Below are positions 1 to 64,000 of a DNA stretch of 64,000 nt, piece by piece; position 1 is the first letter of the stretch, and each line of letters begins with the position of its first letter. Where the stretch lies: assembly GCA_964017185.1 (NCBI GenBank), contig OZ024869.1, positions 8,516,501-8,580,500 on the forward strand, read 5' to 3'. The notes under the pieces were generated by a model. The model was not told the DNA's origin. It did no database searches and saw only the letters and a list, made by a program, of their open reading frames with translations. This DNA is from Rugalucina vietnamica. Its lineage: Eukaryota; Mollusca; Bivalvia; Lucinida; Lucinidae. The translations under genes were made by a program, and so were the position numbers.

Positions 1-88
1 TTCCCACCCCTCGGTTTGTGGAGTGGGAATTTCTTTCTGATTGCGCCATTTCCTGATCATTACCTACTTGTACCTTCTGAAAATTGCT
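1..88 (+). repeat. 3' end fragment of a Penelope-like element
   Basis: The first 80 or so bases match the 3' terminal module of the PLE copies at 35270-35341 and 36600-36677: a CCCAC...GTGGG hairpin around CTCGGTTT, then TCTGATTGCGCC, TTTCCTGATC and ACTTGTACCTT. The copy is cut by the window edge, so its length is unknown. It is a stand-alone 3' piece, as expected from 5'-truncated insertion. Confidence 0.7.
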
Positions 89-640
89 GGCGGTTGACCT
101 CGATAACTTGAACCAAAATCTACTGACCCTATTTAGAAGCGTATAAATGGAATAGCACATTGTTCATTATAAGAAAATGGCAAAACTCTTCCATTGACAA
201 TAAAACTAATGATGATTTCCGGGCGAAAGCAATGGAAAATGTGAAGGCTGAGACACACTGCACTGAACAGGAGAGTTGGAACAGGAAGTCATCAATTACG
301 GTTAGTTGGTTATCAATGATAAGGTATTAGGTCAGGCCAAGGAATGGGGACAAGGTAAAGCCGAGTCAGATATGACTATGTCTATGTTCTTAACTGAATT
401 TTTTTTTCATCGAAATTTAGTGTTGTTCTGCATTATTCGATAAAAAGTCCCCAAAATAATACTGACAGACGCAAATTATATTGCGAATTCGATTACGCAA
501 AATGTCTAGTCCATTGAATGTTTTAGTAAAATATATGAGGACTGCTTTGATCACTGAACAAATCAAAAAGCAGTCACGTAAATATTTTCCTTTATTTGTT
601 TATATTTTCATTTAACCCATATTTGAAGAATGGATTTTCC
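89..640. other. AT-rich DNA, nothing recognised
   Basis: No open frame with coding character, no tandem array and no clear inverted repeat was seen here. Confidence 0.5.
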
Positions 641-652
641 CATCACTATCAT

Positions 653-1154
653 TTGGGTGAGTCCACTTTCATTTTAGGGACATCAGGAGTCATTTTTAAA
701 TTTTATTCAATTTTTCGATGAAAATTCTCTAAGAAAACAGAATAGCCCCAGATAGGACGCCGCGTTCTGCGGCGTCACATCTGATGCTATTCTGTTTGCC
801 TTTGTCCCATAAAAGGGACGCCAGGCTTAAATGAGTTAAGGTCACTAATGAGAAAGTAGAGCCTGCTGTTTGCTCTCATGAATAGACTTAATACGCCAAA
901 ATAATGTTTTTGTTTCTGATTTCTACATGTATTATTAAAATATTATTGATGGGTGCAAGTAAATCCAAGAGGCAATTCAGATATTTTGCAAAGACTGGCG
1001 TTCTATTAATAGGACAAATACACACAGTATATGCCAAAATATGACGCCACAGAATGCGGCATCCCATCATCGGGCTATTGGGTTTGTGTAATGGAATTTC
1101 ATCGAAAAATGAAATAATGTTACTCTTGATTTCCCCGAAAGTGGACTCACCCAA
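653..1154. repeat. inverted-repeat pair, degenerate foldback element
   Basis: TTGGGTGAGTCCACTTTC at 653-670 recurs inverted at 1137-1154. Similarity continues inward for about 150 bp, through a CGATGAAAATTC stretch and a CGCCGCGTTCTG..GGCGTCA stretch. The right arm lies in an open minus-strand frame (1343 to 888) reading roughly GESTFGEIKSNIISFFDEI; the left arm shows a decayed version of the same reading. This may be two opposed copies of a coding repeat, not a simple MITE. A related piece with the GGACGCC and TGGGACA words lies at 4083-4135. Confidence 0.5.
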
Positions 1155-1343
1155 TAGCCAAAGAACGGGGCTATTCGAAGCAAAAGTTGATGATATTACC
1201 TCCATCTGTTGATGTTTTCGTAGATGTTCATTGTACAGCCTGAGCAATGTTTCATTTCGGCTGATATACTCTATCGCTGCCTTGATTCTTTCCTCATATT
1301 TGTTGAGTCGTCGAGCCTCTGGAAATACAAGATGCATCAGCAA
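888..1343 (-). pseudogene. 151-codon open frame, possible repeat-encoded fragment
   Basis: The longest frame in the first 5 kb. The N-terminal 60 residues are charged and helical (a KYEERIKAAIEYISRN-like run) and could be a coiled coil. The C-terminal half overlaps the inverted repeat at 653-1154 and turns hydrophobic. I do not recognise the family. No splice sites or ATG context make it convincing as a host exon, and part of it repeats in inverted form upstream, so a mobile-element origin is more likely. Confidence 0.25.
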
Positions 1344-2150
1344 AAGCGCACATTTCGTCGTGGAGTAAATACCAGGGCCCAGTTGTTCGAAATTAACAAT
1401 ATCGTTAGTTAACGATTTGTTAAAATTTCAAACTTGAATATTACAAATACACTGTTATTTTTTGTTGATAAAATGTGAGAATCCTTTGCAATGCAATGAG
1501 GTCTAAACGATGACGTTAAGCTAACGAAGCTTACACGGACACAAACACGCACGAAAATCTCGCTTTTATATAGACCGACTAGGCTAAAAAAAAAGACCAA
1601 ACGGGCTAAAAAAGCCCGAATTTGACTTCCCCGCAACCTGACTGGTCCCTGCTTGCCTTTGTTTCAAACACGGATCCATTAAACATTACTTTGCGTTCAA
1701 CGAATGCCTTCATTTTGGCTTATCTGGATTGATCGCGATCAATTGTTAAAACTAGTACATCGGCCAGCTTCATATGCAAATTACATGTAACAATATAAAC
1801 TGAGAAAAAATAATTTTTCAATGGACATTATTATTGAATCAGAGCTATTTAAAATTATGTTAAATTTGATTGACAAAGATACATCTCTAGTAGCGAGTAA
1901 ACAACGGACTTGACATGGCTTGCACTTAAGACATAACATCGTCTCTAACTTTTAAATTGTGCTCATTTGCTTAGAATCGCGAAACAAGTCAACGGAGTTT
2001 TCACACATTACAGCTTGCAAAATTCTTTAATTTCTTTTTAAAAGTATATATAGTTAATTCCTTTCTCTAAAAACTATTCTGGCATAAAATGCATACATTT
2101 GATGATTCGTTATTTATTCATATTCACGAAACATCTTTATTTTTCATATG
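1155..2150. other. AT-rich intergenic DNA
   Basis: Only short shadow frames; no repeat structure was recognised. Confidence 0.4.
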
Positions 2151-2156
2151 TTTTTA

Positions 2157-2300
2157 TCAGATAGACAGACAGACATACTTTATTCTCTTAAAGTCAAATA
2201 AATGACATACATGTATCAAGGAATTACAACATAAACATGTATACAAATGGTAGCAGAGGTGGCAATGTACATAACACATTTGCGCTCAAAAATCTATGTA
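2157..2300 (-). repeat. 3' tail of a LINE or SINE
   Basis: Read on the minus strand, this ends in GAATAAAGTATGTCTGTCTG, a polyadenylation-like word followed by a TCTG short repeat. This layout is typical of molluscan LINE/SINE 3' ends. The body upstream is not recognisable. Confidence 0.4.
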
Positions 2301-3950
2301 AAAAATGGCTATAGCAATGTTAATGTGGTAGCATCATGTTACCTCTGCAAACATACTGGTATTTCAAAGTCACTGCTAAGTGGATATTGTTGATATACTG
2401 TAGATGTTTCCCTACACCAAATTGTTTGCATAGGGGTAAAGGTTGTTACAATAACAAGTTAAATAAAGAAACCGTCTATCAAAACAAATCATATTACCTG
2501 AGAAGGCCACAAGTAAGCATAGACATACAAGCACTTTGATCATCATAGCTGTCCGACTAACTGAGACGCGCCCGACTGACTTAATTGTTCAGATCTTCTA
2601 GTGATAAGATCAAGACCTGACCTTTCATGGGGACAAACATGACTCTGCCACACTAAATACTCCTTGCCAAAAGTTAAGTAAAACTTGTATGTTTTATAAA
2701 TCCCCATTATTTATTTGTCGGTTTGTCTTTTCCAGAAATTTCAGTGTTAAATGTTAGACCGTCAGTCTATATCTCAATATCGTTCAAACATTTTCATCTT
2801 TTTCATGTGGTGGATTTATTCAATCATAGCATACATGACATGCAGATTTAACAATTTTAAAATGCTGTTTATTCATGAATAGTGCATTAGAAAACTTACC
2901 CACTTTTCTCAATCTGTTCTAAATCTGTTAGGCGGAGACTGCTCTCCATCTGCGATTTGCTACGACATGTTTGCATACCATATCCATAAACCTAGTTCAG
3001 TAATGTTATATGCAACGGAATTCAGTACGATACATGGCGTTTAGCTTTAACACTATAAAGCTAAAGTGTGTTTCCTAGTGCCTGATTATGGTTATTCGCA
3101 CATATTTTACAAATGTTTAAGTAGAGATAAATATTTACTTGGCACAATTGAACAGTTAGTTTGTCGCAAAGTGTGCAGCATTTTTTTTTTTTTTTGAAAA
3201 TCTGTAGACAAATAAAAGAAAGTTAATCCATGATTAAATTTAATGTACAACCGGGTCCTGGTCAAAACAAGTTTTTAATTGTATAGGAATTTCCTCAAAA
3301 AATTCAAGGAAGGGAGGTAAATATTTTCCCGCAAAAAATTTAAATTCATGATTGCCCAAATCATTATAAAATGGCGCAAATAGCATTGCCTGAGACGAAA
3401 TCTTCATAATCAAGTAACAATTCACGAAATGTGTGCATTGTCCTGATCAACGGTTATCTTCCTTGCCATTGCAAAATCGCTATATAATTAAAATTCAGTT
3501 TGGTCATAAAACTTTATCTGCTCAACGGTTTTCAAATTTTTTGTAGGTCCTATTAGGACAAACTAAGATCAAGATTTTGACATGAAAATAATTTTCCTAT
3601 CATCCGCCACACAAACATTTTCTGCGAAAAAAACATTATCAGAGGCAAAGTTTTAGGCTTTAGAACGTTGCTTAATTTTTGTCCATGGGTATTTATTCTA
3701 AAAGCCTAATGACATATATTTTTGTGTGCAAATTACTTAATAGTTTCTTCAAAGAATCCGTGCGACATATATGGAAACACGAATATTGCACTTTTTGTTT
3801 AAAAACAAAAAGTATTACAAGATATTATTTCAACAAGCTGTTATATAGCTTATTAAATAATTTTTTGACATTCAGAAAACATACAGCAATTTGTATAACA
3901 AGAAAACAGTATACAATTGATTTTGACATAAAGGTTTCAATTGATTTTGA
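2301..3950. other. AT-rich DNA, nothing recognised
   Basis: Contains a poly-T run at 3181-3195. The 3679-3981 open frame has low-complexity AT-rich coding and ends inside a repeat, so it is not called. Confidence 0.4.
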
Positions 3951-3957
3951 CATAAAG

Positions 3958-4022
3958 GTTGGAGTGGAAATCTTTTTCTGATTGCGCCTTTTCCTGTTCT
4001 TTGCCTACTTGTACCTTTTCAA
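3958..4022 (+). repeat. 3' end fragment of a Penelope-like element
   Basis: GGAGTGGAAATCTTTTTCTG, then ATTGCGCC, TTTTCCTG and TGCCTACTTGTACC matches the last 60 bp of the PLE copies at 34-36 kb. Severely 5'-truncated. Confidence 0.6.
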
Positions 4023-4524
4023 ACATGCAGACTATTTTCATTTTGTGTGCATGCGTTTTAAAGTTGCGAATGTTTAACCTATATAAGTCTGGCGTCCTAT
4101 TTATGGGACATAGACCAACGCGGCGTCCCATCTAAAAAGATGAAATATATATAAAAACAAAAACACCTGTTGACCCTAAAACAGAAAATAGACTCACCTA
4201 CATGATCATAAATACTCACCTGTGTTCGTTCATCTCTAAGTAATTGGATAACCAACTTTAGAGCCGCGTCATGAGAACAACTGTCTGCAATCTTACATTG
4301 CTACTTAATGTTCAACAGTTTTATAAAACAGCTTAAAAGGAAATTATTTAGACTCTTTACATGATGATACTTTGTATACTGTCCATGTCCCCCATGTATG
4401 TAAGAGGGTTGGCAGTACCACAACACCTTGCAAGACTTTCAGCTTGGTGTCAAGCTTGGTTCCTTTACGCTCCCATAAATTTGCACGGATTTTTCCAAAT
4501 GCGACACTGGCCTTTGCTTTTGTT

Positions 4525-4605
4525 TGTTTGAATTGATGCTTAACGTCCCAGTCAACAGCTAATGGTCACGTCGGGACGCTGCCTCCATTTTATGGGACTT
4601 TCAAC
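4525..4605 (-). repeat. SINE-type 3' fragment
   Basis: GATGCTTAACGTCCCAGTCA is the reverse complement of the GGACGTTAA tail found on SINEs elsewhere in the window (57600-57650). The next stretch (CGGGACGCTGCCTCCATTTT) recurs in opposite orientation at about 24420-24450, so the two loci hold the same repeat. Confidence 0.45.
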
Positions 4606-5760
4606 CAAAATTAGGACGTCACGATATCCAAAAAGTGCTTCTTATATAACCATTCAACTAAACCGAACTAAACCAACAAGGCTTATATATATGGATAGTT
4701 TGACATGAGCCACTTTTCCTGTGCAGGCTCAGACCTGAGCGGTGATGGTCAGTCAGTAGCGAAGAAGCTTTGCCTGGAGACAAGCAGCCCATCTATTTCT
4801 TTAGGCCCCAATGGGCGGGGGTTTTTGCAATTCTTGCAGTGATTTCATCATCAATGTGCACTGCCCTGCATATGAGTGCTTTCCAGGTAGGGTTTTCCAT
4901 GCCCAAACCAGAGAAAGCATCCTCGAATACATTAGGAAAAAACTTGTCCGTGCAATATGTACCTCTCCATATTTATATAAAACTGGTGTTTACAAGGGTT
5001 AACAATTTTCATATTTTTGATCCAAAACATAGATTGAAGGTAATCGTTAGAACCGACTTACACAATCAATGTTTTGAGAAAAAATATAACAAACATCACA
5101 ATTTTTACACAGGTCTGAAAAACTTCTATTTATATTGCATGGGCAAGTTTTCATAAACAAGACTGTTATATGTGACCTCTCTAAAACCTGTGCGCTGATA
5201 TAATACCATAAAGAATGGATAACTGGAGTCTGAAAGGGATCGAAAAGGCAAACTTACGAACGAAAAGCTAAACTGACGGCCGCCACCTGACAATGAAACA
5301 AAATGTGTTATCATTTAATCTGGTATGCGAATATTTTGGTAGAACTGAAACTTCGCTCGGGTTTTCTGCTTTGCTTTTCATTGCCAGACTGCAAAAGTGA
5401 CAAAAAGTGACAAAGGGTGTACAGACAGTTCGTGTCCTCTCTGCAACACAAACACTAGAAACTGCGTGGGTATGTGTTCTTACAAGCCGGGTAGAATCAA
5501 TATATGTGGCCACCCGCTTGAAAGAATTACTTGCCACAATTCTACATACGAGCAGAGTTCTCCATGATTTCTTGGATGCATTATTTGCTTCTCTCTAAAA
5601 ACATTGGGATACATAGCTTAAATAGACAAGTAACCAATTCCGATTAATTTCTTAGCTAATGCATTTTCTCGATTGTCTGATTTTCTCTTACTCCCGTGCT
5701 TTCCGCATCGCCAACTCAACATTTACGTTCCATGTGCTGTATTGTCACCGGACGATATAT
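4606..5760. other. Intergenic DNA with a fragment of a dispersed repeat
   Basis: A segment at about 5010-5150, with CAAAACATAGATTG and later ATTGCATGGGCAAGTTTTC, reappears inverted at about 30066-30245 just upstream of exon 4 of the secreted-protein gene. No gene was recognised. Confidence 0.4.
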
Positions 5761-7140
5761 CAGAAAAAGATTCCCACTCCAAAAACCGAGGTGGGAAAAA
5801 ACTAAATTGACAAACAGGTATGTATACCATGAAAACAATTCACGGACGTATCGCATTGGAACGATCAGTAATATAAAATTACTGGCGGGCTTAAATCGAT
5901 TTTACAGGTACCTAACCTCACCCTCAGCTTCTGCAATGGTTCACAACATTTAGTTAGTTGTTCGGTCCACGTGGTGAATCGCTAACTAGTCATTGAATTA
6001 TCATGGACAAACAAATAAATCACGATAAACACCATGATGAATCGAAAACAAGGACTCACAGCCCGCCAAATAACTTATTAACTCCGGAGCAAAAGAAAAA
6101 CCAGTTGAACCCCGGTGGACCAAGCAACAGACAAGAAGCTCCGGCTCCAACCAACTAAAATAAAAATCTTTGTGTCGGGGCCATCATAGAGTCTGACGTC
6201 CGACCCACCGGCGTGCAATTAAAGAAGGCAGCATAGTTATCAACCATGATTGGGTTAAAAACTAAGCATGCAGCCTGTCGCATAACATTTAAGTTATATT
6301 CTGTGCGTCTGTAACATGTAATGATTTTTCTGAATTGAAAAAAAAATCATTCCTTCCTATAAGTTTCTTGAATTTATAAACCAAGTCACCATAAATTTTT
6401 GGTTCCGAAAGGCCCTCGCGTAAAAGGGTCTTTAGCCCAACAGTAAATTTAGAAATCAATTCACAGAGGCTGCGATGAAATTTAGAAAATGTTTTTTCCG
6501 AAGTTTAGGATACCGATAGCCCTGCTGGAGAAATTTGGCTATTAAACATTTATTTCGCGCATTTAAGTCCGCAACATGATTGTAGACTCTAGCAAACCTA
6601 ATAAGTTGCGAAATGTATACACCATAAGAAGCACGGCGAGGAACGCCACCTTCCAAAAACGGAAAGTTTACTATTATCAAAATCAAAGTCATCGCGTTTA
6701 TCATAAATTTTAGAAGAAGCAAATCCATTTGCAATAGAAAGATGTAAGTCTAAATGAGGGCTTCGGTATCTGTGTTGTTTGCTTTATTTAACTGTAGTTT
6801 AGGGGGATATTTGTTTGACCATGCCTGTCAATGTTCAAAAGGTCATCGAGGTACCTAGAAGTCGAATTAAATGCCTCGATAACATCAGTTTAATTGTCAA
6901 GGTTAAGAGAAGAATCCATGAAATCTCTTTCGCAGCAGTATAAAAATAAATCAGCTACGAGAGGGGAGCAATTTGTTCCCATCGGAATTCCAACAATTTG
7001 TTTGTATAACTTGGTTCCGAATCTAATATACATATTATCTGGGAGATAGGATAAGGCGTCGCATACATTCTGAATTTTTGAAGACAATTTTTTTATCGTC
7101 TGATCATAGATATGATTTCCGAAAGCATCATAGACTCGAG
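5761..7140 (-). pseudogene. Penelope-like element, decayed reverse transcriptase and 3' end
   Basis: On the minus strand, fragments of one reverse transcriptase are split by frameshifts. At 7087-6890 lie an SSKIQNVCDALSYLPDN segment and the active-site block GIPMGTNCSPLVADLFL. At 6734-6456 lie VNFPFLEGGVPRRASYGVYI and QGYRYPKLRKK. Below 6230 lies the 3' untranslated part shared with the copies at 36 and 41 kb (the TCCAACCAACTAAAAT region, hairpin AGTAAT..ATTACT at about 5867-5885, terminal CCCAC hairpin at about 5771-5795). It stops inside the terminal module at 5761. Family: PLE retroelements use a telomerase-like RT; the assignment is by recalled similarity. Confidence 0.75.
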
Positions 7141-7435
7141 TTTTAGCGTTTTTGCGGTGTCAAACATTGCTCGGATGGCTAAGTTGACGATGAAATGGTC
7201 GTTTTTAGGGCCGTATTATGGACTGACGAGCAGGCTCTCTTTACCTCAAATCGGTTGAGCTGTTGTGGGACCGTCTTCCAAGAATCATACCTGCCCGTTC
7301 GATCTGGAACACGAGAAATTTGAAGCTTCCCGTCTCACTACTTGGAGCTTAAAAAGCTTTATGCATTATATGCCCGTTAGTGGCTTTGATGTTTACGATC
7401 ATATTCTCGTAAAAACGAGTTTTTTTACGGAGTGT
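7141..7435. other. unassigned sequence
   Basis: Continues from the PLE fragment without a recognisable PLE frame. Possible remnant of another repeat. Confidence 0.3.
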
Positions 7436-10400
7436 CTATTGATAGACGTCTGTCAATAGCAAATATTCGGTATATTAGTTAAGACAGGAATTGAGAAAAG
7501 TTAACAAGTACAGGCATTGTGTGAGGAAAAGGGTTTGGCACTTGAACTAGGGGTAATTTGGTGTGCTGAATCCAAAAACCAATGTTGGCAAGTTGAGAAA
7601 TGACGTCTTCATGTCCTAATTTGCATATTTTCAAAATGGCCGCCAAAATATCTAGAATCCGTTATACTGATGAAACGTTTCATTTGTTTGTCATGATCTG
7701 AGCCTAAAATCACTTAAAATATTTGTTAGCTGATTGCTTGATTAAATTACATAAATTTAAATGCAAAGAATTTTAGCCCGCAAAGATAATTTCAATTACA
7801 CTATGAAAATAACGCATGGTATCCATGGCAACTATTAATGTGTTTCTTGAGGAGGGGTGTAGCTACAAAATTGATCATATCGCCCGGCACTGTTGCTCGT
7901 CCTATGCCGCTGAGCCTGGTCTCGTTGTTAAGCTTAGACATATCCCTATTCTTCTGTGGTAAGTAATGCAATTTATCTAATTTGCATATTCATAAATTGT
8001 AATGAAAACATTTAAATGGTTTAAAATCCATAAATAAACAATGTTCAGGCCGAAACCATCATTATGACACTGTTATTGCACAAGTAATATATCATGTGAC
8101 AAATATATTGATGTCATGGACCTATTTGAAAATTTTATCTCATTTGCATATTGATGAATATTAATTAAAATTTTGAAAACTGGGGCCAACTGAAAACCAG
8201 GGGAAAACTATTGACATTAAAGGTTTTGGTGGGTTATAAGATCTTTCTTGCATTTTAGGACAAATTTTCATGGCTGCCAGTTTGGTCAGAGGGACCACTT
8301 AAATGCCTTAAAATATTGTCCTCAACAATGAACATATTTGCATGATGTAAAAATATTGTTTCCACGCCAATCCATTGTGTGATTCTATAGAATGGGGTGC
8401 ACTTACAAAAATACCCATATCCTATCAATAGCATGCTCGCGAATACTATGATTGACCTGATAGTAGTGCTTGGACATAACGATTTAATGGTAATCCTAAT
8501 ATTCAAATCATTGAATTTGCATATTCATGAATATTAATGAAAATCGTAAGAAATGGAAGGAAAATCATGGAAAAAATGTGGGGTGTACATACAAAATCGC
8601 TTGTACCTGGGCTGTAAATAAACATAGGACGTTGAAAATGGTATCAAATAAATGATAAGGTGTCGTATTATCTCTTTGAAGTGTGATATAAGAAAAAAAT
8701 GATTTTCAATTTCATGTATATCAATGAAAACTTATGAAATTGAGAGGGAAAAAATGAACAAGATTAAACAGATACACCTTCAAATACACTTGTATCTTAG
8801 CAATAAAAAGCCCCAATGTGCTGAAAATCGAATCAAATGGTTGCTAGGGCAATATTATACCATCCATACTGTAATAGGTAAGTTATTTGAGTTTCATTTT
8901 CATGAATATTAATAAAATCTTTAGGAACTGGAGTAAAATGCAGAAAAATTAGGAGGTATACATGTAAACACATGTGCGTATCTTGGCTACTTAAGGACCT
9001 AAAGAGTCGAAGTTGAAATCAAATGACTGCTATGACAGTTCTGTAACCATATGATCTGATATATAAAACATCTAGATATTTTTTTTTGTTGTATGGATAT
9101 TAATGAGATCTTTTAAATTAGAGAAATATCACCGAAAAGTATAGGCAGTATACCAACAAAGTTGCTTATATCTCCACCGCTAATACCCTTAGAGGGATGA
9201 AAATGTTAGCACAATGTGGTCTGATAGATAAACAGCATCTGATTTTAAAAAACCATGTACATGTAGTCTGATAGATAAACCATAGCTTATCAAAAGCCAT
9301 GAATGCTATGAAAAATTACATACATAAAGTTGAAGGTTGTGCTCAAACAAAATCGCTTGTATCTTCCTTGCTAACAAATACATGTATGCTTATAAATTTA
9401 AACATATGGCAATATTAAATTGTACGTGTACTAGCAATAATTTGATGCCACTTTGAACTCTCTAAGTCTATTTGCAGTCCAGATATAAGCAATTTTATCG
9501 GTAAACCCCCATCATTTTCTGGTCATTTTTCTATTATTTATAAAGATTTTATTAACATTCATACACAAATATTTCAGATAAAGCAAATAGCAGATCATAC
9601 AGTTATAGAACAATGTTTAAGCAATTGTTTGATACCAATTTTAGCTCTCTAGGTCTACCGGTAAGCATGATATGCACGTTTTTACGTGTATACCGCCTTA
9701 TGCTTTCAGCATTTTTACCCCAATTCCTAAAGATGTTATTAATATTCATGAAAATAAAAATCAAATGACTTATAAATTGGATGGCATAATATTGCCTTAA
9801 CAGGATGGCATAATATTGCCTTAACAACGATTTGATCATCATTCAGCACTTTAGGGCTTTGGGTTGCCAAGCTACAAGCCATTTCTTACATTTACCCCTT
9901 TATTTTTTCCATTTTGTCTGTCATGGTTTTATAGATTTCATTAATATACATGAAATTACAAATCCGATTATTCTTATATCATATTTCAGAGTTATAGTAC
10001 ATTGCCACAGCTCTTTCGGCATCCTAGGTTCATTAACAGCCTGGGTACAGGTGTTTTTGTATGTATACCCCTATCTTTTTCCACGATGTTTCTCCCATTA
10101 TGATTTTTATTAATATTCATGAATATATGTTAATTCAATGATTTCAATATTAGTTATGAAGGTTAAATTGCTATGTCAATGCAATACTACCAGACCAATC
10201 ATAGTATTCTAAAGTATGCTTTTGGTGGGACATGGGTATTTTTGTAAGTTCATCCCATTCTATAGAATCACACTAGGGGTGGTTGTGGAAACAATATGAT
10301 GTCTACATCATGCGAATGTGTTCATTGTTGAAGACAACTTTTTATGTCATTTAATTGGCCCATCTGACCAAACTGGCAGCCATGAAAATTTGTCCTAAAA

Positions 10401-11031
10401 TGCAAAAACGATCATATAACGCACCAAAAACCTTTCAATGGCAATTGTTTTCCCTGTTTTTTGCCCCTATGTTTTGACATTTCAATTGATATTCATGAAT
10501 ATGCTAATGAGATGAGTTTCATATTGACCATTGGCATCAATATATTTGTCATATATGGTATTACTGGTGCAATTACAAGTTGTCATAATAATAGCTTTTC
10601 TGCCTGAAAATTGTTTACTTATGAATTTTAAAGCCGTTTTTTAATATTTTCATTAAAATTCATGAATATGCAAATTCGATAATTTTTATTCATTGAAGAC
10701 CTTCTAATCATTATAAAATGTTATTTCTATTATTTTGTAGCAGTTTGGAATCCTAAACATATACTAATTTGCAGCAATTGATGTTTTTCTTAATTTTGGC
10801 GGCCATCTTGTAAATATGCAAATTAGATGGTGAAGGAGCCATTTCTCAGCTTGCCAACATTGGTTTTTGGATTTAGCATACCCAAATACCCCTAAAAATG
10901 ATCTCAAACCCTTTTCCTCACAAAATGCCTGTACCTTCATAACGAAGCGTCTTTTCTCATTTTCTGTCCTAACTATATGTGCTATTTACACATTTACCGA
11001 GTATTTGCTATTGACAGACGTCTGGCAATAG
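7436..11031. mobile_element. 3.6 kb foldback element of degenerate internal repeats
   Basis: Both ends carry a near-palindrome built on CTATTGACAGACGTCTGTCA (7436-7459 and 11008-11031). The arms are inverted copies of each other: 7520-7650 matches 10799-10935 inverted, and 8264-8460 matches 10190-10410 inverted. Each arm is made of diverged units sharing ATTTGCATATTCATGAAT and ATTAAT words (about 7610, 7978, 8138, 8510, 8890; then inverted at 9738, 10108, 10478, 10650, 10815). There is no long ORF and no clear target duplication. Best explained as a foldback DNA element; superfamily unknown. Confidence 0.65.
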
Positions 11032-11035
11032 ACTT

Positions 11036-11140
11036 CACCTTATTTATTTATTTTTTTTTTTATTTATTTAATTATTTTTATTTTCTTTTATTTTTTTTTT
11101 ATTTTTTTTATTTTATTTTTTATTTTTTTTTTTTTTGTTA
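11036..11140 (+). repeat. T-rich low-complexity tract
   Basis: TTTATTT/TTTTATTTT runs of about 100 bp immediately right of the foldback element. The poly-Phe/Tyr frame across it is an artefact. Confidence 0.85.
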
Positions 11141-13480
11141 CAATCTACTACCACACCCAGCATGTGTAAAATAGCGAATTTTTGCGGGTAGTGTTGTGCC
11201 ATGATCACTGACCAGTTTATTATCGATTGATTTTATGTTTTTGTGGGTTTACTGGTAAGGGTACCCATTGAACATTTATTATACATCATGAAATAAAATA
11301 AAATATTTTACATTCACAGAATCTGCAAAATTAATTTTTTGGCCCTTAGATTATTTTGATGAGTATATTATATAGACCTCAGATGTTTGCCTTCAAAGTA
11401 GCAAAATACCTGGCATTTGATTATTCATTACATTACAGCACTCATAGCATGCACTGATGATGTCAACTACACCATCCCAGGGAGACCACACTATGTTAAA
11501 GAAACTGAGTGCTGTGGTAACTTATTTTTCTCTACCTATCTGTAGCAATGATTAGATGTTGAAGGGAATTGTTTTACTTTATAAGAACCTGATAGACCAC
11601 CTTTAAGGTGAATCCGCATCGATACAATACACTGTAGGAAAAGAAGGCGTTACTTATTCTTCTGAAAATACCAGGAAGGTACAAGAGAGCAGGCACATTT
11701 TCCGTATAAAAACAGGATGCTTTGTTGTTGCAGTACTAGCTTTTAAAGGGAAACATTACTATTTAATTCCCGCATATGATTTTCATGAAACTTCCTATGC
11801 TTCAAGATAATTGTATCATTGGACTAAAATCGAAATAAAAGTGGGGAGTCACCGGCCTCGTTTCCATGGTATCAGAACGTTTTGGATGTTTCGCGTGCAT
11901 TTCAGAAAACCGAAGTCGTAGCGGACATGCGTTTTAATATATATGTTATTACTGCAAAAACAACTTAAACACACGATGAGTGTTATTTTCTTACATTTTG
12001 ATACTATTTGCTCTTAAACTGAGGAGATTACATGCAAAATTAACTTTCCGGCCATCTTTTCAAACCTGGAAAAAGTACGTATTTTTGCGATATCTCCTAA
12101 ACTACGCATATGATTTTGATTAAATTACACCAACAGATAGGAAACGTGGTAACCATTTAAAAGTTCAAATAAAAAGTGGGGGTCACCGGATTGCGTTGGA
12201 AGATATAGAGAAAAAACGTTCAACATTCCCGCCTTTTTCGTTTTAACGCCAAACGTTGCACTGACGTCGCGTATATTTATGCGACGTCATCAACAGCGAA
12301 ATAAACGTTTTCACATATAATTAACCTTAAACACGAATTTGGGTATATCAATTGCCACAGAACATCTTTTAAAATAAAAATAAACAATATGTATACACGC
12401 TTTAGGACTTAATTATGCAGAAACAAACAGAATAATATTCTACAGCTTGCAAAGTCATTGAGAAATCAAAACAAAATGACGTTAAAAACTACGCGTAACA
12501 TGCACATACTAAACGCCGACGTTGCGCAAACAATGTGCTCATAAACAATAGTAATGTTTACCCTTAAGTGTTGCGTAATATATAATGAGCGTATTTTAAT
12601 AAAAGTTCTATTTTTAGAGCACTGCCCAGGTGGAATGAAAGAAACCACGGTACAAGAATGTGCAACGCGCAAGTTACCACATGTAAATATTCAGGGCCTC
12701 CTTTCATCAAGCGATGTTTGTTCATGACACTTTTAAAATATTCAAGGTCACCAAGTTATTCCTTTGCCAGGAACTTACATACCAATTTTGTTTCGAAGAA
12801 ATGCAAGTACTACATGTGTAGATTAAGCATACATGTATATAAATATTTTGGGCTACTTTTATCCTAACTGTTGTCCCAGAATTAATAAAACCCCAAGGAT
12901 TATTCAACAAAACTAGATCTTATCATATATGTTCTAAATATTGATGCATTGAACCACCTACAATGTTTTATGCTCCCCAAAACCCTTTGAATATGAACTT
13001 GCTTCCCTAGTGTTCCCTAGCTCAGTAGCCCTTCACCCCAGCTCCCCAAGACTGCTACTATGACCTCGGTTGTCGCCTATTTCTCACAACACAACTTGCA
13101 GATTGCCTGGACAGTGATAAAAGATCATAAAAGTATTCCACAGCAATACAAAAATGCGATGGGCCACGTCATGTCGCTACCAACAAAATCTGATTTTAGC
13201 TGACACCGCTATAACCAGTCCAGTGCGTCGACTTCATCACTTAACTGATGGCTGGATAACAGAATCCTATTTCATTAAACGGACAAGTTGTGACTAGGCC
13301 TGGCTGTGACCAACAGAGCTATTTAGCTCATCGCGCTTGTCACACGTGTGCTTTTGTCATGACACACACAGATTTGTTTATCATTGAGCTTGAAGATTGC
13401 GAGTGTCCCATACTGACCCGTCCATGTGCCATTTGTCTTATCACAAAATAAGAACACCAGTACCAAGTACTAAGCTGAAT
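11141..13480. other. AT-rich DNA 5' of the secreted-protein gene
   Basis: Holds two diverged copies of one unknown repeat (around 11770-11890 and 12110-12200, both with GCATATGATTTT and later AAAAAGTGGGGGTCACCGG). A 9-bp-stem hairpin TGACGTCGC..GCGACGTCA lies at about 12261-12289. No exon was recognised; the 5' UTR of the downstream gene could start here. Confidence 0.4.
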
Positions 13481-13501
13481 AACCTTGAGATATTGACGGC
13501 C

Positions 13502-13612
13502 ATGGCTTTCTACATACTGACACTGGTGATATTGTCGACCGCGGGATACATTGTGCTGGGATACCCGTTACATGCGCAATGTGAAATAAACTGGTAAGTG
13601 TCGGTCTGTGTG

Positions 13613-13671
<59 letters not shown>

Positions 13672-16600
13672 GAAGCCACACTAGCTGACTGGTATTGTGC
13701 GCAAACTCTCTGGTCGCAATCTGGTAACAGCCAGTGTACTCATCTCGTCGCAGGTTGCATATCATTCCACTAGATACAACCATAACAATAGACAACAGTG
13801 CAGCTTTTGAGTTGATATTGTAAGGGTATAACACTGTGCAAATAAGATGAACAATAATATAAATGCATTACTACTGTCTAAAACAATCATAAACAAAACT
13901 ATCTCGCCATAATATCTAAAATCAACTTTAATCGGCAATATATTATAGAAACATATTGTACAGCTATTTTCCATGCTGTAGCCACTCCGCAACGCTATAA
14001 CCCGACTGCAGTGTATTCCATCTACTTCCAGGCAGTTTCCATCAGTCTCGTGCGACGACTTTGCTGACAAGATCACGTCTCAGATGAAGTTATGGCAAAC
14101 GGCAGACAATTGCCAACAGGGAGGAGAAAAGTGTTTATATGAGGTAAGAGCCTTTAACTTTTAATATTGCAGCACGTCACGTGAACACGTTTCTGTGCCA
14201 TTCGTTCATCACTCATTTCCTATTCAAGAAAATATATGTCATTAATGCGGCTTTCACACTAGAGCGCGATCTGTTACGAACGCCGCGATTGACAAATAGC
14301 AGCTAATCGGGACATTTTGCCAAATTTTGGCGTTCTGATACGTTCTGTTGCGAGTCGTTGCGCTTTGATACGATCTGTTCTGATCTGATACTATAGGGTG
14401 GCGATCGGTCGAAATTTGGTGACACGATATTGGTCCCGGATATATACGATTAGTTGCGTTCCGGAAGGATTATTACGATTAAGCTCCCGATTCTAATGCG
14501 ATCTGACACGATTGTCACGATACTTGACCGCGATTTGATACGAATTGATACGCGTAGATGCGTTCTGGTACGAGTCTCAACAACTGATACGATGTGTTGC
14601 GATTGTTAGCTTGACTTTTTGGCGATTGTGGTCACGATTGTGTCACGATGAGACCGCGATTGGTATATATAGTTCGAAAACAAACATATACCTCATTACG
14701 GTTTTAATATCTGAAGACGAAACAACATTGATGATGGAAGGAGCTGAGAATGTCGAGAATGCGACATTTGCAATGTTAATGTATGCTTCTGATAAAGCCT
14801 TATCCTTCCCCTTCCTACCCCTGCCTCTGCTGCCCTTTCCTGGCATCCTTCAGAGTTCTAATTAATACTGAAAAGGACCGTATATTGGTGTTTACTTTTT
14901 TAATTGTTGATCAAAGAATAAAACTCATTTATTTTGCCCGATTGATAACTCGTAACAGATCGTAAGCATCCGTGGCAGAAGCGTGGCTTGTCGTGTCTCA
15001 TCGCATTTACTCGTATCAGATCGTATCCTATCGCGAGTCATCCGTATCGTCTCGTAGTTAATCGGGCCAGGCAATTTTTCTCGAATCGTGACAGACCGTA
15101 AAAATTCGTAGGAGTTCGCGACTCACCTCAACAGATCGCGGTGTTTTGGTCGATCCCGATCAACGCGATTTAGGAACAAGATGAGATACGATTTATTGCG
15201 GTTTGTTACGATGTCATACGATCTGATGCGATGGTCACGATAGTCCGCCAATCGTGGTAATCGTGGAAAATTTTTTGGCAGCCAAAAAACTTTCAACGAT
15301 TAGCCCGATTATTACGATTGGATTATATACTTCGAAAACAAACGTATACCTCATTACGTGTTTAATCTATGAAGACGAAACAACACTGACGATGGAAGGA
15401 GCTGAAATTGACGAGAATGCGGCCTCTGATGGCCTTTTCTGGCATCCTTCAGATTTCTAATTAATACTGAAAAGGACCGTATTGATGTTTGCTTTTCTAT
15501 TGTTTATCAAAGAATAAAACTCATTTATCTTGCCCGATTGATACATATAATTCGTAACAGATCGTAAGCATCCGTGGCAAAAGCGTGGCTTGTCGTATCT
15601 CATCGCATTTACTCGTATGATTATTCGCATCCTCTCGTAGTTAACAATTCGTAGGAGATCGCAACTCTTCTCAACAGATCGCGGTGTTTTGGTCGATCAC
15701 GATCAACGTGATTTAGGAACAAGATGAGATACGATTTGTTGCGATTTGTTACGATGTCATACGATCTGATGCGATGGTCACGATAGTCCCGCCAATCGTA
15801 ATAATCGTGGAAAAAGTTTTGGCAGCCAAAAAACTTTCCACGATTAGCCCGATTATCACGATTGACATAAAGATGTGATGCGATTTGATTAGACGGAATA
15901 TTTCCATCGGTATTCCGTTATACCTCTCCATACATGTCACAGGAGAGGAGCGAGGTCACGAAGTGTATCGGAGTGCAGGTTAGCCAGCTGATCTACGATT
16001 TGATAAGATTGGATACGATAGTTCCGATTGGTCCACGATTAAGACCACGATATAGTGGAGATGGAAACGTCAGGATTTTGAGACAATCCTGCATTTCCGG
16101 ATACAAGTATGAGACTTTCAGAATATGTTCTTGAAACATTTTTCATAAATATTTTCTCGCTAGCCATCTTAAATTTTTCCATTTTCAAGGTGGCTAACGC
16201 AATTTTCAAGATGGCCGTCAAAATCATTAGATTTTACGATTTATTGACAAACTATACTGATTGAATTTGTAAATGGGTGGAATTTATTGCACAACTGATA
16301 GTCATTGCTTAAACCATTGCTCTGGGACTCATCATCGGGTCCAACAATGCCATAAAACTGCTTTTGTAAAAATGTATTACCGTGAATTGCCATAATTTAA
16401 GCATCACTCAACAAGTACACACTCATAAGGATTATTACAGGCCCCTTTGTGAAAAGACACAAGATATAAGATGATTTAAGCATTACAAATATTTCTTATA
16501 ATATGCTCGACTGATCTTGTAAAGTTGAACAACTGATATTTTCATATTTTTAATTATAGTAGTGTAGGGGTATATTTAGCTACAGTCAGCATGTACGGAT

Positions 16601-19600
16601 GGTCAATATTGTATTTCTTCTTTGTATTGAGTCAACATTTTTTCAGTCATGTCTGCACTGACCTAATACTACCTGGGTATCATTCAGTTCTATGGTAAGT
16701 TAATGTGTCTACCTCAAGGACACAACACGACAACCCCACTGGTGTCCAAACCCAGGACCTCTCGGTGCAGAGTCCGAAGCCCTACCGCAAGGTTACCACA
16801 CTCACTAGGTCAAAATTGTAGGAGCACATAATATTTAACATGGATTTATATAAATCACCTTTATTGAGCTGTCAATATTGTCTCCCAAATACTGAGATGA
16901 TAGTGATACCATTGAAGATTGGCAGTGGAATGTTCACCCCTTCATTGGTAATCCTGGGTCGGCTGGACAACAGCGTAGAACAGTCACTTGTTAGTCACAG
17001 TTTAGCAGATAGCTGTACTGGGTGAGGCTTAGTTTGTAGAGGTTATGGAAAAAGAGTTGGTGATGGCTGTACCTTCCTCTAGACAGTGTGGAGCAGATAT
17101 GGGGTAATCATAATCAGTAATTTAATCATCAGTAATCGATTACAATTTTTTGAATAATCATTGATAATCATTAATCACAAAATTTCAGAGTCATTTTAAT
17201 CATAATTCAATCATAATCATGTTTTATTAGGCCAGTAATCATGATTATTTATGATTACTTTCATGATTACAGCAAAAATAAAATATCACAGTTCTAAAGG
17301 AAAGCTCAGTCTCAAGATTGTATTGAACTATTGATGCTGCTTCACACTGGGAGTTATGAACCTCTGTGTCATGCATTTTATATAGGAAGCACTGTTCAAG
17401 GCTGGTCTGATATAACCACGTTCCTAGGAAGGCTGTATAGGAACTCTGTAGCTTTTAACACATACATTGTAAGTGGTTTGCTCTGACAGTCAAATAGCAG
17501 CTCATTGTTCAGGCATCTAAAAGCCCGGCAAATTCTCAGTCTTTGATGGAAGATGAAAAATGAGACAAGGCAAACATTATGAACAAATGTTGTCCTGCTT
17601 AATTGTTCAAGTGTGAACAATCAATTATAAACTGCACAAACAGTCAATTATCTCTCATTACTCAAACTCTACTCAAAATTTCTCAACTCTTGAATAAAGA
17701 GTGTCTTAATTCACTGACAATGGCTTTAAAGGTGATGTGTGCGAAAAACAGCAGTGATTTTATGAAAAGTCTTTTTAAATGCAGACATGGGACTGAGTTT
17801 TTTCATGCTGGTGAGAATTTTTTTTATCTTAATCACAATGCAGGAGGTTTGAACAGGTTATATTTGCATTTTTTTAGTAGAAAATTAAAAAAAAAAAAAA
17901 AAAAAAAGATGAAGAAGAGAATAAGGTTCACAGATCCAGGTACTTCTGTCCCTCTAATTAAGTACTTAACATCCCAGCATGATCATAGCTGTTGACTTGG
18001 ACGTTAAGAATCAGTTTTAAAAAAAAAAAGTTAATTTTGAATTCAGTGGCAGAGCTGGGTAATTGCCAGGGCAGCGTCATGTGTTTGGTTTCTGTTGTAC
18101 CAGAGAAAGTGCCTAGATCTGGGTAAACAACAAAAAAAAATACCCATTTCCGGATTTAAAATAATATTAAACAACAAAATGTAATCAGTAATCATAAAAG
18201 TAATCTGATTACTCTGTCAAAATAATCATAATTTAATCAATTACTCTTGAAAAAATGAGTAATCATAATCATAATTTAATCATAAAGACTCCTGAATAAT
18301 TGTAATTTAATCATTACTGATACCCCTGTAATCGCCCCATGTCTGGTGTGGAGGCTTTGCAAATGAAACAGAAATTGGTTGTAAGCTGTCGGGATTGTCA
18401 TATGGCATCAATGACCACCTAATGACTTCGATACTTCCTCTGACGGGCAATAAAAATGTCAATATTGTCCATGTCATACACCTACCATGATCAGTCCAGA
18501 TGAAGTGATATACAAGTAAACATCATGGATGCATCTGCGATCCAAACACGGGTGTCTCATAAACTATGTCACAGTGTGGAGAAAAGATAGACACGGTGCC
18601 AGAATTACAAATGTAATGTGGAGCAGAGTGCTGGACAGATTATAGACTGGTGTCATCAAACACAATCCTTATAGGCGACTTTTAGGCACGGAAGCTCCTT
18701 AGAGACTGAGTGTCACGAAATTAAACCAAGATAGAATGGTACATTTGCATACATATTGGTGGAATAAATCTCAGTTTGGAGGACCTAGAAGAAAACTGGA
18801 CCATTCTGCAGCTATAGATTTAAGGTCATCCATCTCGAAAACTCAAATACTAGTTTGATGAGAATTATTAAGATGTTCTGAGGATTCAGAATCTCGAAGA
18901 ACAACATAAGCATAAAGATTATACTAGTTCCGAATTCAAGAAGACAAACTAGCAGCAATATTTATCAGTCTAGATAAAAACTCAGAGACATGCAAGACTC
19001 TTGACTGAGAAAAAAAGTAGAAGAAATTCAGTTTGTTTGCTTGATAAATACCAAACTGTCATGGATGCAAGACAATAAAATATAAAACAAAATCCTTTTG
19101 AAGCAGTTTAAACGATTAAGCAGAGGTAGTATGGGTTAAATTGCGCAATGTCGGGTACTGAATCGTCATCAGGGATCCTTTATAAACCGGCGATGATAGC
19201 CAGAAAAATATACTTCAAATTTAAAACAAATGCGCAAGGGAAGTTTAAAGGAGTCTCAAACAGTTCAACAAACTCTCATCTGGCAAAATTCCATGTTCAA
19301 ATGCAAGTTTCGCTGTAGTCTGGGGGCTACAGAGACTGAGAGGAGGAAGGAAGAATTCCGACATCCATCTATACATACAGAAAGGAAATCCTGAAGTCTT
19401 TGACAGACATCCATCTATACACACAGAAAGGAAATCCTGAAGTCTTTGACAGACAGGATTTATTCCGGAAAGTCATTGCTGATTCAGAGATGACAGGAAG
19501 ACAATTGATGATTTTCATATAGCAAGAAAACTTGGTGAGAAATGTCAAGAACAGAAAGCAGATATATGGCGCTTGTCAACTTCACCAAAAATTTAAACAA

Positions 19601-21131
19601 AGTTGTGATAGACTTTTGAAGATATGGGCTGTCAAAATAACCATGGTCAATTGGTCATCGTGTGAGAATGATGATATGCATGCGCAGGACGATGTGGAAT
19701 TCTATTAAACTTGTGATTTGACAAATGAGGCCAAACAGGGTTGCGTTATGGGGGCAACACTGTTGTGTATGATATTATTTGTAATGCTCATTGATGCCGT
19801 TCAAGTCCGTGGTACTCATTTTCCAAGCAGGTACTGTTTTGATGGAACGTTATTCAACCAAAGGAAGTTGAAAACTAAAACTAAGGTGCTCATAACTGTG
19901 CTGGATGAGATACTCTATGCAGATGACATAGATAAGGTAAATGGCTAAGAATATCAGCTCATAGGCATAAATGCATGGTGCAATGGATCCACATGGGCAA
20001 TCATGTGATAGCTATGACCTTACAATCAACAAAAAAGACAAACGTTGTGCTCCAATAGGCAACCGGAAAGCTGTACAATGATCCGCTAATCACTGTGCAC
20101 GGACAAATACTGATTTATTTAATAAATTCATCAACCAGGGAAGCAGTTTCTCAAGAACAGTGCGCATTGATGAATAGAACAGCAAAAGCCAGTGTGGCAT
20201 TTGGAAGAAAATGTGCAAATGTATAAGCGAAATGAAACATTTAAAATTGATACCAAGCTGAAAGTCTACATTGCTAATTCAACTCTCCTATATGCACGAG
20301 TGGCACGCATGGCTATTATTATACCAACACAATTCAAAGAGATCACCATGTCTACTTAAGGTGCTTGAAAAAACTGTTAAAATCGAACGTTAAAACAAGC
20401 TTACCGATACAGTGACCTGGAGAAATTAAGGACGTAAAACATGCAAATGGTATTATAGTTGCACAGCTAGGATGTACCGACTTTATATAGCAATAACTGA
20501 TGAGCTAAAGAAAGTTTTCTACAGAGACTTATAGGATGGAATGCACACTCAAGGTGAAAAGAGGAAATGCTACAAAGACACCCGCAAAGCCTCATTAAGA
20601 ATTATAGACACCGATAGTGTCTTGTGGCCAGGCTGCATGAAGCAATCAAACTGGTGATACTCCTCCAACAGAACAGCAACACATTATGAAGAAAATAGAA
20701 TCCGTGACGCTGCAAGCACATAGATGATGTACATATTAATTGGAAACTTCCTAATAGACTTCCTTAACTTTCAAGGGAGAGTTAGAGCTTAACTTGTCAT
20801 ATTCATCAAAATGTACATCTAAAGATTAAAAATGTGCATAGAAATTTGCATATGATACGTTAAAGAAGAAAAGTATTAGTTGTACATCTAAAGATTAAAA
20901 ATGTGCATAGAAATTTGCATATGATACGTTAAAGAAGAAAAGTATTAGTAGTACATGCACTTGTTATTGATTTTGTTGGTATGAACGAAAACTATTTGGA
21001 AGCATCAGTAGCCAGCCTAAATTTATTTCAATCCTAAGTAGCACTTTTTGGCTGTATATGGTTCATTTTATGTTAAAAGCGTTTATCAGGATTTTTTATT
21101 ATAATAATAACAATAATAATAATAATAATAA

Positions 21132-21162
<31 letters not shown>

Positions 21163-24100
21163 AAGAAGATGATGATGAAGAAGAAGAAGAATAGGAAGAA
21201 GAAGAAAAAGAAAACGAAGAAGAAGAATTGTATTATCAAAATGTTTGTGCAGAGCAAAGTGTATTTGCCTTATAAATTTCATATTTCCCAGTAAAGGTTA
21301 GAAACTTCATGATTCTGCATAAAAGCCAGTTCTACGCAGTTTCAAATTATGCCCCTCAGCAACCCCATAATTCAAATATACCTTATTTCCGGTGCCCATT
21401 AAAACTGAAACTATGTTATTCATGACTTGAGTAAAGACAATAATAACAATTGTATTTAGTTTTGTTTCACTTATGTATAAGAAAAGTTTTTGTTGCAAAA
21501 ACAGCTATTTCAACAAAATATCCTTACTTTTCCCCATTGTGGACCCCTTCTAAAATCACACAAAGGCAATTTTGACTCATTTAAATATTATTTTATTTGC
21601 AAATAATCCAGAAATGTCATTTTCAGCATTATTTTGGTTTTTCTTACTGACAAGGACACCATTTTCTGATTTTATATTTATTTTGGCAGCCATCTTGGAA
21701 TTTCGAGCCTCCACCTTGAAAATTGGGTTAATTTTGATTGGCTAACGAGAAAATTTCAAATAGTTCATGCTTATGAACATATCTGCCAAGTTTCATGCTT
21801 GTATCCGGAAGTGCAGGATTCATGTCACTTCCAGCTCCACTAATACCAATCGTAGTCGAATCGTGATAAGTGTGAAAGCTGCATTAAAGTTAACACAATT
21901 ACCATCGTTGTCACATAATGGTGTAAGACTGAGAATTATATATATACGGACTTGTAAGAACCGCTGCATGTTGGTGGTGCTATCGGCTACTCTCTATTAA
22001 TGTTTCCGAACAGAAATAATAGGAAAATGTGAAACAATATGTGCGAAGGGAACGCGTTAATGTGTCAAATATAGTGGTTTAACATAAAATGAATTTCCTC
22101 CAGATGGTTTGAGAATGTTGAAATATGTAAGTTATTTTAATACACAGTTAATAAAACTGTTAAGTGGTTTGCCACAAAGGCTTATTCATATGTCTAATTT
22201 TTTTTCAGATCAAGTCTCAGAGTGACACAGAAATAAAGGGCACCCACACCACACCAGTGAAGAAATATGTAGATGATCTGACATTTACACTTACACCACA
22301 AGGAAGTGGCTGCAACGTCAAGGTGGGCTATTTTATAACATGCAAATGTAGATGTTAAAATTTTAATTTATTTTTTATATTTCTTCGGTATACTGAACAG
22401 CATTAGTTTTACACCGAGAGAACCTTTGTGTGTGCTTATTTTTCTAGTATACTGAACATTATTTATTTTGCACTGAGAACTCAAGTTTTAGTGATACATG
22501 TATGTACATAATCACAGTATGTTAACTTATTACGTAATCAATGTACAACAATCGGATGTCGATCGTGTGTAAACAATGATTACACATATTCGTTTGTTAC
22601 ATGTTTATGGAAATCTTTATAATTTGAGGTTTCATCTCGGAAAAACTGTGTGACATAATATGGTTTAGCTACGGTCGCCTGAATAGGGTAAGTTAGAAGT
22701 ATTTTCGTATGTTTTTGTGTTTTAAGGATGTTCGCTGCCAATGAAAAAGTATTCAAACTTTTTTTCTAACCACTCTTTTTTTATTCCAAAATACAACACA
22801 AGACATTTGAAAACAAAATAAATATAGGGTAGTGTGCATTTTTTCAAGCTACAGGCCTCTGAATGAGACCTCTGAGCACCATGTTTTAAATTTGGTAAAA
22901 TTAATTTAATTTATAATTCTTTGAAACATACCTGTCTTGAACAAAACTACACATAGAATGCTTTCAAAAGTCATAATATTTACGTAGCGCAGACAATTTT
23001 GGACCAAAAGCATAGAAAAATTTGCAACTTGGAGTGAATGACAAAATTTTACGATTCCTTTTCTAACCCTACCCCCATACTTGAAAAGTCGGAAAAAATC
23101 AATATTTTGAAATGTACCAAACCCATATTTGTTGATTCAAACTTTTTCTTGTATTTTTACACAACATAGAACTTGGTAATATTGTTCGAATAAAAGAAAG
23201 AAATACATAGGGTAGAGAGCATATTAGAGAGAACCAACAACTTGAAAATCGCCATTTTCGGCCTTTTTTCGGCTGTTTTGTTTCTAAAAGCCCATTTCAT
23301 AAAACCACCTTAAATCTTAAAACCAGCACACCAAAGACACAAATAATGACTTAGAAGACCATGTACACACATACTGCTGCTAAAATAAACATCGAACTAG
23401 TGCAATTAATTTGAAGATGTGAAATATTCAAGTTTAATCTACCCTACCCCCTAAATTTTACTGACAACTAAAATTTTCTGAAAAGTTGCAGAAAATGGGC
23501 TGAAAAAATGAAGTTTCTTAGATTGACAATTTTCATGGCTCATTCGATGCATATTATCAATATGTGTCCAAATATAAAGTATTAGGAAAATATCTGCAAC
23601 CGTTTACGAGATATTCAAGAAAAGAAAAACCGGAAGTTCCGAAATGTCAAATGTTAGCAGCGAACATCCTTAATTCTTTTGTTCAATGATAAACTCACTG
23701 CCCAGGCAAACGTCTCGTGGCCGACTGATCGCTTACATGTCGAGTTTTTAAACGTAAAAGGCCATATATCTATCTTTATACTAGTGAATGAAATAGGTAT
23801 TTTAGTTATCTAGAGGTTGTTCAAAGGATTCTATCAGATTCCTCCGAGAAAAGGTTCTAAATTGATTCTAAATGCCACCCACTACAAACCTAAAGTTTTC
23901 CCATTTTTTGACTGCAAGGTGTACGACTTAATGATTTTATATGATGCAGTAATGTACCATTTCCTGCAGTTAATGCATCCGTTCTTGCAGTAAATGCATC
24001 CTTTTATTGCAGTTTATGTACCCGTTATTTCGGTCACTATGTCTGATACTACTTACTGTTTACTGAACCACTAATAATAACTTTGGTAGCCACTACAACT

Positions 24101-27100
24101 TTTACGCACTCTTTCGTTACCTTTCTTCATACATGCACGAGTTTCGTTGACCATTAAAATAAGATTTTCATTTTATGTTAAACCAAACCTGAGTAAAGGT
24201 ATGATTTGGAAAATATTATATATGGCCTATTTATGAACTCTTTCTAAGACTAAGACCATCTGATTACTGTTAAACTATTTTGGTTTGAGCCTGCCCAGGA
24301 AAAGTGGTTAAAGTCAAACCATCCATGCATATTATAAGCCTTTGTGGCTAACTTGGGTGGTTATATTTTAAGTACGTGTTGGATGTCATCACATTCTCAT
24401 TTTGGGTTAAAGTCTCATAAAATGGAGGCAACGTCCCGACATGACTTTTGCTGTTGACTGACATAAATTCCAACAAACAAAATCATTCTAGGGAACAATG
24501 AGATAATATAATAGAGTTATTGCACTCATATCGGTGAATATTGTCCCGAGTTGGGATATCGAAGGACGCGAGCTTGCGATATAAATATCTGCTTCTCATA
24601 TTTGATATTTTGTTGAGAGTTAGCGTAAAAAAAATAAATATCTACACGAAGGTCGCGATAATATCCATAAGTGATATGATTTTTGCACATTTTGCAATTG
24701 AATCAATATTGCTGACATTTTCTTTTTTTCGGCTTAAATTGTTTAAAATTGAATCTGAAAGTGACAAATTTCATCAGACGTTTTGGCCCGGTATGACGTC
24801 ATTTTCCACGCGACGTTAGATGAAGATGACGTCATTAGAGTTGACGTCCCAACTTTACAGTTTTGCACGATGACCCTCAAGTCAAGAATTTGGCAATGTT
24901 TCATAAAAAGAATTTTTCGTGTGCAATATCAAGTAAGTGTGCAGATATCGCCCAGGATGGGGAGCTTGGAGATCCCCCCCCCCATCCCCCTCACCTCGTT
25001 TTTTTTCTTCGGTGTTAATCTAGATTATGTAGATTTTGCCGGTGGCATCTTCCACCTCTGTAATGTGCGACGAATTGCCTGAAGAAAGTGAACACAACCG
25101 TTTGTTTTCGCCTAGGTAAAAAAGCAATTGGTACAGAACAGATACACCGCAGATAGGAATGGAACGTAGTACATACGTCGCAGATACGTCACACGTACAT
25201 TTTATACGCCATATATACGGCATACGTAAGTAGAACATTCGCCTTGATGCGCCGTACATACGAAAGTGAAATTTCATAGGAATACTGATACGTCACTGAT
25301 ACGACGCGGGAACGTGGTAAGAACGTCAGACGTAGGCCTACGTGCAACATACGTCGCTCGAACAAAATACGGCTCAGACCTCGTCGTATCGAAAATCTCA
25401 TAGATACGCGATCGATATTCCGCTGATACGTGAATGTGTGACAGAGCTATTAAAGACAGTTTGCACCAGTTCCGCCGATGGTGTTCCGGTGAAACCCCGG
25501 TTCCGGTGAAACCCCGGATTTTGCCTGAATAACCCGTAGTTGTTGCGATTACTGAAGGTTTATGCCGGAGTATGACGGTCGAGCCCTGGGTATCACGGTT
25601 TGTTCCGGTGTATCCCCGCTGTTGTCCGTTTTTTGACATCCCTCCTAGTTCGCCCCGGTTGCATTAAATATTTAATAAAATCGTGAAGGCTCCCCGGTAA
25701 GCCCGGTTTACAATTCACGATTTTCTGTACGATTCACCACGATTCACCCCTATTCACCCCGATTTCTTTTGCTGAGAAAAATCGGGATGGATCGGGATGA
25801 ATCGTGGCGAAAAGTGGAAATATTCAGTGTCACTGCGATTCCAGTAAGAATGTCCACGATATTAGTACGGTGTCTGTAAGGTATCGCTACGAATCAATGA
25901 CGATTCATGACGGCAACGCTACGGTGAATGAGGATTAACCACGGTGGCACAACGAATAATCACAGTGCTTGTACGGTTCGATACGGTATAACTACGATTC
26001 ACGGCGGTAGCCGTCATTGCCAATCGTGGAGTTTTGTAGCGAAGCCGTGGATGCCGTACACAATTCGTGGTGAATCGTGAGAGTTTGTGAAGTCAAAGAT
26101 TCCACGGTTTTTGTTTCGGAGCTCCACGATTGGCTACGATCTCTCACGATTAGCCGCGAATATAGCTACGGTGTCTGTACGGATAAGCACGATTCCGCTA
26201 CGGTTGCGCTACGAATTAGGCAACGCCCAATAACAACCACGAATATAGCTACGGTGTCTGTACGGATAAGCACGATTCCGCTACGGTTGCGCTACGAATT
26301 AGGCAACGCCCAATAACCACCACGATTCGCCACGATACGCCACGAATGTTTTAAACAGTTTAAAACTTCCGTAGCGCCACGATTTACCACGGTTCTACTA
26401 CGAACCACCAAAAAAAAAAAACGTACACGACGATTTTACAAATCGTGGCGACTCGTATTGCCACCGTAGCTAAAAATCGTGAATGTGTAAACAGGCCTTT
26501 ACCCCAGTTTGCCACGGTAGCGCTACGGTTCTGTCACGGTTCATCCCGGCTTTTCGAAAGTGAACCGAAGGTTCACAAGATGAGCTTATAGGGGGTTCCC
26601 ATCCGTGCGCTAGGGAATCCGTGCGCCAGGGAATCCGTGCGGCTGTCAACAGTTTTACAAATGGGTATTCTTGAGACATGTTAGCCAAAGGCAATAAACT
26701 TTTATATGATACATGATTAGGATGGAGGGTTGCCTGCGTGAAAACGTAACATTGTCATTATTTGGTTACAAAATGCGAGGGGCGATTGGAAAGTACGTAG
26801 CGTGGTACATTATTTCAGTAACGGATCGGCAAATCAATACATGTTTGGTATCATTTTAAACAACTATCTTTCCCCAACGTTCTCACACTAGTTTCACGAA
26901 GGTGACATGATGCAGTCAAAAAAAATATTATTGTAAACATGGGTACTGTTTGTATACTGGAAAAAGTGAAATTTCAATAAAATAGACAATTTATAATCAT
27001 TTTTAAATTTAGCAGTGCATGAACACTATTTGATGGAATAAGATTATTTTGCACCATTTTGTAGCCCATCATAAAGGCAATTTATTATGCAAGTCTTGAA

Positions 27101-30100
27101 TGAATTTGCAAATTCTTATAACTTCTAAACGAGACGGCAATATCTGCGTCTCTTGGAATTCTCTGCATTTTGTTCATTTTCTATGTCAAAACGCGCCCGT
27201 CACAATGATTTTAATTTGAAAATATAAAATCAGCATTTGTTTGAATTTATTTTAAGTTTAGTTTCATACCAAGCAGTTTCCATGCTTTGTAAAAAGACAA
27301 ACAAAAAATTATTCAGAGCACAACAAATGGTAGATAACTGTTTAAATCTGGTCATGGGTGTGGGTGATTTTAGCTAGGAGGAATAGTTTTGTTTGTATAA
27401 ATTGAGAACTGTGAGAAATAGGATGGTAAGAAAGAATTGTGAGTTAAAACCAATTACTAGAGTGATGACTGACAAGTTATCTTAAAGAAACTTCCTATAG
27501 TTTATAAGATATGAGGGGTTTAGTTACCCCACCCACTTCTTGAAAATAGGGGATAGTGTCATTAAGATTCATTTTCAAAGGAACCGAGTAAGACGAGAAG
27601 ACAAATTTGCATGACGAAATTCTCTGTGTGCATTGTTCACAACGAATTACGCAGAAAATATACTCAGATGTCACAAATCTTGCTGCAGCATGAGCCTTAA
27701 TCTCAAAACAAATAGGAAGAAAACACGCAAAAATGCTATGTTTTGAAACGGTACAGCTTTTATAGTAATCAATATTTTTCGAATCTAATTATGCACGCCG
27801 TGCAAGCAATAACCGCAGAAGACATCTACAGAAATAGAATTCCGAGAGATATCGCTTATTTGTTAAAATGTGATATCGAATTAGGTCACTGATTTTCTGT
27901 TGATTTTTCTCAATATTTTTGTCGTAAATATCCGCCAGTATATAAACATGCCTTCATTTTGAGCGTGCGATGCACGTGCATCACTAGTCGCTCTTCAAAA
28001 ATCAATGCGTCATCTTGAAGAGGAGAAATTCTACTTTCTATACATGTATTACTTTAATATATTTAGCAACGCATTAAGAAATTACGATACCATACTACGT
28101 ACTTTCCAATCGTCCCTCGTATAATTGATTTTGGATTTTGCATTTTCACCGTCTATCCGTGTTATAGGTATTGTACAGGCCATTATTGTTTCAAATATAC
28201 AAAAGTACTTTTATTTCAGCAAATAGCAAAACTATTTCATCTTGTGTGTTGACAACCTCGATCGTTTTTCAATTGTACTGCGCAATCGTGAAAATTCTAC
28301 TCGATGAAACATATTTAGTATTCACCTCAAACAAATAATCTTTATATATAATTGTAAGTGAGAATTGTATAGAAAAGATATTGTGCATGTATAATGCGGT
28401 GCTAACTGCAGATTATGAGAAACGTCGAATGATATTTACAGCACATTTAATTATATACTAAGTTGCTTATCTCTGCACAAAACGAAATTTACGACACCAT
28501 TTATATGGTATGAAGTAATCATTGTAATTTATCCATGCCGTATGAAACTCGGTTTTCTATCATTCTGAGCAGGTCCAACATCAGTCTGTACAGCCACAGA
28601 TGAAGGCTAGAAAAATGTAAAAGTAGGCAATGATCAGGAAATGGCGCAATCAGAAAGGAATTCCCAATCCAAAAACCGATGTTGCAAAAGACTTGAATAA
28701 TCAATCAGGTACTTATACTAAGAAAACATATCATACGCAGAGTGAACAGCTATTTGCCCAGTAGGTGGCCACTCATTTACCAAACTTAACCAAAAACACA
28801 AAAACGCACAGAATGTGCAAACAGCACAAATATATTTGCTTTACTTGAGAAACCCTGCAGCGGCTTTCCATTCGAAGATCACACAGAGCAGACTACACAT
28901 GATATGCTGACAAAAACAAGTTGGTCAATGTTATTTTAATAGTAGTATTGTCCACTAATTTTAATCGCATATCATTGCCCCGGTTACGCATTCTCATAGT
29001 CAGTACAGACGACTTACTTACATATACAGTTCTTCGCTTAGAACTGCAATTTTATAAGCGGCACCACGGCCGTGACTGAACTACCTTTGACACTGCTACA
29101 TTGTATAAGCCGAAAATAAACAGGTTATTTCAGCAAGCGTGAAAAATGTGTTTATCCATGTTTGAAAATGTTGACACCTGGACGGACGAGCGCACTCGGG
29201 GATGCCGAAAAGAGTCTGATTCTTTAACCTAGCGTTTTATCTTTCACCTCAAGTGAGCTAAAACAGCAATTTATTGATTTTTTTCTGTATATTAATTCCG
29301 TGAATCAATAAACTGATATCTGTGGTCAGCATAAAGTTTTGAAAACTGCACGGTAGAGACCAAAGACAAGTTTATTTATTGTAAAATACTTTGATCTAAA
29401 CGCATCTACTGCAGCTAAAAGAATTTTTCATCACTGAAAATGGTACATCGACTCATCATGTAATGGTACACTCTTTCCATTAGGAATAACGGAAAATGGG
29501 ACACTCGAAAATACAGCAGGCCGTCTATTTGTCGGAAGTTTTCCCTATTATGTAAGATACCACAACCGTATCAATTAAACAGTGATGAAATAGGGTATTT
29601 ATGGATTACATTTAAACCATACATCTTTGGAAAAACACACTGTTCTCACAAAGCGGGTCTGTTTTAGCACAAGTTCTGTCTGTTAAACAATGTCTTTGGA
29701 ACGAGTTTTACAATTTTATGCTGTTTTAAGATTCAAAAATGTGAAAGAGACGTCAACTTTACCTGAGCTGATTCTCCAGACGCCAATCAAGTATAATTTT
29801 TAATTTCCAGGTGCGAAACGCTTTGACAAACGTGTAACAAACGACAACTAGATATACACGAATATGTGTAATCATTGTTTACACAAGATCGACATCCGAT
29901 TGTTGTACATTGATTACGTAATAAGTTAACATACTGTGATAATAAACGAACAATACAACACATAATTTTCTCACCTTGATAAAGTCAACTGATGTTAATT
30001 CAAGTAAAGCTGTGATGTTCATTTGGGCCAGCCAAACGTAACTTGTCCATATGAATACAAATACGAAAACTTGCCCATGCAATAACCAGAGATTTTTTTT

Positions 30101-30691
30101 CAGCTGTAAAAATGAAAATTTCAATGAAAAAAAAGAAGATGTTTTTAATATGTTTGCTCAAAATATAGATTCTGTGTACACGTTAGAACCGCCTCAGCGA
30201 AGCGGTCACTAACGAGTACCCACAATCTATGTTTTGGAGCAAAAATAAGAAAAATAGGTTTACCCCTGCATACCCCAGATTTACTATATAAAAGTTGGGT
30301 TTAAGTGGGTATTCAATACACGGACATGTTGTCCTGATGTACCAATGCTTTATATTCCGTATAAGTTTATGGATTTCAATTCCAGGCATATTCGCGGTCA
30401 GAGACTTGGTATGCCTACCTAGACTTTGGTACAAATTATTGTAATCTACGTAACCTTATTGATGGTGAGTATAAGACCACAACATCAGGCTTATTTTATG
30501 TTAACCAGAGACTTTAGTTCACTAAAACAAAGATGGCTTACTGGCATTTTAAAAGTTATCGTATTTGTGATTAATATTATGCAAAATAATCAAACATTTG
30601 GTTATGTTCAACATCTGCAATTTCACATATCCCTGTAATTCATGTATATCATATTCAAGTGAAAAAAAGTATGTTTGGAAAAGCCTTTAAG

Positions 30692-30724
<33 letters not shown>

Positions 30725-30820
30725 TCAGGCGCTTCCCTAAGTAACTCTACAGGCTTTAAAGAAGTTACCAGTGACAGTGTGTGTACACAGTATAGCAGCC
30801 ATGATTGTGACAAATATTAA
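13502..30820 (+). CDS. Small secreted eight-cysteine protein, five exons
   Basis: Exons 13502-13593, 14032-14143, 22209-22322, 30386-30464 and 30729-30820 join in frame with GT-AG junctions (phases 2, 0, 0, 1) to 162 codons plus stop TAA. ATG sits in GACGGCCATGG. Residues 1-20 form a hydrophobic signal peptide (MAFYILTLVILSTAG). Cysteines at 27, 38, 58, 65, 103, 125, 151 and 159 suggest four disulphides. Conserved-looking blocks are GTHTTPVKKYVDDLTF (79-94), SETWYAYLDFGTNYCNLRNL (111-130) and SDSVCTQYSSHDCDKY (147-162); NST at 138 is a possible glycosylation site. I recall similar unnamed secreted proteins in cnidarians and other invertebrates, with the same HTTPVKKYVDD and ending in CDKY. 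Function unknown. Introns 2 (8.1 kb) and 3 (8.1 kb) are swollen by mobile elements. Confidence 0.88.
13613..13668 (+). repeat. (CT)n microsatellite
   Basis: About 27 CT units just after the exon 1 donor site of the secreted-protein gene. The Arg-Glu repeat frames on the other strand are artefacts. Confidence 0.95.
14270..16060. repeat. CGAT-motif array with a tandemly duplicated 0.6 kb unit
   Basis: Dozens of degenerate words such as GATACGATCTG, CACGATT and TTGCGATT. Orientation alternates between blocks: forward 14280-14680, reverse 14940-15130, forward 15130-15330, reverse 15540-15700, forward 15700-16050. A core reading TTCGAAAACAAAC...ATACCTCATTACG, GAAGACGAAACAACA and GATGGAAGGAGCTGA occurs twice (about 14670-14960 and 15325-15550), so about 0.6 kb is tandemly duplicated. 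The translated core (SKTNIYLIT, EDETTL, MEGAE) keeps some similarity between copies but has no known match. Confidence 0.6.
16690..16805 (-). repeat. tRNA-derived SINE remnant
   Basis: On the minus strand GTGGTAACCTTGCGGTAGGG resembles a polymerase III A box region and AGGTCCTGGGTTTGGACACC a B box. It is followed by GTTGTGTCCTTGAGG, a word shared with other SINE copies here (55120-55140, and inverted at about 46960-46980). Confidence 0.5.
17094..18345. mobile_element. hAT-like element with 8-bp target duplication, TAATCAT arrays at both ends
   Basis: Direct repeats GTGTGGAG at 17086-17093 and 18346-18353 flank CAGATATGGGGTAATCA... and ...CGCCCCATGTCTG, which form a short inverted repeat. Removing the element restores the endonuclease reading frame of the host LINE, proving insertion. 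Both subterminal zones (17100-17280 and 18170-18330) are arrays of TAATCA/TGATTA words. An 8-bp duplication and CAG ends fit the hAT superfamily. No intact transposase; the frame at 17603-17995 contains a poly-Lys tract and is not convincing. Confidence 0.75.
19090..19210 (-). ncRNA. Decayed hammerhead-ribozyme repeat fragment
   Basis: On the minus strand this aligns over about 115 bp (roughly 75% by eye) with 40175-40306, the intact hammerhead-bearing insert. It keeps CTGATGA (19172-19166), but the GAAA box reads GACA, the stem II arms no longer pair fully and the stem I partner is altered. It lies inside the dead LINE in antisense orientation. Probably non-functional. Confidence 0.6.
20812..20953 (+). 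repeat. 71-bp tandem duplication
   Basis: A 71-bp unit starting GTACATCTAAAGATTAAAAA is present twice in a row with almost no difference, just downstream of the LINE remnant. Confidence 0.85.
21095..21230 (+). repeat. (AAT)n and (AAG)n microsatellites
   Basis: ATA/AAT repeats followed by AAG repeats with GATGATG and AGGAAG interruptions. The poly-Lys and poly-Leu frames across it are artefacts. Confidence 0.95.
22511..22592 (+). repeat. Left arm of an 82-bp inverted repeat
   Basis: ATCACAGTATGTTAACTTAT... matches the reverse complement of 29859-29940 at 81 of 82 positions. Weaker similarity continues about 25 bp further inward. It lies 190 bp after exon 3 of the secreted-protein gene. Confidence 0.85.
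22726..23669. mobile_element. 0.94 kb MITE with TTAA flanks
   Basis: TTAA (22722-22725) then GGATGTTCGCTGCCAA; at the other end TTAGCAGCGAACATCC then TTAA (23670-23673). The interior is AT-rich with no ORF. TTAA target sites and short inverted repeats fit a piggyBac- or Kolobok-type non-autonomous element. Confidence 0.75.
23674..25090. other. Intron DNA with one SINE-type fragment
   Basis: At about 24385-24480 a repeat (AAAATGGAGGCAACGTCCCG, then GTTGACTGACAT) is inverted relative to 4525-4605. A poly-C run lies near 24970-24985. At 24541-25082 only weak frames are present. Confidence 0.4.
25130..26540. repeat. CpG-rich arrays of degenerate short motifs
   Basis: Three successive blocks: TACGTC/TACGCC words (about 25130-25440); TTCCGGTGAAACCCCGG words (about 25455-25700); and CACGATTCACC/GCTACGGTT words (about 25720-26500). 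A roughly 80-bp unit (TATAGCTACGGTGTCTGTAC and GATTCCGCTACGG) is tandemly duplicated at about 26155-26317. Style resembles the array at 14270-16060. No ORF. Probably the expanded subterminal region of a DNA transposon whose ends I could not place; GTGTAAACAGGCCTTTA at about 26490 looks like one end. Confidence 0.55.
26776..28119. mobile_element. 1.34 kb mariner-like MITE
   Basis: CGAGGGGCGATTGGAAAGTA at 26776 and inverted TACTTTCCAATCGTCCCTCG ending at 28119 form the termini. CGAGGG starts and a TA at the right junction (28120-28121; left reads TG, possibly mutated) are typical of Tc1/mariner elements. The interior has no transposase frame. Confidence 0.6.
28612..28790 (-). repeat. 3' end fragment of a Penelope-like element
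   Basis: The minus strand reads GAGTGGCCACCTACTGGGCA, AGTACCTGATTG, the terminal hairpin zone (degenerate) and then GATTGCGCCATTTCCTGATC and TTGCCTACTTTTAC. Same module as at 35180-35341. Confidence 0.65.
28791..29858. other. Intron 3 DNA, nothing recognised
   Basis: AT-rich; no repeats or coding potential seen. Confidence 0.4.
29859..29940 (-). repeat. Right arm of an 82-bp inverted repeat
   Basis: Reverse complement of 22511-22592 with one difference. It lies about 445 bp before exon 4 of the secreted-protein gene. Confidence 0.85.
30152..30245. repeat. Nested hairpin (about 92 bp)
   Basis: The outer arms TTTGCTCAAAATATAGATT and AATCTATGTTTTGGAGCAAA pair. Inside them GTTAG..CCGC..GCGG..CTAAC forms a second stem around CTCAGCGAA. 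A single arm related to it occurs near 5020-5055. Confidence 0.7.
30690..30725 (+). repeat. (ATT)n microsatellite
   Basis: Eleven or twelve ATT units ending in the polypyrimidine/acceptor TATTTCAG of exon 5 of the secreted-protein gene. Confidence 0.9.
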
Positions 30821-31086
30821 TTAAACCATTACTATTCTATGTCTTTATTATTGTGTAATAACATACTGGCGAACAATAATATTACAGTATGTTGGATAGG
30901 AGTCCCACACAATGGAGCCACAGTAATGACTGTTTAAAGGGGCGTTAAAAGTTTCTAAAGTTGTTGTCCTTCAAGCACTAGCAGCGGATACAATAAATAT
31001 AATTTTAACATTGTTAAGTATTTACTTTTAATATGAATAAAAACAGGCAAACGAAAGCATGTAGAAATAAGAAAACATATTAATAA

Positions 31087-31238
31087 CAGTAGCGGATTTA
31101 GAGGGGGTTCAAGGGGTTCGCTCGAACCCCCTATTTCATTTCATGGGGAATTTCAGGATATTGTGTGTGAAATAAGGCAAACGAAACCCCCTTTTCTACA
31201 TTTGAACCCCTGCTTCAGAAATCCTGGATCCGCCCCTG
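31087..31238 (-). mobile_element. Short hAT-type MITE
   Basis: Ends CAGTAGCGGATTTAG and CTGGATCCGCCCCTG. The flanks ATTAATAA and AATAATAA match at 7 of 8 positions, consistent with an 8-bp duplication. It contains AGGGGGTTCAAGGGGTTCG. A second copy lies at 53976-54141 in the other orientation. Confidence 0.7.
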
Positions 31239-31506
31239 AATAATAACAATGTAATCGAAGGTATTTTTGCAAATCGTTTGGCAGGAGATCGTAATGATTT
31301 CTTAGAAGCCACAACAATATATTGATATGCATGGCGTTGCAAAGGGAATGAGAAAGAAATTGTCACAGTCCAAAGAAAAAAGACGTGTTTACTAGTCGAA
31401 TTCTCATGGGTGTGTAAAATAATAAATTTTAGCAAAACGTGCATTCTGATCTGCACATTTTCAATTTTAGTCATGAACAATGATATTGTTCGTATTTGAC
31501 ATCGTT

Positions 31507-33575
31507 TCATTTCTTAGTCCGTCCCTTTGGCGTAGGAAAAACAATACAGACTAGAAAATCACTGAGCCACTCTGGTACCATCCAAAGAAATCGGAATAAT
31601 ATATTGGCATCCCAACCCACCACATATCTGTAACAATAAGCATCTTTATAATACAAATTACAAAAACACGTCCATTTAATGCTGTGAACAGGTATTTTTT
31701 TCAGCCGTGAAAAATGATTTTCAGATGAAATAATTGTATATCTTAATAATTGTATACCTTTTCTTCAATTTAAAAGTAACACAGGCCTCCAAATAATAGA
31801 AGAGCCAAGTAACTGATTATTAACTTATGATAATTTGATAAAAGAAAGCAAACTGGCAAGATAAAACAAAGAAAATGGCAACAGAATACAAAATATTCAA
31901 TCCTAAAGCGTTAAAGTAAACTATTTAAGTGTACCTCGCTTTTGGGTATTTGGCTGTAATGGCATGAGCATATGAATCCACAACTTTATGCAACTTTGGT
32001 GACATGATATAGTCCATGAGCGATGATGTAGAATTCACCACTAAAATTCACAAAACAAAATTCAGGGGACATAGATTATTACATTAAGTAGACTCTCATT
32101 AGCAATGGGCTGAGTCCAGTTCATTAAAAGACATACTGGTAGCGATACCCTGATCAGATGCCACATTTTCACTGATTATGTACATTTAGATACCAACATT
32201 AAAATATTGTCAACAATCAAACAATCAAACACTCATTAACGAAGCACATTGGCTGTGTATTCTGAAAAGAAACATATATGCTATTTTTCCACGAATTTTT
32301 AGGACAAACCTCGTACAAAATAATGCAAAAAATGAAAACTCACATCCTTCAATATATTCTTTGCCATAATAAGCTTTGACTTCATGATCAAGTGCTTCAA
32401 ACCTTGCCTTCAGTCCCTTCTCAATGCTGTCATTTTGTATTATACCCGTTCGGAAAAAGCCAGGTTCGACTAGATGGACGCTAACCCCTGTCGTGTACAG
32501 TTCATGTCTGAAGAGAAAAAATACAATCTATAGGAAGAACTGTTTTCCAAAGGTATCGAAAGATCATACACTGATCACTACGCATTTACATTGCACTCTT
32601 GTGGGTGCACACGGATATAATCTGAAAATACGGTTGATTTTGTCTTGCAATTATTATAGCAAAGAGTAAGTATAACATTGTTCAATTATACGGTTTAATT
32701 GCTTTTATCCGATACAAGATTACATGAACTTGTTCCTACCTCAAGGCATCGGAAAACCCTTCAACCCCAAATTTTGCCACCGTATACGGAACTGGAGCGA
32801 CGCTAAATCTTGCCATAACGGAGGCCATATTAACAATTCTCCCTGGCGTACGCCTGACTAGTGGAAGAAACGATTTAGTGACTAGAATAACGCCGTGCAG
32901 GTTGATATTCAAAACCTGGTCTATATCTTTCTTTGTGAGCCACTCAAACGGAGAGACGACCCCAGCAATACCAGCGTTGTTAACCAAGGCCCATAACCCT
33001 ACAAATGAAAAGGCAAGGGTAAGCAACTATTGCAAGAAACATAGAGGAAAATAATTTTGATCTTCGTTATATGTAGCTGAAAGTGTGCTATGTCCTTTTT
33101 AATTTTATGTCTCAGATACAATGCAAAAATTTGTGCCGCATCCATGAGCAAGTTTCTCAGATGTGAATTTTGTATAATTCTATGACTTCTTTTAGTAAAC
33201 AAGCAACCCCTAGTCAAATAAAGACCATTCGTGAGCATCAAAGTACTTCTTTTTACCCGTGTTTCCTGGAAGTTTATCCTTAACCTCTTTTGCAGCTTTG
33301 ACGATGCTATCTTCACTTGTAACATTGAGCTCTGTTGTTACTAGTCTTTCGGAACAGGCTTGTTTCAAGTCTTTAGCACCACTCTCCGTTAAACAGCCAG
33401 CAAATACATGGAAACCAAGTCTGTCTAGTTTCTTTGCCAGAAGGTTCCCAAACCCAGAGTCACATCCAGTTATAAAGACATATTTATCGGCATAGTTGTC
33501 TACGTGCATGGATTCTAGCACCCATTTTATTACACCAATCCAGATGCAAATACACGCAATGATAAAACAGATCAT
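31507..33575 (-). CDS. Short-chain dehydrogenase, SDR9C (retinol/17beta-HSD type)
   Basis: Exons 33575-33257, 32998-32740, 32507-32344, 32040-31935 and 31627-31507 (minus strand) join in frame, GT-AG throughout, to 322 codons plus TGA. This is the usual length of RDH/HSD17B6/DHRS9 proteins. Residues 2-20 are a hydrophobic N-terminal anchor. TGCDSGFG (36-43) is the NAD(P)-binding glycine motif, NNAG lies at 113-116, catalytic Ser is probably S166 and YTVAK (178-182) holds the Tyr and Lys. VEPGFFRTG follows, and the last exon reads YVVGWDANILFRFLW. Known family members oxidise or reduce retinoids and hydroxysteroids at the ER membrane; the substrate here is not predictable. The second of two candidate starts was chosen because the upstream codon is TTG. 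A read-through past the exon 4 donor would stop after three codons, so the fifth exon is needed. Confidence 0.93.
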
Positions 33576-34250
33576 CTGCAATTATTATAGTATTTTAACA
33601 ACAATGACACAAATCATACGGGCGCCTTTCTCTTACAAAATTTCATACTTGCATGGATTAAACTTGTATTCTAGAATCGTGTGTCAGAATCGGTGAAAGC
33701 ATTTTTTTCGAGATGTTTAGCAATGAATAGGCTACATTTTGAGAGGAAATATTACCCGTTAATTGCTGAATGGAGATTATATCAATTTATATAACATGTA
33801 TACATGTACTAGCTTTAAAGTAACATGGGTTGATTGATAAAAATCATAATATTAGCAAAGATACTGTAATATTTTCTTATCACTAAAAGGTCTTGTATGT
33901 ACCCGTATCTAGATTTTTATGACAAAAAGTGAGCTTACCTTAAACGCATGATATGATAAAAGTTCAATGTAAAAAGGAATTATAAAAATCGTCGATAATA
34001 CATAAAGCTTGTTTACACAGGCAGGTTAGCTTATCTATTAGCTATCACAAAGTTAACATTACACACTGCATATAGTCGGGTCTAAATGTAATTATTTTAG
34101 ATTGCATACAGGTACACAGGTATGCTCATACAGATGCCGTGTACCTTTCAAGTTCTAAAATGCATTTTCGGTTAAACTCAGGTTGATTTTTGTTTTAAAA
34201 TATGTGTGTGGCTTACTAGATGGCGAGATAAGAGATAGATTTGGTATAGG
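33576..34250. other. Upstream region of the dehydrogenase gene
   Basis: AT-rich, no repeats recognised. The promoter of the minus-strand dehydrogenase should lie here, but no TATA or initiator could be assigned with confidence. Confidence 0.4.
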
Positions 34251-34984
34251 CTAATTGTAAAAGTAAAAGTAAAAGATGAAGAGGTCGCCTTCCCTAACTT
34301 GGACAACTTGCGACGGAAGCAGTGTGTAAAAAATGTATTAAATTTTGCGCCACAGCTTTTTTCACTTCCTCTGACCAAAGTCGGTATACACTTTGGTCAT
34401 GTCAGAATGTGTGCGACGCCTTATCCTATCTCCTTGATAATATTTATATTAGATTTGGGACCAAGTCATACAGACAAATTGTTGGAATTCCGATGGGTAC
34501 AAATTGCGCACCTCTCGTAGCTGATTTATTTTTATACTGCTACGAATGAGATTTTATGGATTCTCTTAACCATGATAATCAAGCTGATGTTATCGAGGCT
34601 TTTAAAAGTTATTCCAATTACGAGTTTCATGTTGTAAAAGTAAAAGTAAAAGATGAAGAGGTCGCCTTCCCTAACTTGGACAACTTGCGACGGAAGCAGT
34701 GTGTGAAAAATGTATACGATTTTGCTCCACAGCTTTTTTCACTTCCTCTGACCAAAGTCGGTATACACTTTTCAAAGTTATTCCAATTACGAGTTTCATG
34801 TTGCATGGCTTTGTGACCATCCGAATATAATGGCTGTTCACTTAGCCCTCTGCATTTACTTGTTCTGTCCAAGCTAGCACTGTGACCACCTAATACCTTC
34901 AATAGCTGCTCGCTCTGCTTTCCGTTATTCATGTTAAACGTTGGTATCTATGTTTAGTATTTTCTTAATATGATTTCTTATTTC

Positions 34985-35341
34985 TTGTTTATCACTGAAC
35001 CACTACAGAAGCTGAGGGTGAGGTTAGGTACCTGTAAGCCCGCCAGTAACTTTGTGTTACTGATCGTTCCAAGTCGATACTTCTGTGGTGGTTCTTTTTG
35101 TTTTATGTCTTGGTGTTTAAAATTTTTTGTGCTGTTGGCGCCTTATGTATGTTTTCATATTTTTAGTTAAGTTAAGGTAACTGAGTGGCCACCTATTGGG
35201 AAAATAGCTGCTCATTAAGCTTACGATATATTTCATGGTATAAGTACCTGATTGTTAGTTTGGTTTTTCCCCACCTCGGTTTTTGGAGTGGGAATCTTTT
35301 TCTGATTGCGCCTTTTCCTGATCTTTGCCTACTTGTACCTT
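34985..35341 (+). repeat. 5'-truncated PLE 3' module inserted in a PLE RT
   Basis: From GAACCACTACAGAAGCTGAG to ACTTGTACCTTT. Near-identical to 36321-36677 and similar to 41067-41405. It separates GATGTTATCGAGGC from TTTTAATTCCACATCTAGG of the interrupted RT. Confidence 0.7.
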
Positions 35342-36044
35342 TTTAATTCCACATCTAGGTACCACGATGACCTTTTGAACATTGACAACCCTTATTTTGA
35401 AGGTATTGTCAATCAAATTTATCCACCTGAACTTCAGTTGAACAAAGCTAATATCTCAGATACCGAAGCCCCCTTTTTAGATCTACATCTTTCTGTTGCA
35501 AATGGATTTGTTTCTTCTAAAATTTATGATAAGCGCGATGACTTTGATTTTGATATAGTAAATTTTCCTTTTTTGGATGGTGACGTTCCTCGTCGTGCTT
35601 CTTATGGTGTATACATTTCGCAACTTGTTAGGTTTGCTAGAGTCTGCAATCATGTTACAGACTTCAACGCTCGAAATAAATGTTTAACGGCAAAACTTCT
35701 CCAACAGGGCTATCGGTATCATAAACTTCGAAAAACCTTTTCTAAATTTTATCGTAGACACTATGAATTTATTTCCAAATATGATGTTGGGTTAAAGACG
35801 CTTTTAAGTGAGGGCCTTTCGGAACCTGAATTTTATGGTGACTTGGTTTACAAATTTAAAAAACTTAAAGGAATAAATGATTTTTCTTTTCAGTTCAGAA
35901 AAATCATAACACGTTACAGACGTATAGGTTATAACTTGAATGTGATGCGACAGTCTGCATGCTTAGTTTTTAACCCATTCATGGTTGATAACTACGCTGC
36001 CTTCTTTAATTGCACGCCGGTGGGTCGGGCGTCAGACTCTATGA

Positions 36045-36320
36045 TGGCCCCGACTTAAAGCTATTCATTTTAGTTGGTTGGGGCCGGAGCTTCTTGTCTG
36101 TTGCTTGGCCCACTGGGGTCCAACTGGTGTTTTTCTTTTGCTCCGGAGTTAGTAGGTTATTCGGCGCCCAGGGATCTCCATCGTCGGGCAGCTTACTCAA
36201 TCTGTGAGTCCTGGTTTTTGATTCATCAGGATATTTATCATGATTTATTTGTTTGTTCTTGATGATTCATTGACTAGTTAGAGATTCACCACGAGGACCG
36301 AAGAACTAACTAAATGTTAT
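36045..36320 (+). other. PLE 3' untranslated region
   Basis: Downstream of the RT stop; repeated in inverted orientation at 5970-6220 and 41460-41720. Contains TTGGGGCCGGAGCTTCTTGT and GATTCACCACGAGGACCGAA. Confidence 0.6.
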
Positions 36321-36677
36321 GAACCACTGCAGAAGCTGAGGGTGAGGTTAGGTACCTGTAAAACCGGTTTAAGCCCGCCAGTAACGTTGTGTTACTGATC
36401 GTTCCAAGTCGATACTTCTGTGGTGGTTCTTTTTGTTTTATGTCTTGGTGTTTAAAAATTTTTGTGCTGTTGGCGCCTTATGTATGTTTTCATAATTTTA
36501 GTTAAGTTAAGGTAACTGAGTGGCCACCTTTTGGAAAAATAGCTGCTCATTCGGCTTACGATATGTTTCATGGTATAAGTACCTGATTGTTAGTTTGTTT
36601 TTTTCCCACCTCGGTTTTTGGAGTGGGAATCTTTTTCTGATTGCGCCTTTTCCTGATTTTTGCCTACTTGTACCTTT
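36321..36677 (+). repeat. PLE 3' terminal module with conserved hairpins
   Basis: Three structures are shared by the copies. A long-range stem pairs GAACCACTGCAGAAG with CTTCTGTGGTGGTTC. A small hairpin AGTAAC-GTTGT-GTTACT lies at 36380-36396. The terminal hairpin is CCCAC-CTCGGTTTTTGGA-GTGGG. The module ends TTGCCTACTTGTACCTTT. Confidence 0.65.
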
Positions 36678-36974
36678 CTATTAAAAGCGATAGTCATGTA
36701 TACAAGAATCAGGGGGAAATATTTGTGTGGAAGACTAAACAATATTGCATGAGTACTTTACAAGCGTCTACGTTACCACGCATCGACTTATAAAGCTAGA
36801 TTTATAACAAATTATAGTTATTGTACTACCACTGAACTTACTAAATTATTATCCTCCTGTCTTATGCTATCAAATCTCATGTCATAAGCTACTGTTAACT
36901 AAAAATAAAGATTGGGTGCTCAGTAAACTGAAGTGTAGAGTATGGCAAGCCGTTTTACTATTTATTATGCTAAT

Positions 36975-38105
36975 TAGATATCTTGAATAGTAAATAAGAT
37001 ATCTTAATTAGGATATAAGATATCTTATTTAGCAATAAAGATATCTTCTTTATCAAAAAAGATATCTTATATCCTAAATTAGATATCTTATATAGTAAAG
37101 AAGATATCTAATATGCTAAATAAGATATCTTATTTGATCCCACAATAAAGATATCTTATATAGCATATAAGATATCTTATTTGAAAATTTAGATATCTAA
37201 TATACTAAATAAGATATCTTATATACTAAATAAGATATCTACTATACCTAAATAAGATATCTTAATTACAAGATTGATTAAGATATCAACTTTGGTAAAT
37301 AAGATATCTTCATTGCTAAACTAGATATCTTAATTAGCAAATAAGATATCTTATATAGCAAATAAGATATCTAAATTGGTAATTAAGATATTTATAGTGG
37401 TAAATAAGATATCTTATTTAGGTATAATAGATATCTTATTTAATATATATGATATCTTATTTAGTATATTAGATATCTAAATTATCAAATAAGATATCTT
37501 GATTAAGGCTATAAATAAGATATCTGTATTGGTATAGTATATATCTTATATAAATATCAGAAACCAATTGTGATTGGGTAAAACAAATAAGATATCTTAT
37601 ATACTAAATAAGATATCTAATTTGTTAAACCTAAATAAGATATCTAATATAGGATATAAGATATCTATTTTTGTATATAAGATATCTTATTTGTCAAATA
37701 AGATTTCTACCTAAGCATAGTAGATATCTTATTTGTGAATGTAATTAGGATATCTTATATGTTGAAGAAGATATCTTATTTGACAAATAAGATATCTTAT
37801 ATGATAAAATAGATATCTAATATACTATTTTAGATATCTTATATGTTAATTAAGATATCTTATTTAGAAAAAAAAATTATAGATATCTAATTTATCATTT
37901 TAGATATCTAATTTGTTAAACAAGATATCTTTATTAACAAATAAGATATCTTACATGCTATATCAGATATCTATATAATTAATTAAGATATCTTAAATAT
38001 TTTTACCAATAAGATATCTAATATATCAATCAAGATATCTTATTTGTTAATTTAGATATCTACATTAACAAATAAGATATCTTGTTTAGTTAAAAAGATA
38101 TCTTA
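36975..38105. repeat. AGATATCT palindrome array, left block
   Basis: About 48 copies of the 8-bp palindrome AGATATCT, most extended to AAGATATCTT, spaced roughly 20-30 bp, so not a fixed-period satellite. The spacers vary in sequence (TATACTAAA, TTTGTTAA and so on) while the palindrome is kept. Confidence 0.9.
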
Positions 38106-39411
38106 TATACTATCGTCTCAGCTATGATCAGAGGCAAATTTTTGTCTCACCTGTTTTCGGGGGTTTTTTGTCAAAGTTGTACCCTTGGCTTTGTTCCACT
38201 TTTTCTAAAATCTGTTGGTCATACAGTTTCGGAAAATATATACCTTTTTATCATTCTATGCCACAGAATTCCGTTATATCCAAAACATTATTTCTTCTTC
38301 AAAAATCATGAAAATTTAAGAAAGGGGAGCTAACTTTTTATTTAGGAATCGGATTTGGCCGAAACATAATATAATTAAAGCTGATGTGTATACCCTGGTT
38401 ACAAATAAGTTTGGACAGAATAAGATTAATAGCTAGCTAGAAAAAAAGAAAACTTTGTTTTCGCCATTATAACCCTATGGGACCTATCCGTTGCCATGGT
38501 AACAAGAGTTTTAATCCGTTCCACCCTATATTCTAATAAAAGTTTTGTCCTGATAAAAGTATGCTTCATGTGAAATTTGATGGCTCTGGGTTTATTGGTT
38601 TAAGAAATTTTACACTTTTTGTTGTCGATTTTTTCTCTACGGACAGGACATTTTTGACCGAAATAAAAATTCCATAATTCTGCATTGTCATTGGCGTTGG
38701 TATAATATTTTTCTCATGACAATTATCAGTTCTGAAGACTCCATCTCCCAATGTGGTTTTGAACTTCCAGAAGTATAAGACGTCATAGATGTAATGTATG
38801 GGTTACGGACAGGACACTTTTTCGTTACATTGTCCTCAGTACTTTGGGATATAAATTTATATCCAGCGATAAAAGTAAGCCACACTACTGGTTATTTTTA
38901 CTGATTAGGTATGTCCAAATATTGTTTATAACCCATTGAAAGTAGAATTGGATGTAACAGTCTGACTTATCAGGCATGTCACTCCGTTCTCACTTTAAAA
39001 TATCTCAGTTTGGCACACGTCATCAGCTTTAGTAATCATGGCATAACTCAAAAACAAATAGTCGTAGCCCATTCAAATAAACGGCAGAATAAACGGGATA
39101 TGATCGTTTACTAGCCACAAAATATTTTATATGCGCATAAAGTGTCAGTTTCAATCCCTCATACCCATAAAAAGAAGCAATTTTCAAGTGAGACAGTATA
39201 ACACCTGTTTTGGGGGTATTTTTGGCTATATAAAATTATACTGTGAAAAAATGGCTTGTCCAATCAATATGATATTTTTAGGCCAGTTAGAATTAATTGA
39301 TCTTGACATCCTGCAAGTCAACTTATGTATATTAGTGTTGACGTTTTCATTACCCAACCGCATAACACTTAGTAAATTTAAAATTGTCATCTGATCTTAG
39401 CTGACCCGTAT

Positions 39412-39568
39412 ATAAGATATCTTAATTGACAATTTAGATATCTAATATAACAAAACAGATATCTTATTTGCTATATAAGATATCTTCTTTATAATAGATA
39501 TCTAATAAAATAAAGTAGATATCTTATTTATTAAAGAAGATATCTTATATACAATATAAGATATCTGT
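39412..39568. repeat. AGATATCT palindrome array, right block
   Basis: Eight copies in about 160 bp next to the right terminal inverted repeat, with the same spacing as the left block. The array is therefore subterminal at both ends, but very unequal in length. Confidence 0.9.
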
Positions 39569-39908
39569 TTGTTTGAATAAATAGTAAAACGGCTTGCCAT
39601 AGTAGAGGGTTCCGTGCGACGAGCTTGTCCACATTTTTCTACTCTGTATACAACATTGCCATATAACCTGATTAAAGAAAAATTACTCGATTCGATAAAG
39701 TGGACCTTCAAAGGAGCAGTAAAAAAGTATGGTTCACTTTATTTGGCATGTAAATACAGTAAAGCTTTTTTCACTTCCTCTGACCAAAGTGTCAGAATAT
39801 ATGCGACGCTATAGTAGATTCGGAACCAATTTATATAGATAAATTATTTGAATTCCGGTGGGTACAAATTGTCCTCCTCTCATAGCTGAATTATTTTATA
39901 CTGCTACG

Positions 39909-40306
39909 AAAGGATCAAACCTTTATATTTTATTTGCTATTACTGCAGCTGGTGTTGTGCCGTGTGGCGGCCGTAAAAGTCTCCCCGTACATCATCCATA
40001 GTGCAGATTATATTTTTATTTCGGTCCTTTGAGATCAGTTAAGATATTCAGAGTGTTCAAAACACTCACGTTTAGAAACATACTTCTAAGCAATGTTTAA
40101 AAATATTTGACCCAATTTAGGAATATGTCTTTGATTTAGTCTCCTCGTGAAGATTCTCGAAATTGCAGCACAATATTCTGGCGTTCGTTGCCGGTTTAAA
40201 AAGGGCTACTGATGAGGGTTCATTACCCGAAATTGCGCAATATAGTCCATACTATCTCCCTTTGAATGTTTTTACTGCTTCCAAAGGATCAAACCTTTAT
40301 TTTATT
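39909..40306 (+). mobile_element. Retrozyme-like insert with hammerhead ribozyme
   Basis: The insert interrupts the PLE RT between CTGCTACG and CATGGATTCTC. It begins and ends with the same 24-26 nt sequence AAAGGATCAAACCTTTAT..TTTTATT (39909-39934 and 40283-40306), one repeat period of 374 bp. A related sequence also follows the decayed hammerhead at 19 kb, so the direct repeat seems to belong to the element and is not a target duplication. That is the layout expected if slightly more than one turn of a circular template was copied. No ORF. Metazoan retrozymes are small non-coding hammerhead elements of a few hundred bases; the assignment is inference. Confidence 0.65.
40203..40248 (+). ncRNA. 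Hammerhead ribozyme, canonical core
   Basis: Stem I GGGCTA (40203-40208) pairs with TAGTCC (40243-40248, one G-U). CTGATGA lies at 40209-40215. Stem II GGGT (40216-40219) pairs with ACCC (40225-40228) around loop TCATT. GAAA lies at 40229-40232. Stem III is the self-complementary ATTGCGCAAT (40232-40241). Predicted cleavage is after A40242, the H17 position. Every core nucleotide is intact. The very short, palindromic stem III matches hammerheads described in Penelope-like elements and metazoan retrozymes, which are thought to work as dimers. Confidence 0.88.
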
Positions 40307-41066
40307 CATGGATTCTCTTAACCATGACAGTCAAGCTGATGTTATCGAGGCCTTTAATTTGACGTCTAGATACCTCGATGACCTTTTGAACATTGACAAT
40401 TTTATTTAAAGGCATGGTCAATCAAATTTATCCACCTGAACTACAGTTGAATAAAGCCAACACCACAGATATCGAAGCCCCCTTTTTAGATTTACATCTT
40501 TCTGTTGCAAATGGATATGTTTCTTCTAAAATTTATGATAAATGCGATGACTTTGAACTTTGATTTTGATATGTTGTAAATATTCCGTTTTCTTGTTAGG
40601 TTTGTTAGAGTCTGCAATCATGTTGCGGACTTCAACGCGCGAAATAAATGTTTAACAGCCAAACTTGTCCAGGAGGGCTATCGGTATTATAGAACTTTAT
40701 TGTGGTTCTATTTGTTTTGTGTTTTGGAGTCGAATTGTTGTGCTGTTTGAACATAAAGTACGTAACTGAGTGGCCGCTTATTTTGAAATAGCTGCTCACT
40801 CGGCTTACGATATATTTTCTAAGTATAAGTACCTAATAATTGCCAATTTAGTTTTTTTCCCACCTCGGGTTTTGTGGTGAGAATTTTTGATTGCGCCTTT
40901 TCCTGATCATTGCCTACTTGTATCTTTCAAAAAACATTTTCTAAATTTTATCGCAGACACTATGAATTGATTTCTAAATTTAATATTGGTCTAAGGAAGC
41001 TTAAACGTAAGTGCCTTTCAGAGCCAGAATTTGATCGGAGCCGAAGAACTAACTAAATGTTGTGAA

Positions 41067-41405
41067 CCACTGCAGAAGATGGTGGTGAGGTTATGGCCAT
41101 ATAAAATCGATTTAAGCCAGCCAGTAATTTTATATTACTGATCGTTCCAAGGCGATACTGCTGTGGTGGTTCTAATATATAGTTTTGTGGCTTGGTGTTG
41201 AATTTTTGTGTTGTAAGCACCTTATGTGTGTGTTTCATATTTTAGTTGGGCGGCCACTTATTGGGAAAATGGCTGCCCATTCGGCTTACTATGTGTTTTC
41301 ATAGTATAAGTACCTTATTGTTAATTTAGTTTTTTCCCACCTCGGTTTTTGGAGTGGGAATTTCTTTCTGATTGCGCCATTTCCTGATCGTTGCCTACTT
41401 TTACT
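41067..41405 (+). repeat. PLE 3' terminal module, third copy
   Basis: From GAACCACTGCAGAAGATGGT to GCCTACTTTTAC. The internal hairpin reads AGTAAT..ATTACT (41123-41139) instead of AGTAAC..GTTACT, a compensated change. Confidence 0.7.
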
Positions 41406-41409
41406 TTTT

Positions 41410-41735
41410 ACAGGGCTCTAACCTCACCCTCATCTTCAGTAGTGGTTCACAACATTTAGTTCGGTCCTCGTGTTGAATCTCGAACTAGTCTGTCATTTCT
41501 GTCAATGAATCATCAAGGACAAACAAATAAATCATGATTACCACCAAGATGAATCAAAAACGAGGACTAACAGATTCAGTATGCTGCCCGAAGATGGAGA
41601 TCCCTGGGCGCCGAATAACTTACTGAAATCTGGAGCAAAAGACAAACGCCAGTTGAACCCCGGTGGCCAAGCAACAGACAATAAGCTCCTGTCCAACCAA
41701 CTAAAATGAATAGCTTTACTTCGACGACTCATAGT
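41410..41735 (-). pseudogene. PLE 3' UTR fragment, inverted
   Basis: Reverse-oriented relative to the preceding module: CCTAACCTCACC-like start, then CATGATTACCACCAAGATGA and CCAACCAACTAAAATGAATA. Matches the UTR at 36058-36320. The tail-to-tail arrangement with 41067-41405 is typical of complex PLE insertions. Confidence 0.6.
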
Positions 41736-41804
41736 GGTCTGCTAGAGCTTTATTTACATAGCAAAAAAATAAATAAATAAAATTACTAGGGGGGGGGGGG
41801 GTTA

Positions 41805-41910
41805 AGCCGGTTTTACAGGCGCCTAACCTCACCCTCATCTCCTGCAGTGGTACACAACATTTAGTTAGTTGCTTGGTCTTCGTGGTGAATCTCTAACTAG
41901 TAAATGAAGT
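41805..41910 (-). repeat. PLE 3' fragment, inverted
   Basis: AAGCCGGTTTTACAGGCGCC, CTAACCTCACCC and GGTGAATCTCTAACTAG; matches 36280-36375 inverted. A G-run of about 14 bases lies just before it. Confidence 0.6.
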
Positions 41911-42032
41911 ATTGACTAGCAGTATTGCAAATTGTTCGCCTGCGGGTATGCACTGAAACTCCAGTTCGTCTCGACAAAAGAGGAATTAATAACATAATCT
42001 TACATAATACGTCTTACATAACATGTATTGCA

Positions 42033-42210
42033 TAATACGATTATGAATGAATGAATGAATGAATGAATGAATGAATGAATGAATGAATGAATGAATGAAT
42101 GAATGAATGAATGAATGAATGAATGTGTGAGGTCGAGTTTATGAGTGAGTGAGTGTAAGTGAGGTCGAGTTTATGAGTGAGTGAGTGAGTGAGTGAGGTG
42201 GATAAGTGAG
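42033..42210 (+). repeat. (AATG)n then (GAGT)n microsatellites
   Basis: About 23 AATG units to 42125, then GTGA/GAGT repeats, including GGTCGAGTTTATGAGTGAGT twice. Confidence 0.95.
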
Positions 42211-42337
42211 AATGAGTCAGTCAGAAACAACAGTTTGTGAGAGGGTTAGTTGATCGAGTATATAAGTACATGCATTTGTGAGTATATGGGTGAGTGAACG
42301 ATTGGGTGTGTACGTGGGTGAGCGAGTGGAAGTAAGG

Positions 42338-42452
<115 letters not shown>

Positions 42453-42712
42453 GAGGACATAATTAGTGAGTGAGTGGGTGAGTCCATGGGTTGGTGGATG
42501 GGTGAGTCAGTCAGTCAGTCAGTCAGTGACTCAGTCGAGTTAGGCATGTCCTAAGTACATGAGTGAGCGATTGGAATTAAGGATATGTAAGTGCGCAGAA
42601 GTGTGTTGGGAGACGGGGGGTCGGGGCAGAAGTAACTGAGCTAGTTCGTTCTGACGGGTAGATTGTCACGACTTTATATTCGTGACAAAAATTGATATTT
42701 GTTTACATGTTT

Positions 42713-42722
42713 GGCGCATGCG
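42713..42722. promoter_or_regulatory. Possible NRF1-type site upstream of the golgin start
   Basis: GGCGCATGCG lies 75 bp before the proposed first golgin ATG. The GCGCATGCGC palindrome is the known NRF1 binding motif of housekeeping promoters. A single short match, so only suggestive. Confidence 0.3.
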
Positions 42723-42797
42723 TGAATACGTGTCATCGAAAGCAAACACCTGTTCACTTTGATCATGAAATGCGGAAGCTTGTAGACTCTGAAAAGC

Positions 42798-42878
42798 ATG
42801 TTCAAGAACCTAAAAAAGAAGCTAGAGCAAGGGGTTGCTCAGTCATCTATAAAAGGAGCCATAGCATCGGCGGCAAAG
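42798..42878 (+). CDS. Probable first coding exon of a golgin-245-like gene
   Basis: ATG at 42798 opens MFKNLKKKLEQGVAQSSIKG and continues ASAAK, resembling the MFKKLKQK start of GOLGA4-type golgins. After AAG (42876-42878) the sequence is GCAAGA, a good match to the rare GC donor consensus. Reading on gives a stop three codons later. Splicing here in phase 0 joins GLLEDKSQ at 52745. The intron would be 9.87 kb. Supporting points are the golgin-like start, the matching phase and the strong GC donor; no transcript evidence is available. Confidence 0.6.
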
Positions 42879-43284
42879 GCAAGATAAGCCCACTTCCGTG
42901 ACCGATGCATTTTGAAATAGTGGGTGGGGTATTGTTTGAAAACAAGTGATAGCTTTTCCAAAAAAAAAAAATGTTTGTTTTTTGGTTTAACGTCCCAGTC
43001 AACAATTTTTCAGTCTATCTATCTTCTGATACTGATTCGATCAATTTCTGATCATCACCTCAGTTGTGGGGTGGGTGGCTAAATTTAGAATTTAGTCCAA
43101 AATAGATTCCTGAAAACAGGTTGGGAACACAACTTCATTGATCTACTGTAGTTCAAAGCATCTCAAGTAGATCGATCGATCTTCCTAAGTGCACGAAAAT
43201 CACGACAATTTTTGTCTCGTACATGTTTGTGAAAAAATTGCAACATCATTGCTCGTACGATTTTTAGATTTTGTGGTTGCGGTC

Positions 43285-43536
43285 TTATTTGTGAAAAGAA
43301 CTAGAATTTTCACCGACCAATTTTTTGCAGAAATCAGTGTTTTTTATGGGTATTACCGTTGATTTTGGAGAAAATTCATTTTCCAAGCTAAATTCTAGTT
43401 TATTACCGTTTTCTTCTTCAAGGTTCAGGTCAAACTCACGTTCGCTTCCATTTTGGAATCCAAGGGCGATAATTAGGTCGCTTATGATGCTGAAAAACGC
43501 ATTTTCAGAATCAGCATCCAAATGTATGGAGGCCAT
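43285..43536 (-). CDS. 83-codon ORF in the left inverted arm
   Basis: ATG GCC TCC start, product beginning MASIHLDADSENAFFSIISD and rich in acidic and Asn residues (EREFDLNLEEENGNKLEF), ending SSSFHK. Identical to the ORF at 46432-46683. No known domain recognised. It could be a remnant or a first exon of the element's own gene; its conservation may only reflect arm homogenisation. Confidence 0.4.
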   Translation of the reverse strand: MASIHLDADSENAFFSIISDLIIALGFQNGSEREFDLNLEEENGNKLEFSLENEFSPKSTVIPIKNTDFCKKLVGENSSSFHK

Positions 43537-43570
43537 TTAAAGTCATAAGCTATTAATAGTCGCTTTATAA

Positions 43571-43828
43571 CAGTGATTTTTTTCGCCTTTTTGGGAACGG
43601 TACCGGTACCAGTCTAATTGGGAAAAAAAGCGCTGTTTTCCCTTTAAATTGGGAAAATATAAAGGGTAGTTTGTCCCTAGAATTGAGAAAATTCATCTGA
43701 AATTAAGAGTGGGGAAATGTCTCTTATTTTGGGAATTTTTTCAGCTTCAGTTGGGAAAAAAAGATACTTTTTGGCATTGGGAACGATACCGAAAACCGGA
43801 GTCGGTTTTATAGGGAGAAAAATCACTG
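43571..43828. mobile_element. 258-bp MITE with CAGTG ends
   Basis: CAGTGATTTTTTTCGCC at the left and GGGAGAAAAATCACTG at the right. TATAA flanks both sides (43566-43570, 43829-43833). The interior repeats TTGGGAAAA-type words and GGTACCG/CGGTATCG. CAG/CTG ends suggest hAT, but only 5 bp of flanking repeat is visible where 8 is expected. Confidence 0.65.
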
Positions 43829-44328
43829 TATAACCGTGATTTTCGTGCACTTAGGAAGATCGATCGATCTACTTGAGATGCTTTGAACTACAGTAGATCA
43901 ATGAAGTTGTGTTCCCAAGTGTGGCAAAATCGACCGACGAAATTTTGCTGTACAAACTTCTTTTTTATAATAAAAACGCTCTTTTTTGTTGTTTCTCTCT
44001 CTAACAAGCCTCTAATGATAAATACCACTCTTTTTTCCATGTCGAATTGTTGACAGCCTTCTCAGCGTTGCATTTCCGTATCTGGAAACGAGGCTGAGCC
44101 GCTTACAGCCTCAACAACCAGCATCTTCTGCCAGATCAGCATCACCTACGGAGGATAATACAAGCCATGATATTAAATCAAAAAATCGTATTCTTAAATT
44201 AACGATATTGTCTATTTTTGGTTAAAATAATTAATGTATCGAAACTTTTACCCCAAAACACACTAAATCACATGTAAAACACCTTAAACACCCATAAAAG
44301 CTTACTCAGAAAGATCCCAAATACGTCC

Positions 44329-44520
44329 GGTTTCTATTCAACTCGTACCTAAGTCAACTTGTACCTAAGTCAGCTCGTACATGTACCTACTTTTGGTTAA
44401 CTCGTACCTGATCTTTGGTCAACTCGTACCTGTTTTGGTCAACTCGTACCTATTTTGGTTAACTCGTACCTAGTTTTGGTTAAATCGTACCTGGTTTTGG
44501 TTAACTCGTACTCTTTGCCC

Positions 44521-44553
<33 letters not shown>

Positions 44554-46031
44554 GATGGATGGATGGGTGGGTGAAAGTTTCTTACGTCGTTAACATCTAG
44601 TCAGGCTCTACAGCCTCTGTTGATGTAAAGGAAGAAAGGAAGGAATTCTTTAATTGGATGTCTTTCATTTTCGCAGAGTTAATCGACGTCTTTGATGTAT
44701 GCGTGATTAGTTTTGGTGTGAAATTAATTAAAGACACGGATAATTTGTTTGACTCTTTTTCGGCAAGAGGCGATTTCAGGGTTCACAGGAGTAAATGACA
44801 CAGTGGAATTTTAAAGGTGATTTTCTTTAAGCATTAGTTTTCTGAAGGTGTGAAAAACAGACTGACACCCCTGCTAACGACACTAATCTTCTTTAATTAT
44901 CAGTCAGTTCATGAACGTGCAGGTCTTAAATTGGTAGCAATAATACATAAGTATCTTGAGTTTATCAATTAAGCGTTTGACAAAATATATGAAAATAAAT
45001 AAATAAATAATAATACTGGTGGACCGACGGACTGACAGATGGATGACCGAATGATTTGATATTCAGCCTCTCGCAAACAAAATATTTTTGTACATTTGTT
45101 TCATTGCTTTTATACTGTCACTTAGTTATCTCGGCAACGTTATGCTGCTTTTTTATTTTCATTATTGTTTATATTCGGGACCTATAGCTTAACACGATAT
45201 CTGTATGGTTGTAATACCAACTGGGATGTCCTTTAGTGGTTTGGGGCGTCCTTGGGTAATAAAACTGATCGAGTATTTTGTGCTAAAATGCTAGGAGCTT
45301 TTGTCACTGTTGCGAGGGAATAAGTTGCCTTGTTTCTCATAATGATTGAAACTGTCATTGTTATTTGTTTATGACTTTTGGTTTCATTTTCATGCACAAC
45401 TTAAGAAAATAAAAAGAAAATATATTAGCATATTTTGTTTATTGATTCTTTTCCACTCCAGTATTCAATGACATTAATGTGTAACTATCACACCAGTCTG
45501 AAATCATTTGTGGACTTACAAATATGTCAAGCCCATTACAAAATAAAATTTAGTGCATATTTCCAATTCTCATTAGCATGCCACAAACAGACAAAGCTTT
45601 GAGCTTAACGCAAAAAATTGATACATAACCTGGGTTTTATGTAAAACAAATCTTTTTTTTATATTTCACCTTGGTGTTTTAGTTCACATTTATGCTTTGA
45701 CACGACTTTATGTCATATAAATTGAAAAGAAAGAAAATGGCAAGTTAAATCGTGTTTAAAATATGAGTTGCTGAATTGAGCTTACTATACGCTCAGTACA
45801 GTATGCAGTCCTGGCGATGAAATAACAGATAGTTATAAATGTAAACAGTGTAAACTTTAGTTTGTAATATAATAAAATATTAATAATTATAAAATATATA
45901 CAAAAATAGATATGACAGTTACATAGGTACGAATTGACTAAGGTACGACTTAACTAAGGTACGGGTTGAGCAAAAGAAGGCACGAGTTGAATAAGGTACG
46001 AGTTGACTTAGGTACGAGTTGACTTGTTACC
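44329..46031. mobile_element. 1.7 kb element with inverted minisatellite ends and 8-bp TSD
   Basis: ATACGTCC at 44321-44328 and 46032-46039 flank it. The ends are inverted: GGTTTCTATTCAACTCGTAC at the left, and at the right a complement of GGTAACAAGTCAACTCGTAC. Left subterminal DNA (44338-44517) has about eight AACTCGTACCT units spaced by TTTTGGTT; right subterminal DNA (45925-46020) has about six AGGTACGAGTTGA units in inverse orientation. The interior holds a GATA microsatellite (44521-44545) and no ORF. An 8-bp duplication fits hAT, P or KDZ-type elements. Confidence 0.75.
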
Positions 46032-46431
46032 ATACGTCCAACTTACAAAGGTTGCATGCATACATGTATGTATGGGTTTCTTATTTCAAGGCAAAACCAT
46101 ATGCTATGTGTATACCCATATTAACCCCACATGCGACTAAGTTGGGGGGTTAGGGTTATGAATCCCATAAAGACATGGGTTGTGCTATAGTTGACGTGTT
46201 TCAGGTAGTTTGTGTGTGCTAAATACATGTATAAGGTTTGGGGTGGTTTTCAAGTGGTTTGGGGTGGTTTAGTGTGTTTTGGGGTGGTTTGGGGTGTTTC
46301 CACGGTCCGCTCATTTCGCTATTTACAATCACAATTATTGCTAAATTTCATTTTTCCCTGCAGAACAACAATCACAGCAATTAAAAGTCAAAAATAGTTA
46401 TAAAGCGACTATTAATAGCTTATGACTTTAA

Positions 46432-46683
46432 ATGGCCTCCATACATTTGGATGCTGATTCTGAAAATGCGTTTTTCAGCATCATAAGCGACCTAATTATC
46501 GCCCTTGGATTCCAAAATGGAAGCGAACGTGAGTTTGACCTGAACCTTGAAGAAGAAAACGGTAATAAACTAGAATTTAGCTTGGAAAATGAATTTTCTC
46601 CAAAATCAACGGTAATACCCATAAAAAACACTGATTTCTGCAAAAAATTGGTCGGTGAAAATTCTAGTTCTTTTCACAAATAA
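46432..46683 (+). CDS. 83-codon ORF in the right inverted arm
   Basis: Same sequence as 43285-43536 on the opposite strand. Here a polypyrimidine tract and CAG acceptor-like site (TTTTTCCCTGCAG, ending at 46363) lies about 70 bp upstream, absent from the left arm because homology ends at 46398. No function assigned. Confidence 0.4.
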   Translation: MASIHLDADSENAFFSIISDLIIALGFQNGSEREFDLNLEEENGNKLEFSLENEFSPKSTVIPIKNTDFCKKLVGENSSSFHK

Positions 46684-46894
46684 GACCGCAACCACAAAAT
46701 CTAAAAATCGTACGAGCAATGATGTTGCAATTTTTTCACAAACATGTACGAGACAAAAATTGTCGTGATTTTCGTGCACTTAGGAAGATCGATCGATCTA
46801 CTTGAGATGCTTTGAACTACAGTAGATCAATGAAGTTGTGTTCCCAACCTGGAAAACAGGAAGCGTCACGAACGTGCGCATGCGCACCCACCAC

Positions 46895-46990
46895 ACAGTC
46901 ATGTCTGGATGGGACAATCGCTTCCTGGGTTTTAACCAGTACTCTAGGGAGTAAATGTGTCTTGCTCAAGGACACAACACGGTGACCCTT
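46895..46990 (-). repeat. SINE-type 3' fragment
   Basis: The minus strand contains GTGTCCTTGAGCAAGACACA followed by TTTACTCCC; similar to 55115-55145 on the plus strand. Confidence 0.5.
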
Positions 46991-47172
46991 GTTCTAAAAG
47001 CGTTGTTGTTCAATAAATTCTTCAAGATGAAATGACCTGCATTGATTCTGACTGGCTAATTTTTTAACTTTATTGCATACTAAACAAATCTGATCCACAT
47101 TCCAAATCGTATAGGATGACGCTGCGATCAATGGACAATTTCTGTGATTTTCAAGCTATTTTTTCAGGCTGA

Positions 47173-47922
47173 GGCTATCCGCACGACAGTCATGCCGATA
47201 AGCGGCGTTATCTGCACGACGGTCATGCCGATAAGAGGCGTTATCGGCCTGACCGTCGTGCGGATAGCCAATGTTATAGGTATTGGCTATCGGCACGACG
47301 GGAGTATAAGATTTTCTAACAAGCTTTATTAATTTGTCATAAATAGATTAATTATGTGTTAAGCTATTGAAATGCATTCGAAATTAACATTTTTTAATTA
47401 TGTTTAAGAAAACTTATCCAGCTGATGTATAAAACTGAATCACAGTAGATTTCTAACAGCGGAGAAAAATAAAACCATTGCAATTTTTTTAATTGTGTAA
47501 CCGTTGAAATGTTTCGATACTCCATTGTTAAAATCAAAGACATCAAAGGCTGTTTATTCTTTTGGATTACCACATTATTTTTTATTTAGGTTACAATAAT
47601 TACTCTCATTTACGCATATGCATGACTGAGTTTTACAGGCAGAGCCATATACAGATACTTTATCTCAGTTACAGGTAAATTCACAGGTAAGCCAATTTCA
47701 GCAAAATAACAATTTGGTTAATTAAAAAGTAAAAATTCCTGCATGTGTAATATTCTGTTTCAGTTTTGAAGCCAGTGTAATATATTTAACTTTAAATGTA
47801 TCCATTTCTAAACATTTTTACATATGGATATCAATTTCTCTGTCGTGCGGATAACGCCGCTTATCCGCACGATGGTCGTGCCGATAAGCTGCGTTATCGG
47901 CACGACCATCGTGCGGATAGCC
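47173..47922. mobile_element. GC-rich palindromic MITE (GGCTATCCGCACGA ends)
   Basis: GGCTATCCGCACGAC..GTC.TGCCGATAA at 47173 is matched inverted at the right end (47922). Within the left end, 47173-47269 is itself a 97-bp imperfect palindrome. The right end holds two back-to-back perfect hairpins: TCGTGCGGATAA/TTATCCGCACGA (47843-47872) and TGGTCGTGCCGATAA/TTATCGGCACGACCA (47873-47908). The 570-bp middle is AT-rich. No clear target duplication. Confidence 0.55.
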
Positions 47923-48150
47923 AGTGTAATTTTTTCAACAGTTTCCATTGTTTCTATGGGCGTTTATGCTTTTTGACCACCTCATTTCGCTGTTTTATTT
48001 CTTTTAACTCACTGAAAATTTCCTAATTATGTTTCGTGGCTAGAGGTAAACAATAATAATTCTTTCTAAAAATGTACATACCTTCCAAGTTAGCCTACTG
48101 TTTTGGAGAGAAAATGAAGGTGATCAATCACTGGTCCACCTGACCTAGTG

Positions 48151-49943
48151 CACGGCTAACAAACCTTTAAATGCGTAACCGCGGTTAAGAAAAGAAATCC
48201 GATTCATGTCCTTCCGGTTTCGCATCAGATGACCAACAAAAGGTAAACAAACTTTTGCAGCTCGTGTTTCCGAGTAAAATATTTCGATTCGAAGACAAAT
48301 ATTATAATTATCTCAATGCTATTTTATTAGTTAGACATTGCTATATTTGGACCCCAAAGGATTTCCAGAAATCTTTCTTTATAATCATGATTTTTATTCC
48401 CTACCCCAAAACACGTGTTGGGATTGCATTGTACACGACAAAAATGTGGGTCAGTCGCAGAGATATTTTTAGATTTCCGCTCATTACGTCCATATTAACG
48501 GAAAGCAATACAGTGCGCAGATGATTTTAACATTGTATGAGGTCTGGTGACTGTTTCGTTGCCTCTGGCCAATGCATTCTATGCATATGTGGTTAAAAGC
48601 TCTGTCAACATTTCGGTTACGAATTTAATCATTAGAATGATAGCAATATAATCATTATAGAACACATGTATTACAGTTTTTGTTTTTGTTAATTGTTTTA
48701 CGCTGAAGATTATTGTCACAATAAGTGCTTACTTAAATTTGGTGTGTTTGTGATATTTGCAGTGAAAATGTTTGATATAAAATAATACAAATTGTCTACG
48801 AAATACATGTAATACAATAGTTCACATGTATGATATTCCTGTTCATGAAGACGATTTTACAGCATTCTGTATACTTTAATTTGCTTTTTCTTGGTTTTAT
48901 GTCTTTCAAGACGCTTTACAGGGAAATATTTACATTTTTATTGCAATCGCCCTAGATGAAAGTATCTTTCTTGATGTTCTTCAATTCCCAATGAAAACAT
49001 TAAGTCACGTGATCTAGAGGCCACGCCTATGGGCGGGGCGACGTCAAAACCCATCCAGTGACGTTGTTTGTTAACTCTTGTTGTCGTGACGTTGGTTGCG
49101 TATCACCATGACGTTAGGCGCGAAAATTTGACGTTTTGGCTGTTCCAAAATTACGTTAAGTGGGATTTAATGTCAAATAACATGAAAATGAACGGTGATG
49201 TGCGTAATTAAAAATCTGATACTTGATTGATAATATAAAACGTAAATATAAGTATTGAAATTCAGATTTTAGCTTTCACTGGATGATGAAAAACATTAGC
49301 TGTTTTAATGTCTCCGAGAAGCCCTTCGGGCTTCACAGACATTAAAACAGCCTAATGTTTTTCATCATCCAGTGAAAGCTAAAATCTGAATTTCAATCCT
49401 TAAATAAATACCAAAACTTGAAAAGGTTGAGGTTTTCAAACGTATCTTGAAATATATCCTTCATATTTTAATGATTAAATGCGTACCCATCTTTTCCTTC
49501 CCTTCAAATCGATAATGCCGGACACTTACACAACGAAATTCTGGCACAGACATCAGATGCAATTTAGTTAATACATATTTGTAAATTTGTCGTGGAACAA
49601 TCACTAAAATTTGATATTTACCAGCAAATTGTCCAATTTTTAGTTGTATTTCGCCGACTTTGGCCTTGTTGGAACACCAGGTTCGAAGAAGGGAATAAAT
49701 AACTCAAAGACCATCAAATTATTTTGCGAGCTACTTTGGTGCTGACTTACAATAGTAAATAAGTGACAAAATAGCATTCATAGATAATCGATATATTTCT
49801 GTACTAAAATATAATCACCAATCGATCCTAGTAGTGTATGTTTTGTTTACCTTTTCTTGGTCTTCATATGCGCGACCGGAAGGGCGTAAATCGGATTTTC
49901 TTTCTTAACCGGCGGTTACGCATTTAAAGGTTTGTTAGCCGTG
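48151..49943. mobile_element. 1.8 kb element with about 100-bp inverted ends
   Basis: CACGGCTAACAAACCTTTAA (48151) and its inverted partner ending at 49943; similarity runs about 100 bp through the AACCG..GTTAAGAAA, TCCTTCCGGT and AAAAGGTAAACAAA regions. TAGTG flanks both ends (48146-48150 and 49944-49948). The interior has a 60-bp perfect-stem hairpin (49254-49397) and a cluster of TGACGT sites. No transposase frame. Confidence 0.75.
49254..49397. repeat. 60-bp stem hairpin
   Basis: Arms 49254-49313 and 49337-49397 pair fully except for one bulged C. The 23-nt spacer forms its own GAAGCCC-TTC-GGGCTTC hairpin. Confidence 0.9.
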
Positions 49944-50545
49944 TAGTGGTAGATTTTGTAAAACGGGAATGACATGTTATCTCTTTCATTACAAAAGAGT
50001 AGATTTTTCATTACTGCTGATGTGTCACTAAAAAACTTAATGTTGAAGAAAACATACCAATCTACAATATTGACTGTTTAAAATCATTCCAGTGTGACTA
50101 GATAGCTGAGTACTCTATTGTCACCATTTTTTACACAATATTGTCATATTTCAGTCAGCCATTGTTCTCATTTAACACATGTGTAAACTGACCTTCTGTG
50201 TAAGTTCAGTGAAATACAGTGTATGCCCATTGATGATTCAAAAAAAAAAAAAAAAAAAATGGATGCAGGTTCCAGTCCAATAGCAACATATGACAGACAC
50301 ATTAAGTAGGACCTATTATTTTGCTTGCTTTGGCGTATTGAAACTTATATACTGTATTTGTTCTAATTAGCGCACAGTGTGCTTAACTTTTCAAAATTAC
50401 CAAAAGTTGAAGTAAGAAAATATCATTCTAATAAAAGCACACTACGAACGAAAACAACACATCAAAATGCTGAAATAACCATGTCATATCATCAATGGTG
50501 AATTTTGGTGATGTCATTTAAGTGTTCAAATTGTTGCAAATTAGT
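49944..50545. other. Golgin intron 1 DNA
   Basis: AT-rich, with a poly-A run at 50240-50258. No coding sequence. Confidence 0.4.
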
Positions 50546-50551
50546 TTATGA

Positions 50552-51046
50552 TCATTTACTGTTCAGTTTTAATGTGTCATATGCGTTAACATTGTGTAGA
50601 ATTTGTGTAAAATAACAATTTACTACTGGCGCAGTGTGTGCTTCTGAAATGACCGGGATGTGCGCGAATAGTTTGGGGAAAAAGGAATTTTTCAGGGCTT
50701 CAATATAGGCAAATGGTCTTGTGTAGGATGCCCGAGTACGCCTTAGGTTGGGTGCCGGGGTCAGGTATTCATCTTTATCAAGAGACACTATACCAGAGTG
50801 TATCTTGTAGAAAAAGGTTAAGGAGGACCGCTCCCTGCGGGACTCCAGGGATGGCCACTGAAGTTCGTCTAGCATATCACCGACGCTGGTGTTCCTCCAT
50901 CTCCTGCAGGTCCACCGCACAGCAGTCCTCTGCACCTTCTCCACCTTAGCAGTCTGAGTTTCATTATAGGGATGCCAAATAGGAGCTGCATACTCAAGTT
51001 GAGGACGAACCAATGTTTTGTATGCAACTTCCTTAGTCTGAGTCAC
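50552..51046 (-). pseudogene. 5'-truncated LINE, C-terminal part of the reverse transcriptase ORF
   Basis: An open frame of 164 codons reads KEVAYKTLVRPQLEYAAPIW, QTAKVEKVQRTAVRWTCRRW, GDMLDELQWPSLESRRERSS and TFFYKIHSGIVSLDKDEYLT. These blocks are the thumb/C-terminal part of a jockey/CR1-like LINE protein. It is cut at its 5' end near 51046. A frameshift after SFFPK removes the usual final residues. Inactive fragment. Confidence 0.85.
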
Positions 51047-51054
51047 TTAGTCTC

Positions 51055-51130
51055 ATAACAAACTTGTTGGGATCGAACTCGGGACATCTCGATTCGGAGT
51101 CCAGCACTCTACCAGTTGGCCACCGCGCTC
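51055..51130 (-). repeat. tRNA-derived SINE head
   Basis: The minus strand GCGGTGGCCAACTGGTAGAG resembles an A box region, TGGACTCCGAATCGAGA an anticodon arm (CCG, Arg-like), and GAGTTCGATCCCAAC a B box. No intact acceptor stem, so a SINE, not a tRNA gene. Confidence 0.6.
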
Positions 51131-51324
51131 AAAGTGTTATCATGAGTTGTATACTTGTATGCAGTGTGACATGTTCTTTAAAGATTATCGAAACTTCCCA
51201 ATCAGGAAGAACATTCTGAATCTGTAAAGTTTGCTGGTGATACCAAATAGCATTATTTCTCGAGGGGTTTTAATTTGAGGAGAAATTATGTCAACGGGTC
51301 AACTCTTCCTGCTAGTAACAGTGT

Positions 51325-51480
51325 TAAGTAAGTAAGTAAGTAAATACTTTATTTCAAGAGACCCAACTGGTCACCCAGTTCAGTCGACACTTAAAAGTTA
51401 CCAACTCAACACCCGAGTCAACTCAGCCTTGTGTCAATTTGGCGGAGATAACACCGGCTGTTTACTTTCCTATTGGTAAA
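51325..51480 (-). repeat. LINE or SINE 3' tail with TAAG repeat
   Basis: TAAGTAAGTAAGTAAATACTTTATTTC read on the minus strand is GAAATAAAGTATTTACTTAC repeats, a typical 3' tail. Confidence 0.5.
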
Positions 51481-52220
51481 ATAGGGTATAATTGTATAGC
51501 TCATAAGCTGCTTTGATATTTTGTTTTGTAATTCTCAAAGGTCCATTATAAAAATGGCCCATTATCTTTTAAAACACTGTTCTAATGAGATAAGAAGGAT
51601 GAAGACTGCATTAGCGACCAACAACATTTTGGCCGTAAAGTAGGAATGGCGGTTCGATGTCAAAAGATTAAGTTTAAAAAGCATGTCATTGAGTTCTGAA
51701 AGATCAGACCATGCAGGTATTTAACACACATGAGAGATGCATCGTAGCGTAACTGCCATAATCTTAATTTCTTAGGTGCAAAAAGTAGGGAATTCGGTAT
51801 ACTTTCGGACCCACAAACCATGGGAACAAAACTGTAATATTCAGGGGGAGCAACTGCAAGAAAAGGCAGGATACTAGCAAATGAAAATAAACATTGGACT
51901 CACAAAAAAAATATAACACGCTCTTCTGTGTAAATTGGAATGAAATAAGTATGATTATCTATTTTTTTTCTTGTCATTTTTACTTCAGTACAATAAAAAC
52001 TTAAAAATTTCTGGATTTAACGTTTATACAGTGGACATAAAGTATGAAGTGATAAATGTCATTAGTTTTTGCTACTATGTGTCAGGTTTCGAAATGCGTG
52101 TTTGTATGTGTCTGATGACATCATCACATGGCCGGGAACTCAAACTGTCCTGAGCTCTGGCTGGCACTTCATGTTTCTGGTGTACTACTACTTAACACCC
52201 TACTTAGCTGAAATGTCTGA
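51481..52220. other. Golgin intron 1 DNA
   Basis: No gene or repeat recognised. Confidence 0.4.
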
Positions 52221-52224
52221 GGCG

Positions 52225-52540
52225 GCCCCCATGGCCGAGCGGTTAAGAGCGCTGTTTCTTAATCACTCGATCATCTCACCGCTGTGACTGGTGTGGGTTC
52301 GGGTCCCACTCTGGCCACATGTGAGACAAGCCAAGTTCTGCTTGCGGGTGTGTCAGGTGGTTTTTCTCGGGGTTCTCCCGTTTTCGCCCCACCTACTGAT
52401 TGGCAAAATGTCTGATAGTTGTGTGTCTCTTGTGAGAGTCAGGGTTTTATTTCCCTCCTGATGCCCCCCTCACCCCCTCCCCCTCTGGCAAAGTATTGTC
52501 AGTTTTGTTTCACTGTGTCACCAGTAATCTATTCAGATTT
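52225..52540 (+). repeat. tRNA-derived SINE
   Basis: The tRNA-like head has ATGGCCGAGCGGTTAAGAGC (A box 52232-52242) and GGGTTCGGGTCCCAC (B box 52296-52306). A body follows with CAGGTGGTTTTTCTCGGGGT and a C-rich stretch. The type II tRNA-like variable loop (Leu/Ser style) has no matching 3' acceptor, so it is a SINE. Confidence 0.7.
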
Positions 52541-52744
52541 AGAAGCTAAATTAAAAGCAAGTCTTTAGAATCTGTCCACCACCTGTTGAGTTACACTACA
52601 AAATAAATCTCATTGAATGTTTCCCTTAGATGTGTAAATGAAGTTTAAACATGCAATTTTGGTTTATTCCATGCCATAACTGACCAGCACAAGGGCTGGA
52701 AACTCAAAACCGCATTTTTATTTAAGTTGACTCTTTCTCTTCAG

Positions 52745-55700
52745 GGCCTACTGGAGGACAAAAGCCAAGAGAATGCGGAAGCTGGACAAGATAGCCCCAA
52801 GCCCCTGGCTGAGAGTACTCCTAAAAAGTCAGAGCAGGGTGCCAGTAATGACACTGGGAACCAATCAATTGACTCTAACACCTCGGGATATGCGACCGCC
52901 AACCAGTCGCTGTCGGACAATCCGGCTATCGTACCAGTGGCACAGCTTGTGGATATACCACTGCAGGACAGTAGCAGCGAGGTACGGTAATTGTTGAAAA
53001 AATCAGTTGTGATAGAAATATTATTCAACAATGACAAGTAATTCACATTATTATCATAAAACATTTAGAATATCCAAACTGTCTGTGATAATGTCCATAA
53101 ATTGCGTTTAACACATTTTCAAATGAAAAATTCCTTTTCTGCTTACTCAGTAGGAGCATTTTGTCACTTTAAGGTGCAATACTATATACACACAGTTCTG
53201 GTAAACTGTATTTGGTTGACTGCCACAGAAACATGGTGAAAGAAGTGACTACCCTAACATGACCATGGCTGTTTACAGTAGACATTGGGCAATCAGTCAA
53301 ACAAGACATTGTCTCGTAATTTATTAGAGTTTCAATCTCTTGACATTACAGTCTTCCAACCTACCAGGGGACATTACTCCAAAAGCATCAAGGTCAAGGA
53401 CATCTTCCATCAGCTCTGTAACCTCAGACAGCTCATTTTTCACCAATGTCAGTTTTCCACAACACCACTACTCCTTGCCATCAGACATGGAAAGTGAGAT
53501 GGATGAATCGGGAACCGATCTACACACAGTTACCAAGGAGGATCTGTATCAGTATATACAGAAATACCAGAGACGGGCAACCAGATATAAGGCCAAGTTT
53601 ATGGAGGTATAATTACTTAGGATCAGATTATTTGCTCTCAAAATGAAAAAGAGTATTTACACAGACTTATGAACAGTTCTTGATGCAGACTGGTCCTAGG
53701 TGTACCTAGTTAAAAAATCAGTTTAACTTTCCATGCATAGGTGCATACATGAGTATGATGAAAATAAAAACTGCTTTTGCATGTACATATTTAAGTCAAG
53801 AAACAATCTTTCTTTTAACAGATATTGTGGGTTACTTTAAAAACAAAGGACCATATGATGAAACTTGTAATCTTGTTTATTTTCAGCTGGTTACAGTGTA
53901 CAAAGACATGGTTCAAGAGAGAGACAAGTTTAAGGTTTGTGTAAACATATTCATGGCAGGACTTTTCATATTGGTCAGGGGTGGATCCAGGATTTCTGGA
54001 GAGGGGATTCAAATGTGGAAAACGGGGGTTTGTTTGCATAATTTTACACAAAATGTCTTGAATTCTCCATGAAAATGAAATAATTTGGCTCCAGTAGGGG
54101 GTTTGAGCGAACCCCTTGAACCCCCTCTAAGTCCGCCACTGTAGATGCACTTAAATCAGTCATGCAACTATGATACATGTATTCAGAAATAAGCAAGTGG
54201 AAAATAGTAATCTCTTTGACCATTTTAATGTTTGCTGGACAGAAAGCAAATGTCACACAATTATTTTTTTATGAGCTCAAAAAAAAAAGACATGTTTGTA
54301 GCAATTTTAAAAAGTGATTCTTCACATTGATTTTATAGTTTCATATATAGAAAACTGAAACAAAATCTAAATTTTGTAATGCTTATTTTATTGGTACCAG
54401 GATATTGAATAAACCTTGGTCTCAGCTAAATTTTTGATTAGGACGTGCTTTATATTATTTGATAATAAATATAAAATATATGATGTTGCTGTTTTCCAGT
54501 GAATAACGTCATGTAATACAAAAGTGTTATGACCACATGTATTAACACTTTCGTGGGAATATGTAACGTCATTGATGTCAGTAACAACAATGTAAATTTG
54601 CATTGAAAATGTGTCCACTTTGAAGACGTAAAAATCCTATATGAGAAAACAAATCTTACACTCACGATCATTTCATATGAAATTTATTAAACTGGCAGAA
54701 TGCTTGTTTAATAAATTTCAATTGAAATGAGAGTGAGTGTAAGATCCTCTACATATTTATTTTATCTTCTCCAGAACACTCTAACCCAGTCCCAGGACAG
54801 GGCGTTCCGTCGTATCTCAGAGCTAAAAGAGCAGATCCAGCTAGACAAGAAAGCCAAACAAGACCTCGAGGAGAACTATAACTTTGTTATTGATGAGAAA
54901 GGAGAATTTATCAAAGTTCTACAGATGCAGGTGCCATTATTTTGCCTGAAATTTTGAATACCAACTAACTTCTAATCACTTTAACAGCAATAAGGACTAC
55001 AAAAAGTAAATTTAGTTGAACTACATTAAAGTGTTACCAATCAATAATTAAATAGAAAAGAGAACAGTAAAGTTAATGATAACAATTTTACTGTTTCGAT
55101 ACCAACTGGCAGTACCATGTTGTGTCCTTGAGCAAGACACATTAACTTTAAAAAGTACTGTTTAATACCAAGGAAGCATGGGCTCCGTCCAAACATGACT
55201 GAAAAATTGTTGACTGGGATGTAAAACCACAATAAAACAAACTAACAGTTTCCTCTTGGAGGAGTTTCTGATCTCAAAAAATGCTGGTTTTGACACGTAA
55301 GGACCATAACAGACACATATGTTTGTCATTATTATCATATGACGTGGCTGTTTTCCAGTGGATAACGTCATATGATAATAATGTTATAAAAATTAATATG
55401 ATTGCACATGTATTAACACTTTTGCGGGAATATGTAACATCATTAATGACGTCCGTAACAACAGTGTAAATTTGCATTAGAATATGTTCACTTTAAAAGC
55501 GATAAAATCCTAATATTTTAAAAGTCATATGATAAAACGAATCTTACACTCGTGGTCATTTCATGTGAAATTTATCAAACTCGCTGAAGTCTCATTTGAT
55601 AAATTTCAGCTGATCAGTACCTTTGTTTTTGCTTCACCGATAGTACAATTCCTCTTCTTCCTAAACCAGACATTTCAAGCTTCTGGCCAGCTTCTGTGAC

Positions 55701-57836
55701 AGTACATGTTGGTTTGTGTCAGACCTGGTCGGAAATCCCAAACACCGTGTTTCGCATGTCAAGGCTCATTATGCCCCCAACTTCGAAGAAGTTGAGGGGG
55801 CATATTGGTTTGGGTCTGTCCGTGCAGTCAGTCTGTGAGGCAGTCTGTGATGCATGAGTAACGCTTTGCACTTGGTCAGGAACCGTTAGAGCTAGGATCT
55901 TGAAATTTGGTATGTAGTTTGTTTATGAAAATTAAGAGGACCTGTGTTTTTTCTTTCAGGTAAATTCAAGGGGCCAGGGGCCCATTTTGTAAGAGTTATT
56001 TCCCTTTTTAATTCTTGATAAAGTGAATAGATAGTGGGTACCTTGTGTGCGCAACCTCTCCTACAGTTTTATTCCGATTCTCTTGAAACTTTACAGATGT
56101 TGTGACCATGCTTTGAAGATATGCACGTGGTTTGGATATAATCCTCAGATGAATTTTTGTTACTTTTTCGCAATTTGAACTTAGCCATTTTTCGGGCATT
56201 TTCACAATGAAAGTGAATGGGCAGTCGGTACCTCGTGTGCGCAACTCCTCCTACAGTTTCATGCTGATTAATTTAAAACTTTACATGTGTTATGGGCATG
56301 GTCTGAAGATACGCATGTGGTTTGGATATAATCCTTGGATTATTTTTTGTCATTTTTTTGTTTCACAATTTGAACTTAGTCATTTTTTTCGGACATTTTA
56401 GTGAATGGATAGAGGGTACCTTTTGTGCGCAACTCCTCCTACAATTTAATACCAATACTTTTGAAACTTTGCAGAAATTGTGACCATGCTTTGAAGATAT
56501 GCATGTGGTTGGGATATACTCATCAGATTAATTTTTGTCACTTTTTTTACAATTTGAACTTGGTCACTTTTTGGACATTTTTACATCTTGAAAGTGACTT
56601 ACCAGTTGGGGGCACAGTGTTTCATAAACACATTTTTTAGTTTTATGAACCCTTTCAAGGTTAAGTTACTGAAAGAGGGTAAAGAAATTCCCCCTGAGTT
56701 GGAAGAACAGATGAGAGAAGGAAAGATGAAGGAAGCACAGGGGAAAGAAGAAGTTGAAGGTCTTAATGCTGAACTTCAGACACTCAGAGATAAGGTAATG
56801 GGGATTCATTCATAAATTGTTGCCTGCTTGTAATATCATTTGAATAACATATGAGCCGCCTTGTGGGAAAACCAACAATGTGGTTTCTGAACAGGTCTGA
56901 CACAAACCGGCCTGTACAGTCACAGAAGATGGCTAGAAGCTTGAAATTTCGGATTTAAGTAGAAGAGGAACTGTACTATCCGAGTAGCGAAAACAAAGGC
57001 CCTGATCAGCTTCGCGGTTACTGCGAAGCTGATCTGCGTCTTTGTTTTTGCATATGCAGATTGTTGGTTTTCTCATGACGCGGCTCATATGAAGAAAATC
57101 TCTCTGGGATTTCCTACCAGGCTTGACACAAACCAGTTTGTGCAGCCAAAGTTGATAGCAAGAGACAAGCAATTTTGGTTTGAAGAAAAAATGCATTGAC
57201 CTTTGAAGTGGAAAAAAGAGTTGATCAGCAGCTTCATGACTATGGAACATCTGATATATGCCTTCACTCTTGCATACAAGCAAAAAGAAGTATTTTATAT
57301 TGCTGAAAATTAATTGACTCATGGCACATGGAAAACAACTTCACACACTACTTGCTAACAGCAATGACACAGGTCACTATATTCTTAAAATCTAACAAGA
57401 TATCAGCAAACTATTTCCTGCTTTGGCAGGTGGGTCTATTCCTTCTTGTTGGGAAATAAATTCCTGCTCTGACAAGCCAAACAGAAGCCTCCATGGCGCA
57501 GAGGTTATGTCACTTGCCTTGTAATCCAGGGGTCGTAGGTTCCATCCTGTGCTTCTCCAGTCTGTCGGTTGAGACTCTATACTGAGGTCATGTCTCTATA
57601 TGACCTTAGTTGTTGGTGGGACGTTAAACCCCAAATCAACCAAACAACCTGACAACAGTTTCCTATACCTTGAACGATGATTCCTATTTTCACAGGTGAA
57701 ACATCAAGACAGTTTACTCCAGAGATATAAAGAGATCATCAAATCTAACAAAGAGAAACACATACAAGTGATAGAGGAGAGAGACTCACTACAGAGAAAA
57801 CTAGAAGATAACCAGATGGAACTGGCTAAGTTACAG
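52745..57836 (+). CDS. Golgin subfamily A member 4-like (golgin-245) protein, internal exons
   Basis: Six phase-0 exons with AG/GT borders: 52745-52981, 53352-53606, 53887-53934, 54775-54930, 56660-56794 and 57696-57836; 324 codons. The first two are Ser-rich (SRSRTSSISSVTSDSSFF), like the low-complexity head of GOLGA4. From YQYIQKYQRRATRYKAKF on, the chain is a coiled coil with the blocks TQSQDRAFRRISELKEQIQL, EKGEFIKVLQMQVKLLKE and LLQRYKEIIKSNKEKH, which follow the vertebrate golgin-245 order (SQSQDKSLRRISELREELQ, VLQTQV, LKRCKETIQSHKEQ). Golgin-245 tethers vesicles at the trans-Golgi, bound by a C-terminal GRIP domain that would lie beyond the window. The gene continues past the BEL/Pao insertion. 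Confidence 0.85.
53976..54141 (+). mobile_element. Short hAT-type MITE
   Basis: Ends CAGGGGTGGATCCAGG and GTCCGCCACTG, interior GGGGTTTGAGCGAACCCC. Second copy of the 31087-31238 element. Flanks do not show a clear 8-bp duplication. Confidence 0.65.
54430..54745 (+). repeat. Foldback repeat in golgin intron, copy 1
   Basis: Shares TGCTGTTTTCCAGTG..ATAACGTCAT, TATTAACACTTT..GGGAATATGTAA and TCTTACACTC with copy 2 at 55300-55615. It ends in a hairpin whose arms are TCTTACACTCACGATCATTT and its complement around GGCAGAATGC (about 54655-54745). Confidence 0.7.
55110..55250 (+). repeat. SINE-type 3' fragment
   Basis: ATGTTGTGTCCTTGAGCAAG, then ACATTAACTTT and TGACTGGGATGTAAAACCAC with A-rich end; shares words with the SINE tails at 57600 and 46960. 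Confidence 0.5.
55300..55615 (+). repeat. Foldback repeat in golgin intron, copy 2
   Basis: Same family as 54430-54745. Here the left palindrome ATTATCATATGACGT..ACGTCATATGATAAT is intact, and the right hairpin AAATTTATCAAAC..TTTGATAAATTT is partly decayed. Confidence 0.7.
55760..56640 (+). repeat. Tandem diverged repeats of about 180 bp
   Basis: GTGCGCAACTCCTCCTACAG, AAACTTTACA, ATGCTTTGAAGATATGCA.GTGGTT and CACAATTTGAACTTAGTCA recur about every 180-190 bp at roughly 56040, 56225 and 56420. Likely part of a repetitive element in this golgin intron. Confidence 0.65.
56847..57092. mobile_element. Bivalve-type foldback MITE
   Basis: CATATGAGCCGCC..GTGGGAAAACCAACAAT at the left and TTGTTGGTTTTCTCATGACGCGGCTCATATG at the right, with degenerate inverted interior and a perfect hairpin GATCAGCTTCGC..GCGAAGCTGATC (57011-57041). 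I recall this ATGAGCCGC/AAAACCAAC family as widespread in bivalve genomes. Confidence 0.65.
57487..57655 (+). repeat. tRNA-derived SINE
   Basis: The head GCCTCCATGGCGCAGAGGTT has a tRNA-Thr-like anticodon arm (CTTGTAA), B box GGTTCCATCC, and tail GTTGGTGGGACGTTAAACCC followed by an A/C-rich end. Inserted about 40 bp before the last golgin exon's polypyrimidine tract. Confidence 0.7.
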
Positions 57837-57943
57837 GTTAGGTGTTACATGTTGTAAACAGTATATTACATATTCTTTCTTGCCATATTCTTTCTATACT
57901 ATGCATTAGCATAGACACAACAACCTCTTTATAACACTGTCTA
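57837..57943. other. Short gap between the last golgin exon and the LTR
   Basis: Starts with the donor GTTAGG of the last visible golgin exon; intron sequence only. Confidence 0.6.
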
Positions 57944-58465
57944 TGTAGCAGTGATCCCAACACCTTTACTTTCTGCCACATCGGAGATTTTGGAATAAAT
58001 ACTAATTCCAGTTTTCACAATTTTATTTTACTTTTAAACAACCACTTTTAACTTTCATATTTTATATCACTTTACAACTTTACTTTAACACACCTTTACT
58101 TTTACTGCACTATCTCGGCATTACTTTATCTGCTTTATTTTAGCTCTACTCAAACAGCCCACGTTGCGGTATTTATACTCAGTTCAAGCTTCACGTGTGA
58201 ACTCAGTATGCACACAAAGCACGTGGAATGCGAGAGCGGAGCACAAGAGGAGTAATGATATATCAGACAATTTTCCCGCCTTATCATAGCTCCGGTGGAG
58301 TAAAGCTTTAAAGTACAAGTTACGTAATGAACTGTAATCAAAGATTATCAATGCGTGAAATAAAACAAGCGTATTTACTGACAATATGTAAAATTTCCTT
58401 ACATCAATACATTAAGTTATTATCAAGGTCAAGTTTATATAATTATATGCATCGTGTTCACGACA
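57944..58465 (-). repeat. 3' LTR of the BEL/Pao element
   Basis: On the minus strand it begins TGTCGTGAACACGATG (58465) directly after the purine-containing tract TTTTGGCCGGAG, and ends ...GATCACTGCTACA (57944): TGT/ACA ends. It contains a TATA box in GAGTATAAATACCGC (about 58165-58180) and AATAAA-type signals. The 5' LTR is outside the window, so age and target duplication cannot be read. Confidence 0.75.
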
Positions 58466-58633
58466 CTCCGGCCAAAAGGTATGACAACACTTATGAATTG
58501 TGAATATTGTACAATGAATGAAATTGGCATCAAAAATTATCAATATAAAGTTCATGTCTCAGTTTAATATAACCCTCTGTATCAGTTCATATGTCTGCCC
58601 AAAGAGCAATCTTCTGTATCACTTTATTGTCCT

Positions 58634-59455
58634 TTATATATCGTCTGTAGGTGTTTCGCCAACGAGTTGCCTTATCTTCCTCCTGGCTATGTCTGCTGCT
58701 TTCCTCATCGGCCTTCGAGTTTTGACATCGTCCCTCAAAGCGTCATTGTGCTCAGATGCTATCGAGTCTGAACTATAATCCGAGCACTCCAGTGGGTACA
58801 GTAAGCACAAGGGACGAACCACGTTTCGCCCAGATCCTAGTTGTACCACTGCTGATCGTACCAGTCCATCCCTGCTCATGTTCAACTGGATGATCTTGGC
58901 AAGCTTCCATGAACCACGAGGCGTGTCATCCTTCACGATAACGATGTCGTTCACATTTGGATCCTGATCAGACTGAATTCTACCACTACTGAGTTTATAC
59001 TGCTTTCTTTCACGTAAACTCAGTAGGTAATCTTCACGCCAGGCTCTCCAGAATTGTTCGACTAATCTCTCCCCCTTCTTCCATATTCGAAACACATTCC
59101 GTTCAGAACTTTGGTACGGAGTATAATCTTCATCACCGTCGTCATTTACCGTCTCCGGAATACCAGTTTTTGGGTTTAAACACAGAAAGTGTCCTGGTGT
59201 AATGGCTATTGTTGAGTCAATATCATCCCCGACATATACTAGAGGTCGAGAATTCACAACAGACTCAACTTCTTTCACAACTGTATGCATTTGGTCATCA
59301 GAGAGCAATTTTCGTCCCACAGCTTTTCTTAACGACCGTTTCACTAACCCGACAAGTCTTTCATAGAATCCACCCATCCATGGTGAGAGCTCTATAATGA
59401 ATGACCACTTTATTCCTTCACATGAAAAATAACTCTGAATCTCCTCACTAGTCAC
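58634..59455 (-). CDS. BEL/Pao integrase C-terminal part and DUF5641 tail
   Basis: Continues the integrase in another frame after a single frame change near 59480. SPWMGGFYERLVGLVKRSLR holds the third catalytic residue (Glu), then VVKEVESVVNSRPL and the C-terminal module (LLSLRERKQY, VNDIVIVKDD, PRGSWKLAKI) typical of BEL/Pao integrases. In the family, these three catalytic residues process and join the cDNA ends. Confidence 0.85.
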   Translation of the reverse strand: MTSEEIQSYFSCEGIKWSFIIELSPWMGGFYERLVGLVKRSLRKAVGRKLLSDDQMHTVVKEVESVVNSRPLVYVGDDIDSTIAITPGHFLCLNPKTGIPETVNDDGDEDYTPYQSSERNVFRIWKKGERLVEQFWRAWREDYLLSLRERKQYKLSSGRIQSDQDPNVNDIVIVKDDTPRGSWKLAKIIQLNMSRDGLVRSAVVQLGSGRNVVRPLCLLYPLECSDYSSDSIASEHNDALRDDVKTRRPMRKAADIARRKIRQLVGETPTDDI

Positions 59456-59469
59456 TATATTCTTCCATA

Positions 59470-62166
59470 TCAGTTGGAGCGTTTGTCCGCCAGTTTGAAT
59501 TGCATTGCATTGTCACTCACTATTTCACTAGGCATTCCTCTGGTCGCAATAAATCTTCTGAGACAAAACAAGAATGACGTTGTTGTCATATCACTCACAA
59601 TTTCGAGATGAATTGCGCGAGTAACGAAACACGTGAATAAACAAATCCAGATTTTCTTCACCACTCCGTTATCTTTGGTGTGTAGAGGGCCTAGGTAATC
59701 CAGGCCTGTCCTAGAAAACGGTATCGCCTCCGACACCCGTGTTTTCGGCAATGGAGCCATGGGTGGCATTTTATAAGGACCACCTTCCAATCTTTTGCAC
59801 AACACACATTCTCGTAACACTTTTTTCACTCTCGCTCTTCCACTAATAATCCAGTATTTCATCCTGATGGAACTCAGTGTTTGCGATACACCAGAATGGA
59901 GTATCCTTGTATGTGAATCTTCTATCACTAAATCCGTGAATCTATCACTACTTGGAAGTAATATTGGATATCTTGTGGCTTCCGTAAGCTCGGCATTTTC
60001 CATCCTGCCTTTGCACCTAAGCACTTCCCTATCATCTACACATACTCCTAATTGATTCACTATTGTTTTCCACTTTCCGTTACTGACAGATCTAAATGCC
60101 TCAGGGAAGTGATTTATCTGAGTATGTTTGATCCACAAGAGCTCAGCCTTTTCAAACTCTTCTTTCTTTAAATCACTGTGGTTTTCGTTTCTATGTCTCA
60201 TTTTATCTATGAATCTCAAACACCAGGCTGTCACTCGTTTTAAGCGGAGAAGGGTGGAATACCGGGATATATCCATCTCAAACGGGGCACATCTGACTGG
60301 ATCCGTATCTTTACCCTTCATTTCTCTGTTGGTCAAATTTGCACTTTCACATTCTTCACGTTTCATGTTTTCCATTGTTTCACTTTCAGAATTCACTTCT
60401 GAACAATTTTCATTGACACTGTTTGGCCATTCACTGATTGGGCATTGTAACCACTGTGGACCTTTCCACCACAACTCATTTTCAACAATCTGCGTCACTG
60501 TACACCCTCTGCTGGCTAGATCTGCTGGGTTTTCTTTTGTATTCACATACTGAAATACGATGTTACCGTGTGAATTGATTTCTTGCACTCTGTTCCTTAC
60601 GAATGTCGGTAGTGTTTTATCGGATTTTATCCAACTGAGAACACACTGGGAGTCTGTCAGAATCACAAGTGTTTCGAAATGTAATTTCAGCTGTTCTCTC
60701 ACAAACTGTAAACTGCGGGTGCCTATAAGAACAGCCATTAATTCCAATCTCGGAATTGTCATCGTCTTGACAGATGCTAATCTTGCTTTTGAGAACACTA
60801 AGTGACTAGACCTAGTGCCATCATACTGAATGAGGTACACTGCACACGCATAAGCAACAGCTGATGCATCACAAAAACACAATAGATCATATTTGCTTTC
60901 ACATTCATTTCTTATGCATCTTATAATTTCAACTTGACCGATGCCTTCAAGGTCTGATTTTATATCTGACCATTCGATTTGCTCGGCCGTATCCAATTCG
61001 TCATCCCAATCTAGCTGTTTCTTCCAGAAGCTTTGCATTAGCACCTTCCCCCGAAGAATAACAGGACACAGTAATCCAATCGGGTCATAAATAGATGCTA
61101 TTTCTTTTAGAACACTTCTTTTTGTAACAATTGTGTTTTCTTTCACTTTCACAGAATTTCGAATAGCGAGTGTATCGTTGGCTGTATTCCACGTCATACC
61201 GAGAACTTTTATATCTGTTCCGTTAGCACGGTCATTCTCAGGAATCACATTATTTACATCAGCACTACTTGTCATCCATTCCCGTAGATTCATGCTGGCT
61301 GCATTGAATATAGTCTTTGATTGACTATACAGGTCAGTTGCTTCTTTCACAGAATTTGCTCCAGTGATCACATTATCCATGTATATATCACTTTTGATTT
61401 TATCAGAGACTTCAGAACCATACGAATCCAGATGTGCTTCAACTGTTGCTCCAAGGAGAAAGGGACTTGAGATTATCCCAAAGGGGACACGGCAGAATCG
61501 AAATTCCTGAATGGTATCCTCATTCACGATCGGTTGGGAATGGTCCTTCAACCAAACGAATCGCGTCACATCTCTTTCACTTTCCTGAAGTCCGACTTGA
61601 AGGAATGCTTTTTCAATATCAGAAATGGTCCCTATTGTGTATAGCCTGAATCTGAGAAGAATGCCACATAAGTTTTGTAGTAACACTGGACCACGATATA
61701 AGCACTCGTTTAAGCTTTTGTTCCCAAGTTTAGACTTTGCTGATGTGTCATACACTACGCAGAGCTTAGTTGTTGTTTTCTGTGGAGTAATAACTACATG
61801 GTGGGGTATGTAGTGTTTTATAGCATCACATTTGAAGCGGTCAACCTTTTCAATGACTCCTTTCGCCAGTTGATCTTGTATGATTGAGTCATACTTCGGT
61901 AGCATGCCAGGCTGCTTCTGCATCCTAGATACTAATGACCTGAGACGACCAATAGCTAATCCTCTATTTTCTTTGATATCTGGCACCTCTTCTTTCCATG
62001 GCCATTTCACAGCATATCTTCCATTTTCGTATTGAAGTGTTTCTTTAAATTTTTCCAATGCTCTAGTATCCTCTGAATCACAAGAGCTCACTGGGTTTGA
62101 AATTCCTAAAGTTTCCAACTTCCAGAAGTCTTCTAAATCTGGCTTCACTGGCACAACACTACGCAC
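59470..62166 (-). CDS. BEL/Pao pol: RT, RNase H, integrase N-terminal part
   Basis: 898 codons, in the -1 frame relative to gag-protease with a short overlap (62145-62166). PDLEDFWKLETLGI is the BEL-type linker. The RT holds CVVYDTSAKS and an active-site box reading IYMDN near residue 261, where YVDD is usual. After the A17/DUF1759-associated region comes RNase H (LLCFCDASAVAYACAVYL, VILTDSQCVLSWIK), then the integrase zinc-binding part (HTRILHSGVS... CVLCKR) and the first two integrase catalytic Asp (TGLDYLGPL, IVSDNAMQF). It stops at 59470 through a frameshift. Confidence 0.88.
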   Translation of the reverse strand: MRSVVPVKPDLEDFWKLETLGISNPVSSCDSEDTRALEKFKETLQYENGRYAVKWPWKEEVPDIKENRGLAIGRLRSLVSRMQKQPGMLPKYDSIIQDQLAKGVIEKVDRFKCDAIKHYIPHHVVITPQKTTTKLCVVYDTSAKSKLGNKSLNECLYRGPVLLQNLCGILLRFRLYTIGTISDIEKAFLQVGLQESERDVTRFVWLKDHSQPIVNEDTIQEFRFCRVPFGIISSPFLLGATVEAHLDSYGSEVSDKIKSDIYMDNVITGANSVKEATDLYSQSKTIFNAASMNLREWMTSSADVNNVIPENDRANGTDIKVLGMTWNTANDTLAIRNSVKVKENTIVTKRSVLKEIASIYDPIGLLCPVILRGKVLMQSFWKKQLDWDDELDTAEQIEWSDIKSDLEGIGQVEIIRCIRNECESKYDLLCFCDASAVAYACAVYLIQYDGTRSSHLVFSKARLASVKTMTIPRLELMAVLIGTRSLQFVREQLKLHFETLVILTDSQCVLSWIKSDKTLPTFVRNRVQEINSHGNIVFQYVNTKENPADLASRGCTVTQIVENELWWKGPQWLQCPISEWPNSVNENCSEVNSESETMENMKREECESANLTNREMKGKDTDPVRCAPFEMDISRYSTLLRLKRVTAWCLRFIDKMRHRNENHSDLKKEEFEKAELLWIKHTQINHFPEAFRSVSNGKWKTIVNQLGVCVDDREVLRCKGRMENAELTEATRYPILLPSSDRFTDLVIEDSHTRILHSGVSQTLSSIRMKYWIISGRARVKKVLRECVLCKRLEGGPYKMPPMAPLPKTRVSEAIPFSRTGLDYLGPLHTKDNGVVKKIWICLFTCFVTRAIHLEIVSDMTTTSFLFCLRRFIATRGMPSEIVSDNAMQFKLADKRSN

Positions 62167-63986
62167 GAGAATACACTTGAATCATTTATTGTGTTTCCAT
62201 GTGTAAGAATGATCATACTTGATTCTACACTATCACAGTTGTATTGATTTGTACGACCTGTAAGAATCCACCCAAATCTAGAATTTAGCAAATATAGCCC
62301 ACTTTGAACTTCAATCCTATCAGGAAGAATAACGTCGAGATAGTAATCACTTTCAATCAATATTTGAACACTGTCGGATTCCTTTTCATGTGGAATGGTA
62401 TCAGCAAGTTGCAGACCTTTTATCATCTTTTCAAATCTTTCCTGTGATTCGAAAGTGGCAGGTTGTCTTTGAACAGTCCCGGTAATACCTGGTACAATGT
62501 TTGCTGTTATCTTCATCAGTGTTCCGTCTCTTTGTTTCAGTTGAAGCTGAGCGGACTTAGTCTTTATTACCTTTGGAGTGGTACTCCCAAATGTGACTAA
62601 GTGGATCTCTTGTTCATCGTCTCCTTGAAGCATCAACTTCTTGGCCAACTCTTCAGTAATGTACGTCCTCTGTGAGCCGGAGTCCTGTAGAACACCTATT
62701 TGCTCCGTCTTAGTGTTGTTAGTGTTATGGACTTCTGTGAGTGCTGTTTGCATTAGCACGGATTCTCCTACAGAGAGACATGTACTTTCGTGTTGCGCCG
62801 ATACAGACGGAGCAAGTTCAGCTTCAGCTCCTTCAGCTACATGTACACTTTCTGTGACGCGGGTTCTTTCTAATTTTGATGGGCACAAACTCCGATGGTG
62901 AACACTGAATTCTCCACAATACACACATCTTTTCGAGGATTTGCAATCACGAGTGTAGTGCCCCTCCTTTAAACACTTGAAACAACTCCCTTTTAGTTGT
63001 CTTTTTCTTTCTTCAATAGATCTGTACTTTTGGCACTCATCACTCCAGTGATTGCTGCTACAGTATCTACACATTGCTCCTTTCGAATTTGTTTCTGACT
63101 TACCCTTTTGTTTTTCTTGAACTGTAAGCGCCTCATTTGGCTGTCTATGAGCTCCTCCTTTTGAATTATGGACGGAGTATTCCAGTCTGTTACTGTTCTC
63201 AGTTCTTGCTCCGTATTTAGGTTTTGCTCCGAATGCTTTCTCACTATCTACCTTTGCCTTTTCATAAGCCACAACATATTCTTTCAATAATTCTTTCAGC
63301 AGAAACACTGTCCATTTCTTTTCAACTCCTTTCTTAATTTCTAAATGCCTTATAACACTGCTAGGTAACTTTGATTTTATTATTGACACAAACACATCTT
63401 GGTTGATATTTTGCCCTAGAACATCTAAACTTCTGAGGTGTTTATCGACAGCATCAAGCAAAGATCTTAGACTATCAACAGAGTCACTAGCTGATTTCAA
63501 ATTAATTATTGCTGTGTAATGCAAATCTACTGTGTCTTGCACATTCCCGAATCTGTCTGTTAATATCTTTAACGCTACGCTGTAATTCTCATTTGAGAGA
63601 GACAACCCCGTTATTGCACTTTTGGCGTCTCCGGTCAGCTTATTCCTCAGGTAATTGAATTTCTCAATATCGGAAAGGCTGTCGTTTTTGTGAACAGAAG
63701 ATTCAAATGACTGCCAAAATTCAACCCATTTTAGCTTATCTCCGTTGAAGGAGCAAAGTTCCAACTTGGGGAGTTTCACTGATGATTGTACAGGTAATGG
63801 ACCAGGCTTAGTGCTTTTTAGAAAATCCTTCTGAAATTCTAGCTGCATTTCAATTAGCTTTTGCATATCACTTTTACTTTCATCATGTTTTGTTTGCATC
63901 ATTAATGACTCTTCCTTTTTCATTCTATCTTTCAATTCTATCTCAAACTTTCTGAGCTTTGTTATCATAGTATTTGCTGTGAACAA
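62145..63986 (-). CDS. BEL/Pao gag and aspartic protease
   Basis: An open frame of 613 codons. The N-terminal part is a coiled coil followed by a DUF1759-type gag region (SVKLPKLELCSFNGDKLKWV, then WQSFESSVHKNDSLSDIEKF). Zinc knuckles lie at about residues 306-370: CRYCSSNHWSDEC, CFKCLKEGHYTRDC and CVYCGEFSV. The protease active site DSGSQRTYI lies near residue 434 (DUF1758 type). The true start may be further upstream, outside the window. It ends at TGA 22 nt inside the pol frame. Confidence 0.88.
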   Translation of the reverse strand: MFTANTMITKLRKFEIELKDRMKKEESLMMQTKHDESKSDMQKLIEMQLEFQKDFLKSTKPGPLPVQSSVKLPKLELCSFNGDKLKWVEFWQSFESSVHKNDSLSDIEKFNYLRNKLTGDAKSAITGLSLSNENYSVALKILTDRFGNVQDTVDLHYTAIINLKSASDSVDSLRSLLDAVDKHLRSLDVLGQNINQDVFVSIIKSKLPSSVIRHLEIKKGVEKKWTVFLLKELLKEYVVAYEKAKVDSEKAFGAKPKYGARTENSNRLEYSVHNSKGGAHRQPNEALTVQEKQKGKSETNSKGAMCRYCSSNHWSDECQKYRSIEERKRQLKGSCFKCLKEGHYTRDCKSSKRCVYCGEFSVHHRSLCPSKLERTRVTESVHVAEGAEAELAPSVSAQHESTCLSVGESVLMQTALTEVHNTNNTKTEQIGVLQDSGSQRTYITEELAKKLMLQGDDEQEIHLVTFGSTTPKVIKTKSAQLQLKQRDGTLMKITANIVPGITGTVQRQPATFESQERFEKMIKGLQLADTIPHEKESDSVQILIESDYYLDVILPDRIEVQSGLYLLNSRFGWILTGRTNQYNCDSVESSMIILTHGNTINDSSVFSCVVLCQ

Positions 63987-64000
63987 TACGTCAGCATCAC

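Follow-up and report, generated by a model that had tools for sequence, protein, structure and literature searches.

The window examined here is a stretch of 64,000 nt from the bivalve Rugalucina vietnamica, and it contains at 40203-40248 a short motif resembling a hammerhead ribozyme (HHR). This raises the questions whether the motif is more than a chance resemblance, what kind of repeat carries it and how such a repeat could have reached its present place.

The hammerhead motif and its relatives

Type I HHRs are defined by a CUGANGA ... GAAA core, U16.1 and an H17 other than G. The letters of the window motif agree with this definition throughout, and by its letters it is a complete, intact-looking type I hammerhead. 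Re-reading confirmed all core positions named in an initial annotation (CTGATGA, GAAA and A40242 as H17) as well as the three stems drawn there:

40203..40248 (+): predicted type I HHR, from letters, descriptor, covariance model and covariation in relatives
between A40242 and T40243 (+): predicted cleavage site, H17 being A40242
GGGCTA 40203-40208 / TAGTCC 40243-40248 (+): stem I with one G-U pair, from letters
40209..40215 (+): catalytic core strand CTGATGA, from letters
40216..40228 (+): stem II, GGGT 40216-40219 / ACCC 40225-40228 with loop TCATT, from letters
40229..40232 (+): core GAAA, from letters
40232..40241 (+): stem III, self-complementary ATTGCGCAAT, from fold energies and palindrome switches in relatives

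Within one molecule, stem III has 3 bp (A40232-T40241, T-A, T-A) and a GCGC tetraloop (40235-40238); between two copies the whole palindrome ATTGCGCAAT gives 10 bp. No extended stem I for a loop 1-loop 2 contact was obvious by eye.

A descriptor composed after the motif had been seen (stem I of at least 5 bp, CTGANGA, stem II, GAAA, stem III, U16.1, H17 not G) found 40203-40248 as its sole match in the 64-kb window and matched 0 of 200 dinucleotide shuffles. The bare CTGATGA..GAAA pattern is not significant in the window (3 matches, 1.83 expected). The lack of a covariance-model match had been set beforehand as a refuting result, and at the curated Rfam threshold the outcome went against the initial annotation: no Rfam hammerhead reached its gathering score, with none at E<=10 over 2.5 kb and none at E<=5 over 64 kb. 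The best match, RAGATH-1-hammerhead (RF03152) on 73 nt alone, covered 40199-40247 in the same core and stem register with 16.5 bits (E 0.64), and by the gathering score of 56.3 bits the motif is not a member of that family. The Rfam test seems insensitive to such HHR forms, since a predicted viral HHR with an identical core (L070 5648-5671) is likewise without an Rfam hammerhead match. As a separate observation, three predicted type I hammerheads, each different, lie among small ORFs on the minus strand of this viral contig (L070, IMGVR_UViG_3300017747_001556; 13616-13639, 14909-14932 and 15715-15738), and one of them has a 24-letter core identical to that of the window HHR; triple hammerheads in a phage-like region are among the findings described in PMC3088659.

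A covariance model trained on 39 distinct copies from other parts of the genome scored the window HHR at 78.5 bits (E 1.5e-22). Since the 24-letter core of the window HHR had also served to select these copies, and the first of them agrees with it in every letter of the HHR, the score speaks for kinship with the family more than it probes the fold. We weighed the comparative evidence above the sub-threshold result of Rfam.

A search of the genome (1.09 Gb, 47 contigs) with the 24-letter core, allowing up to 3 mismatches, revealed 11,360 matches (5,488 + 5,872), and the exact 37-letter stretch through stem III was found 802 times. The core of a sister family, C, gave 10,244 matches (5,040 + 5,204). 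The reversed patterns gave 0 matches for either family, and the two families together amount to about 21,600 core matches if no place was counted twice. The family-C HHR has stem I GGGTCA/TGGCCC, core CTGAAGA, stem II GGCT/AGCC with loop TAAGT, and a palindromic stem III (CCGCGG or CCATGG); its stems differ from those of family A, to which the window copy belongs, by compensatory changes.

The family-A model yielded 118 matches including weak ones, from 68 loci (without the window locus, L008, and with L069), which gave 70 distinct rows. The alignment of these rows was fitted to the structure and the copies are related, so that it is biased towards the structure. Paired cells made up 91.7% compared with 87.7% in shuffles, 33 cells were changed on both sides compared with 8.1, and the covariation score was 0.196 compared with 0.130; each of these three values was reached in 0 of 500 shuffles. 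Two further measures did not rise above the shuffles, namely pairs with change on both sides (6 vs 4.7, 113 of 500 shuffles as high) and further pair types (19 vs 17.6, 131 of 500). Within the narrower family-A set (A1) no measure exceeded the shuffles; covariation appears only once divergent copies are included.

The stem III tips were counted in both families. In family C, GTAGCCGAAACCRYGGTATGGCC gave 2,737 matches; of the first 100 in the list, 60 had by eye GC, 28 AT, 8 GT and 4 AC (odds ratio 52, Fisher P 1.4e-13). The family-A loci showed GCGC 79 times, GTAC 8, GTGC 5, GCAC 5 and others 3 (P 9e-6), GTAC being rarer than both single-change forms together and commoner than the 1.7 expected from independent changes. 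Both P values overstate the association, as the copies are related and some are tandem neighbours; CpG decay can also yield the single forms. This palindrome switching in two families favours dimer pairing and suggests that stem III may pair between two copies; PMC3088659 and PMC7229834 already describe palindromes in stem and loop III that might allow dimers. The suggestion that such ribozymes cleave as dimers thus gains from the double changes that preserve the palindrome; against it stand the possible 3-bp stem III with GCGC loop of the monomer and the efficient cleavage that PMC7229834 describes for most invertebrate retrozymes.

A functionless hammerhead-like sequence arisen by chance, for which the lack of an above-threshold Rfam match would speak, is hardly credible in view of the unmatched shuffles, the thousands of genome copies beside 0 reversed-pattern matches and the compensatory changes in the stems, in agreement with the original judgement.

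The repeat that carries the ribozyme

On the first contig, 68 family-A loci (L001-L068) were picked by exact core. With up to 4 substitutions allowed, at least two HHR cores in a row were found in 25 of these 68 and in 5 of 20 family-C loci, likewise picked by exact core, and of the 43 spacings from one core to the next in the two families, 24 measured 372-375 nt. The unit is 374 nt long in family A (from 18 tandem units) and 376 nt in family C, which lies within the range of ~170-400 nt for tandem HHR units of metazoan non-LTR retrozymes. The 78 mapped retrozyme pieces consist of tandem units and single pieces, the longest copies reaching 3.8 units. GC content is 0.374 in the unit and 0.372 in the window copy, below the 50% used as a retrozyme criterion, and no ORF of at least 60 aa overlaps the window copy. 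The circular fold of the unit has an energy of -92.6 kcal/mol compared with -72.5 (sd 4.9) for 100 shuffles (z about -4.1).

By its anatomy the host repeat, whose non-coding units measure about 374 nt and often lie in tandem, is a metazoan-type non-LTR retrozyme, and the window element joins the metazoan retrozymes as a new member. The initial annotation was right in placing the HHR in a metazoan repeat, here a dispersed one; of the hosts it had named, the metazoan retrozyme fits and the Penelope-like element does not, the RT sequence next to the window copy belonging to a separate interrupted element.

The closest known systems, likened by description, are the metazoan non-LTR retrozymes, notably those of the mussel Mytilus galloprovincialis. 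The account of Cervera and de la Pena 2020 (PMC7229834) gives units of ~350-390 bp, about 5000 HHRs, two families and circles, compared with two families here that total about 21,600 core matches, if no place was counted twice. The satellite retrozymes of newt and axolotl, in the same account, have units of 330-350 nt, a very short stem III with a palindromic tetraloop and better cleavage as dimers, and are alike in these respects; in contrast, the copies in the loci read here are dispersed, mostly with a single HHR and 5'-truncated, and stem III is one or two pairs longer.

Comparison of the family-A unit with family-C copies revealed a block of ~108 nt at unit 57-165 (about 39925-40032 in the window copy) with 89-94% identity (L023 101/108, L051 80/87, L021 96/108, L025 96/105), other parts showing 64-86%. 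The block does not stand out in copies of an in-between type (L024 95/109, L011 69/81). It lies directly downstream of the presumed copying start, and a promoter or an RT-binding part would be guesses at its role; a stable fold was not found for it (z -1.05). A B-box-like GATCAAACC at unit 45-53 was considered as a Pol III signal and dropped, being absent by eye from the family-C unit.

The window copy and the neighbouring RT element

Alignment of the window to the retrozyme unit and to itself revealed two retrozyme pieces and an interrupted RT element, here called X:

39913..40304 (+): retrozyme copy, 1.05 units of 374 nt with one HHR, from alignment to the unit
39810..39912 (+): left part of interrupted RT element X, matching 34445-34546 and 6923-7030 (-)
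40305..40697 (+): right part of interrupted RT element X, matching 34553-34605, 35342-35728 and 6501-6922 (-)
19074..19221 (-): second, older retrozyme piece, 75% to the unit, its end at unit position 66, from alignment to the unit
19133..19178 (-): degenerate HHR in the older piece, GACA replacing GAAA and stem I broken, covariance model 31.4 bits, E 1.9e-7

The edges of the window copy are uncertain by a shared AAAG (39909-39912) on the left and by TT (40305-40306) on the right. No TSD was found at this copy and a few host bases were lost. X runs through uninterrupted at two other places of the window, 34445-34605 and, on the minus strand, a region near 6.9 kb.

Mapped by its 3' part, X was found in 28 of 68 loci including the window locus, in either orientation and at differing distances; the other 40 lacked it within about 1.5 kb. 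X and the retrozyme are separate elements, because one lies nested within the other in L050 (taken together with L069, the piece upstream of it), L021, L023, L010 and L044. In L023 and in L050/L069, X entered the retrozyme at one and the same site (unit 217-219); the lengths of X differ, so these two insertions are apparently independent. Template jumping between X and the retrozyme was considered for L050, which looked like a chain X-retrozyme-X-retrozyme, and was rejected: L069 shows ordinary nesting, and the arrangement in L021 and L023 reads as that of a retrozyme into which X had inserted.

The HHR could also belong to the pseudo-LTR (pLTR) of an autonomous Penelope-like element, with the adjoining RT fragment as part of the same element. 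The window copy does have RT sequence on both sides, and Penelope-like elements bear minimal type I HHRs in their pLTRs, as summarised in PMC7761336 (after Cervera and de la Pena 2014 and Lunse et al. 2017); weak helix III and presumed dimers are further likenesses to those HHRs. Yet the flanking RT sequence is continuous without an insert at 34445-34605, the distance and orientation of X vary where it is present at all, the two elements are nested in each other in L050 and L069, and none of the X copies in the window is matched by the HHR descriptor. The loci read show the RT element as separate, as interrupted or as nested, and an HHR unit flanking an RT/GIY-YIG ORF was not seen in them; unlike the Penelope-like HHRs, the present one sits in a free non-coding unit and not in a pLTR beside an RT ORF. 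We regard membership in a Penelope-like pLTR as very improbable and retain the retrozyme as host.

Several other features of the window were recorded. SECIS_1 (RF00031) matched with 39 bits (gathering 35) at 36033-36100 (+) and 6128-6195 (-), overlapping the X stop codon, and the corresponding region of another X copy gave a sub-threshold SECIS_1 match of 24.9 bits. Naiad-type Penelope elements of clams are selenoproteins; Naiad elements were reportedly studied by Craig et al. in 2021. Selenocysteine at the in-frame TGA of X (34547-34549) was rejected, Arg being present in relatives P0006, P0016, P0053 and P0094, and a decayed Arg codon appears to be the simpler reading. Strongly self-complementary arrays at 36972-38106 and 39409-39566 consist of a 21-bp repeat that contains a GATATC palindrome. 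At 49248-49403 there is a long hairpin with well-paired arms, perhaps MITE-like, with a MIR2593 match of 60 bits (below the gathering score of 96.2). A 190-nt tandem repeat in three copies occupies 56022-56581 and 56882-57090, and the repeat at 56882-57090 was found again near several retrozyme loci at varied distances.

Copy ends and a proposed cycle

The 78 retrozyme pieces come from the 68 exact-core loci, of which L030 holds a duplicated pair. Their 3' ends fall at unit position 58-76 in 65 cases, ~66 nt past the cleavage site, and 31 of these 65 exceed one unit. The remaining 13 end at 317, 302, 219, 274, 2, 16, 340, 155, 42, 13, 88, 7 and 78; at least one of them (219, L023) is interrupted by X, L033 stops right beside the cleavage site, at position 2, and a further three end at 7, 13 and 16. 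The 5' ends are variable and scattered over the unit. Family C showed the same picture, with 15 of 20 loci ending at 60-68 and the other five at 43, 40, 27, 306 and 12, the last set by the end of the fetched stretch. One piece in L014 (316-444) runs from unit 50 to about 178 into an A-rich stretch with no end at 66, and was perhaps made by another machinery.

Core-bearing copies that end at ~66 cross the cleavage junction, so the anatomy of these copies suggests that their template was a circle or a multimer and not a linear self-cleaved unit. The common 3' end together with variable 5' ends would fit target-primed copying of circular or multimeric RNA. In the main-text parts of PMC7229834 covered here we found neither a common 3' end past the cleavage site nor 5' truncation.

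The flank after the retrozyme end ...ATATTTTA showed, in 54 distinct copies, T 0.98, T 0.93, T 0.57/C 0.24/A 0.15 and A 0.48, where the T's may in part be unit-encoded, as the unit continues TTTGC. The flank after the X end ...TTGCCTACTTGTACC is T-rich with A 0.50 at the sixth place in 28 distinct matches; this set was drawn by a 15-letter word, every match with no more than 2 errors being taken, and perhaps includes a few strangers. In three retrozyme copies that lie within X, where the empty site is known, the TSDs are by eye TTTT, TTTA and TTTAG, two of them (L044 and L010) with filler or lost bases; X at known empty sites has, again by eye, TTCAGAG, TTC (twice, at the same retrozyme site) and (C)TTTAT. 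Overall the retrozyme TSDs are weak: at least 5 matching bases were found in 12 of 56 copies compared with 6.2 in shuffled pairs (P 0.01) and at least 4 in 21 of 56 compared with 18.1 (P 0.25), cut-offs other than at least 5 giving P 0.04-0.25. Long TSDs were not found as a rule in the 56 copies.

Taken together, we consider it very probable that the window element is a retrozyme with a cycle of tandem transcripts cut by the HHR, circles or uncleaved multimers as template, and target-primed copying from ~66 by the RT of an autonomous non-LTR element. In such a cycle tandem retrozyme copies would be transcribed, and their HHRs, probably joined as pairs by their palindromic stem III, would cut the RNA into units. 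By analogy with the account of other retrozymes in PMC7229834, a host ligase would close these to circles. The RT of an autonomous non-LTR element would then use a target nicked at TT[T/C]A as primer, begin at the U-rich tract that lies ~66 nt beyond the cleavage site, and copy around the circle, or along an uncleaved multimer, stopping at varied places and leaving 5'-truncated copies. The window copy would represent little over one turn that landed in an RT element; with its single HHR, a transcript would be cut once and release no unit.

The same retrozyme could instead be copied from an uncleaved tandem transcript, with the HHR of little matter for insertion. Copies of up to 3.8 units may come from multimers or from rolling around a circle alike. 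We think this version unlikely, as the HHR stems and palindrome seem to be kept by compensatory change, which needs a use for cleavage, and circles are abundant in related retrozymes as described in PMC7229834.

Which element would supply the RT is a closer matter. The passages of PMC7229834 on mobilisation propose PLEs as candidate mobilisers of retrozymes. In the present genome X is a possible mobiliser, as a candidate only: its junction letters TT[T/C]A (28 matches) resemble those of the retrozyme (54 distinct flanks), both have by eye short TSDs, and X is frequent in the loci (28 of 68). The letters common to both junctions are few, however, and by eye no long 3' tail is shared between X (...TTGCCTACTTGTACCTTT) and the retrozyme (...CAAACCTTTATATTTTA). 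Other non-LTR elements also use T-rich/A sites. That some LINE-type or other element, not X, moves the retrozyme is therefore a reading to which we give slightly better than even chances. We put forward only tentatively, as a possible but doubtful combination, that X carries out target-primed copying of the circular RNA from a fixed U-rich site 66 nt past the cut, while the ribozyme acts as a dimer whose stem III palindrome is selected in trans.

How animal retrozymes re-enter DNA, and by which enzyme, is left open in the Discussion of PMC7229834. The present retrozymes add copies with a shared 3' end, stem III palindromes that switch, and insertions nested in one another. The genome of R. vietnamica may serve as a handle on this question: it offers some 20,000 HHR motifs, two families with compensatory changes, a presumed RT start that the copies share and that is distinct from the ribozyme cut, and nested insertions whose empty sites are known, which would make the ideas of a circular template and of a dimeric ribozyme testable.
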